Source: Deltaproteobacteria bacterium
GTDB lineage: Bacteria > Desulfobacterota > Syntrophia > Syntrophales > UBA2210
DNA: 45,236 nt
Direction: 5' to 3'
Assembly: GCA_019313695.1 (NCBI GenBank)
Contig: JAFDAS010000006.1
Coordinates: 1 to 45,236, forward strand
Under the pieces are notes generated by a model. The model saw only the letters and a list, made by a program, of their open reading frames with translations, made no database searches and had not been told where the DNA came from. This document shows positions 1 to 45,236 of this stretch, piece after piece. The position numbers were made by a program, and so were the translations under genes. Each line of letters starts with the position of its first letter. The first letter of the stretch is position 1.

Positions 1-766
1 CAGGCATGGTAAATGCGATGGGTGCGCCGAAAAAGGCGGTGCACTTTTCTTCCTGAATGGTCTGGAGAAAATATAAAGGATGATATTCTCTGATCATGAC
101 CATGGTCCCACCGATGTATTGAATGCCTATAAACCAGTTGTTAAGTGGGGAAGAGTGCCAGAGGGGCATTGCCATCATAATGCGATCACTCTCATCAAAT
201 TTGCAACCCATTGCCAGCGTGATACCTGCCATTATCACGCCACGGTGAGTGTGCATACAGCCCTTTGGCTTACCTGTGGTGCCGGATGTATAAAGTATTT
301 CAGCCAGGTCATCATCAGAAATCTCTACTGGGGAGAAAGAAGGAGCAGTGTCAAGCAGAGGCTCAAACTGCTCAAACCCTTCTGCAGGGCTGTCCATAGC
401 TATCATCCGTATCTTATTAGACAACTTGGCAGCTCCTTCTGCAAGAGACCCATCGAAAAGAAAGATCTTGGATTCGCTGTGTTCAAGGATATAATCCACC
501 TCTGGCGGCATCAGTTTGTGGTTAATAGGAACCACCGTTGCTCCTGCTTTCGCGATACCGAAAAACGCGATAACAAAGCCTGGGGTATTCTGGCTCATGA
601 TTGCTACCTTGTCACCCTTCTTAATACCCCAACCCTGGAACAGCCCGGCCGCTTTCTCGGCCAATTCCTTGACAGTTTGGTAGGAGTAGCCTTTCCCCTG
701 GGCCCTGAGACAATCTTTGTCAGGGCTCTTCCTCGCGTTGCTATCAATCAATCCTGCAAGATTCAT
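1..766 (-). CDS. Acyl-CoA synthetase (AMP-binding), N-terminal part, runs off window
   Basis: Translating the minus strand from the ATG at 766 gives 255 codons that stay open to base 1, so only the N-terminal half of an ANL-superfamily adenylate-forming enzyme is present. It begins MNLAGLIDSNARKSPDKDCL. The AMP-binding P-loop YTSGTTGKPKG is visible (codons near 260-292), followed by HTHRGV and the A4-type motif MPLWHSSP. The family activates a carboxylic acid, usually a fatty or aromatic acid, to acyl-AMP and then acyl-CoA in the cytoplasm; the substrate cannot be read from this part. The start is fixed by a GGGGGAAG ribosome site 5-12 bases upstream. A promoter with an overlapping palindrome lies about 50-80 bases upstream, suggesting control by a ligand-responsive repressor. 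The opposite-strand ORF over this region is a shadow. Confidence 0.93.
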   Translation of the reverse strand, partial: MNLAGLIDSNARKSPDKDCLRAQGKGYSYQTVKELAEKAAGLFQGWGIKKGDKVAIMSQNTPGFVIAFFGIAKAGATVVPINHKLMPPEVDYILEHSESKIFLFDGSLAEGAAKLSNKIRMIAMDSPAEGFEQFEPLLDTAPSFSPVEISDDDLAEILYTSGTTGKPKGCMHTHRGVIMAGITLAMGCKFDESDRIMMAMPLWHSSPLNNWFIGIQYIGGTMVMIREYHPLYFLQTIQEEKCTAFFGAPIAFTMP

Positions 767-812
767 TCGTTACTTCCCCCTTTTTCTATTTGCGTTGCCT
801 TAAAATATTACA

Positions 813-826
813 TTACGGCAACGTAA
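813..826. promoter_or_regulatory. Candidate repressor operator TTACG-N4-CGTAA
   Basis: TTACGGCAACGTAA is a perfect 5+4+5 palindrome lying across the -10 hexamer of the acyl-CoA synthetase promoter. It is also flanked by a wider imperfect repeat (GCGTTGCC at 792-799 and GGCAACGT at 817-824). TetR- and GntR-type regulators of fatty-acid genes use operators of this size and position. The regulator is not in the window, so its identity is inference. Confidence 0.5.
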
Positions 827-848
827 CTAAACCTATTCCCATTGTCAA
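820..848 (-). promoter_or_regulatory. Sigma-70-type promoter of acyl-CoA synthetase
   Basis: On the minus strand TTGACA (843-848) is followed by 17 bases and then TACGTT (820-825). The -35 is perfect and the -10 is partial. It sits about 55 bases upstream of the start codon. The -10 lies within the TTACG-N4-CGTAA palindrome, so a bound repressor would block it. Confidence 0.5.
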
Positions 849-933
849 GACAGAACAACTGGGATGTCATCCCTGTATCATTTTTCTCCGCCTCATACTT
901 GAATGGAAGAACTCCTTGTGCCATAATAACTTC

Positions 934-1016
934 ACCTCGTTGATGATAGTCTTTGTTGTTCAAAACTACTCTATCACCCTGTTATTACAGGATCAACGAG
1001 GTTTTTTAATTTTTTT
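934..1016 (+). repeat. Inverted repeat with T-run, probable end region of the IS remnant
   Basis: ACCTCGTTGAT (934-944) and ATCAACGAGGT (992-1002) are perfect 11-bp inverted arms with a 47-base loop, followed by two T-runs (1002-1007 and 1010-1016). On the plus strand it could fold as a long-looped terminator, but no plus-strand gene feeds it. Its position just upstream of the IS1380-like start codon suggests it is the 5' end region of that element. Otherwise 767-1065 holds only the promoter and the transposase scar. Confidence 0.4.
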
Positions 1017-1065
1017 GACGGTGGATCAGGGGTAGGACTGGCGGGGGGAAAGTAGAACGGGAAGG

Positions 1066-1545
1066 TCACCAGCTCCTGTTCCGCGCGCTCATATCCCTCT
1101 GCGCATCTCGCATGTCGTCCCTTCTTTTGATATCCTCCCTCTTGTCGTACAGTTTCTTGCCCTTTCCGACACCGATCTCCAGCTTCACCTTTCCGTTTTT
1201 GAAATACATCTTCAGGGGAATGAGGGTCAGACCTTTCTCGTTTGACTTTCCGTAGAGCTTCTTTATCTCTCGTTTGTGCAGGAGCAGCTTGCGGACCCTC
1301 AGCGCAATGTGATTGGAGCGGTTGCCGTGGGAATAGGGGCTTATGTGCATATCATAGACGAACACCTCCCCGTTCTTCACCTGCGCGTAGCTGTCCTTCA
1401 TATTCCCCCTGCCTTCGCGGAGCGCCTTCACTTCAGTCCCGGCAAGGACAATCCCCGCCTCATAGGTATCATCGATGAAGTAGTTGCGCCGCGCCAGCTT
1501 GTTCTGACATATAATCTTTTCAGCGGTTTTATTCTTTTTTGCCAT
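1066..1545 (-). CDS. smpB: SsrA-binding protein SmpB
   Basis: This 159-residue protein binds tmRNA and delivers it to stalled ribosomes for trans-translation. Family hallmarks are visible in order: the [20 protein letters not shown] strand near the N-terminus, [19 protein letters not shown], the [10 protein letters not shown] loop, the [12 protein letters not shown] segment and [20 protein letters not shown]. The basic C-terminal tail ([18 protein letters not shown]) is the part that becomes helical in the ribosomal decoding centre. Length is typical (about 150-160). It lies 15 bases downstream of ttcA on the same strand, so the two are probably co-transcribed. No ssrA gene was found next to it. 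Confidence 0.97.
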
Positions 1546-1560
1546 TATGCCACTCTTTTA

Positions 1561-2364
1561 TCACTTCGCGGATATTTCACATAAAGCGCAATCGTTCACC
1601 TCATGTCCCGGAAGATAATCCATCTTCACATGACTCATCGCCTTGAAGATATTCTCGCGCACATCCTTATTATCCTTTTCCATATCATCCAGAAGTCTCT
1701 TGATATACATCCTCCGGGAGGTGTTACTTGTGGGGCACCGGTTTTCTATCACGGGCAGATCTTTCTCTCTCGCGTACTTCTTGATCAGGGGCTCCCTGAT
1801 GTACGCAAGAGGACGGATAAGGTGAAACTTCCCCCCGAATACCGACTGGTCCGGCATCATCGTGCTGATCTCCCGGCCGTAGAAGATGTTGATCAGCAAT
1901 GTCTCTATGATGTCGTCCTTGTGGTGCGCGAAGGCTATCTTATTGCACCCGTTTTCATTCGCTATCTCGAATATCCTCTTCCTCCTCATCCTCGAGCAGA
2001 GAAAGCAGGGGTTCTTTTTGTTGTAATCGCTGTGCGCCAGGGGGCCTATATCGGTCTTTTCCATGATATATTCATACCCATTTCCCCTCAGACACTGTTC
2101 CAGCCGGTTGTACCCCCGGTATTCTTCATCAAACCCCATGTCTATATTAACCGCCAGGATCGAAAATCGCGGGAGAAACACCATGGGGGTGTTGAGGAGG
2201 TCGAGAAGCACAAGGCTGTCCAAGCCACCCGAGACACCGACCAGCACGCGATCACCCTCTTTTATCATGTTATAATCCACAACGGCCTTTTCCAGCCACT
2301 TTTTGAGATGCAGATAAAGCTTTGTACCTTTTTCCCTTGACAAAAGTTCTTCTCCCCGGGACAT
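1561..2364 (-). CDS. ttcA: tRNA 2-thiocytidine biosynthesis protein TtcA-like
   Basis: A 267-residue PP-loop ATPase of the TtcA/TtuA family. The PP-loop GVSGGLDSLVLL is near residue 44, and the CxxC pair in NPCFLCSRMRRKRIF would hold the catalytic iron-sulfur cluster together with a later cysteine (NRCPTSNTSRRMYIKRLL). The family adenylates and thiolates a base in tRNA, C32 in the case of TtcA. A C-terminal CALC pair could bind metal. The start ATG follows AAGGA with normal spacing. TtcA, TtuA and related PP-loop enzymes share these motifs, so the exact tRNA position modified is inferred. Confidence 0.85.
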   Translation of the reverse strand: MSRGEELLSREKGTKLYLHLKKWLEKAVVDYNMIKEGDRVLVGVSGGLDSLVLLDLLNTPMVFLPRFSILAVNIDMGFDEEYRGYNRLEQCLRGNGYEYIMEKTDIGPLAHSDYNKKNPCFLCSRMRRKRIFEIANENGCNKIAFAHHKDDIIETLLINIFYGREISTMMPDQSVFGGKFHLIRPLAYIREPLIKKYAREKDLPVIENRCPTSNTSRRMYIKRLLDDMEKDNKDVRENIFKAMSHVKMDYLPGHEVNDCALCEISAK

Positions 2365-2503
2365 TCCTTAAAAAAATGGACACCAACGGACCGTGTAATT
2401 TGTATTGTGTCACCCTATCACGAAAATCAAATCTCACGCAAACAGGAAATATCTTTAGCGATTATACTGTAATAACAGGCTGGCGATAAAAATAAAAAAA
2501 ATC

Positions 2504-2533
2504 TTGACATCCGTGATATTTTCCTTTTAAACT
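2504..2533 (+). promoter_or_regulatory. Promoter of the V/A-ATPase operon
   Basis: A perfect -35 TTGACA (2504-2509), an 18-base spacer and TAAACT (2528-2533) lie within an AT-rich stretch about 200 bases before ntpI. Predicted transcription starts near 2540. The remaining leader (2540-2730) has no convincing ORF; it carries the palindrome at 2549-2565 and a second GGAGG-like site at about 2596-2601 not followed by a start codon. Confidence 0.6.
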
Positions 2534-2548
2534 ATCTAACAAGAGTTT

Positions 2549-2565
2549 TTGCCAAAATTTGGCAA
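2549..2565. promoter_or_regulatory. 17-bp perfect palindrome at the start of the ATPase operon transcript
   Basis: TTGCCAAAATTTGGCAA is an 8+1+8 perfect palindrome located about 10-25 bases downstream of the predicted transcription start. This is a classic position for a repressor operator; in RNA it would form only a short hairpin with a tight loop. No regulator gene lies next to it. The functional role is inference. Confidence 0.5.
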
Positions 2566-2730
2566 GTATTATTTAACTAAAAATATCAGTAAAGGGAGGA
2601 ACTAGCCGCCAATCAATAAACCCACCCCGAAAGAATCTGGGAGTCTGTTAAATAACTGAACGTACCTTCAATGTAAAGGTGTGCCTTTAACTTCGTCAGC
2701 GATTGCTTTTGAACGGGAGGGGCTTACTGG

Positions 2731-4734
2731 ATGATACCGCTAATTATAAATACGCCTGAGGCAATGCTTAAAATCAGGGTAGTAACTGCGAAGGATTCTT
2801 CCACAGAAACCTTGGAGCGTTTGCAGGAGATGGGCGTCCTCCACATAGAAGAACCCCGGGAATTAGACCTCACCGACAGAACAGCAATAGACGAAAAAAG
2901 AAATCTCATAAGGAAAATCTCTGCCAATATCAATGACATCCTGTCGCATGTAAAGGGAGAACACAGAATATTCATACCGGAAGACGCGGAAGCCCAACCC
3001 CTGGACAAGATATTACACCAGACCGGCGGGGTGCGTGACAAATGCACCCGCCTTCGTGAAGATGCGACAAGGCTGGAAGCCGATATCTCCAATATGGAAG
3101 GTCTGGGCAGATATCTGGATATTCTGTCACATGAGATAAACCTCTCACTGAAAGACTTGAACTATTCCGGGAGTTACCTGTCAGCCAGGGTATTCGTATT
3201 CCCGGTGGAAACCTGCAAGATATTTCTAAAAAAAGCCAGCCAACACCTTCTTCAACATATAAACGCCTCTTCAGAAGATGAAACGGTAATCTATACTATT
3301 GCCAGAACCACCAGTCAAAATATAGTGGAGACACTGGCGAGAGATCTCGGGGCGCTGCCTCTTGAGATACCTGACGAAGAGTTCACCTTAAGAGAATTTG
3401 CCGCGAAGAAGGATGATATAATCAGAAAAAAAGGGGAAGAGGTCACCGGACTGGAAAGGGAAATAGAAACGATTACATCAGAAAACCTGGAGCGGATCGC
3501 GCTTTACAGAGAAACCATCTCCATGGAAGATGAAATGCTTTCCGCTATCGAGCAGACAGCTGAAACCCGATATGTCTCTCTGACTGAAGGCTGGGTTCCC
3601 CGGAGCAAGGCGGATTTTATAGTATCACAGATAGACAAATCCTTTGACAATGCGTTTGTCGATTCAAGTCAGCCGGGGCCTTCTGACGAACCACCGACAA
3701 GATTACAAAACCCGGCCGCCATTCGCCCGTTCGAGGTAATTGTAAGTCTCTTCAGTCTGCCTAAATATGGCGGGTGGGATCCGACACCAAGTGTGGCCTA
3801 CTTTTTTGCCTTCTTTTTTGGTCTCATGCTCTGTGATGTTATCTACGCCGCGGGTCTGCTGATCCTGGCCAGGTTTGTCCTTGACAAACTCGTTGACGAC
3901 CCCTCCACCGAAGGGGTCGATCTGTTCCGAAAGGTATTGTACATAAGCGGGGGTGTTGCCCTCATCTTCGGCATACTTTCAGGAACATATCTGGGGGATT
4001 TCCTGGATATGTATTTTGGTATCGACATACAATCAATCGCCCTGGTGAAATGGGTTCAGACTCAACTTTCAGATCCCATATCTTTTATCACTATTTCACT
4101 GATAATAGGCCTGATACATGTGAATATGGCTCACATTCTCGGACTCATAAAGGGAGTAAAGGAAGGGGATCGGGGAATGATTGTCAGCAAGACAGGACTG
4201 TTTCTCGTCGAGATATTCGGCATCCCTTACATATTCAAAGTCATGCTGAACATCGAACTGATTCCGCTGGCGGCCTCGGCATACAGTGTTTTCGCCTATC
4301 CCATGATGGTGGGTCTGGTGTTCATCGTCATCGGCGCTTTTATGCAGATGGGCGCCCTGGGAAGCGTATTCTGGATATTTGACCTTACAGGCATACTGGG
4401 TGACATCATGTCATATTCCAGGCTGGCCGGGGTCGGACTTGCCACCTTTTATCTCGCTTCCTCCTTCAACCTGCTCTCCAACTGGGTCTCATCCGCGATA
4501 TCGTCCGCCATGCCCGGCATGCTGGGAACCATCCTGGCATTTGCCATAGGGATGGTAATGCTGATTATTTTCCATGTATTCAATCTGTTTCTCAGCAGTC
4601 TGGCCGCTTTCATACACTCTCTCAGGCTTTGCTTTGTGGAATTTCTGTTGAAGTTTTATGAAGGGGGTGGAAGAGAATATAACCCGTTTCATCTTAGAGT
4701 CAGGAGAGAAACAATAGTAGGCAAAAAATTTTAA
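2731..4734 (+). CDS. ntpI: V/A-type ATPase subunit I (a-type stator)
   Basis: A 667-residue subunit that forms the static half of the ion channel and anchors the peripheral stalks. The N-terminal half (about 1-340) is soluble and mixed helical, beginning with the typical VLHIEEPRELDL segment after a short extension. The C-terminal half has roughly eight hydrophobic helices, starting around YGGWDPTPSVAYFFAFFFG and including the conserved GDIMSYSRLAGVGLA stretch that carries the channel arginine. The ATG at 2731 has GGGAGGGG upstream. The ATG at 2764 is an alternative that fits the family N-terminus but has a weak ribosome site. First gene of the operon. Confidence 0.95.
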   Translation: MIPLIINTPEAMLKIRVVTAKDSSTETLERLQEMGVLHIEEPRELDLTDRTAIDEKRNLIRKISANINDILSHVKGEHRIFIPEDAEAQPLDKILHQTGGVRDKCTRLREDATRLEADISNMEGLGRYLDILSHEINLSLKDLNYSGSYLSARVFVFPVETCKIFLKKASQHLLQHINASSEDETVIYTIARTTSQNIVETLARDLGALPLEIPDEEFTLREFAAKKDDIIRKKGEEVTGLEREIETITSENLERIALYRETISMEDEMLSAIEQTAETRYVSLTEGWVPRSKADFIVSQIDKSFDNAFVDSSQPGPSDEPPTRLQNPAAIRPFEVIVSLFSLPKYGGWDPTPSVAYFFAFFFGLMLCDVIYAAGLLILARFVLDKLVDDPSTEGVDLFRKVLYISGGVALIFGILSGTYLGDFLDMYFGIDIQSIALVKWVQTQLSDPISFITISLIIGLIHVNMAHILGLIKGVKEGDRGMIVSKTGLFLVEIFGIPYIFKVMLNIELIPLAASAYSVFAYPMMVGLVFIVIGAFMQMGALGSVFWIFDLTGILGDIMSYSRLAGVGLATFYLASSFNLLSNWVSSAISSAMPGMLGTILAFAIGMVMLIIFHVFNLFLSSLAAFIHSLRLCFVEFLLKFYEGGGREYNPFHLRVRRETIVGKKF

Positions 4735-4748
4735 AGAGAGGTGAAAAA

Positions 4749-5219
4749 ATGACTGAAATACAAGCCTTGGCTACATTTGGTGGCGCTATGGCGCTCGCGG
4801 GGGGTCTTGCAGGATCGGCCGTAGGAATTGCCAATGCCGCTTCCTCCGGGGTAGCCACCCTGTCCGAGGAACCGGGGCAGTTGAGGAACGTTATAGTCCT
4901 GGCATCCCTTCCAATGACACAGAGCTTCTACGGATTGATTATACTGATCATAATCCTCACCGTGGTTCTGCCAAAGATTGCGGCCGCAGGGGTCGGAGCA
5001 GGACTCGCGGTGCTGGGCATTGGCATTATGGCCGGATTCGCCGAGTTGTTTTCCGCGGTATTTCAGGGATCGGTTTGCGCTTCGGGTATAGCGCTCCTTC
5101 CGAAGACAAAGGGGAGGATATTGACAGCTTCGATGATGCTCGCCGTATTTGTAGAACTCATAGGCGTACTCGGCCTGGTGTTTACCATCATGGCGCTCAG
5201 CATATTGAAACTCATGTAA
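4749..5219 (+). CDS. ntpK: V/A-type ATPase subunit K, Na+-type rotor ring protein
   Basis: A 156-residue, four-helix, double-hairpin proteolipid. Helix 2 carries LPMTQ (L54, T57, Q58), helix 3 carries VFQG (Q106) and helix 4 carries FVELIGVLG (E136). These line up one-to-one with the Na+ ligands L61, T64, Q65, Q110 and E139 of Enterococcus hirae NtpK, and only the second hairpin keeps the carboxylate. The full set strongly suggests Na+ rather than H+ coupling. It starts 14 bases after ntpI with a GAGAGGTG ribosome site. Confidence 0.95.
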   Translation: MTEIQALATFGGAMALAGGLAGSAVGIANAASSGVATLSEEPGQLRNVIVLASLPMTQSFYGLIILIIILTVVLPKIAAAGVGAGLAVLGIGIMAGFAELFSAVFQGSVCASGIALLPKTKGRILTASMMLAVFVELIGVLGLVFTIMALSILKLM

Positions 5220-5232
5220 GAGGGTGAATATT

Positions 5233-5829
5233 ATGGAAACCGGCAAGATAAGGGCTGCTATCCTCGAGAAGGCGCAAAGGGAGGCGGAAGAAATCACAGT
5301 CAGCGCCAGAGCGAAGGCCAAAGGCCTGATGGCAGACGCGAAAAAGCAAAAGGAAAAGCGGTTTGAAGAGGAAAAAAAGCGGATCATATCGGAGGCCAGG
5401 CGCGAGGCATCGAGAATACTGGCAAAATCCTCTCTCAAGGCACGGCAGGAAATATTAAAAGAAAAAGACGCCGTCATCAACGAGATTATGAAAAGGGCAA
5501 AAGAAGATCTGTCCGGAAAAACAACGGACGAAAGGGTATTCGCCCATCTCATCAGGGAGACAGTGACCGCCTTTGAAACAAAAGATAAACTGAAGCTACT
5601 CGTGTCTCAAAAGGATATCGCTGTCGTCCGCAAGGTCGTAGGGGAGGATGACGGCCTGAAAAAACAGATAGCAGAGGTCAGCGAATTCGACTGCCTGGGA
5701 GGCGTTATGGCAGAGTCAATGGACGGCATGGTAAGCATTGACAACACATTTGACATCAGGCTTAAGATGCTTATGCCGAAGATCCTGCCGAAACTGGGCA
5801 GAGAACTTTTTGGGGCCGGTGAACAGTGA
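5233..5829 (+). CDS. ntpE: V/A-type ATPase subunit E (peripheral stalk)
   Basis: A 198-residue stalk subunit. The first roughly 100 residues are highly charged and coiled-coil (AQREAEEITVSARAKAKGLM and following), and the C-terminal part is a globular fold ending near LPKLGRELFGAGEQ. Subunit E pairs with subunit H/G to form the stator stalk that resists rotation. I place the start at the ATG at 5233, behind GAGGGTG; a GTG at 5224 would add three residues. The stop overlaps the GTG start of the next gene, indicating translational coupling. Confidence 0.92.
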   Translation: METGKIRAAILEKAQREAEEITVSARAKAKGLMADAKKQKEKRFEEEKKRIISEARREASRILAKSSLKARQEILKEKDAVINEIMKRAKEDLSGKTTDERVFAHLIRETVTAFETKDKLKLLVSQKDIAVVRKVVGEDDGLKKQIAEVSEFDCLGGVMAESMDGMVSIDNTFDIRLKMLMPKILPKLGRELFGAGEQ

Positions 5830-6866
5830 ACCTGATAAGCGCGCGTTATGCATTCATATCGGCCTATCTCAAAGGTGAAGAGGCTCGGGGTATAACTTCC
5901 GGGCATATCGGTGAAATAGTGCAGAGATCCGCAAACATGCAGGATGCCCTGGAAATCATCAGGGATACAGATATCGGGGAATATCTGCTGGACCAGCCGA
6001 TAAAGACCTTCGACGACGCCGATGAGTATCTGTGGATATACATGGACGAATGCCTGAAACGTCTTGAAAGATTTAAGACGCCTCCCGATATGTTGCGCAT
6101 GGCGAGTCTGTACGTTGAAAAGTATGATGTCCTGAATATCAGGATAGCGCTCAGAATACTCTCACGAAGAGAGCTGTCCTCCATGGTGCCTCTTGGAGCT
6201 ATCCATAACAGGGGATATCTGAAAGAGATGTCTGCGGCACGGGAGAGAGAGGAAATATCTGGGATCCTTGCAAGATGCGATCTTGGCGACTACGGGCGGC
6301 TTATAATGGATATCAAGGAAAAAGACCGGCAGGCTGTATCCGAGGGAGAGATCAGGCTGCAGAACATTCATCATCAGAAACTACTGGAGGCCTTCAAAGA
6401 CATGGATGACGGAGATCTGCTTGTGAAGACCTTCAGAATCATTATTGATTTGGCAAATCTGCAGACTGTCTTTCGGCTGTCCCTTGGAGGCGGTTATCCT
6501 GCGACAGGCGTTCAAGTGCTCAGCGGTGGGCGTATGCTTCCGGAAAACACCATAAGAGAATTGCTGACATTGAAGATGACGGAGATAACAGGAAGGCTGG
6601 AAAACACGGGATACCATATGATGGCTCAGGATGTATCCAAAAGCTACGAAAGGGACGGAAAGATCACGGCATCAGATAAGATAACGGAAAAACACAAATT
6701 CAGGCTGTTGAAGGACCTGCTCTCCCCCAGGGTGTTATCTTCTTCCAACATGTTATGGTATTTGTTGCTCAAGGAACTGGAGATAAGGAACCTGAGACTG
6801 ACCTTCAAGATGCTCTCAGACGGGATACCGGCAGCAGAAATACAGGATCTGGTAATTGCGGCATGA
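5826..6866 (+). CDS. ntpC: V/A-type ATPase subunit C (rotor cap, d-type)
   Basis: A 346-residue all-helical protein of the AC39 family. It sits as a funnel on the K ring and transmits the torque of the central shaft. Family features include the N-terminal SARYAFISAYLKGEEARGI stretch, the repeated helical bundles with LRMASLYVEKYDVLNIRIAL, and the C-terminal RNLRLTFKMLSDGIPAAEI. It starts with GTG in a GTGA overlap with ntpE and ends in an ATGA overlap with the F-subunit gene. No irregularities seen. Confidence 0.92.
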   Translation: MNLISARYAFISAYLKGEEARGITSGHIGEIVQRSANMQDALEIIRDTDIGEYLLDQPIKTFDDADEYLWIYMDECLKRLERFKTPPDMLRMASLYVEKYDVLNIRIALRILSRRELSSMVPLGAIHNRGYLKEMSAAREREEISGILARCDLGDYGRLIMDIKEKDRQAVSEGEIRLQNIHHQKLLEAFKDMDDGDLLVKTFRIIIDLANLQTVFRLSLGGGYPATGVQVLSGGRMLPENTIRELLTLKMTEITGRLENTGYHMMAQDVSKSYERDGKITASDKITEKHKFRLLKDLLSPRVLSSSNMLWYLLLKELEIRNLRLTFKMLSDGIPAAEIQDLVIAA

Positions 6867-7219
6867 CAAAACCTGAAAAGATAGACATAGCCATAATAGG
6901 AACCAGGGATCAGACGGCGCTGGTGAGGCTTGCCGGCGTTGAGAAGTGTCGGATGATAGAAGAAAATGAGGAAAACATCAATGAAAAGGTCCGGGAGGCC
7001 CTTATGGATCTCTCGGATGACAGTTCTGTGGGAATAATAATGATACCGGAAGAATGGACCGGTGGCGCGGCAGATACGCTGAAGTACATAAGGGAAAGTA
7101 AAAAAAGGACGGCAATTGTAATAGAGATTCCTTCAGGATTTAAGACAGAGGAACGGGATGTAAGGGGATATTACAAAACGTACACAAAGAAACTTATAGG
7201 ATTCAACGTAGATATCTGA
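6863..7219 (+). CDS. ntpG: V/A-type ATPase subunit F (central shaft)
   Basis: A 118-residue small Rossmann-like protein beginning MTKPEKIDIAIIGTRDQTAL, with the core strands VGIIMIPEEW and TAIVIEIPSG typical of V-ATPase subunit F. It binds subunit D in the central rotor shaft. The start is the ATG at 6863, which overlaps the ntpC stop (ATGA). An upstream in-frame ATG at 6755 would merely read through ntpC in another frame. It is named ntpG following Enterococcus usage; other systems call it atpF. Confidence 0.9.
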   Translation: MTKPEKIDIAIIGTRDQTALVRLAGVEKCRMIEENEENINEKVREALMDLSDDSSVGIIMIPEEWTGGAADTLKYIRESKKRTAIVIEIPSGFKTEERDVRGYYKTYTKKLIGFNVDI

Positions 7220-7278
7220 GGATGAGCCTGTCTGGATGTATTGTTGACAAAATATACTACCAAAGTGAGGCATGATCT

Positions 7279-9015
7279 ATGGGTAAGATATGGAAAATTT
7301 CTGGGCCAGTTGTAATCGCCGAAGACATGAGAGGATCCCAGGTATACGAAGTTGTCGATGTAGGTGATGGACGACTTCAAGGAGAAATCATCGGTCTTGA
7401 GAACGATAAAGCCGTCATTCAGGTATACGAGGACACCGTCGGGCTCAGAGTCGGCGAACCGGTGACGGGAACAGGCGAAATCCTCATGGTGGAACTTGGA
7501 CCCGGGCTTGTCGGAAACATCTATGACGGCGTTCAGAGGTCTCTTGTCACCATGATGGACGACATCGGCGATTTTCTTGTGCGCGGTGTTCGAACAGATG
7601 CTCTTGACCGGAAAAAGAAATGGCATTTCACCCCCTCCGTCAAAGCCGGCGACATGGTACAGGAGGGCGATATCATCGGAAGCGTTCCGGAGACGGGTCT
7701 TATAGAGCACAGAATAATGGTGCCTATAGGAACTCAGGGTACCATCCTGGAGATATCGGAAGGGGAGTTTACCATAGAAGAAACCGTCGCATCGCTGGAG
7801 CATGAAGGCACTGAAAAACCTCTGACACTCATGCAGAAATGGCCGGCGAGAAAACCCCGTATATACAAACAGAGATTTGACCCTGAAGACCTGCTCGTAA
7901 CCGGTACAAGGATTATCGATTATCTGTTCCCCCTGGCGCTGGGTGGAAAGGCAGCTATACCGGGAGGCTTCGGCACCGGCAAGACCGTCACCCTGCAACA
8001 GATGGCCAGGTGGTCCCAGACCCAGCTAAACATCTATGTCGGCTGCGGCGAACGAGGAAACGAAATGGCGGACGTTCTTCACAGCTTCAAAAAGCTGAGA
8101 GACCCTGCGACCGACCGGCTTCTGCAGGAAAAGGAGATATTTATCGCCAACACATCAAATATGCCCGTTGTAGCAAGAGAGATAAGTATTTTTATCGGCA
8201 TTACCATGGCCGAATATTTCAGGGATATGGGATATGACGTCCTCCTTGTGGCCGATTCAACATCCAGATGGGCCGAGGCAATGAGAGAAATCGGCGCGAG
8301 GCTGGAAGAAACACCGGGTGAAGAGGGATTCCCCACCTACCTGGGCTCAAGACTCTCGGCCTTCTACGAGAGATCCGGGAGGGTCGAGTGCATCGGAAAG
8401 CCGGAAAGAATGGGATCTGCCACGGTGATCGGTTCCGTAAGTCCTCCGGGTGCGGATTTCAGTGAACCGGTAACCCAGGCAACCCTCAGAATAATTGATG
8501 TACTATACTCACTGGATGTAGCCCTCGCCAACAAAAGACACTTTCCCACCATAAACTGGCTCCAGAGCTATAGCCTCTATGCCGATTCGGTGGACAAATG
8601 GTGGAACAGGATCAGCCCCGATTACAATGAAATAAGGGACAAGGCCCTCATAACCCTCCAGCGCGAAGCGGAACTGGAGGAAATCGTCCGCCTTGTCGGA
8701 CCCGAGGCGTTGCCCGAAGACGATAAACTGGTGCTTCTCGCGGCGCGCATGATCAGGGAAGACTTTCTGATGCAGAGCGCATATCATCCCGTTGACACTT
8801 ACACGGAACCAAAGAGGGCGCACATGATGCTCAGCACTATCATGAAGTTTTACAGTCTCGCGGAGGAGGCGACCGAATTGGGCACGCTGGTAAGTGAAAT
8901 ATCTTCTTCAAAGATACTGCCGCTTATTTCAAGAATGAAAGATATACCGAACGAAGAATTCGATGATTACATGAAACAATTATGGTCTGATATAGACAAG
9001 AATCCTTTTGTTTAA
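7279..9015 (+). CDS. ntpA: V/A-type ATPase catalytic subunit A
   Basis: A 578-residue catalytic subunit that hydrolyses or synthesises ATP. The P-loop GGFGTGKTV is at about residues 228-236, followed by the catalytic GERGNEM glutamate and the LLVADSTSRWAEAMREI Walker B region. The extra non-homologous insert that separates A from B subunits is present (about 110-200). Length is typical (580-590). ATG 7279 follows GTGAGG with eight-base spacing. A 59-base gap separates it from the F-subunit gene; it contains TTGACA and TATACT, but not at promoter spacing. Confidence 0.97.
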   Translation: MGKIWKISGPVVIAEDMRGSQVYEVVDVGDGRLQGEIIGLENDKAVIQVYEDTVGLRVGEPVTGTGEILMVELGPGLVGNIYDGVQRSLVTMMDDIGDFLVRGVRTDALDRKKKWHFTPSVKAGDMVQEGDIIGSVPETGLIEHRIMVPIGTQGTILEISEGEFTIEETVASLEHEGTEKPLTLMQKWPARKPRIYKQRFDPEDLLVTGTRIIDYLFPLALGGKAAIPGGFGTGKTVTLQQMARWSQTQLNIYVGCGERGNEMADVLHSFKKLRDPATDRLLQEKEIFIANTSNMPVVAREISIFIGITMAEYFRDMGYDVLLVADSTSRWAEAMREIGARLEETPGEEGFPTYLGSRLSAFYERSGRVECIGKPERMGSATVIGSVSPPGADFSEPVTQATLRIIDVLYSLDVALANKRHFPTINWLQSYSLYADSVDKWWNRISPDYNEIRDKALITLQREAELEEIVRLVGPEALPEDDKLVLLAARMIREDFLMQSAYHPVDTYTEPKRAHMMLSTIMKFYSLAEEATELGTLVSEISSSKILPLISRMKDIPNEEFDDYMKQLWSDIDKNPFV

Positions 9016-9026
9016 GGAGGCGCGCA

Positions 9027-10448
9027 ATGGATTCCCTGCAGCTGTTTACGAGGCAGACAAAGGCGATCAGTACCGCAAGGAGATCGCTCCTTGTCATTGA
9101 GAGCATTCCCGGCATCAGATACAATGAAATCGTGGATGTCCAACTTGGCACAGGTGAGACAAGAATTGGCCAGGTGATAGAAGTCGGAAAGGTGACCACC
9201 GTAGTCCAGGTGTTCGGAGGCGTCAGCGAAGTTGATCTGCTGAACAGCAGAGTGAGATACAAGGGGGAAACTCTGAAGCTTCCCGTATCGGGAGACATCA
9301 TGGGGAGAATCTTCGACGGGAGCGGCAATCCCATAGATGGCGGCCCCCCTATCGTAGCGGACACCTACCTGGACATAAACGGCGTGCCGGCAAATCCGGC
9401 GTCTCGTATGCCTCCGGCGGAATTTATCGAGACCGGAATCTCCGCGATAGACGGCCTCAATGTCCTGGTGCGTGGACAGAAACTGCCAATCTTCAGCGGG
9501 TCGGGTCTGCCACACAACAAGATCGCCGCACAAATACTGAGACAGGCGTCACTGAAGGGAAAATCGGAAGAGTTCGCGATTGTCTTCGGCGCAATCGGTG
9601 TAAGCTATGACGATGCAGGTTATTTTATCTCTAATCTGGAAGAGACCGGCGCGCTCAGCCGCACCGTCGCATTTATCAATACGGCGTCATCACCTGTTAT
9701 TGAGAGATTGTCAACACCCCGTCTGGCGCTGACGGCAGCGGAATACCTGGCATGGGAACACGACATGCATGTTCTGGTCATACTCACGGACATCACAAAC
9801 TACTGCGACGCGCTCCGCGAACTTGCCGCCATGAGAGGCGAGATACCAAGCAGGAGAGGTTATCCGGGATACATGTACACGGACCTCGCTTCCCTGTATG
9901 AAAGGGCCGGAAGAATAAGCGGCAAGGAGGGGTCCGTGACCATTATTCCAATCCTGACGATGCCCGATGATGACATCACGCATCCGATAGCCGATCTTAC
10001 GGGATACATAACCGAGGGGCAGATTGTCCTGTCGAGGGCGCTGGAAAGAAAAAGGATATATCCGCCCATAGATGTATTCCTCTCTCTTTCAAGGATGATG
10101 AAGGAGGGAATCGGCGAGGGGAATACAAGGGAAGACCATAACAACGTGTTCATGCAGTCATATGCCGTTTACGCGGAGGGAAACTATCTGAGAGAGATAT
10201 CCACCGTCATCGGCTCCGAGGCGCTGAGCGACCGAGACAGGATGTACCTCTCCGCTTCGGACAGATTTGAAGAGGAATTCATATCACAGGGCGAAAAGGA
10301 GAGGAGAACCGTTGAAGAAACGCTCGGGCGGGCGTGGAACATCTTCTCCATGCTCCCCACAGAAGACCTCAAGCTCATCCAGGAGGAATACATAAAGAAA
10401 TACCTCCCGAAGGCTCCGAAAGGCAGCATCGGAGAGGAGCCCCGGTAG
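9027..10448 (+). CDS. ntpB: V/A-type ATPase regulatory subunit B
   Basis: A 473-residue non-catalytic nucleotide-binding subunit that alternates with A in the hexameric head. Where A has a P-loop, this protein reads FSGSGLPHNKIAAQI, the normal degenerate form for B subunits. Other family markers are PVSGDIMGRIFDGSGNPID, GAIGVSYDDAGYF and GYPGYMYTDLASLYERAGR. It starts 11 bases after ntpA behind AAGGAGG. Length is typical. Confidence 0.97.
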   Translation: MDSLQLFTRQTKAISTARRSLLVIESIPGIRYNEIVDVQLGTGETRIGQVIEVGKVTTVVQVFGGVSEVDLLNSRVRYKGETLKLPVSGDIMGRIFDGSGNPIDGGPPIVADTYLDINGVPANPASRMPPAEFIETGISAIDGLNVLVRGQKLPIFSGSGLPHNKIAAQILRQASLKGKSEEFAIVFGAIGVSYDDAGYFISNLEETGALSRTVAFINTASSPVIERLSTPRLALTAAEYLAWEHDMHVLVILTDITNYCDALRELAAMRGEIPSRRGYPGYMYTDLASLYERAGRISGKEGSVTIIPILTMPDDDITHPIADLTGYITEGQIVLSRALERKRIYPPIDVFLSLSRMMKEGIGEGNTREDHNNVFMQSYAVYAEGNYLREISTVIGSEALSDRDRMYLSASDRFEEEFISQGEKERRTVEETLGRAWNIFSMLPTEDLKLIQEEYIKKYLPKAPKGSIGEEPR

Positions 10449-10462
10449 ACAAGAGAGATGCC

Positions 10463-11113
10463 ATGTCAACAAAGGTACAGGTAACACGGCCAACCAAGAT
10501 CGAGCTTGCGCGCCTGAAGCGCCGCATGAGACTCGCCACGAGGATCCAGAAGATCGTCAAGGACAGACTTTCTATACTCATCATGGAATTCCTCCAGACC
10601 GTCAAGGAATGCGCTTCCGCCAAAGAGAAACTGCTTGCAGATTTCAAGGAAGCCTACAAAGCGTTATCCGTCACCACGGGATACCATGGATACGCGTTCC
10701 TGGAAAAGGAACTCCTCGCATCCGAAATGGCATTTAAGATAAACACTATCACAAGAAATGTAGCAGGGGTAAGACTACCCGTTTTTGAAACGGAAGAGAT
10801 GGATGCATTGAGCTTTTCCGTAAGGAACACGGCCGACACATCCTCATTGATAGACAACAGCGTCACCCTCTCACGAAAATGCCTGAAGGCCATAATAGAA
10901 CTGGCTGAACTTCAGAATTCCCTGGAACTTCTGGGCGCGGAGATAAACAAGGTAAAGAGAATAAACAACGCGCTGGAACATATTGTAATCCCCGGGCTTG
11001 ATGCTACCATAAAATACCTGACAATGAAGTTCGAGGAGCGTGATCGCGAAGAAATTGCCCGGCTCAAGTATGTCAAGCTGTTGATTGAACAGAGAGAGGC
11101 ATATGCGTATTGA
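10463..11113 (+). CDS. ntpD: V/A-type ATPase subunit D (central shaft)
   Basis: A 216-residue protein starting MSTKVQVTRPTKIELARLKR. It has long N- and C-terminal helices (KRRMRLATRIQKIVKDRL and the final IKYLTMKFEERDREEIARLK region) that form the antiparallel coiled-coil rotor shaft inserted into the A3B3 head. I reject a longer reading from 10334, because its first 43 codons read the ntpB sequence in another frame. The stop codon lies inside the beginning of the DUF61 gene, so the two overlap by 11 bases. Confidence 0.93.
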   Translation: MSTKVQVTRPTKIELARLKRRMRLATRIQKIVKDRLSILIMEFLQTVKECASAKEKLLADFKEAYKALSVTTGYHGYAFLEKELLASEMAFKINTITRNVAGVRLPVFETEEMDALSFSVRNTADTSSLIDNSVTLSRKCLKAIIELAELQNSLELLGAEINKVKRINNALEHIVIPGLDATIKYLTMKFEERDREEIARLKYVKLLIEQREAYAY

Positions 11114-11531
11114 TAATCCGGCTCCGGACGGGACATTTGAAAACTGTCTGAAAGATGACCTGAAGACGCTGAACGCCCATCTGCCTCGGAAGCGAAAAAC
11201 ACTAAGCGAACTTCTGGAGGAAAAACACCCCCATGTGGAATGCGGAGATGGAAACACACACTTCTTTAAAAAGAAAGAACTTGAGCATCTGGCGGGAATG
11301 TTAAACAATAATGAGCAGCGAACGTTGCTGTTGCCGATTATCATAGAGGTAGGATCTGTCGAAGGAGGCATGACCGTAAGATCCAAAACTGGAACCGAAG
11401 CAAAGGTATTTTCAAAAATCCTGGAGATGCCCATAGCCTGCACATCGGATATAACAACTATATTCAGACCACAGTTAAACGTGCTGAGAAAAGTGTTGAA
11501 GACAACCACACAGTATGTCTTCACCACATGA
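11103..11531 (+). CDS. UPF0216/DUF61 family protein (archaeal-type), in the ATPase operon
   Basis: 142 residues. The central block matches what I know of the archaeal UPF0216 (DUF61) family: LNAHLPRKRKTLSELLEEKH, then a DG..H.F..KELE motif (ECGDGNTHFFKKKELEHLAG), then LLLPIIIEV and a C-terminal VFSKIL strand. The family has no established function and is mainly described from Euryarchaeota. About 30 extra residues follow the family core. The ATG at 11103 has AGAGAGG at good spacing and overlaps ntpD, which indicates co-translation with the ATPase. Function unknown; an assembly or regulatory role is conceivable but untested. Confidence 0.7.
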   Translation: MRIDNPAPDGTFENCLKDDLKTLNAHLPRKRKTLSELLEEKHPHVECGDGNTHFFKKKELEHLAGMLNNNEQRTLLLPIIIEVGSVEGGMTVRSKTGTEAKVFSKILEMPIACTSDITTIFRPQLNVLRKVLKTTTQYVFTT

Positions 11532-11567
11532 GAGATATGGTAAAAACTTAACATAAGGAGGCTCATT

Positions 11568-12008
11568 ATGAAAGTATTCGCAGACAGACTGATCAACGTT
11601 CTGAAAAATCACAAAGAAGAAATCGCGTATCAGTGGTGCAACGCCGTGAGACAGAATCCCCGGACACCGTCATTCAATAATATACCGTTTGATGAATGTA
11701 ACAAGAGGGCAGTTTATTTCTACAAAAACCTGATAAAGATGTACTTCAGCGAAAAGCCCTACACCGAGGTGCGTGAGTATTTTTCAGAATACGCTGAAGG
11801 CAGCTACAAAAACGGCCTGCCACTGCATGAAACCCTCTACGGTCTCATCATGATGAGGAGGCATATGTGGCTCTACGCCGATTTCCAGGCTCCCTTCCTC
11901 AGTGCCATGGATCACCAGCAGGCGGTTGAAACGATAAACAAGACGATACGCATATTCGATCATGGTATTTATATAGTCACCAAAAAGTACGGCGAATTCG
12001 AGAAATAG
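11568..12008 (+). CDS. Helical RsbRD-N-like protein of unknown function
   Basis: 146 residues, apparently all helical, with no membrane segment. The pattern HKEEIAYQWCNAVRQNPRTPSF near the N-terminus and GLPLHETLYGLIMMRRHMWLY in the middle resembles the stand-alone helical sensor domains annotated as RsbRD N-terminal (RsbT co-antagonist) in deltaproteobacteria. The resemblance is by eye only. It has a strong AAGGAGG site and lies between the DUF61 gene and subunit H, so it is probably expressed with the ATPase. A regulatory or signal-sensing role is inference. Confidence 0.55.
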   Translation: MKVFADRLINVLKNHKEEIAYQWCNAVRQNPRTPSFNNIPFDECNKRAVYFYKNLIKMYFSEKPYTEVREYFSEYAEGSYKNGLPLHETLYGLIMMRRHMWLYADFQAPFLSAMDHQQAVETINKTIRIFDHGIYIVTKKYGEFEK

Positions 12009-12021
12009 TAAGGAGGCTGCT

Positions 12022-12333
12022 ATGCCGGCAGAAATACGTGAAACGATAAGAGAGATAGAAGACGAAGCCGAAAGACTGATAGAGAAGGCTAGGGCGGACG
12101 CAAGAGGTATCCTTGAGGATGCCGGCAAGAAGGCCAGAGAGATCCTGTCATCGGAGATATTCATGGATGAAGTCGAAAGCGAGCGTGACAGGATTGTCTC
12201 CGAGGCTGAAGAAGAGTCAAAAAGAAAGATAGAAGAATCAAAAGAGGCATCCAAGCGAATCACATCAGGGGTTTCCTCAAAGATAGACAAATTCTCGCTA
12301 TCGATGGCAGATCAGATCAGAGGAATCAATTGA
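12022..12333 (+). CDS. ntpF: V/A-type ATPase subunit H/G (peripheral stalk)
   Basis: 103 residues, almost entirely a charged coiled coil (IREIEDEAERLIEKARADAR, then repeated EE/KK heptads), with the ARADARGILEDAGKKAREIL pattern seen in stalk subunits G/H of A/V-ATPases. It would pair with subunit E. In Enterococcus the equivalent gene is the first of its operon; here it is last, separated from subunit D by two non-ATPase genes. It starts 13 bases after the RsbRD-like gene behind AAGGAGG. Low sequence complexity makes the assignment rest on context as well as pattern. Confidence 0.8.
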   Translation: MPAEIRETIREIEDEAERLIEKARADARGILEDAGKKAREILSSEIFMDEVESERDRIVSEAEEESKRKIEESKEASKRITSGVSSKIDKFSLSMADQIRGIN

Positions 12334-12339
12334 AATTCG

Positions 12340-12376
12340 GTGTCCGGCAATCTGTCCCGGTCAGATTGCCGGACAC
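12340..12376 (+). terminator. Strong hairpin ending the V/A-ATPase operon
   Basis: A 15-bp perfect stem (GTGTCCGGCAATCTG paired with its complement at 12362-12376) with a 7-base loop lies 7 bases after the stop codon of subunit H. It has no T-run directly after it, so it may act as an mRNA 3'-end stabiliser or a weak or bidirectional terminator. A second 8-bp inverted repeat (ATGCCTGA/TCAGGCAT, about 12398-12436) followed by a T-rich stretch lies just downstream. Confidence 0.6.
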
Positions 12377-12445
12377 AAGAACCGCCTGAAAAACATGCCT
12401 GATTATCCTGCGAACCCACATGCCGTATTTCAGGCATTTCTTATC

Positions 12446-13826
<1,381 letters not shown>

Positions 13827-13870
13827 GAGAGGAAAATCAGGGGTCTCGCCGAAACTCGAAGTTGATATCG

Positions 13871-16471
13871 CTACATCATAAACTTGAACAGCCTGCGCCT
13901 GAGAGATTCCAGCAGGCCTCTGTCGTCCAGAGAAAGGAATTTTGCGCCCTTATCGCCCTTACTCTCGGACACTGATATCGCCCCACAGTCCATAAGAAAC
14001 TTCAGCGCGTTCTTGTAATTCGACTGGGAAAGGGCCTCCGCCTTGGAGATTTCTCCCTTTTTGTACATCTTTGCGCCAAGTTTCTGCACCTTTTTTACAA
14101 GATCCTTTTCCTGCCGCACCCTGTTTTTCAGATACGCGCAGCCCCTGGACGCGATCCAGTACGACTCAAGGTAGTTCTGTACGAGCCCCGCGAACGACTG
14201 GAGAGACGTCCTCCCCTTTCCGGTCACATCAATGGACATCTGGCCGCCATCTTCATGGACAATTATCATGCCCCTGGCATATGCGTACGATACAACCCTC
14301 TTCACCTCTTCGAGGTCATTCACATTATTATCATATATAAATTCATGCCTGAACAGATCCTTTAAGAAACTGTAGTCTTCCATCACTTCGGAAAGAGAGG
14401 TTTTGTTTCCGTCGCCGGAAAGGACCGAGATGGACACAAAAGAGAGAGAAACAAAGAAATGGAGTACATTATTCTTATAATATTCGAGATTCAGTCTCCT
14501 GTCCTCGTCCACAGAGTATATCGTCTCTTCGAACTCATCCTCCTCGTCCTCCTCTTCGGGCCCCATCCTTGATATCGAGCCGGACGATTCGAACATTCCC
14601 AGGGCATCATTAAGCGCCTTCCCCCTGTTGGTAAATGTGGACGAAAACTTCGCTCCCCTGCTGGTAAGGTAATCATGAAACTCACTCAGGATATCCATCA
14701 GGTCATCATGCGATATCCCTCTCCGGTAGTGGCATAAAAGCCCGGCCGCTACCAGGGAGGAGGGTGACACAACAGACACCTTGTTTATTTCATTAACAAT
14801 CTCATACCCCATTCTCCTGTACAGGGACCGCCTTTCCGACGTAGTCATCTCTTCAATGGGGATCTCGTGTGAAGCTAAGTACGACTTTAGCAGCATCGGT
14901 TCCCCCACATTCATGTAAACCCTTCCGTAGCGTTTTCTGAGGACCTTTCTGCTCTTTATCAGATCCAGTATTTTTTCCTTTTCCTTGCCGGCGCCCCCAA
15001 GCTCCCTCAGATAGGCTTTCTCTTCTATAACCTTGTCATATCCTATAAAGATCGGGACTATTGCCAGGTTGTCAAAACTCGCCTCTCTGTATGCCTGCAT
15101 TATCATCGAGAGGAGCCCGTATTTCGGCATAACCATCTTGCCTGTGCGGCTTCTTCCGCCTTCAATGAAGAATTCTATGGGATGACCCTCCTCCAGGAGT
15201 GTCTTGATGTATTTAGTAAGAGCCGCTCCATAAAGAGCGTTACTTCCGATAGTTCTCCTGATAAAGAAGGCCCCAAAATTTCTGAATAAGTGTCCCAAAG
15301 GCCAGAAGCTGAGATTGGCGCCGGCGGCGATAAAAGGGAGCTGTATATTGTTATAGTAAAAGACATAGTGAATAAGGAGATAATCTATGTGGCTGCGATG
15401 ACAGGGTATTACAACAAAGGGCATCTTTTTCGAGATATCCCTCATCTTTGAAAGACCCTCTTTGTCTATGATCACCCCGTCATATATGTTGTTCCACAAC
15501 CATGTAAGTATCTTATCCATAATGCCCACATACGTGTCATTATAACCTGCGGCTATCTCAAATAGATATTTTCTGGCCCTGTCAACAATTGTGCCATAAC
15601 CCTCTTTTCCGGTCGAGGCCATATCCTCCATGGACTTTACAAGCGCCGGGTCCCTCAGTGCCATCCCGACAATCTCTTCCCTCGACTTGAGAACAGGCCC
15701 CACAATGAATCTCTTTTCCTCATCGATCCTGTCTATGAGCTTCAGTCTCAAAAGATAGCTGATGGTTTCCCTGGATTTTCCACGGTTGCTTTCCAGAAAT
15801 TCCGCAAGGTTAACGGGTTCTGAGAACACAACAAAGGCCTTTTTATAATACCTGAAAAAGGTTATGGCTCTCCTCAACATTCCCGGATTTTCAGTCTGCC
15901 CGAACAACAAATCTATCAGGCTCTTGTCCTTCTTTTCCCTCCTGCGTCCATAAGCAACAAGCTGAGGCACCAGAAAAACCGGGACGTCCATATCCCTTTG
16001 CGCATCAATCAGCTGTCCCAGAGGATCCCCTGCATTTCTGCCCCCGATAAAATCCGAACCGCGAAGGTATACCACAGAACTTTCTTTGTCTTTTGTTGTT
16101 CTTTTCAGATACTCATTCCGGAAGGGATTGTGGGAAAACCGCGAAATGATTGTTTTGAAGGCGTTCTGAAATGGCTGCCAGAGGATCATGTTGATTCCGT
16201 GACAATAGGAGGGCCTTTCAATGTTTCCCCTGTCCAGCATGTTCCGGAGTATCAGGCAGTTCAACTGGCTCTTGTTCTTCAGAGCATATACAACCACCCC
16301 TTCTCCGGAAAGATTTTTCAGTCTCTCCAGGTCTTCTTCGTCTGCTTTTGCCTTGGACAGGGCTATATTGAGCAACCGAAATAGCAGGGATCTCTTCTCC
16401 TCATAAAAAAGGCCGCTGTAATATTCGTCTATCCGCCTGCCGAATGATTTCCATCTTGATTTGATTGTCAT
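13871..16471 (-). CDS. plsB: Glycerol-3-phosphate 1-O-acyltransferase PlsB
   Basis: 866 residues, somewhat longer than E. coli PlsB (807). The acyltransferase HX4D motif is in VVIPCHRSHIDYLLIHYVFY (about residue 357) and the glycerol-3-phosphate-binding FFIEGGRSRTGK is near residue 435, with PLGHLFRNFGAFFIRRTI between. The family puts the first acyl chain on glycerol-3-phosphate at the inner membrane, using acyl-CoA or acyl-ACP. An acidic run (EEEDEEDEFEE) occurs late in the protein. It is convergent with eno (44-base gap) and lies 188 bases downstream of ptsI on the same strand; that gap shows no clear promoter. Confidence 0.95.
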   Translation of the reverse strand: MTIKSRWKSFGRRIDEYYSGLFYEEKRSLLFRLLNIALSKAKADEEDLERLKNLSGEGVVVYALKNKSQLNCLILRNMLDRGNIERPSYCHGINMILWQPFQNAFKTIISRFSHNPFRNEYLKRTTKDKESSVVYLRGSDFIGGRNAGDPLGQLIDAQRDMDVPVFLVPQLVAYGRRREKKDKSLIDLLFGQTENPGMLRRAITFFRYYKKAFVVFSEPVNLAEFLESNRGKSRETISYLLRLKLIDRIDEEKRFIVGPVLKSREEIVGMALRDPALVKSMEDMASTGKEGYGTIVDRARKYLFEIAAGYNDTYVGIMDKILTWLWNNIYDGVIIDKEGLSKMRDISKKMPFVVIPCHRSHIDYLLIHYVFYYNNIQLPFIAAGANLSFWPLGHLFRNFGAFFIRRTIGSNALYGAALTKYIKTLLEEGHPIEFFIEGGRSRTGKMVMPKYGLLSMIMQAYREASFDNLAIVPIFIGYDKVIEEKAYLRELGGAGKEKEKILDLIKSRKVLRKRYGRVYMNVGEPMLLKSYLASHEIPIEEMTTSERRSLYRRMGYEIVNEINKVSVVSPSSLVAAGLLCHYRRGISHDDLMDILSEFHDYLTSRGAKFSSTFTNRGKALNDALGMFESSGSISRMGPEEEDEEDEFEETIYSVDEDRRLNLEYYKNNVLHFFVSLSFVSISVLSGDGNKTSLSEVMEDYSFLKDLFRHEFIYDNNVNDLEEVKRVVSYAYARGMIIVHEDGGQMSIDVTGKGRTSLQSFAGLVQNYLESYWIASRGCAYLKNRVRQEKDLVKKVQKLGAKMYKKGEISKAEALSQSNYKNALKFLMDCGAISVSESKGDKGAKFLSLDDRGLLESLRRRLFKFMM

Positions 16472-16659
16472 GATATATCGCTTTGTTCCCTCGTATATAG
16501 ACGATTCTGCTGATTAATGGTCTTTTCGCCCAATCTCTGCGTTATGCTCAAAAAATAATCCGAAATATCAACTATATACCTGTGGTTATTTTTTCGCATG
16601 CCCTGATCTTGAACTAAAATCCTCACAACTCAACAGAATCATAGATTCCAAGACAGATT

Positions 16660-18444
16660 TCAGGTTGTCTGCCAGTCAACCGGACAACATTCCGGAAACC
16701 TTTGAATCATGTAGTCCCTTACACATTCTTCGATCTCCTGGGCGGTTGAGATGGTCATCACCTTTTTCAGCAGTTCTTTCGATTCTCTGACTGTTGAATT
16801 TCTTATTATCTTTTTCACACGGGGTATCGCCAGGGGCGTCATGCTGAGCCCGTCCAGTTCAAGACCGAGTAGAATGGGCGTGCACAGGGGATCACCTGCC
16901 ATCTCGCCGCACATGGCAACCTTTATACCGGCGTTATGTCCCGCATCGACAACCTGCCTGATCATCCTCAATATGGCGGGATGAAGGGGCTCATACAAAT
17001 ATGTAACACGTTCATTCACCCTGTCAATCGCAAGCGCGTACTGTATCAGATCATTAGTTCCGATACTGAAAAAATCCGCCGCCGCCGCCAGTTGCTCCGC
17101 CATGATCACCGCAGACGGAACTTCTATCATGATACCTATCTTTATATCCTCGTCAATGGGAATCCCTTCGGATAACAATTCTTCCTTTACTTCGTCAATT
17201 ATGTTTCTGGCATCCATGATTTCCTTCACCCCGGAAATCATGGGGAGCAGGATGCCTGTATTACCATAGGCACTGGCGCGTAGAATGGCTCTCAGCTGCA
17301 CCTTGAAGAGATCAATCTCCTGAAGACAGAATCTTATTGCCCGCAACCCCATCACAGGATTCATCTCTTCCGCCAGCCCGGCATCAGAGACAAACTTGTC
17401 ACCCCCCAGATCAAACGTCCTGATAGTGGCCCATTTGATTCCCTCTCCCTCTATGACCTTTTTATAACTGGAAAAATGCTCTCCTTCCGTTGGAAGCCGC
17501 TCCCTGTTGATATAGATAAACTCTGTCCGATAAAGCCCCACACCATTAGCCCCGTGAAACACCGCCGAGGGAATCTCTTCGACAAACTCTATATTCGCTC
17601 CTACCCCCACGCTATGGCCATCAGCCGTCACGGCGGGAAGATGCGCATTCTTGAGCATATCTTCTTCCATTGCAAGGTAGTGTCTCTTTTTGTCCTCGTA
17701 TCTCTTTATCACCTCTGGTTCGGGATTTATAATAACAACACCGGCAGTGCCGTCAACGATGATCGCATCACCCGTGTTTACATCTCCTGTAATCCTCTCG
17801 AGTCCGACAACCGCGGGGATTTCTATAGATTTTGCGACAATCGCGGTATGAGAAGTTTTCCCGCCGATGTCCGTGGCGAAACCCAGGATCTTACGGGTCG
17901 ACATCTGAACCGTATCGGCCGGAGAGAGGTCCCTTGCGACAATGACGACTTCCCCCTCGATATCAGAGACCCTCTCATGTGTCTTTCCGGATAGATTTCT
18001 CAGTATTCTCTGCCCCACATATTCCACATCCCTGATACGCTCCCTGAGGTAATCATCCTCTATCTTATCGAATATCTCTCTCTGTTGGGAGATCGTCATC
18101 TTCAACGCCCATTCCGCATTAACGCAATGATCCTTTATGTTCTTTATGATATCCCTGACAAAGGTTTTGTCATCGAGTATCATGATATGGACATCGACAA
18201 AGAGTGATCCTATTCCCTTGCGATCTTTAAGGTCCGTTTTTATGTCCAGTAATTCCTGCCGTGAATCTCTGAGGGATTTTCTGAACCTCTTTATTTCCCT
18301 GGAGACAGGTTCGCCACCACTCAATTTATGGAGCGTCTCTTTAACGTCCTGGCGATTCAAGACGTAGGCGCTTCCGATCACTATGCCGGGAGAAACTCCG
18401 ATGCCCTTCAGGGCAATGGTTGTTTTCAGTTCATTCTCGCCCAA
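16660..18444 (-). CDS. ptsI: PTS enzyme I (phosphoenolpyruvate-protein phosphotransferase)
   Basis: 594 residues. Enzyme I takes phosphate from PEP onto a histidine and passes it to HPr. The phospho-histidine domain shows GGKTSHTAIVAKSIEIPAVV with His199. The PEP-binding TIM barrel shows LYRTEFIYINRE, TIRTFDLGGDK, PVMGLRAIRFCL, the active-site cysteine block VAMCGEMAGDP, and DFFSIGTNDLIQYALAIDR. All catalytic features are intact. It is directly abutted to ptsH upstream, in the same operon as HPr and IID. Confidence 0.97.
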   Translation of the reverse strand: MGENELKTTIALKGIGVSPGIVIGSAYVLNRQDVKETLHKLSGGEPVSREIKRFRKSLRDSRQELLDIKTDLKDRKGIGSLFVDVHIMILDDKTFVRDIIKNIKDHCVNAEWALKMTISQQREIFDKIEDDYLRERIRDVEYVGQRILRNLSGKTHERVSDIEGEVVIVARDLSPADTVQMSTRKILGFATDIGGKTSHTAIVAKSIEIPAVVGLERITGDVNTGDAIIVDGTAGVVIINPEPEVIKRYEDKKRHYLAMEEDMLKNAHLPAVTADGHSVGVGANIEFVEEIPSAVFHGANGVGLYRTEFIYINRERLPTEGEHFSSYKKVIEGEGIKWATIRTFDLGGDKFVSDAGLAEEMNPVMGLRAIRFCLQEIDLFKVQLRAILRASAYGNTGILLPMISGVKEIMDARNIIDEVKEELLSEGIPIDEDIKIGIMIEVPSAVIMAEQLAAAADFFSIGTNDLIQYALAIDRVNERVTYLYEPLHPAILRMIRQVVDAGHNAGIKVAMCGEMAGDPLCTPILLGLELDGLSMTPLAIPRVKKIIRNSTVRESKELLKKVMTISTAQEIEECVRDYMIQRFPECCPVDWQTT

Positions 18445-18714
18445 TTATTCTTCTCCGAATTTATTTTCTACGAGCTCTTCGAGCTCTTTCATGACATCAT
18501 CCGCATCCAAACCGTCGGCCTCAACCGTAATGCGGCTTCCCATGGGACACGCAAGGGTCAATATATCCAGAATACTCTTGCCGTCAATCTTTTTCCCGTC
18601 TTTCTCAAGAAACACCCTGGAGTCATACCTGCTCGACGCATTCACTATCGTGGCGGCGGCTCTCGCGTGAAGTCCCAGTTTATTCTTTAAAGTGAATGTC
18701 TTGATTCTCTTCAT
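18445..18714 (-). CDS. ptsH: HPr phosphocarrier protein
   Basis: 89 residues. The phosphorylatable histidine is His16 in NKLGLHARAAATIV. The regulatory serine region is GKSILDILTLACPMGS (Ser47), the site used by HPr kinase in other bacteria. No HPr kinase gene is in the window. Downstream it abuts ptsI without a gap; upstream it follows the IID gene by one base. Confidence 0.96.
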   Translation of the reverse strand: MKRIKTFTLKNKLGLHARAAATIVNASSRYDSRVFLEKDGKKIDGKSILDILTLACPMGSRITVEADGLDADDVMKELEELVENKFGEE

Positions 18715-18715
18715 C

Positions 18716-19447
18716 TTACACTGTCACCACAAATAAGAGCGCCACAACTCCATAAAGCACCGCGAGAGAAGGTATCCCTCTGCTTACCAGCCAGAAGCAT
18801 AAGAGAACAAGAATGAATGTTCCCCCCACAGCTGCCCCCCAGGGAAGATTCGCAAGTGGGAAAGAGGGATTTATAAAAACCGCACACAAAAGGGCAAGAA
18901 AGCAAGTAGTAACCCACTTTAACATTCTGGTCTTTCCGGGCAGATCTATCGCGCTCAGGAAACTGATTCCACCCTTTCCGTCCAGGTAACCCTCGGTGAA
19001 CCCCCTTACCCGGACCCAGACATGAATGGAATTGTACGCCAGCAGAAAGAACAGCGGGGCTACAAGCAATCCTTCAAGCGCAAGGATGACTCCGGCCACG
19101 GAAGAAAGTGGCTTGAGCCCTCCCCAGAAAAAGGGATCACCCATTGCAGCATACGGGGCCATCAGTGTCTCTTTGAGGCGAAGTGCTTCCGGGCAGTTGT
19201 CGCTTTCAGAAGATTCTTCCAGTCTGGCCGCTGAACCTATGATTGCCCCCGTTAGATACGGATGAGAACTGAACGACTGGATATGCCTTGTCAGTACCCC
19301 GGAAATCCGTTCTTTGTTCTCTCCGAACCTTCTGGCCAGAGGAATCAGGGAATATGCGAAACCTACATTCTGCATTCTCCGGAAATTCCACGAAGATTGA
19401 ACGAACAGAGACCTGAGAAACATCTCTATCAGGTCACCCTTTTTCAT
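18716..19447 (-). CDS. PTS mannose-family IID component
   Basis: 243 residues. The N-terminal half matches mannose-family IID proteins (FLRSLFVQSSWNFRRMQNVG, then YLTGAIIGSA, LMAPYAAMGDPFFWGGLKPL). The C-terminal half has several hydrophobic helices (GVILALEGLLVAPLFFLLAYN and the end of the protein). IID normally forms a membrane complex with IIC, plus soluble IIA and IIB. None of these lies upstream here: the gene is first in its transcript, with a GGAGGG ribosome site. Either the partners are elsewhere or the system is regulatory. Confidence 0.9.
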   Translation of the reverse strand: MKKGDLIEMFLRSLFVQSSWNFRRMQNVGFAYSLIPLARRFGENKERISGVLTRHIQSFSSHPYLTGAIIGSAARLEESSESDNCPEALRLKETLMAPYAAMGDPFFWGGLKPLSSVAGVILALEGLLVAPLFFLLAYNSIHVWVRVRGFTEGYLDGKGGISFLSAIDLPGKTRMLKWVTTCFLALLCAVFINPSFPLANLPWGAAVGGTFILVLLCFWLVSRGIPSLAVLYGVVALLFVVTV

Positions 19448-19588
19448 TCTGCAATCCCTCCCTGTTTTCCCGAAAACTTTCTTAAAATTTCTGAAGGCAT
19501 ACTATTACCCCTCGGGACGAAATGCAAGTAACATGTTTAACACATTCGGTCAATTGCCGAGAGGATATACCCGGGGGTTATTTTTTTA

Positions 19589-19617
19589 TTGACACGATAT
19601 ATTTTATCTGTTAGGAA
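19589..19617 (+). promoter_or_regulatory. Possible promoter of the PxxKW gene with GC-rich leader
   Basis: A perfect TTGACA (19589-19594) lies 17 bases before TAGGAA, a poor -10. The leader then holds a GC-rich block with GGGCGCCC and CGGCCCG followed by a run of eight T at about 19678-19685, which looks like an attenuator-type signal. I could not match it to a known riboswitch. The rest of 19448-19724 shows nothing else. Confidence 0.35.
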
Positions 19618-19724
19618 GCGCTCCAGTTTATTCGGAACATCTGCAACGACAGGGGCGCCCGCGGCATGACGGCCCGTTTTTTTTGTCCGATATATACTCA
19701 ATCAAAAAAAGGGGGACGATACCC

Positions 19725-20006
19725 ATGCTTTGCCAAACCATCAAGAAAGATTATGAATGCGTCTTTATGACCAGAAAAGGATGTAATTTTAATGGAGGCA
19801 GTTGCCATCCAATCATTGACAAATGTGGAGGATGCAGTAAGTGCATTGAATATTCTGCCGTCAAATATTGCATAGTTTACCCTGATCCCGCAGGGAAATG
19901 GGCCATCGGAGGGTGTCCATCAGCAACACATATAGAAAAGAGTGCTGAAGAAACAGCCCAAAAGATCAACCCGTTGAAGGCATCAAAGAGAGGTTCGAAA
20001 AGATAG
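19725..20006 (+). CDS. PxxKW family cysteine-rich protein
   Basis: 93 residues with nine cysteines, beginning MLCQTIKKDYECVFMTRKGC. It contains CGGCSKC and the PDPAGKW segment that defines the small PxxKW cysteine-rich family found in Desulfobacterota. The cysteine spacing suggests metal or iron-sulfur binding, but no function is established. I choose the ATG at 19725 because GGGGGA lies eight bases before it; a TTG at 19683 is less likely. Monocistronic, with a strong terminator behind it. Confidence 0.75.
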   Translation: MLCQTIKKDYECVFMTRKGCNFNGGSCHPIIDKCGGCSKCIEYSAVKYCIVYPDPAGKWAIGGCPSATHIEKSAEETAQKINPLKASKRGSKR

Positions 20007-20044
20007 TCTCCGCAGAAAGATTTTACGGCAGACTGTGAATAAAC

Positions 20045-20083
20045 AAAGGCCGGCTAAGGCGAATGCCTTCAACCGGCCTTTTT
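20045..20083 (+). terminator. Bidirectional intrinsic terminator
   Basis: AAAGGCCGG (20045-20053) pairs with CCGGCCTTT (20073-20081), with an inner AGGC/GCCT arm and a T-run after it. It ends the PxxKW gene. Read in the other direction it serves the merR-ihfA-pheT operon, although its T-run there is less perfect. Confidence 0.85.
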
Positions 20084-20109
20084 ATGCGTACCCTGGATGA
20101 TCCTAACGT

Positions 20110-20436
20110 TTAACCGATAATCTCTCTTACTTCCCTCAATTTTCTTTTGATGTCAATCAACCTGCCACCTTCATCAGCAGAACTGCTTTCTCCCCGATTT
20201 ATATCGGTCAATTTCTTTCTGGCTCCGGCTATGGTGAACAACTCTCCATACAGCAAGTTCTTGATTGTCAGTAACTGCTCCACATCTTTTTTTCTGTAAA
20301 GACGCTGGTCTGATCTCGTCCGCACAGGCCTCACAGTCCTGAACTCCGATTCCCAGTACCTGACAACGTAAGGTTCCACGCCCAGTATTTTGCTTACCTC
20401 ACCGATACGAAAATAATTCTTATCAGGAATAACCAT
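20110..20436 (-). CDS. MerR family transcriptional regulator
   Basis: 108 residues starting MVIPDKNYFRIGEVSKILGV. The N-terminal winged helix shows the MerR pattern (FRIGEVSKILGVEPYVVRYWE, then RLYRKKDVEQLLTIKNLLY), followed by a short helical tail with no recognisable effector domain. A longer reading from the ATG at 20493 (19 more residues) overlaps the ihfA stop and cannot be excluded, since neither start has a strong ribosome site. A short MerR gene after ihfA is a common deltaproteobacterial arrangement. Target genes unknown. Confidence 0.85.
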   Translation of the reverse strand: MVIPDKNYFRIGEVSKILGVEPYVVRYWESEFRTVRPVRTRSDQRLYRKKDVEQLLTIKNLLYGELFTIAGARKKLTDINRGESSSADEGGRLIDIKRKLREVREIIG

Positions 20437-20485
20437 AATAGAAAACCCGCAGATCAAGGGCAAGAATCCGGAACAAGACAACCCA

Positions 20486-20761
20486 TCAGTCATTTAACGC
20501 TTTTTTCAACACCTGACTTGATTTAAAGGTCAAGACCCTTCTGGCCGATATTTTTATCTCTTCGCCAGTCTGAGGATTTCTCCCCCTGCGGGCCGTCTTC
20601 TCTCTGATATTTAATTTGCCGAAACCGGAAATCTTCACATCCTCGCCTCCGGCAAGGGTTTCTTTTATGATATCAAACACCGACTCTACAAAGCGAGCGG
20701 AATCGCTCTTTGAGATACCCATTCTTTCATGGACATTCCTTATAATATCAGCCTTCGTCAT
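20486..20761 (-). CDS. ihfA: Integration host factor subunit alpha
   Basis: 91 residues of the HU/IHF family. Hallmarks are the N-terminal TKADIIRNVHERMGISKSDS, the FGKLNIREKTARRGRNPQTGEEI beta-arm with its intercalating proline, and the C-terminal VLTFKSSQVLKKAL helix. It bends DNA, typically as a heterodimer with IHF-beta. Its position directly after pheT matches the E. coli pheST-ihfA order, which favours alpha over beta or HU. Confidence 0.93.
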   Translation of the reverse strand: MTKADIIRNVHERMGISKSDSARFVESVFDIIKETLAGGEDVKISGFGKLNIREKTARRGRNPQTGEEIKISARRVLTFKSSQVLKKALND

Positions 20762-20786
20762 TTTCCCCTCCTTGGTTTGATGTCAT

Positions 20787-23216
20787 TTAAATTTCCATTC
20801 CTCTGATCTTTGCGCCCGTATGCCTTACTATTCTTTCCACGAGTCTGTCATGGACCTCGTTAACTTCGTCGTCCGTCAGAGTTCTCGTTGCCGAACGATA
20901 CGTAAACCTCACGGCCAGACTTTTCATCCCGGCAGGGACCCCTGACCCGACATATACATCAAATATGCCCATATATTCAAGCAAATTCTCCTTTTTTTTG
21001 CGAGCAAGATCCAATATGTATCTCCCTTCAATCGCTCCATCTACCACAAACGCAACATCTCTTGAAATGGACGGAAACTTCGGGATATCCCTGTAGATCA
21101 TTTCCTCGCTTGGCAGGGAGGCAAGTGACCGGAGGTCAAGCTCGAAGACCACGGCCGTCCGCCCCTTTATATCCATCTTATCAAGGACATCGGGATGAAC
21201 ATCGCCCAGGAACCCAATGGTTTTGCCGCCCGACATAATATGACATGACCTCCCGGGATGAAGGAAGGGCCGGTCGCAATCGGATTTGAACCGGAGATCA
21301 CGAATTCTCAGGGCGTCGAACAGGTTTTCCACGCAGCCCTTAAGATCGTAGAAATCGGAATGCAAACCGTCATCAAAGTGCCACAACCTGTCATATCTGG
21401 AACCGGTGACAAGGCCACCCATCCTCTCATTCTCCATGGGCAGTTCTTCGTCAATATCTGTAAATACCGTCCCCATCTCAAATATCCTGAGATCATGATT
21501 GCCGGCGCTGATGTTTTTTCTCATCGTCTCCAGAAGACCATATACAAGACCGGTTCTCATGACGGACATTTCTTCACCAAGGGGATCTTCAAGCTTTATC
21601 AGCCTGCGCCCCGCATCATCCCTGCTCAGACCGAGGATGTCCGCCGACGTCGGGGTTGTGAAACTGTAATTTATAACCTCTGAATAACCATAGCCGTTAA
21701 ATATGGTTCTTATCCTGTCCTCCAGCGTTCTTTTATCGTTTGGCGTCCCCGTTCCGGCTGAAAGCCCCGGCAGAGATACAGGGATGCTCTCGTAACCATG
21801 AATCCTTGCTACCTCCTCAGTAAGGTCTATCTCCCTTGAGATGTCCACTCTGAAGGTGGGTGGTGTCACAAGATATTCTCCCTCCCCGTTCTCCCTCACT
21901 GTCATCTCAAGTCCCTCAAGGATGTCTTTCATCTCTCCCGCACTGATCTGTGTGCCCAGAATCCTGTTCACACTTTCCGGGCGCATGGGTATGTCCCTTA
22001 CCGTTTCGATCTTTCGGGGATATTCATCGATATAACCCCTGCATATGTAGCCACCCGACAGATCGGCTATCAGTTGAGCGGCTCTGTTGAGGGCATTTAC
22101 AACCCCTTCAGGGTCTATCCCCCTCTCAAAGCGAAAAGCCGCGTCTGTACCCATTCCCAGAGATCTTGCAGACTTGCGGATGGAGGAAGGGTTGAAATAG
22201 GCGCTCTCAAGGAGGATATCTTTCGTGTCATCTTTCACCTCGGAATTGAGCCCGCCCATTATGCCGGCAATCCCGACGGGTCGGGATCCGGCGCCATCAC
22301 ATATCATAAGCGTATCGGCGCTCAACGTCCTTGTCTTTTCGTCCAGGGAAACAAACTCCTCACCTTCCGTCGCACCCCTAACAACGATTCTTTTCTCTTC
22401 TAAAAATCGAAAATCAAAGGCGTGCAACGGTTGGCCGTATTCCATCATGACAAAATTCGTCACATCAACAACATTATTGATCGCGCGCAACCCTACCGCC
22501 TCGAGTCTCATGCGCATCCATGCAGGGGAAGGCCTTACTTCGATATTCTTTATGAGCCTGGCGGTATATCTGGGACACAGGTTGGAATCGAGTATTTTCA
22601 CAGAAGTCAGGGTGTCTGTGTTTTCTCCCTTCTCCTCGAATTTTATATCGGGGTGCCTTACTTCCCCCCCCGTCATGGCCGCGATCTCTCTTGCCATACC
22701 TGTCATGCTCAGGCAATCGGGGCGATTCGGAGTAATGGATATCTCCAGAACGACATCTTCCAGATCAAGGGCCACGGCCAGGTCCTCACCAAGGGTGAGA
22801 TTATCGGGCAGCATCATTATGCCTGTTGCATCTTCGCCTGTCCCCAGCTCCTCTTCGGAGCACAGCATTCCCTCGGATATCTCTCCCCGCAACCGGGAGC
22901 TTTTTATCGTGTATCCACCCGGTATGGTCGCCCCTACTTTCGCGAAGGGGACGATATCGCCCGCGCTTATGTTTTTTGCGCCGCATACCACCGGAAAGGT
23001 CTGATCACCGGTTGAAACCTCACACAGTGAAAGCTTATCGGCGTTGGGGTGGGGCTTGACGGAGAGTATCTTCGCGACAACTACGCCGGAGAAATCGGGG
23101 CTGATCCTGTTTACGGAATCAACCTCCAGCCCGGCCATCGTCAACTTGCCGGCAATCTCCTCCGGGCTCAGTTCTACATCAATATAATCCCTCAACCACT
23201 TGAGACTGACTAACAT
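20787..23216 (-). CDS. pheT: Phenylalanyl-tRNA synthetase beta subunit
   Basis: 809 residues, standard length. Domains in order: N-terminal fold (LVSLKWLRDYIDVELSPEEI), EMAP-II-like tRNA-binding domain (VVAKILSVKPHPNADKLSLC), B3/B4 editing region, B5 domain, catalytic-like core and C-terminal FDX-ACB domain (FPSISRDVAFVVD... RTLTDDEVNEVHDRLVERI). It forms the heterotetramer with PheS and helps edit Tyr-tRNAPhe. A palindromic TCCCGAC-N2-GTCGGGA lies within the coding sequence at 22271-22286. pheS is 29 bases upstream. Confidence 0.97.
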   Translation of the reverse strand: MLVSLKWLRDYIDVELSPEEIAGKLTMAGLEVDSVNRISPDFSGVVVAKILSVKPHPNADKLSLCEVSTGDQTFPVVCGAKNISAGDIVPFAKVGATIPGGYTIKSSRLRGEISEGMLCSEEELGTGEDATGIMMLPDNLTLGEDLAVALDLEDVVLEISITPNRPDCLSMTGMAREIAAMTGGEVRHPDIKFEEKGENTDTLTSVKILDSNLCPRYTARLIKNIEVRPSPAWMRMRLEAVGLRAINNVVDVTNFVMMEYGQPLHAFDFRFLEEKRIVVRGATEGEEFVSLDEKTRTLSADTLMICDGAGSRPVGIAGIMGGLNSEVKDDTKDILLESAYFNPSSIRKSARSLGMGTDAAFRFERGIDPEGVVNALNRAAQLIADLSGGYICRGYIDEYPRKIETVRDIPMRPESVNRILGTQISAGEMKDILEGLEMTVRENGEGEYLVTPPTFRVDISREIDLTEEVARIHGYESIPVSLPGLSAGTGTPNDKRTLEDRIRTIFNGYGYSEVINYSFTTPTSADILGLSRDDAGRRLIKLEDPLGEEMSVMRTGLVYGLLETMRKNISAGNHDLRIFEMGTVFTDIDEELPMENERMGGLVTGSRYDRLWHFDDGLHSDFYDLKGCVENLFDALRIRDLRFKSDCDRPFLHPGRSCHIMSGGKTIGFLGDVHPDVLDKMDIKGRTAVVFELDLRSLASLPSEEMIYRDIPKFPSISRDVAFVVDGAIEGRYILDLARKKKENLLEYMGIFDVYVGSGVPAGMKSLAVRFTYRSATRTLTDDEVNEVHDRLVERIVRHTGAKIRGMEI

Positions 23217-23245
23217 ATATATTCACCACCACTGATTTTAAAAGG

Positions 23246-24262
23246 CTAAAACTGTTCCAGGAATCTCCGGTCATTCTCGAAAAACAGACGAATATCCGAT
23301 ATGCCGTATTTGAGCATCGCGATCCTCTCCACACCGAGGCCAAAGGCAAAACCTGAAATTTTTTCGGTATCATAGTGCACGGTCTTGAAAACTTCAGGAT
23401 CAACCATCCCGCATCCGAGTATCTCTATCCATCCGCTGTGGCCACACACCCGGCAGCCCGAGCCCCTGCACATCACGCATTGTATGTCAACCTCTGCGCT
23501 CGGTTCTGTAAAGGGAAAAAAGCTGGGACGAAACCTCAGCAGGGTGTCACTGCCGAACATCTGCCGGAGAAAAAATGTCAGGGTTCCTTTAAGATCCCCG
23601 AACGTGATGTTCTCATCAACTAGCAATCCCTCAACCTGATGAAACATGGGTGTATGCGAAATGTCGGAATCGGGTCTGTACACCTTGCCCGGTGAAAGGA
23701 TTCTTACGGGAGGAGATTGTTTTTCCATCGTCCTGATCTGGACGGGAGATGTATGGGTGCGCAGAACAACGTTGTCGGTTACATAGAATGTGTCATGGAT
23801 ATCCCTGGCGGGATGATCTTCGGGAATATTGAGGGCCTCGAAATTGTAATAAGTCAATTCCACCTCAGGGCCCTCTATCACGGAAAATCCCAGAGTTGAA
23901 AATATATCACATATCTCGCCCTCCACCCTTGTCACAGGATGGAGTTGCCCATACCTTGCACCCCTGCCTGGAAGCGTTACATCGATCTTCTCTTCACGCA
24001 GGAACTTATGCTTTTCCCCGGATTCTATATCTTCCAGGGCTTTTTCTATCTTTTCCAGGAGGGATTTTTTTATGTCGTTGGAAAGCTTGCCGAGAACAGG
24101 TTTCTCTTCGGGTGCAGCATCCTTCAGACCCCGGAGGAGATCGGTGAGAAGGCCCTTCCTTCCAAGATATCTGGTTTTTATTCCAAGAAACTCCCCTCCG
24201 GTTTTCGCTGAATTTATCTCCTCATCAGCCTTTCTCCGCAGATTTTCAAGAGCTTCTTTCAC
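23246..24262 (-). CDS. pheS: Phenylalanyl-tRNA synthetase alpha subunit
   Basis: 338 residues. An N-terminal coiled coil is followed by the class II catalytic core: [19 protein letters not shown] (motif 1 area), [20 protein letters not shown] (motif 2) and [18 protein letters not shown] (motif 3). It carries the active site that attaches phenylalanine to tRNA. The cysteine pairs in [16 protein letters not shown] form a small metal-site-like loop seen in some bacterial PheS proteins. It starts 5 bases after rplT. Confidence 0.97.
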
Positions 24263-24267
24263 GTAAT

Positions 24268-24618
24268 TTACTCGCCTTTCGCCATGCCGGCAATCTTCGA
24301 AAAGGCCCCGGGGTCATTGACTGCAAGTTCCGCAAGTATCTTCCTGTCCAGATCAACCCCAGCGTTCTTTATCCCGCTTATGAGTCTGCTGTAAGAGATG
24401 CCATTCAGACGGGCGGCGGCGTTTATTCTCGCGATCCAGAGCTTTCTGAAATCCCGCTTCCTTACCCTGCGATCCCTGTAGGAATACTTCATCGCCCTTT
24501 CAACGGCTTCGGTAGCGGTTCTGTACAACCTGCTCCTCGCCCCGAAATACCCCTTTGCGAGCTTCAGCACTCCTCTTCTCTTCTTTCTAGCGTGTATACT
24601 TCTCTTTACTCGTGACAT
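24268..24618 (-). CDS. rplT: 50S ribosomal protein L20
   Basis: 116 residues, typical length. It begins [20 protein letters not shown] and contains [20 protein letters not shown] and the conserved C-terminal [24 protein letters not shown] (shown in parts). L20 is an early 23S rRNA assembly protein and, in some bacteria, a repressor of its own operon. It lies 21 bases after rpmI. Confidence 0.98.
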
Positions 24619-24639
24619 ATATATCTCCCTGAAACTATT

Positions 24640-24837
24640 TTATGCATAAGGAATCAGCTTCTTGATTCCATTCATATCGCTTTTATCAAGGAGATCCGAT
24701 TTCCTCAGGCTTCTCTTCCTTTTGGTCGTCTTCTTGGTCAGGATATGGCTGGAATATGCCTTGCTCCTCTTTATCTTCCCCTTCGCGGTAAGGCTGAATC
24801 TCTTAGCCGCTCCCCTGTGTGTTTTTATCTTCGGCAT
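24640..24837 (-). CDS. rpmI: 50S ribosomal protein L35
   Basis: 65 residues beginning [20 protein letters not shown], with the usual very basic composition and [20 protein letters not shown] at the end. It lies between infC and rplT, the near-universal order infC-rpmI-rplT. Confidence 0.98.
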
Positions 24838-24868
24838 TTTATCACTCCCGGTTCTATTATGAAAACTG

Positions 24869-25381
24869 TCACTTTTTCGGAGGGGATAATACCATTATCA
24901 TATTTCTCCCCTCGCGTTTGGGAAACTGGTCAACAACACATATCTCGCCCAGTCTGTCTTTTATCTTTTCCATTATCTGTCTTCCCTTATCCGCATAGAC
25001 TATCTCCCTTCCCCTGAACATCATGGTTATCTTCACCTTGTTGTTCTGTTCGAGGAAGCGTTGTATATGTCGAAGTTTTACCTGTAGATCGTGTTCTTCC
25101 GTCTTCGGTCTTATGCGAATTTCTTTCAGCTGGACTGTGCTCTGACTCTTTTTCGTTCCGTGAGACTTCTTGCTCTGCTGATACAGGTGTTTTCCGTAAT
25201 CCATGATCCGGCAAACCGGAGGCGAGGAATTCGGGGCCACCTCAACCAGATCGAGATCCTGTTTTTCCGCCTCCGCCAAAGCATCAGCAAGGGATATTAT
25301 CCCCAACTGCTGCCCATCAGAACTGACCACCCTCACTTTGTCAACTCTGATCTCACTGTTGATTCTCGAATGTTTAGCTAT
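24869..25381 (-). CDS. infC: Translation initiation factor IF-3, non-canonical AUA start
   Basis: IF-3 keeps ribosomal subunits apart and checks the start codon. Read from the ATA at 25381 it gives 170 residues with the normal family N-terminus ([20 protein letters not shown] after the initiator), the linker and the C-terminal domain ([20 protein letters not shown]). A perfect AGGAGGTGA (25385-25393) sits six bases before this ATA. The next canonical in-frame start, GTG at 25336, would remove 15 conserved residues and has no ribosome site. Rare start codons on infC (AUU in E. coli) are the basis of its autoregulation, so AUA here fits that mechanism. Confidence 0.9.
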
Positions 25382-25384
25382 GTG

Positions 25385-25393
25385 TCACCTCCT
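25385..25393 (-). promoter_or_regulatory. Perfect Shine-Dalgarno fixing the infC AUA start
   Basis: AGGAGGTGA on the minus strand, with its AGGAGG core six bases before ATA at 25381. No ATG, GTG or TTG is in frame at usable spacing: the GTG inside the site itself meets a TAA stop after four codons. Confidence 0.85.
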
Positions 25394-25428
25394 GAATTTT
25401 TGCAGAAAAATAATATTATAACACATTT

Positions 25429-27336
25429 TTATTCATATTTGTCGCACTTTTCATTTACGATGGAAACAAAATCATGGACGCTCATGGAACCAAGATTCTT
25501 GCCGTCCCGCTGTCTGGGTGAAATCGTGCCGGATTCCACTTCCCTGTCGCCTATAACCAGCATATAGGGAACCTTCTGCATCTGTCCTTCTCTTATCTTA
25601 TATCCAAGCTTCTCGTTTCTGAAGTCTTTTTCGCAGCGTACCCCCGCATCCATAAGCCGGGTATACACCTCCTCGCCGTGAGGAATGTGTCTGTCGGTTA
25701 CTGTAAGAACGCTCGCCTGCACAGGAGACAGCCATACGGGAAAGGCCCCCGCGTAATGCTCAATCAGGATTCCCATGAATCGCTCTATCGCTCCCAGGAT
25801 GACTCTGTGGAGCATAACAGGCCTGTGCTTTTCCCCATCCGCCCCGATATATGATAAATCAAACCTCTCGGGAAGAGCAAAATCGCACTGAATGGTGGCA
25901 CACTGCCACTTTCTCCCGAGAGCGTCTCTCAGCTTGAAATCTATCTTAGGTCCGTAAAACGCTCCGTCCCCTTCGTTCACGTCATACGTTATGTTATTAT
26001 CTTCAAGCGCCTGCCCCAGCGCGGCAGTTGCCAGTTTCCAGTCTCTGTCCGAACCTATCGAGTCCTCCGGCCTCGTGCTCAACTCCACCTCGTATTCAAA
26101 ACCGAACACACCCATGGAATAATCCACCAGGTCTGCGATAGCCCTGATCTCCGCGTTCAGTTGATCGGGCGTGCACAGAATATGGGCATCATCCTGCGTG
26201 AACTGGCGCGCCCGCATAAGACCGTGCAGGACACCTGTCTTTTCATGTCTGTGAACTGTTCCCAGCTCGAAATATCTCAGGGGCAGATCCCTGTAGCTCC
26301 TTATCTTCGACTTGTATATCAGCATATGGGCGAGACAATTCATCGGTTTTATGCCGTACAACTGCTCGTCAACCTCGGTGAAATACATATTCTCCCGATA
26401 GTGGTCGAAATGCCCTGATTTTTTCCACAGCTCGCCCTTCAGGATCTGGGGACCCATCACGATACCGTAACCGCGTTTCAGGTGTTCCTTCTTCTCCCAA
26501 TCCTCTATGATTGTTCTCAAAAGAGCGCCCTTCGGATGGAATATCACCAGTCCAGGGCCAGCCTCATCACTTATCTGAAAGAGATCAAGCTCTCTCCCCA
26601 GTCTCCGATGGTCCCTCTTTCTGGCCTCTTCCATTAGCCGGAGATAGTTGTCCAGTTCCTCCTGGGTGGCAAAGCCGGTGCCGTAGATGCGTTGAAGCAT
26701 CCTGTTCTTTTCATCTCCGCGCCAGTATGCCCCAGCAACATTCAGGAGTTTAAAGGCCCTGACCATCCCGGTTGAAGGTATGTGAGGTCCCCGGCAGAGG
26801 TCGACAAACTCTCCCTGGCTGTACAGGCTTATATCGGTGACATCGTCGGGAAGATCATTGATCAGTTCCACCTTGTACGTCTCTCCCCTGTCTTCAAAGA
26901 ACGAAACCGCCTCTTCCCTGGATATCTCCCTGCGAATAAAGGGGTAGTCGGCGGAAATAATCTCACGCATTTTTTTCTCTATCCTGTCGAGATCCTCAGG
27001 AGTAAAGGTGTCGGAGTATTCAAAATCATAGTAGAAGCCGTCTTCTATCGAAGGCCCTATGGTCACCTTGACACCTTCGAATATTTCCTGTACCGCCTGG
27101 GCCATTATATGGGATATGCTGTGCCTCAACACACCCAGGCCATCCGCGGAGGATATATCAATGAGCTCTATTTTCGTGTCTTCTTCCACAGGATGACTCA
27201 GATCCACCATTTCGCCGTTAACCCTGGCCGCTACGGCAGAGGCAGGAGCGTTTCCACGCCGGATCTCCCTGACAGTTTTTCCGGGCTGGCCCACCTTGGC
27301 AGAACCATCCGGTAATTCTACATTAACCTTTTCCAC
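25429..27336 (-). CDS. thrS: Threonyl-tRNA synthetase
   Basis: 635 residues from the GTG at 27336, with GGAG seven bases upstream. Domains: N-terminal TGS ([20 protein letters not shown]), editing domain ([17 protein letters not shown] and following), class II core with the zinc-ligand region [20 protein letters not shown], and a C-terminal anticodon-binding domain ([20 protein letters not shown]). It charges tRNA-Thr. An upstream reading to 27459 would translate the tRNA-Val gene and is rejected. infC follows 47 bases later, as in many bacteria. Confidence 0.97.
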
Positions 27337-27422
27337 AACAATACTCCGGGTATCCCGCCCCCCTCTAAAGAAAAGGCACCACAAACACAGATGCCTCTCT
27401 ACGCATGCATATATAAATAAAA

Positions 27423-27497
27423 TGGTAGGCACGCAGGGATTTGAACCCTGGACCCCCACCGTGTCAAGGTGATGCTCTCCCCCTGAGCTACGTGCCT
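27423..27497 (-). tRNA. tRNA-Val (GAC anticodon)
   Basis: On the minus strand AGGCACG pairs with CGTGCCT in the acceptor stem. The D arm is GCTC AGGGGGA GAGC, the anticodon arm is CACCTTGACACGGTG (anticodon GAC) and the T arm is CAGGG TTCAAAT CCCTG. A CCA end is encoded (27423-27425). 75 nt in total. It lies between pgsA and thrS. Confidence 0.95.
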
Positions 27498-27568
27498 GTG
27501 AACTGACCTGAAAGGACTAACCCACCTAACAATAAAAAGGTCTTCTGTCAAGAAATATTATAAAAAGC

Positions 27569-28105
27569 CTATGAGTTGTTTATGATTTTTATACCTTTGA
27601 AGATATAATTCAATCCGGAAACCACTGTAAAAAAAGCGGTGATCCAGAATAACCTCACAATCATTATATGGTTAATATATCCGGGCATGATCATGGACAT
27701 AAGCACGAGGAAAACTGTTAAAAGTTGCAACACCGTAGTCGCCTTGCTCACATAGGCGGGACGTATCTCGAAGGAAACCGACATAAGGGAAAGCACGGAC
27801 ACGCCAAGCAGGATTATACAATCCCGGCTTATGACAATCACCGTAAGCCAGCCCGGAATAATATCCAGGATCGACAGAGCAACAAAAGCTGTCACTATTA
27901 ACGCCTTGTCCGCCAGCGGATCCAGATATGAGCCCAGTACCGTCTGCTGTTTTAATATCCTTGCCAGAAACCCATCCAGACCATCCGTCACACCCGCGAT
28001 GACGAAGACTAAAAGGGCGTAAGAAAAAGAGCCCTGCATCAGGAGTATAACAAAGACCGGAACCAGTATTATGCGAATAAGGGTGAGCGTATTTGGAATG
28101 TTCAT
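27569..28105 (-). CDS. pgsA: CDP-diacylglycerol-glycerol-3-phosphate 3-phosphatidyltransferase
   Basis: 178 residues, polytopic membrane protein of the CDP-alcohol phosphatidyltransferase family. The full signature is present: D41, D44-G45, A48-R49, G58, D62 and D66 (TDGLDGFLARILKQQTVLGS, then YLDPLADK). It makes phosphatidylglycerol phosphate, the precursor of PG and cardiolipin. The N-terminal NIPNTLTLIRIILVPVFV helps distinguish PgsA from PssA. 19 bases separate it from the upstream lipoprotein gene. Confidence 0.93.
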   Translation of the reverse strand: MNIPNTLTLIRIILVPVFVILLMQGSFSYALLVFVIAGVTDGLDGFLARILKQQTVLGSYLDPLADKALIVTAFVALSILDIIPGWLTVIVISRDCIILLGVSVLSLMSVSFEIRPAYVSKATTVLQLLTVFLVLMSMIMPGYINHIMIVRLFWITAFFTVVSGLNYIFKGIKIINNS

Positions 28106-28124
28106 AATCTACAATCCGGTCCTT

Positions 28125-28763
28125 CTACCACAATTTCCAGAATCTTTTTTCAGGGGGCGGTTTTCCCACGGAATCAGGCCCATCGGGGAGGCTGGAAAGG
28201 GTTTCATCAACAATCTCCCGGATAGCCGGTTCATAAGACTGGCATGCCTTCAATTCGAGTCTTTTTCGGGTAAAATCATAGTGTCTGTCAACCACACTGT
28301 ATCTTGAACTCCAGAGATTCGCTCCCGTTCTTGCGTCCTTCAATTCAAGTGAAACAGAGATTGTTGTGGGCGCATAAATGCTGATGAACGAGGTCTTCCA
28401 TTCAAGCAGGCTACAATACATAACGGCATCCACGCTCAGCAGATCTCCGATAACCTCCGGTGAAACATTACATCCACTATTGATTTCAGGGTTCCACCCA
28501 CAATCCGCAGTCAATTTTTCGTCTATCATGTCGAGAGGTATCCTGGGATATCCTTTGAAATACAGTTTTTCAAGAATGTCCTCCCTCAGGAGCTGAGCCG
28601 CCTGTTTGTCATTCGTTCTGTTATCAACAGGCGCCAGGGCAATGAGTCTTATACCCTTTTGATTATAATCCGGAACAATTGTATGGGGAACACCGGACGC
28701 ACATCCTGATATGACACAGGCAATAACACACAACAAAAAGACCGCCCTTACTTTATAAATCAA
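28125..28763 (-). CDS. GNA1162/DUF799-like lipoprotein
   Basis: 212 residues with a type II signal peptide (hydrophobic stretch, then VISGCASG lipobox), so it should be a lipidated envelope protein. The body (LIALAPVDNRTNDKQAAQLL, RIPLDMIDEKL, VDAVMYCSLLEWKT, ELKDARTGANLWSSRY) follows the GNA1162/DUF799 pattern, a periplasmic fold often found with CsgG-like or LPP20-like lipoproteins. Function not established. It overlaps functionally with the upstream FlgT-N-like gene, with four bases between them, so the two probably act together. Confidence 0.7.
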   Translation of the reverse strand: MIYKVRAVFLLCVIACVISGCASGVPHTIVPDYNQKGIRLIALAPVDNRTNDKQAAQLLREDILEKLYFKGYPRIPLDMIDEKLTADCGWNPEINSGCNVSPEVIGDLLSVDAVMYCSLLEWKTSFISIYAPTTISVSLELKDARTGANLWSSRYSVVDRHYDFTRKRLELKACQSYEPAIREIVDETLSSLPDGPDSVGKPPPEKRFWKLW

Positions 28764-28767
28764 CCCG

Positions 28768-29529
28768 TTACTCCTTCACCATGTTCAGCTCTATGACACC
28801 AGGATTAATATCGGTTATAGACAGTGAAAAACCCTTGAATTCCTTCAATGCCAATTCATTGGCAAGCCCGGCGGCATTTCCCTGCATGTCGACGTCCATC
28901 ACGGCCACACCCGATTCCATCCTTCGCAGATGCACGGTATCCACCCATTTCATATCTGTTTCCAATGTTTCTCTAAGCATCCTGAAATGGCTGTATTTTT
29001 CTATTCCACTTACCACAACCTTAACAATAACTGCTGTTGCACCCTCTTCCGGATGCCACTCGTCTGTGAGGACGCCCAGCATTTCAAGATCATCCTTTAT
29101 ATCCCCCACCGACAGGGAAACCCTCACCCTGACATTGTAGAGGTCATTCTCCACACCCTCTCTCAAGATTCGGTAATCCTGTATATAGTCCTGCGATTTC
29201 GAATAAATATTGTCATTGATAGCATCAAAATTCTCCTCCACAACATCCTCAGAAATGAACATGCAAACTATCCGTTCCACGGCCTTTCTCATCGAATCGT
29301 CTATCGCGCTGTCCCGTGCAGGCGCCCTGCCACCACCGGATACAAGACATGTCCCTTCTGTTTCAATCCCGATGGTATCGGGACTGGAATACGCGCATAA
29401 CGGATAAAACACAAAGAAGAGCAAAATTGCAGGCAATGCATAATAAAACGAGCTTCTCAAAAAATTTCTCCATACAGGGACACTTCCCATATTATTATCC
29501 GCGGCACAAACCCTTACTATCCTTAACAT
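28768..29529 (-). CDS. Secreted protein with FlgT N-terminal-like domain
   Basis: 253 residues. A hydrophobic signal segment (YYALPAILLFFVFYPLCAYS) precedes a region like the flagellar assembly protein T N-terminal domain: EGTCLV...ARDSAIDDSMRKAVERIV, then YSKSQDYIQDYRILREGVEN and YNVRVRVSLSVGDI. Similar domains occur in non-flagellar outer-membrane lipoprotein clusters. The start is uncertain: ATG 29529 has GGAGG directly adjacent with no spacer, and ATG 29490 lies inside an inverted repeat that has supplied the MGSVP codons. No flagellar genes are in the window. Confidence 0.55.
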   Translation of the reverse strand: MLRIVRVCAADNNMGSVPVWRNFLRSSFYYALPAILLFFVFYPLCAYSSPDTIGIETEGTCLVSGGGRAPARDSAIDDSMRKAVERIVCMFISEDVVEENFDAINDNIYSKSQDYIQDYRILREGVENDLYNVRVRVSLSVGDIKDDLEMLGVLTDEWHPEEGATAVIVKVVVSGIEKYSHFRMLRETLETDMKWVDTVHLRRMESGVAVMDVDMQGNAAGLANELALKEFKGFSLSITDINPGVIELNMVKE

Positions 29530-29590
29530 CCTCCGAAACTATGCCGATAATGCTCAAAGGTCAATATTAATATGGGAAGTGTCCCCGTAT
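29472..29590. repeat. REP-like inverted repeat pair (GGGACACTTCCC type)
   Basis: Arms 29472-29494 and 29568-29590 are complementary over 23 bases with one mismatch, centred on GGGACACTTCCC and GGGAAGTGTCCC, with 73 bases between. The left arm lies in the start region of the FlgT-N-like gene. The right arm encodes the last residues (YGDTSHINI) of the small protein upstream. A further copy of GGGAAGTGTCCC is at about 32437-32449. Such GGGACACTTCCC palindromes are typical of REP elements mobilised by Y1 (RAYT) transposases; no such transposase is in the window. Confidence 0.6.
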
Positions 29591-29805
29591 TTTTCCTTCA
29601 ACTTGTTTATCTCTTCCCGTATAACCTTCTCAGCAATAGAGGGAAACATTTCTCTGGCAACTCTTTCCGCAATCCTTGAAACAACGCCGGTAATCTCATC
29701 GTCCCGGGCATCGATCGATAAAACTCTTTCCGTACCCTCCTCAACCACATCCACGAGATCATAGATCTTGTCATTTTCCGTCAACGTCCTGGCATATTCA
29801 TTCAT
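29554..29805 (-). CDS. Small conserved helical protein of unknown function
   Basis: 83 residues. The segment GVVSRIAERVAREMFPSIAE followed by KVIREEINKLK is an amphipathic helical pattern I recognise from deltaproteobacterial regulatory proteins, where it recurs as an interaction tail; no enzyme motif is visible. The ribosome site GGGAGGTTG is good. The C-terminal nine residues are encoded by a REP-like palindrome, so the native stop was probably changed by insertion. It may be co-transcribed with the FlgT-N-like, lipoprotein and pgsA genes downstream. Confidence 0.55.
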   Translation of the reverse strand: MNEYARTLTENDKIYDLVDVVEEGTERVLSIDARDDEITGVVSRIAERVAREMFPSIAEKVIREEINKLKEKYGDTSHINIDL

Positions 29806-29910
29806 AAAGCAACCTCCCGGCCGTCAGGCTAATCCGTTGCGTTGCAGGCTACCATACCTGCACGAACACTTCAAGGGTTTTGCTCCGATGCGATGAATCC
29901 TCCACCACAG

Positions 29911-29940
29911 AAAAAGGCCGGAAGCAAAAGCTCCCGGCCT
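29911..29940 (-). terminator. Intrinsic terminator after the orphan dCACHE gene
   Basis: On the minus strand AGGCCGGGAGC, loop TTTT, GCTTCCGGCCT, then five T. The stem has one mismatch. It ends the transcript of the dCACHE protein that stops at 30032. Confidence 0.85.
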
Positions 29941-30031
29941 CTGGCGTTATACTTTTCAGAAAAGAGCTCAGTCTTGGGAAATTCTCCCCAGGGTTGCAAC
30001 TTTCCTGTAATATTACTTCTAAGTCCCTCTG

Positions 30032-31336
30032 TTAATCTCCATCCTCATCGTCGTAATAGTGCGGCTCCGCTCCCTCTGGAACCTCCGACTCAATCGAGCG
30101 AGTGATCCCCCTCGAAAGCAGCGTGGTAATCAGGAAGAGAATAATAACCGCGACAACAAGAATCAGGATGATCGTTGTCAGCCACGCCTGTGCCTCTTTT
30201 TCTATCTTCTGCGTGGTCGCCAGCGCCATCTCATTAAACTTGTCCACATCAAGACCCATCCCAATCCATCCGAACCCGGCAGGTTTGGGATAATTTGCCG
30301 AGTAGAACAGTATCGGAGCATAGGCGACAAACTTGGTGTGACTGCCAAATTTATAGATTTTATCTCCCGAATGACCCGCGGCCGCATCTTTAGCGATCTC
30401 GGGGAGTGCGGGATCCATGTACCCCATGAAGAGGAGATTGAGCACCTCTTCACCCTTCTTCGTCATGTTATCCAGCGTCTCACCCGTAAGATACGAAACG
30501 GGTGTTCCATCCTGATAGAACCCCGCTATATGGTAATCATCCGGGTGCGATATGACGAATCCTCTGTCATCAACCATATACGCGTAGTTCCCCGTTGATG
30601 AATCCGCCTCAAGCACGTAACCGGGCTGAGTTGGTATAATATTGTCCGTAAATTTTGCAAGGTGCCTTACATCAAGGGCAAGGGTAACAAGCCCCGCAAA
30701 CCCCTGCTTATCATACAGAGGCGTCGCAAAACGAATGATACCCTCAAATCGCTTCCCCTTCTCAAAGTCAGCCCGGTTTACATACCAGCCGGTGACATGA
30801 GACACATAGACGCTGCCCTTGTCAAGGTTCTTTGTCCTGACAAAATAATCTTCCGATTTATAGATCGTATTTACCAGATCACTGATATTTGCCAGCCTGG
30901 ACTCCGGCGCTACTTCCCCGTCGACAATCTTGATAACCTCATTACCCGCCTTGTCCACCAGGGCCATCTCCACATACATTGGTTCTGAAGATTTAACAAT
31001 CTTCCCATCTTTCTTCATCCAGAGAGTCTGCCTGTTTTTAAGCACAAACTCCTTGTACGTCTCGGCATCTGCCGGCAGAATTGTCGCCACCAGTGTATCT
31101 CTCTCGCATTCCTGCAGGAAACCGGCAACATTCTCGGCTACGGCAACAGTGCGCGCCTTAATCTCTTCCTGCGCCTTCTGATCAAGAACAGCTGCCGCTC
31201 TCTTCTTTGATGTGTCCCCCAGTTGAAAGATGCCGTTGGCGATCAGAAAAGACACCAATAATAAGGGGATGACGATAAGCAGGAAGAATACCCTTGCTAC
31301 AGTGAAAAACTGCTTACCTGTTGTCATCTCTGCCAT
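30032..31336 (-). CDS. Membrane protein with periplasmic dCACHE sensor, no output domain
   Basis: 434 residues. One transmembrane helix near 14-36 (VFFLLIVIPLLLVSFLIANG) and one near 385-410 (LTTIILILVVAVIILFLITT) flank a large periplasmic region. That region reads as a double CACHE fold: VEMALVDKAGNEVIKIVDGE, GIIRFATPLYDKQGFAGLVT, then YMVDDRGFVISHPDDYHIAG. After the second helix only about 25 residues remain, acidic and without HAMP, kinase or GGDEF domains. It would have to signal through a partner. It starts 52 bases after atpE on the same strand, and a dCACHE histidine kinase lies nearby. Confidence 0.8.
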   Translation of the reverse strand: MAEMTTGKQFFTVARVFFLLIVIPLLLVSFLIANGIFQLGDTSKKRAAAVLDQKAQEEIKARTVAVAENVAGFLQECERDTLVATILPADAETYKEFVLKNRQTLWMKKDGKIVKSSEPMYVEMALVDKAGNEVIKIVDGEVAPESRLANISDLVNTIYKSEDYFVRTKNLDKGSVYVSHVTGWYVNRADFEKGKRFEGIIRFATPLYDKQGFAGLVTLALDVRHLAKFTDNIIPTQPGYVLEADSSTGNYAYMVDDRGFVISHPDDYHIAGFYQDGTPVSYLTGETLDNMTKKGEEVLNLLFMGYMDPALPEIAKDAAAGHSGDKIYKFGSHTKFVAYAPILFYSANYPKPAGFGWIGMGLDVDKFNEMALATTQKIEKEAQAWLTTIILILVVAVIILFLITTLLSRGITRSIESEVPEGAEPHYYDDEDGD

Positions 31337-31388
31337 TTCCTTCTCCCCCTGACTTTTGTTATTTTTGAAGCTAATAAATTGCTGTGGA

Positions 31389-31763
31389 TTAGCCCCAAAT
31401 TAAACTTGTATAGGGGTTTGCATAGAGAAGAACAAGCGAAACAACAAGGGCATATATGGCAACGGATTCCGCCATAGCCATGCCGACCAGCATGGTCATC
31501 ATAATCTTTCCCTGAACGCCGGGGTTTCTTCCAACCGCACTGCATGCTCCATTCGCGGCATTACCGATACCCAATCCGGCTCCTATTGTTCCCACGCCAA
31601 TTGCAAGTCCCGCTGCTATCATGGCACCCACGGCAAAAATAACCTTACCGAATGAGCCATCTTCCGGAAGGGCCTCAGCGGCAAATACCACCGGTGAAGA
31701 TAACAACAGGGCCGCTGACGCCGTTAGCAAGGTTGATATCCATTTTACTGATTTTCTTAACAT
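31389..31763 (-). CDS. atpE: F-type ATP synthase subunit c
   Basis: 124 residues, longer than the usual 75-90 because of an N-terminal signal-like extension (about 1-29, ending VVFAAEA). The c hairpin follows: helix 1 with GVGTIGAGLGIGNAANG, the polar loop VGRNPGVQGK, and helix 2 with MAMAESVAIYALVVSLVLLY; the ion carboxylate is E99. S100 and Y104 match Na+ c rings such as Ilyobacter, but the helix-1 glutamine (Q32 there) is I66 here, so H+ coupling is more likely. It is separated from atpB by 5 kb and transcribed alone from its own promoter. Confidence 0.93.
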   Translation of the reverse strand: MLRKSVKWISTLLTASAALLLSSPVVFAAEALPEDGSFGKVIFAVGAMIAAGLAIGVGTIGAGLGIGNAANGACSAVGRNPGVQGKIMMTMLVGMAMAESVAIYALVVSLVLLYANPYTSLIWG

Positions 31764-31926
31764 TTCTTTCTCCTTTCATCTTTGACACTTGGTTTTATTC
31801 GTACATATTAGCACAAAAATCTTTTGGGCATGGCCCCTTTCGGAACCGCCCGTACTTTTGCAACAGACATGCCAGTTATGTCTTCACAAACATTTTTCTG
31901 TTTAACATAACGGGATCATTGCCCAT

Positions 31927-31956
31927 ATCATATATCTTTCATGCGGCGCCCGTCAA
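31927..31956 (-). promoter_or_regulatory. Promoter of atpE
   Basis: On the minus strand TTGACG (31951-31956), an 18-base spacer and TATGAT (31927-31932). It gives a leader of roughly 155 bases before atpE. The remaining stretch up to 32172 has no gene; it holds a run of imperfect CAGGAGAC repeats at about 32027-32068. Confidence 0.55.
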
Positions 31957-32172
31957 GACCCAAAGTCGCCCGGTTTAACATTTCATTCAATTGAACAGAT
32001 AAATTGAACGAAAAGTGGAATGACCAGGAGTCAGGAGACAGGGGGAAGGAGACAGAATACAGGAGACTTTTCATGATTTTTATTGAAAATTAGCATCAAG
32101 GTCTGTAGTATCGGGCAATCACTTTGAAACTTCCATTTCTGGATGGAGATGCTAACGCAGGGGAGAGTAACA

Positions 32173-32343
32173 ATGCAGGAGATACTGACCGTGATAACCT
32201 ATCTGGTTGTCTGGTTGATCTGCAAAAAGGTTGTGGGTATTCAGAGCGGACTTGCTACACTTGTCATCTCTCTTGGCGCGGCCGTGTCCGTTTATGTTAT
32301 TTTAGCCGTCAAGTGGCATGAAGACAGAAAGAAAGATAAATAG
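32173..32343 (+). CDS. Small membrane protein of unknown function
   Basis: 56 residues from the ATG at 32173, behind GGGGAGAG. Two hydrophobic segments (EILTVITYLVVWLICKKVVG and ATLVISLGAAVSVYVILAV) and a charged C-terminal tail (KWHEDRKKDK). No family recognised. It precedes the dCACHE kinase by 119 bases on the same strand. That gap contains a short tandem repeat (ATAGGATAA units at 32340-32362) and a REP-like GGGAAGTGTCCC. Confidence 0.5.
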   Translation: MQEILTVITYLVVWLICKKVVGIQSGLATLVISLGAAVSVYVILAVKWHEDRKKDK

Positions 32344-32462
32344 GATAAATAGGATAAATAGGCGTAATTACTCAGGTATAAATAGTGGATCTTGACGAGT
32401 CTCGTCGGTATCCGTCGAATACCGTCGGGATAAAATGGGGAAGTGTCCCTATTTAAGGAATC

Positions 32463-35147
32463 ATGGACAAGACAGACACGGACAGCAATGGCTACAAGCC
32501 CTTCCGGCCCAACATGAGGATTTCCATCTGGCTGACCACAGCAGTTGTTATCACGCTTATTCTCATCCTGGCGCTTACTGTCAATTATGCGCGCGAAAAG
32601 GACATAGTGGAACAGTTCAGCCGGCAGCAGATGGCCATTGCCAGGGGAGCAGCCACCGGGATAGAAGATTTCATTTCCAGCGCTGAAAAGAGCATGATAA
32701 TCCTTTCAAAGCTCCCGTTCGTTAAGGGAGTCATGCCGGAAACCACCAGGCAGAGCTTGCAGATGATCTACGATAATCTGAAGGGGCAGGCGGAATACAT
32801 AGCAATAGAAAATAAAGACGGCGTGACAACAAACACATATCCTCCTTCCATCTTTGAGAAAATAACAGGCAGTCCCGACGAGTCGGGATTTAAGTCCCAC
32901 GCCTATTTCCGGGAGATAAAGAAAACGGGAAACCCATACATAAGCGACCTTCTGTTGGAGTGGGACGAAGAATATAACGATGTGAAAAACAGATTTCGAC
33001 CGATAATCATCGCCGTCCCCAAATACGATTCAGAGAGCAGGTTCTCTGGAGCAGTGCTGGTGGTCCTTTCACTTTCCACCATTGTAGACCGCTATCTCAT
33101 ATCCGAAAACGAAACATCGTGCGCCTGGATAATGGACAACAGCGGCGCTATACTCGTCCACCCCGACCAGTCCCGACTCGTCGGGATTGCCGGCAAGGAT
33201 CTGGGAGCACTGGAGTGCGCAAAGACTCACGGAGGGATATCCCTGAAAGACGCCCTGATGAAGGGAAAAGAGGGCTATGGCGAGTACATGCTTCCCGTAA
33301 TGGGAGGGGGGACCAAAAAGAGCATCGTGGCCTACGCCCCGATTAATTTGCACTCGGGACGCTGGTTTATCGCAGTCGCCACACCTTACAACGAGACAGT
33401 CCTGCTGGCGCGAAAGGGTTTTGTAAACATTATATTCGGAACCCTCGGACTTATTATCGTGGTTATTATCGCCGGCATCTCGATCGCTTACTCCGGCGCA
33501 AAGCAACTGCGTCTCAAAGAAGAACTGAAACGACTCAGAGAAAGGGAGGAGTGGCAGGAAAAACTGCTAAAAGAGCATAAGACAACAGAGGGCGTTATTG
33601 AAGGATCACCGATTCCCACCTTTGTGCTGAACAGGGAACACCGCGTCATCCTCTGGAACAGGGCATGCTCGGAACTGACAGGTTTTGGCGCCGGTGATAT
33701 GATAGGCACAGATCAACAGTACGTCCCGTTTTATAAGACCAAAAGACCTACTATCGCCGATATAATCATCGATTACGATATCGACGCTCTCGAAAAATAC
33801 TACGGCACCAAGAATGTACAGAAATCGACAACGGTTAAAGGGGCCTACGAGGCCATGGACTACATCGAAAATCTTGGAGGGAAAAACCGCCACATATATT
33901 TTCTGGCTGCCCCGATATACGATGAGAGTGGGAAAGTCATTGCGGCAATTGAAACCATTCAGGATGTGACTTCGCAGAGAGAAATGGACATCAGGCTGGA
34001 GGAATATGCCGAAACCCTCCAGAACGAACTGACCGAAAACATCAACCTCCGCGGGGAAATCGAAAATCTGTTCAACTATCTTCAGCCCATCCTGGACAGC
34101 CTGCCGGAAAAGATATTCGATATCAACAGCGAAGGGATCATCAACTATGTGAGCCGGGACATGAAGAAAAATGGAGGGATAACCTCTCAGAAGTTTGGAG
34201 GAAAACACTTCGCGGATTTTGTTGACGAGGAAAACAGACAGTTCGTCCTGGACAGATGGAAGGATGCAAAAGAGGGAATATTCACTCCTTACGAAATGAC
34301 GGTAACCGCAAAAGACGGTTCAAGGAGAAACCTGCTGATAACACCCCGGCCGGTCAAGGGAACCGACCGATATATCCTCGTTCAAAGGGACATCACGGAG
34401 TTCAAGGCCCTGGAGAGAAAATTCTACGAGAGCCAGAAGCTTGCCGCTATTGGACAACTGTCGGCCGGCATAGCCCACGAGGTCAGAAATCCCCTGTCCT
34501 CGATAAAAATGAGTCTTCAAATCCTTGAAAAACGTATGAAGCCGGAGGGAAACGACTCGAAAAGATTCCAGATCGCCGGGAGGGAAGTAGGACATCTTGA
34601 AAAACTCGTTAACGACATACTCTTTTACGCCAGGCCTTCCAATCCCATAAAAAAACCTTCGGATATAGAAAAGATCATCGGCCATGCACTCGCGATGGCC
34701 GAAAAAGCTGTGTCGGACAAACACATCCGGGTAAAAACAGCCCTTGCGAAGGATCTTCCTTCACTGGATGTAGATCCGGCAATGCTGGAACAGGCGTTTC
34801 TTAATATCTACCACAACGCCATTGACGCGATGGCGGATGGCGGAAAGCTCTCCATATCCGCCAGGCAAACAAACGGCCGGGTGTTTGTCGAGGTCAAAGA
34901 CAACGGATGCGGGATCGCCGTTGAAGACATGCCCCATATCTTCAACCCCTTCTTTACCAGAAAGAAATACGGCACGGGACTGGGACTCACACAGATCAAA
35001 AAGATCGTAGATCTGCACCAGGGCACAATAGAAATCTCGAGCGAAGAGGGACGGGGAACCAGCGTCGTCGTGACCTTTTCAGCGAAAACAGACGGAGAAA
35101 ATCAGGAACCGGAGAGAAATTTTCAAGACTCTTCGAAGGGTCTCTGA
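32463..35147 (+). CDS. dCACHE-PAS-PAS sensor histidine kinase (NtrB-like)
   Basis: 894 residues. TM1 is near 24-43, followed by a periplasmic dCACHE region (about 44-315) and TM2 (about 322-345). Then come PAS1 (IEGSPIPTFVLNREHRVILW), a coiled segment, PAS2 (ILDSLPEKIFDINSEGIINY), HisKA with His672 in SAGIAHEVRNPLSSIKMSL, and HATPase_c with HNAIDAM, DNGCGI and GTGLGL. It should autophosphorylate in response to a small ligand outside the membrane and pass phosphate to the regulator encoded 55 bases downstream. Two palindromes of the form TCCCGAC-N2-GTCGGGA lie inside its sensor-coding part (32873-32888 and 33171-33186). Confidence 0.93.
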   Translation: MDKTDTDSNGYKPFRPNMRISIWLTTAVVITLILILALTVNYAREKDIVEQFSRQQMAIARGAATGIEDFISSAEKSMIILSKLPFVKGVMPETTRQSLQMIYDNLKGQAEYIAIENKDGVTTNTYPPSIFEKITGSPDESGFKSHAYFREIKKTGNPYISDLLLEWDEEYNDVKNRFRPIIIAVPKYDSESRFSGAVLVVLSLSTIVDRYLISENETSCAWIMDNSGAILVHPDQSRLVGIAGKDLGALECAKTHGGISLKDALMKGKEGYGEYMLPVMGGGTKKSIVAYAPINLHSGRWFIAVATPYNETVLLARKGFVNIIFGTLGLIIVVIIAGISIAYSGAKQLRLKEELKRLREREEWQEKLLKEHKTTEGVIEGSPIPTFVLNREHRVILWNRACSELTGFGAGDMIGTDQQYVPFYKTKRPTIADIIIDYDIDALEKYYGTKNVQKSTTVKGAYEAMDYIENLGGKNRHIYFLAAPIYDESGKVIAAIETIQDVTSQREMDIRLEEYAETLQNELTENINLRGEIENLFNYLQPILDSLPEKIFDINSEGIINYVSRDMKKNGGITSQKFGGKHFADFVDEENRQFVLDRWKDAKEGIFTPYEMTVTAKDGSRRNLLITPRPVKGTDRYILVQRDITEFKALERKFYESQKLAAIGQLSAGIAHEVRNPLSSIKMSLQILEKRMKPEGNDSKRFQIAGREVGHLEKLVNDILFYARPSNPIKKPSDIEKIIGHALAMAEKAVSDKHIRVKTALAKDLPSLDVDPAMLEQAFLNIYHNAIDAMADGGKLSISARQTNGRVFVEVKDNGCGIAVEDMPHIFNPFFTRKKYGTGLGLTQIKKIVDLHQGTIEISSEEGRGTSVVVTFSAKTDGENQEPERNFQDSSKGL

Positions 35148-35202
35148 TAGTACGGCATGGAGATTCATTTAAACTTCCACAACAAAGGGAGATAAACAAA
35201 AC

Positions 35203-36573
35203 ATGTCCAAGATTCTTGTCATTGACGACGACAGATCCATTTGCGAAAGTCTGAAACTCTACCTGACAGAGGAGGGGTATGAAGTGCACACCGCCCCCAC
35301 CGGTACGGAAGGTTTGAACAAATTTGTAGGAACACTGCCAGATGTGGTGATCCTTGATATAAGGCTTCCCGACATAGACGGATTCACCGTCCTTGAGGAC
35401 CTGCGGGAAGATGACGAAAAGGTCAAGGTAATCATGATAACCGCCCATCACGACATGGAAACAACGATCAAAGCTATGAAGGAAGGCGCTTTCGACTATA
35501 TCCACAAACCCATCAACGTTGATGAACTGGACATAGCCATCAGAAAGGCGCTGAACACCATAGGGATGGAAAAGAAGATAACCGGTCTTCTTATGGAACC
35601 ATCGCGCGATTTCAAGGTGGGAGACATTATAGGCACAGGAAATGAGATGAAGGAAGTATTCAAGACCATCGGTGTTGTCTCCAGGAACAAGGCAACCGTA
35701 CTGATACAGGGCGAGAGCGGCACGGGGAAGGAGCTGATCGCCAAGGTGATACACTACAACACGTCAAGAGATGAGCCCTACATAGCGGTCAACTGTTCCG
35801 CCATTGTGGAAACCCTCCTGGAATCAGAGCTGTTCGGCCACGAAAAAGGCTCCTTCACCGGTGCGATAGCCAGAAAACAGGGAAAGTTTGAACTTGCCCG
35901 GTATGGCACGGTATTTCTGGATGAGATAAGCGAGATGTCCACAAACCTCCAGGCCAAGCTCCTCCGGGTGCTTCAGGAGATGGAGTTTGAAAGGGTCGGA
36001 GGAAAGGACAGCGTCAAGGTAAACGCGAGGATTATAGCCGCAACCAATAAGGACCTGAAGACGCTGGTGAAAGAAGGAAATTTCCGGGACGACCTCTTCT
36101 ACCGCCTGAACATCGTGTCCATAGACATCCCGCCTCTGAGGAAGAGACGGGGAGACATAGAACCGCTCGTCAAATACCTGCTCAACAAGATAAACAGGGA
36201 ACTTCACAAACGGATTGCCGGCATTTCCGACGAGATGATGGACACCTTTCTCAAATACAGCTGGCCCGGGAATATCAGAGAACTGGAAAACCTGCTGGTC
36301 AGGGCTGCTGTTGTTTCGAAGGGACAGATCTTAGGAAGGGAAGATTTCCCGGACCTCATGGAAGACGCGAACAGCAAAGAGACAGACATAGACATCATCC
36401 GGGATGAACCGAAAAGGCCCAGGACCCTCGACGAAATAGAAGAAATGCACATAAAGAAGGTCATCAGGGAAAACGACAGGAACAAGGGAGAAATCTGCGA
36501 AATCCTCGGAATCTCCCGCCCCACCTTTGAGAGAAAACTGGAGAAATACGGCATCACCTTCGAAAAGGACTGA
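35203..36573 (+). CDS. Sigma-54-dependent response regulator (NtrC family)
   Basis: 456 residues. The receiver domain has the acidic pocket IDDD and phospho-acceptor Asp52 (VVILDIRLPDIDG). The AAA+ domain has Walker A GESGTGKE (about 170), the sigma-54 loop GSFTGA in place of the usual GAFTGA, and FRDDLFYRLNIVSIDIPPLR. A Fis-type helix-turn-helix ends the protein (NRNKGEICEILGISRPTFER). It activates sigma-54 promoters, and its targets are not evident. It is paired with the upstream kinase. The Ala-to-Ser change in the loop is tolerated in several family members. Confidence 0.95.
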   Translation: MSKILVIDDDRSICESLKLYLTEEGYEVHTAPTGTEGLNKFVGTLPDVVILDIRLPDIDGFTVLEDLREDDEKVKVIMITAHHDMETTIKAMKEGAFDYIHKPINVDELDIAIRKALNTIGMEKKITGLLMEPSRDFKVGDIIGTGNEMKEVFKTIGVVSRNKATVLIQGESGTGKELIAKVIHYNTSRDEPYIAVNCSAIVETLLESELFGHEKGSFTGAIARKQGKFELARYGTVFLDEISEMSTNLQAKLLRVLQEMEFERVGGKDSVKVNARIIAATNKDLKTLVKEGNFRDDLFYRLNIVSIDIPPLRKRRGDIEPLVKYLLNKINRELHKRIAGISDEMMDTFLKYSWPGNIRELENLLVRAAVVSKGQILGREDFPDLMEDANSKETDIDIIRDEPKRPRTLDEIEEMHIKKVIRENDRNKGEICEILGISRPTFERKLEKYGITFEKD

Positions 36574-36730
36574 GGGATAACCAGACAGACCAAAAAAAGG
36601 GCACTGACACATCTGCCAAGGCCCTTCATTAAACATTCAAACGGTATTCATGGTTTTTTAATTAAAAATTCACCATTCAACACTCACCATTGTTTTCCTA
36701 ACCCCGATAAAAGGGGATAAGTGCGATAAC

Positions 36731-36759
36731 GAAGTTGCTTTCTACGAGAAAGCAACTTC
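36731..36759. terminator. 13-bp hairpin between the regulator gene and atpB
   Basis: GAAGTTGCTTTCT (36731-36743) and AGAAAGCAACTTC (36747-36759) form a perfect stem with a 3-base loop, 8 bases beyond the atpB stop. There is no T-run in either direction. It separates convergent genes. A weaker AAGGGC/GCCCTT arm pair (about 36597-36629) lies next to the regulator stop. Confidence 0.6.
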
Positions 36760-36766
36760 TATCTTA

Positions 36767-37361
36767 CTAATGCGCCTCAGCCATCGCCAGCTGTATATAT
36801 ATCATCGACAGCATGACAAAAACCAGGGTCTGGATGGTGGATGTAAAGATCATCAGCACAAACATCGGAAGCGGAACAAGGAAGGGAACCAGCAGCAGGA
36901 TGATTGCCAGTACGAGATCCTCACCCATAATATTGCCGAACAGACGCACTGAGAGAGAAAGCGGGCGCGCGAGGTGACTTACGATTTCGATGGGCATCAT
37001 TATGGGTGCCATCCACCAGACAGGCCCTAAAAACTGCTTTACATATTTGAAACCATGTACCCGGACTCCCACTATATGGTTCAAACCCGGGGATAATGCC
37101 CAGCAGGTTGGCGGTTAGAATAAAAATGGCAGAGGTCGCTATCAGGGGAAAGAACTTGAGACCGGTAGGCCCCATGACATCAAGCATCAGATCCCTGATA
37201 CCCCCCAGGATTACTTCAAACACATGCTGCATTCTTCCAGGATATATGCTGAGTTTCCGCGTCGCAAGGAAAGAAAGCAGGGCCAGAAATAGCATAATAA
37301 CCCACATATACGTCACGTGAGGTGGAAGGGGGAGTTTGCCTAAAAATAAAAAGGGATGCAT
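36767..37361 (-). pseudogene. atpB: F-type ATP synthase subunit a, frameshifted with internal deletion
   Basis: The N-terminal frame (start 37361) reads MHPFLFLGKLPLPPHVTYMW through [13 protein letters not shown]. The C-terminal frame, shifted near 37080, resumes at [20 protein letters not shown] and continues through the arginine-bearing [20 protein letters not shown] to the normal AEAH end. In intact AtpB proteins roughly 20-25 residues, an N-rich loop plus most of one helix, lie between these parts. So about 60-75 bases, not a multiple of three, are missing. Either the gene is dead or the contig has a small assembly error. It follows atpI by 17 bases. Confidence 0.85.
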
Positions 37362-37378
37362 TTTTCTTTTTGAACCTC

Positions 37379-37759
37379 CTATAATGGGTTTTTCAAATTC
37401 GCGCCTATAACCGTTAATATGACATTTATCACAACCAGCGAAAGGCCGAGCAGAAGTCCGAAGATATCAGCCGGAGCCCTGGTTATGACAAAAAAGAGCA
37501 CGATTCCCGTAACGATAAACCTTATATAATATTTTGCCATCATAAAGGGCTTTGCCCTGTCCGCGTGCTTCAGAAAGGTACTCCGAAGATCCCTGGAGAG
37601 CCAGTGAAAATTTACTATGCTTATAAGGCCTCCCAGCAGCACCCCCAGCGTAAACCTGCCCGGCAGAAACAGAAAACTAAGGACAAGGAATATGCCGAGC
37701 ACCACCCAGTTTCCTATCTCAATGTTTCTCTGCATGATGGTTTTTTTTATGTCGACCAT
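37379..37759 (-). CDS. atpI: ATP synthase subunit I (AtpI-like)
   Basis: 126 residues with four hydrophobic segments (WVVLGIFLVLSFLFLPG, TLGVLLGGLISIVNF, YYIRFIVTGIVLFFVI, IFGLLLGLSLVVINVILTVI). This is the pattern of the AtpI/ATP-synthase-I family, which assists c-ring assembly or Mg2+ handling in F0 operons. It overlaps the end of atpZ by about 40 bases and precedes atpB, the classic order. A later ATG at 37735 is possible. Confidence 0.85.
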   Translation of the reverse strand: MVDIKKTIMQRNIEIGNWVVLGIFLVLSFLFLPGRFTLGVLLGGLISIVNFHWLSRDLRSTFLKHADRAKPFMMAKYYIRFIVTGIVLFFVITRAPADIFGLLLGLSLVVINVILTVIGANLKNPL

Positions 37760-38009
37760 CGTCTACAGCCTTGTCCGAGACTTTCTCCTTATCGGGAAAG
37801 GTACTTTTTATAAAAAGATAGAAGTTCCTGAAGCCGGCGGCAACGCCTATCAACAAAAACAGGGGGGTAAAAATATTATTTGTCCCCAGCTTTTTGTCGA
37901 GATACACCCCGATCATGAGACATCCAAAGATTGCGATAACCATGGCAAGGCCAAGGCTTGCAGCATATCCCATCTGGAGCGCCATCTTCTTTTTACCGGC
38001 TTTATCCAT
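37719..38009 (-). CDS. atpZ: AtpZ/AtpI-type F0 operon membrane protein
   Basis: 96 residues starting MDKAGKKKMALQMGYAASLG. Two hydrophobic helices (LGLAMVIAIFGCLMIGVYLD and FTPLFLLIGVAAGFRNFYLF) match the small AtpZ family encoded at the head of F0 operons. A longer reading to 38048 would use codons contributed by an adjacent MITE, so I choose the ATG at 38009. Its ribosome site is weak (GGCGG). Upstream transcription signals have probably been displaced by the MITE. Confidence 0.8.
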   Translation of the reverse strand: MDKAGKKKMALQMGYAASLGLAMVIAIFGCLMIGVYLDKKLGTNNIFTPLFLLIGVAAGFRNFYLFIKSTFPDKEKVSDKAVDDGRHKKNHHAEKH

Positions 38010-38043
38010 CGCCGAACCGCCTATAACATAGAGGTTTTGTGAA

Positions 38044-38197
38044 GTCAATTAATATTGACAGAATCGTGAAAAGTCAGAAACCACCACTTTTTGTCATTCC
38101 GGCGGAAGCCGGAATCCAGTAATTTCAATATGTTCTGGATGCCGGATCAAGTCCGGCATGACGTTTTTGGGACTTTTTACGAGTTCATCAATATTGA
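38044..38197. mobile_element. MITE-like palindromic element (about 154 bp)
   Basis: The outer arms (TTGACAGAATCGTGAAAAGTC on the left, GACTTTTTACGAGTTCATCA on the right) are imperfect inverted repeats. Inside them a 70-bp core (38093-38162) begins GTCATTCCGG and ends CCGGCATGAC, with two hairpins (CCGGCGGAAGCCGG and GCCGGATCAAGTCCGGC). This nested structure is a widespread dispersed repeat in deltaproteobacterial genomes as far as I recall. It carries no ORF and abuts atpZ. Confidence 0.7.
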
Positions 38198-38214
38198 GGG
38201 ATCCAAGCCCTTTA

Positions 38215-38697
38215 TTACAGTCTGAATCTCGCGTCGATCTTCAATCTGCGCTTGACCGGCATGCTGATAATATTGTTGATGCCGGTCTCTCTCAAAATAT
38301 CCGACAGCGACTTTTCAATCTCATTTTTGGTGGGAGCTATAAACGTAAACCACACATTATATTCATAGTCCCTCAGGTAATTATGGGTGACACCACTGTA
38401 CGAATTGACAACATCCACAAACCTTTCAAGCCTGTCAGGGGACACCTTCGCGGCGCACAACGTGCTCGTGAAACCAAGATTCCCGGTATCAAAAACAGCG
38501 CCTATCCTGCGGATAATGCCTTCATTTTTAAGCCTCCTGACGCGTTCCAAAGCATCATCCTCATCGATACCAACCCGCGCGCCCAGAGTCCTGAACGGCC
38601 TCGCGTCGAGGGGAAGCCCTTCCTGTATTATATTGAGAATTTCCCTGTCCAAACGATCCATAATAATTTCAAATTCCGCTTTTTCATAACCCGTCAC
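38215..38697 (-). CDS. AsnC/Lrp-type siroheme decarboxylase-like protein (AhbA/AhbB)
   Basis: 160 residues from the GTG at 38697; the ATG at 38661 would give 148 and fits the family N-terminus (MDRLDREILNIIQEGLPLDA). It has the winged-helix part (VRRLKNEGIIRRIGAVFD) and the ligand domain with the AhbA/B pattern GFTSTLCAAKVS and GVTHNYLRDYEYNVWFTFIAP. In sulfate reducers and archaea AhbA-AhbB decarboxylate siroheme on the alternative heme route. The partner subunit and other heme genes are not in the window, so a regulatory Lrp-like role remains possible. Neither start has a convincing ribosome site. Confidence 0.75.
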   Translation of the reverse strand: MTGYEKAEFEIIMDRLDREILNIIQEGLPLDARPFRTLGARVGIDEDDALERVRRLKNEGIIRRIGAVFDTGNLGFTSTLCAAKVSPDRLERFVDVVNSYSGVTHNYLRDYEYNVWFTFIAPTKNEIEKSLSDILRETGINNIISMPVKRRLKIDARFRL

Positions 38698-38716
38698 CCT
38701 TGTTATGCAACCCGGT

Positions 38717-38998
38717 CTATTCTACTGTAATCACATCCTTATTTACTTCCAACGTCTTAGGGCCAATTCCCTTCACCATCATGATATCCTCCACCTTCAC
38801 AAAAGGGCCGTTGGCTTCTCTGTACTGCACTATCCTTTCAGCGTACTTCGGGCCAATCCTCTTCAGATTGACCAGCTCTTCCACTGTGGCGGTATTGATG
38901 TTGAGCTTCCCTCCATCATCAGCCAGCGCAACAGGAACCATTGATATCACAAACAAAAACACAACCAGAAACACGAGGATTCTTTTACAATTCTTCAT
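38717..38998 (-). CDS. ComEA-like secreted helix-hairpin-helix protein
   Basis: 93 residues from the ATG at 38998, behind GGAGG at seven-base spacing. A signal peptide (ILVFLVVFLFVISMVPVALA) is followed by a tandem HhH domain: KLNINTATVEELVNLKRIGP, then YAERIVQYREANGPFVKVED and IMMVKGIGPKTLEV. This is the DNA-binding part of ComEA, the periplasmic DNA receptor of competence. Lone copies are common and some may only bind DNA in the envelope. Nineteen bases separate it from the AhbA-like gene. Confidence 0.88.
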   Translation of the reverse strand: MKNCKRILVFLVVFLFVISMVPVALADDGGKLNINTATVEELVNLKRIGPKYAERIVQYREANGPFVKVEDIMMVKGIGPKTLEVNKDVITVE

Positions 38999-39143
38999 AC
39001 ACAAACCTCCTTAAGTCCGGTGACGGGTTACAAAAAGCGTGGATTATACTGTTCTCACCTCTAACTCCTTTTTAAGCATCTAAAGGGCGCGGCAGGTATC
39101 TTTTTACAAACTTTTCATCTTTTCAGAGCCGGCCGGTTTTTCC

Positions 39144-40283
39144 TTATACTCGATCTCCTGTCATTATTTTCCGGATAACATAATCCTGCATTTCGGTGGT
39201 TAGTTCCGGGTATATCGGCAGCGCGATGGTATGTTCCGCGGCGTATTCGCTGTTGGGAAAATCGCCTGATTTATAGCCCAGGTACTTGAAGCACTCCTGT
39301 TCGTGAAAGGGTATGGGGTAGTATATTTCTGTGCCTATGTTGTTTTCCGCAAGGAACTTTCTCAGGTCATCCCTTTGATTCATGACCGATATGACGTACT
39401 GGTTGTAGATATGATATTCTCTTTTGAAGGCGACTGTGGGAGTTTCTACGCCTTCGATATTCAGAATTCTGTCGTAGTAGGCGGCATTCTCCTGCCTCAT
39501 GGAATGCCATTTGTCGAGGTGAGGCAGTTTTACCGAAAGAATCGCCGCCTGGATCGGATCAAGCCGGAAGTTACCCCCGATCAGCTCGTGGTAGTATTTC
39601 GGGTTGGCGCCATGGTTTCTGAGTTTCTTCAGTTTTTCATCGATATTCGCATCGTTTGTAACAACCATCCCGCCATCGCCCATCCCGCCGAGATTTTTAC
39701 TGGGAAAGAAAGAGAAACAGCCGAGGGTTCCCATACTGCCGGCTTTTTTTACTCCGGATTTTGAAGGATATCTCGCGCCGATGGCCTGTGCCGCGTCTTC
39801 AACAACCGGAATATTGTGTTCCCCGGCGATCTCAAGGATCGGATCCATGTCCGCGCACTGCCCGTAGAGATGTACGGGGATTATCGCCTTTACTCTGTCA
39901 ATCTTTTCTCTGTTTGCTCTAAACCAATGCCTCAAGGCGTCCGGGCTGAGATTATATGTATCGGGATCTATGTCCACGAACACGGGAGTCGCGCCTAATC
40001 TTGCAATTACACCGGCTGTGGCAAAAAATGAAAAAGGCGTTGTAATTACGATGTCACCGGGATTAATATCCAGGGTCATCAGAGAAATCAACAGGGCGTC
40101 TGTTCCCGATGATACCCCGGTGGCATACCTTGCACCCACATATTCTGCGATCTCAGCTTCAAGCTTCTCCACCTTCGGACCCATTATATAATGGGTGGAA
40201 CTGATTACTTCATTGACGGCAAGCTTCACATCATTTTCGATTGTCTTTAATTGTGGCTTCAGATCTAATAACGGAACGTTCAC
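39144..40283 (-). CDS. DegT/DnrJ/EryC1/StrS sugar aminotransferase
   Basis: 379 residues from the GTG at 40283, behind GGAG. A PLP-dependent aminotransferase: [31 protein letters not shown] (the cofactor-ring aspartate region), and the Schiff-base lysine in [16 protein letters not shown]. Such enzymes add an amino group to keto sugars on nucleotide carriers, here probably for surface polysaccharide, given the neighbouring UDP-sugar and GDP-sugar enzymes. The similarity pattern is closest to WbpE/FdtB-type proteins, but the substrate is not certain. Separated from the UDP-glucuronate decarboxylase gene by 96 bases. Confidence 0.9.
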
Positions 40284-40312
40284 ACCTGCTCCTTTTTTCA
40301 ACTGAGTGAGGA

Positions 40313-40390
40313 TCACATCTTAATTATTAAATATTCGCAATGATTATCTTTGTGCATCCTTGATATAAAACGTAAATATTTAAGATGTGA
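40313..40390. repeat. REP-like inverted repeat at the 3' end of the decarboxylase gene
   Basis: TCACATCTTAA (40313-40323) and TTAAGATGTGA (40380-40390) are perfect 11-bp inverted arms with AT-rich flanks. The right arm contains the stop codon and last residues of the upstream gene (RVTS). It may act as a terminator-like hairpin, or be a mobile palindrome that has moved the stop codon. Confidence 0.55.
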
Positions 40391-41360
40391 CCCTTTTATC
40401 CTCTCTAAAATATTGTATTGTTTTTTTGAGGCCTTCTTCCAGGTCGGTTTCCGGTTCCCATCCAAGTTTTTCCCTGGCCAGGGCAATATCCGGCTGGCGT
40501 TGTCTGGGGTCGTCCTGCGGGAGAGACTTAAAAATAATCCTTGATTTCGAATCTGTAATTTCTATAATTTTTTTGGCGAGTTCGAGGATGGTGAATTCGC
40601 CGGAGTTTCCCAGGTTTACAGGGCCGATGAAATCATCGGGGCCATTCATCATCCGGATCAAGCCTTCTATCAGATCATCGACGTAGCAGAAAGAACGGGT
40701 CTGCGATCCGTTACCGAAGATTGTTATATCCTGATTCTTCAGGGCCTGTACAATGAAGTTGCTGACTACCCGGCCGTCGTCCGGTTGCATCCTCGGCCCA
40801 TAGGTATTGAATATCCGCACTACTCTGATGTTGACTTTATTTTGCCTGTGATAATCGAAAAAGAGGGTCTCGGCACAGCGTTTACCCTCGTCATAACAGG
40901 ATCTTATACCGATGGTGTTGACGTTGCCCCAGTAGTCTTCCTTCTGAGGATGGACAGCGGGATCTCCGTAGATCTCACTGGTGGAGGCCTGCAGGATTCT
41001 GGCGTTAACTCTTTTTGCCAGTCCCAGCATGTGAATGGCGCCCATGACGCTGGTCTTGACTGTCTTTACCGGGTTGTACTGATAGTGGATGGGCGAGGCG
41101 GGGCAGGCCAGATTGTATATCTCGTCCACTTCGAGGAAGATGGGCTGCACCAGATCGTGACGTATCAGTTCGAAGTTGGGTTTTCCAAGGAGATGGCTCA
41201 CGTTCCGTTTCCCGCCGGTGAAGAAATTGTCCAGACACAAAACATCGTGGCCCTCCACAACCAGACGATCACAGAGATGCGAGCCTAAGAATCCGGCGCC
41301 ACCGGTAATTAGAATGCGCCGAGCATTAAATTTCTGAATTTTAGATTTTAAATTTTTGAT
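40380..41360 (-). CDS. UDP-glucuronate decarboxylase (UDP-xylose synthase), probable AUC start
   Basis: NAD-dependent short-chain dehydrogenase/epimerase that converts UDP-glucuronate to UDP-xylose. The UXS signature [11 protein letters not shown] with the catalytic Tyr-x3-Lys is present, together with [18 protein letters not shown] and [12 protein letters not shown]. The nucleotide-binding glycines ([14 protein letters not shown]) lie upstream of the first canonical start in frame (GTG 41258). No ATG, GTG or TTG occurs in frame before the upstream stop. An AAGGAG site lies seven bases before ATC at 41360, which gives 326 residues, near the family length. So initiation at AUC, or a damaged ATG, is the best reading. 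Confidence 0.8.
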
Positions 41361-41371
41361 GGAAAAACTCC

Positions 41372-42427
41372 TTAAAGATTAGTTAAATACCACTTATACG
41401 TCTTTTCTATGCCTTTCTCAAGGGAAGTTTTTGCGGCCCAGCCTTTGTTTTGGATTCTGGAGATGTCGAGCAGTTTTTGCAAGGTGCCGTCCGGCTTTGT
41501 GTTGTCCCATTCTATCGAGCCGCGGTAGCCCACGATCTCCGATATCATCTTCGCCAGTTCTTTTATGGTGATGTCTGTGCCGGCGCCGACATTGATGAAT
41601 TCGCCGATATCTTTCGCGTCATAATTTTCCATGAGAAAGACGCAGGCATCAGACATGTCATCCGCGTAGAGGAATTCTCTTTCCGGTTCTCCGGTGCCCC
41701 ACAGGGCAACCCTGTCCTGATGGATGCCTGATCCTGACAGGTGCCCGCTAATCAGCACAGGATTATCGGACGAACCGGAGGGCAGGCAGTTCCCGAATTT
41801 TTCAAGGTCGCTGTTAATGGCCTTGTAATCTTTTTGTGAAAGGAGTTTCGCCAGGTGCAGCTTGCGTATCAACGCGGGCAGAACATGTGATGTTTCAAGA
41901 TCGAAGTTATCATTCGGGCCGTAGAGATTTGTAGGCATGACTGACATGAAATTCGTCCCGTATTGTTCGTTGTAGTATCTGCACAGCTTTATCGCCGCTA
42001 TCTTCGCTATGGCATAAGGTTCGTTCGTCGGTTCCAGCTCCGATGTCAGGAGATATTCTTCCTTCAGTGGCTGTGGGGCGGACCTGGGATAGATGCAGGA
42101 AGATCCGAGGTTCAGGAGCTTTTTGACTCCATATTTATGAGAGGCATGGATCACGTTGGCCGCTATCATTGTATTTTCATAGATGAACTGGGCCGTGTAT
42201 GTGCTGTTGGCCAATATGCCCCCGACTTTTGCCGCGCACAGAAAAACGTGTTCGGGCCGTTCCTTTTCAAAGAAGTCTTCGACATCCTGCTGCCTCGTGA
42301 GGTCAAGCTCCTTGTGAGACCGGCAGATGAGATTTTTGCACCCGTTCGCTTCAAGCCTTCTTCTGATGGCGGAACCCACCATGCCGCGGTGACCGGCGAT
42401 GTATATCCTGTGGTCTGTCTGATTCAT
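41372..42427 (-). CDS. fcl: GDP-L-fucose synthase
   Basis: 351 residues. Rossmann motif [14 protein letters not shown], substrate region [20 protein letters not shown] with the catalytic Ser, and Tyr-x3-Lys in [17 protein letters not shown]. It epimerises and reduces GDP-4-keto-6-deoxymannose to GDP-fucose. Compared with E. coli Fcl there is an insert of about 35-40 residues between [11 protein letters not shown] and [20 protein letters not shown] recall similar inserts in a bacterial subfamily, so this is probably native. No gmd (GDP-mannose dehydratase) gene is in the window. Its stop codon overlaps the ribosome site of the UDP-glucuronate decarboxylase gene. Confidence 0.93.
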
Positions 42428-42441
42428 AGTTTTCAGTTTTT

Positions 42442-42456
42442 AGGGGTCAGACCCCT
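42442..42456. repeat. Short REP-like palindrome AGGGGTC-A-GACCCCT
   Basis: A perfect 7+1+7 palindrome, 15 bases upstream of the fcl start. GGGGTCAGACCCC is a form often seen in REP elements linked to Y1 (RAYT) transposases. It occupies the spot where a ribosome site or promoter would be expected. Confidence 0.5.
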
Positions 42457-42542
42457 TTTCCCTTCTTATTATGGTGTCTAATTTTTACCGCTAACCATTT
42501 GAAAAAAATTAATTTCCCCTGAAATTTCCTTTCGATTCATCC

Positions 42543-42601
42543 CCCTAACGGGCTCTTCAGCCGCGCGGCTTTTTGCGCCGGCTGCAAGAGCAAGGTTAGC
42601 T
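42543..42601 (-). other. attC-like integron recombination site
   Basis: Read on the minus strand it starts AGCTAAC and ends CGTTAGGG, matching the RYYYAAC and GTTRRRY core boxes at six of seven positions each. Between them GCTCTT-G-CAGCC pairs with GGCTG-AAGAGC, leaving a single extrahelical G and an apical GC-rich loop. CTAAC/GTTAG, an unpaired central spacer and one bulged base are the hallmarks of attC hairpins. The site overlaps the stop codon (TAA) of the gene ending at 42596, exactly where an attC lies relative to its cassette gene. Judged by eye; no covariance search was possible. Confidence 0.65.
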
Positions 42602-43204
42602 ATCTTTATTAATGATCGTTCTCCAAAACCTACTATCGTTTAGGTCAGGAAGCTTTAGCTCATCATACAATTCCTCAAACAGAACGGCTGCCTTTGCAGC
42701 ATCAAACCCATATTGTATTGTTTTAAGCCATAAGCACTTCACGTATGTGGTCGCAGCTTGTGAAACTAAGGATGCTTGAATTGTAATAGGAACCGCTTCT
42801 CTCATCACAGCACCACTTCTGCTCCCTATATTTTCTCTTGTGAAAGACAATGATGTTAAGGTTGTGTAAGTTGAATGTGCCATTCCTGATAAGATTCTAT
42901 ACAGTTTTTCTCCTCCGAATTGCCTCTCAACCAACGAAATTATATTAGGCTTTTTTTGGCCTATACCAATTCTACGATTATTCTTATCGCGCACCAATTC
43001 GTAACCTAAACTTATAGCTATTTTCTCTATATTTTCTATTCGTTCTTCAATTCTCTGTATCAATGCACTATCACGATCATATCGCGCCATTTTGATCTGT
43101 TCAGTCAATGAGGCATATCTGATAGATAGACTTCTGCTTACACGTTCTTTGGGATCGATGGTTTTGTCAAATAGCCATGTGCTGATAGCTGCAGCTTCAA
43201 TCAT
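42596..43204 (-). CDS. Unknown protein, probable integron cassette gene with 5' end cut by an IS
   Basis: 202 residues from the first ATG at 43204, but the frame stays open upstream to the IS boundary at 43259, adding DTLVDHKIFSVAPWSCARG. That extension reads like native protein: APW..ARGMIEAAAISTWLFD is a plausible conserved helix. So the IS has probably removed the true N-terminus. The protein looks helical and soluble, with a charged central stretch (RIEERIENIEKIA) and no catalytic motif I recognise. AT-rich codon use differs from the polysaccharide genes next door, consistent with transfer. It ends in an attC-like site. Function unknown. Confidence 0.65.
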   Translation of the reverse strand: MIEAAAISTWLFDKTIDPKERVSRSLSIRYASLTEQIKMARYDRDSALIQRIEERIENIEKIAISLGYELVRDKNNRRIGIGQKKPNIISLVERQFGGEKLYRILSGMAHSTYTTLTSLSFTRENIGSRSGAVMREAVPITIQASLVSQAATTYVKCLWLKTIQYGFDAAKAAVLFEELYDELKLPDLNDSRFWRTIINKDS

Positions 43205-43440
43205 GCCTCTCGCACAAGACCATGGGGCGACAGAAAAAATCTTATGGTCAACTAAGGTGTCTAGCGTGAGTTTATTACGAAATCACCCCCAGCAGATCTA
43301 CATGCCCACATTTACTCAATGATATCCACGTGTTACGGCAATCACAAGTCCCCGGAAAATGTATACACTGATAAAATCAGCGCATTGCTCCTATCTACTA
43401 TAGAATATAAGCATAAAGTAGAATAATGTGAAAATAATAC

Positions 43441-43470
43441 TTGACAAAATAAGGTGGCAACATGTAATGT
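43441..43470 (+). promoter_or_regulatory. Transposase promoter
   Basis: TTGACA (43441-43446), an 18-base spacer and TAATGT (43465-43470), immediately before the transposase start at 43481. The resulting leader would be only a few bases, consistent with the absence of a ribosome site. The 160 bases between the left terminal repeat and this promoter contain no gene. Confidence 0.55.
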
Positions 43471-43480
43471 ATACACCAAT

Positions 43481-45162
43481 ATGGCAACCATACAAAAGAG
43501 GAAATCCAGAGGGAAAACATATTGGAGCATTGTTGAGTCTCGCAGAGTCAATGGCAAGCCACGACCCATTATTTTGGAGTATCTTGGCACTGCAAGGTGC
43601 AAAGCTACAGTCATGGCGCCGTCGCTGTTATGTTGAACATTGCCGAGGAGTTTAAAATTGTAGAAACAATCAATAAACATTTGAAGACCAAACCTTTCAG
43701 GGATGGTTTCACTGTTGGCGGATCCTTATTATTGGCTGCCATTGGAAGGGTCTGCCAGCCGACAAGCAAACGCAACTGGCATGAAGGATGGGCCAGACAT
43801 ACAAGCCTTTCCTATCTTCTTCGAATGTCTTTGAGCAAATTGGACAGCCAGCATTTTTGGGATCAGATGGAAGCCCTGCCCACCGATGTTATTCCATTTA
43901 TGGAACAGGATATTATTGCGAATTTACTGGAAAAAGAGAAAATTTCACTGGATGTTTTGCTGTGTGACACTACCAACTTTTTCACTTATATCGATTCTGC
44001 AAATCACAGGTGTACTATTGCTCAAAGGGGAAAGAACAAACAAAAGAGGACGGATCTGAGACAGCTCGGTCTGCTACTTCTTGTTTCCCGTCAGGATCAG
44101 ATTCCCATATTGCACAAGATTTATCAGGGCAACTTACAGGACAAGACGGTTTTCAAGGAAAATTTCACCGATATTTTGAATCGGTTTAAGGCCATTTGCG
44201 GTTCTTTGGAAGAGATAACACTTGTGTTTGATCAGGGTAATAACTCCAAAAAAATGCTGAAGGAGGTAACCGGTCAGATACACTTTGTCGGGGCATTGTC
44301 TCCATATCATCATAAGGACTTAATAAAAGAGGCCAATAATTCAATGAAAAGCGTTTCGATAAATGGAAAGGATGTATTGTGTTATCGCACCCGCAAGGAG
44401 ATATGGGGGCTGGATCTTTCAGCAGTCGTATATATTTCGGAAAGATTGCTCAAAGGACAAATCAGGGGCATTGAGCAGAACATAAGAAAACTATTCAACA
44501 AACTCAGTGAATTAAAAGAAAAGATTGAGATTCCCACCAAAAGGGGCAAAAAAAGAACAATGGATGATTTAAAAAAGAAAATATCATCCATGATAAGTTC
44601 TTTGAGCAATGAAGATATTATCGGCTGGGAACTCAATCATATTGCAGAAGATGCCTTTGACCTTAAGTTTTGGATAAATGAAGAACGGTTCAACATGATT
44701 AAAGAACAATGGTTGGGAAGAAGAATTGTAGCAACGAACCGCCATCAGTGGACCACCGAAGAGATTATCCTGGCTTATTGGGGACAAGCAAATGTGGAGG
44801 CTGCTTTTAAAAAAATGAAAAATCCTTTCCATTTAGCAGTAAGACCACAATATCACTGGACAGACCAAAAAATAGAGGTTCATGGATTTACTTGTCTTCT
44901 TGCTTTCCTTATGGTTATGATAACCTATAAGAGGGCAAAAGAAAAAGTCGGCTTCCAGGGTTCACCGCATACTTTGTTAGAAAAACTTTCCGCTATCCGG
45001 CTTGCAACATTTATTGAGAGTCCACCACAAAAAACTAAGGGGCGATACAAGGCCCACTATCGTCTTGAAGAAATGGATCCTGATATCTACGAACTTGCCA
45101 AGGGTATGAATTTAACGGAAATGAAATTGAGAACCAGAATACCTTTCAGTGTATACAAATAA
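43481..45162 (+). pseudogene. IS1634-family DDE transposase, frame-disrupted
   Basis: The N-terminal frame (43481-43636) reads MATIQKRKSRGKTYWSIVES through RRVNGKPRPIILEYLGTA, the conserved beginning of IS1634 transposases. The rest is in another frame from about 43597 (QSYSHGAVAVMLNIAEEF onward, 521 codons). It includes the DDE core (LLCDTTNFFTY, TLVFDQGNNSKKML, and the late GQANVEAAFKKMKNPFHLAV glutamate region). About 12-16 residues normally linking LGTA to the SYSHG block are missing, at a spot with the direct repeat TGCAA-GG-TGCAA. So a small frameshifting deletion is likely, and the copy may be inactive. Confidence 0.8.
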
Positions 45163-45236
45163 TCTGCCTGTTTATGCTTATATTTTCATTATGTTATACA
45201 CGTTTATGCCCATGTGCTTAATAAACTCACGCTAGA

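Follow-up and report, generated by a model that had tools for sequence, protein, structure and literature searches.

The window analyzed here, a stretch of 45,236 nucleotides that makes up an entire contig (C30) of the draft genome of a Deltaproteobacteria bacterium in the order Syntrophales, carries close to its right edge a genuine attC site, at positions 42543 to 42601 on the minus strand, with putative recombination activity. In the reading we consider likely, this attC belongs to a lone integron cassette, which an integron integrase (IntI) joined to an attI-like site between the genes gmd and fcl, one of a dispersed set of such sites that have no integrase gene of their own. The cassette, with a gene of the DUF5677 family, is of a known kind; it is the scattered, integrase-less attI copies that are the unusual part, and that would be new.

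The attC assignment draws on a covariance model, on folding and on a structural score. Read on the minus strand from 42601 to 42543, the letters are AGCTAAC-CTT-GCTCTT-G-CAGCCG-GCGCAAAAAGCCGCG-CGGCTG-AAGAGC-CC-GTTAGGG, and they divide into the R'' box (42595-42601), the L'' box (42586-42591), an extrahelical G (42585), an inner stem (42579-42584 against 42558-42563) that encloses a variable terminal structure (42564-42578), the L' box (42552-42557) and the R' box (42543-42549). An earlier note on this DNA had described CTAAC...GTTAG core boxes on the minus strand, an imperfect hairpin with a single bulged G and an overlap with the stop codon of a gene, and every part of this description was borne out. 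The boxes AGCTAAC and GTTAGGG each agree with RYYYAAC and GTTRRRY at six of seven positions; L'' and L' pair with each other, the spacers stay unpaired, the single bulged G lies on the R''-L'' arm, and the hairpin has a terminal loop (folding z of -2.6 on the minus and -3.5 on the plus strand). The stop codon TAA of the cassette gene, at 42596-42598, falls inside the R'' box. The structural score is 25.7, against 19.4 for the second-best site of the window, and in 452 kb of shuffled control only one site reached 22 or more. The covariance model (R1), a check the same note had called for, was trained on 12 attC sites from elsewhere with the window site left out; it scores the site at 72.1 bits (E 2e-23) on the minus strand, against 24.5 bits for the plus strand, and ranks it first among the 22 matches that it has across the genome at E <= 1. 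Rfam at gathering thresholds returned only a tRNA over the window; we know of no attC family in that collection. One usual trait is different, since the extrahelical base is C on the bottom strand and G on the top strand, while in most described attC sites it is a G on the bottom strand (PMC2727003). The bottom-strand G is a usual attC trait and no strict requirement.

The site belongs to a family. A blastn search with the cassette end retrieved similar hairpins from contigs C10, C68, C119 and C281 of this genome, and also from further genera of the order. In their alignment the core is CAGCCGACGCAAAAAGCCGCGCGGCTG or a variant of it with CAGCGG; the L arms covary, changes in one being compensated in the other, and the bulge always stays on one side. 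Column 16 of that alignment (A2), the extrahelical base of the family, shows G or T and a single C on the top strand; on the bottom strand most members thus have C or A where G is usual. Matches to R1 at E <= 1e-4 occur in 36 of the 60 genomes searched. A plain terminator or REP element, whose recurrence elsewhere in the genome the note had counted among the signs against its reading, is rejected, because the recurrences examined are attC sites at cassette ends. The one exception, a pattern match at C281:6391, is a coincidence within protein-coding sequence.

Three kinds of context tie this attC family to real integrons. In the relatives G007 (contig C61), G044 (C24) and G028 (C55), its members stand in arrays divergent from an intact intI. 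The plasmid pHRM2a of Desulforapulum autotrophicum HRM2 has four sites of the family at about 77 bits. Finally, in the class 1 integron of the E. coli JML285 plasmid NZ_AP024115.1, the attC of the last cassette (L206:2988-3043), located between a SAM-dependent methyltransferase gene and qacEdelta1, is a member at 70.2 bits with R1, and its extrahelical G is likewise on the top strand. This class 1 cassette differs from ours in its gene and in its setting, an array with intI1 and qacEdelta1-sul1. The shared attC family suggests that cassettes of this bacterial group may have reached mobile integrons; with a member in a class 1 integron carried by E. coli of human origin, the group becomes a possible source of mobile-integron cassettes. 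On pHRM2a the sites lie in a duplicated stretch (41479-53535, L205) together with recombinase, toxin-antitoxin and MerR-family genes.

The gene that ends in the attC is broken. Its 3' part occupies 42596..43264 on the minus strand (the open reading frame of the window being 42596-43204), where it is interrupted by an insertion sequence of the IS1634 family at 43265..45231 on the plus strand, recognized by its NCBIfam match, its inverted repeats and its flanks. The transposase is encoded at 43597-45162 on the plus strand (transpos_IS1634, 245 bits), and CTAG at 43261-43264 and again at 45232-45235 is the probable target duplication. There is one full copy of the element in the assembly and a second end on contig C128, the end of which overlaps the IS end of the window by 114 bp. 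Beyond the IS, C128 has the missing N-terminus of the cassette protein, in frame, as a 5' part of 66 codons (C128:4567-4764, L039), followed by the left boundary of the cassette. The two contigs would join across the IS, on the basis of overlap and homology and not of reads. The contig edge had been taken for the kind of IS that often ends a repeat-rich array; instead the IS has split the cassette gene, and beyond it the genes of the sugar operon continue.

The same note could name no family for the cassette protein, a detail corrected here. The frame matches DUF5677 of Pfam weakly and under the cut-off (E 5e-4), and has no match in PADLOC and no informative one in NCBIfam. Its full-length homologue in G151, a genome of a different family and the only one in which a homologue was found among 155 genomes of the order, passes the DUF5677 cut-off with 30.9 bits against 27.1. 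The two proteins are 60% identical, and both halves of the broken gene align without a gap to the unbroken homologue, with two residues between the halves. The homologue is followed by an attC of its own, different in sequence from that of the window. In two lineages, then, this type of DUF5677 gene occurs as a cassette gene, each time with an attC unrelated to the other. No relatives of the cassette were found in GTDB contigs, viral contigs, plasmids or phages, and the AlphaFold model made from the single sequence was unusable (pLDDT 43.6). With a single gene, its TAA in the R'' box and a left end at G|TTAGC on C128, the unit has the form of a gene cassette. The central suggestion of the note, a gene cassette and its attC away from any integrase, is upheld by the covariance-model match, the family membership, the homologous cassette elsewhere and the intact IntI of relatives.

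The neighborhood leaves room for one cassette and no array. On the right of the cassette lies a gene of the GDP-L-fucose synthase type, fcl (41372..42427, minus strand), named from its open reading frame by homology and gene order; its relatives are 64-93% identical, those at 80-93% being found in Syntrophales and Deltaproteobacteria MAGs. Its usual partner gmd is on the other side, on C128, where, past the cassette, an AbrB/PIN pair is followed by gmd, then by a UDP-glucuronate epimerase-type gene and by hemL (the last three named from their sequences). Relatives have gmd and fcl close together (at a distance of 32-33 bp in G003, G004 and G012), with a short spacer or one that carries other inserts; an exact empty site was sought in the relatives and was not found. 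The extension onto C128, together with the adjacency of gmd and fcl in relatives, indicates a lone cassette inside a sugar operon. Neither the window nor C128 has a further attC or an intI, so the proposed extension past the contig edge speaks against the attC cluster the note had offered as one option, and agrees with its integrase-less part. An attC array continuing past the edge is ruled out by C128. In terms of known systems, the locus resembles the attC sites of chromosomal integrons and CALINs as treated by IntegronFinder 2 (PMC9024848) in its boxes, its one-sided extrahelical base, its unpaired spacers, the stop codon in R'', the cassette gene and the lack of a nearby intI. It differs from a CALIN, for which the default limit is two attC sites without intI, in having one attC and an attI-like site at the left, and from a complete integron in having no intI.

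The spacer between gmd and fcl may be an insertion hot spot, given that different inserts are found upstream of fcl in other relatives. The AbrB-like/PIN pair, a probable toxin-antitoxin, lies within it to the left of the attI-like site (L039:3720-4387 on C128). Its inserts are flanked by palindromes of the GGGGTCTGACCCC type (42442-42471 in the window; L039:3600-3625 and 4394-4420 on C128), which stand beside the inserts upstream of fcl in G005 as well and recur elsewhere in the genome.

The left boundary of the cassette lay outside the sequence available to the note. Directly before the cassette, C128 reads AAAGGCGGATATCATTACAAAGGTGATGATATCCATATCCGCTCAATAACTTG|TTAGC, and blastn shows the sequence up to this point to be a repeat of about 57 bp. 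At least eight copies are present in this genome in unrelated contexts, some of them on contigs that could be contaminants (estimated contamination of the draft, 4.2%). In the search of 154 genomes there are five more full-length copies in four relatives (G002, G032, G062 and G146) and one partial match; plasmids and IMG/VR gave none. Over the 50 bases before the crossover point, the mean pairwise identity of 13 copies is 0.74-0.94; it is 0.85 in the last 10 bases before G|TT, then drops to 0.39 and to about 0.25 after it. The repeat is, in other words, conserved up to G|TT and followed by different cassettes, as is expected of an attI. An attC lies downstream at the window locus, on C151, C108 and C105, and in three relatives (G032:C38, G062:C315 and G146:C47), and none was detected downstream of several other copies. 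In this genome three of seven copies have an attC within 1.5 kb, for which the chance probability is about 5e-6 (with the rate taken from about 20 distinct sites). A second attC at the left boundary was considered and rejected, there being no conserved R'' box and no attC match. The boundary bears the marks of a candidate attI, even though no intI was found in any of the contexts examined.

The same repeat bears on where the cassette could have landed. Insertion by IntI into attG sites of the chromosome is established, as Loot et al. 2024 is cited in PMC12444791 and PMC12901181, and such insertions resemble ours in placing a cassette in an ordinary chromosomal position away from intI. If the cassette had gone off target into a chance site of this type, its left repeat would be unrelated to integrons; however, attG insertions, as cited in PMC12444791, use diverse genomic sites, while the repeat found here stops at the crossover in the 13 places compared, at G|TT in most of them, with an attC after several and at the chance level just given. 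A random attG target is disfavored by this repeated left boundary, and we regard the explanation as very improbable. Slightly less so, yet still improbable, is a small mobile repeat of the MITE or REP kind that merely happens to stand beside cassettes and is no attI. A short unit, abrupt left ends at several loci, the internal palindrome GGATATCAT..ATGATATCC and the copies that have no detectable attC downstream would all fit such an element. What it leaves unexplained is the right end at G|TT in most copies, the cassettes that follow several of them, and the partial resemblance of the repeat to the spacers beside intI on C215 of this genome and in G028. Between the broken intI of C215 and its first cassette, 37 of 53 positions are identical to the copy on C59 and 34 of 53 to the copy at the window locus, a likeness that none of 20,000 shuffles equaled. 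A sequence model of the repeat (R2, built from nine copies) matches the intI-cassette spacer of G028 at E 5e-4, over 28 positions only, and has no match on C215.

Every recognizable intI in this genome is broken or partial. The copy on C52 is in two reading frames with its N-terminus missing, that on C215 is damaged and cut by the contig end, and C38 and C182 have fragments only. Two genomes of this genus, G005 and G002, have intact IntI, as do many further ones of the order, and an intact copy may be missing from the draft, which is fragmented into 282 contigs and 95% complete. The frameshifted gene on C52 (L020:480-1420) lacks its first ~20 codons and runs, without a change of orientation, into a sequence that resembles the spacer between intI and cassette in G005; as a rearrangement this is odd. 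Such decay is what would be expected had a complete platform of intI, attI and cassettes once occupied the gmd-fcl interval, and likewise the other sites, with intI then deleted in place to leave attI and one cassette; on C215 a broken intI does lie beside a related attI-like sequence, and loss of this kind is the proposed origin of CALINs (PMC8618304). No trace of intI, however, accompanies any attI-like copy examined, and the copies on C198, C151 and C108, with 96-100% identical cores and unrelated upstream flanks, would require many integrons each trimmed close to attI. We consider this history rather unlikely, if the most serious of the competing ones. As to the origin of the orphan sites, as leftovers of lost integrons or as pads spreading on their own, we lean to insertion of the cassette into an orphan site that already existed; the two origins overlap, as an orphan attI-like site may itself be an old remnant.

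Under the favored reading, an integrase encoded elsewhere in the genome, or by a gene since lost, would have recombined the folded attC of a circular cassette, carrying the DUF5677 gene, with the attI-like site between gmd and fcl. The crossover would be at G|TT, and the outcome in the sugar operon would be the order attI-like site, DUF5677 gene, attC. Later the IS1634-family element would have broken the cassette gene, and the recognizable intI genes of the genome would have decayed. Since the gene is broken and the integrase genes have decayed, the cassette is probably a relic that would no longer move.

Integrons are described with one attI beside intI. The attI-like repeat resembles the attI of an integron in being conserved only to the left of G|TT, in having cassettes on the right and in the GTTRRRY-like R box of most copies; it differs in its many copies per genome, none of them beside intI. 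Lone cassettes, CALINs and attG insertions are already known (PMC9024848, PMC8618304 and PMC12444791). The literature searched gave no description of orphan or multiple integrase-less attI copies in one genome, and absence there is no proof. If at least eight such copies are present, with cassettes after four or more of them, the landing pads themselves would have spread, and some lone chromosomal cassettes would be accounted for as orderly insertions and not as off-target events. More tentatively, this Syntrophales lineage might have a distributed integron, in which many short integrase-less attI sites over the chromosome are served by an integrase in trans and receive one or a few cassettes each. 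If true, cassettes would be placed inside ordinary operons and not in one array.

The attI-like copies are not all of one type. Those on C105, C59 and C241 (L178:3830-3990, L202 near 6800 and L201:3370-3517, respectively) have a longer leader in common, and the TTGACA...TATTCT in the leader of the C105 and C59 copies could be a cassette promoter.
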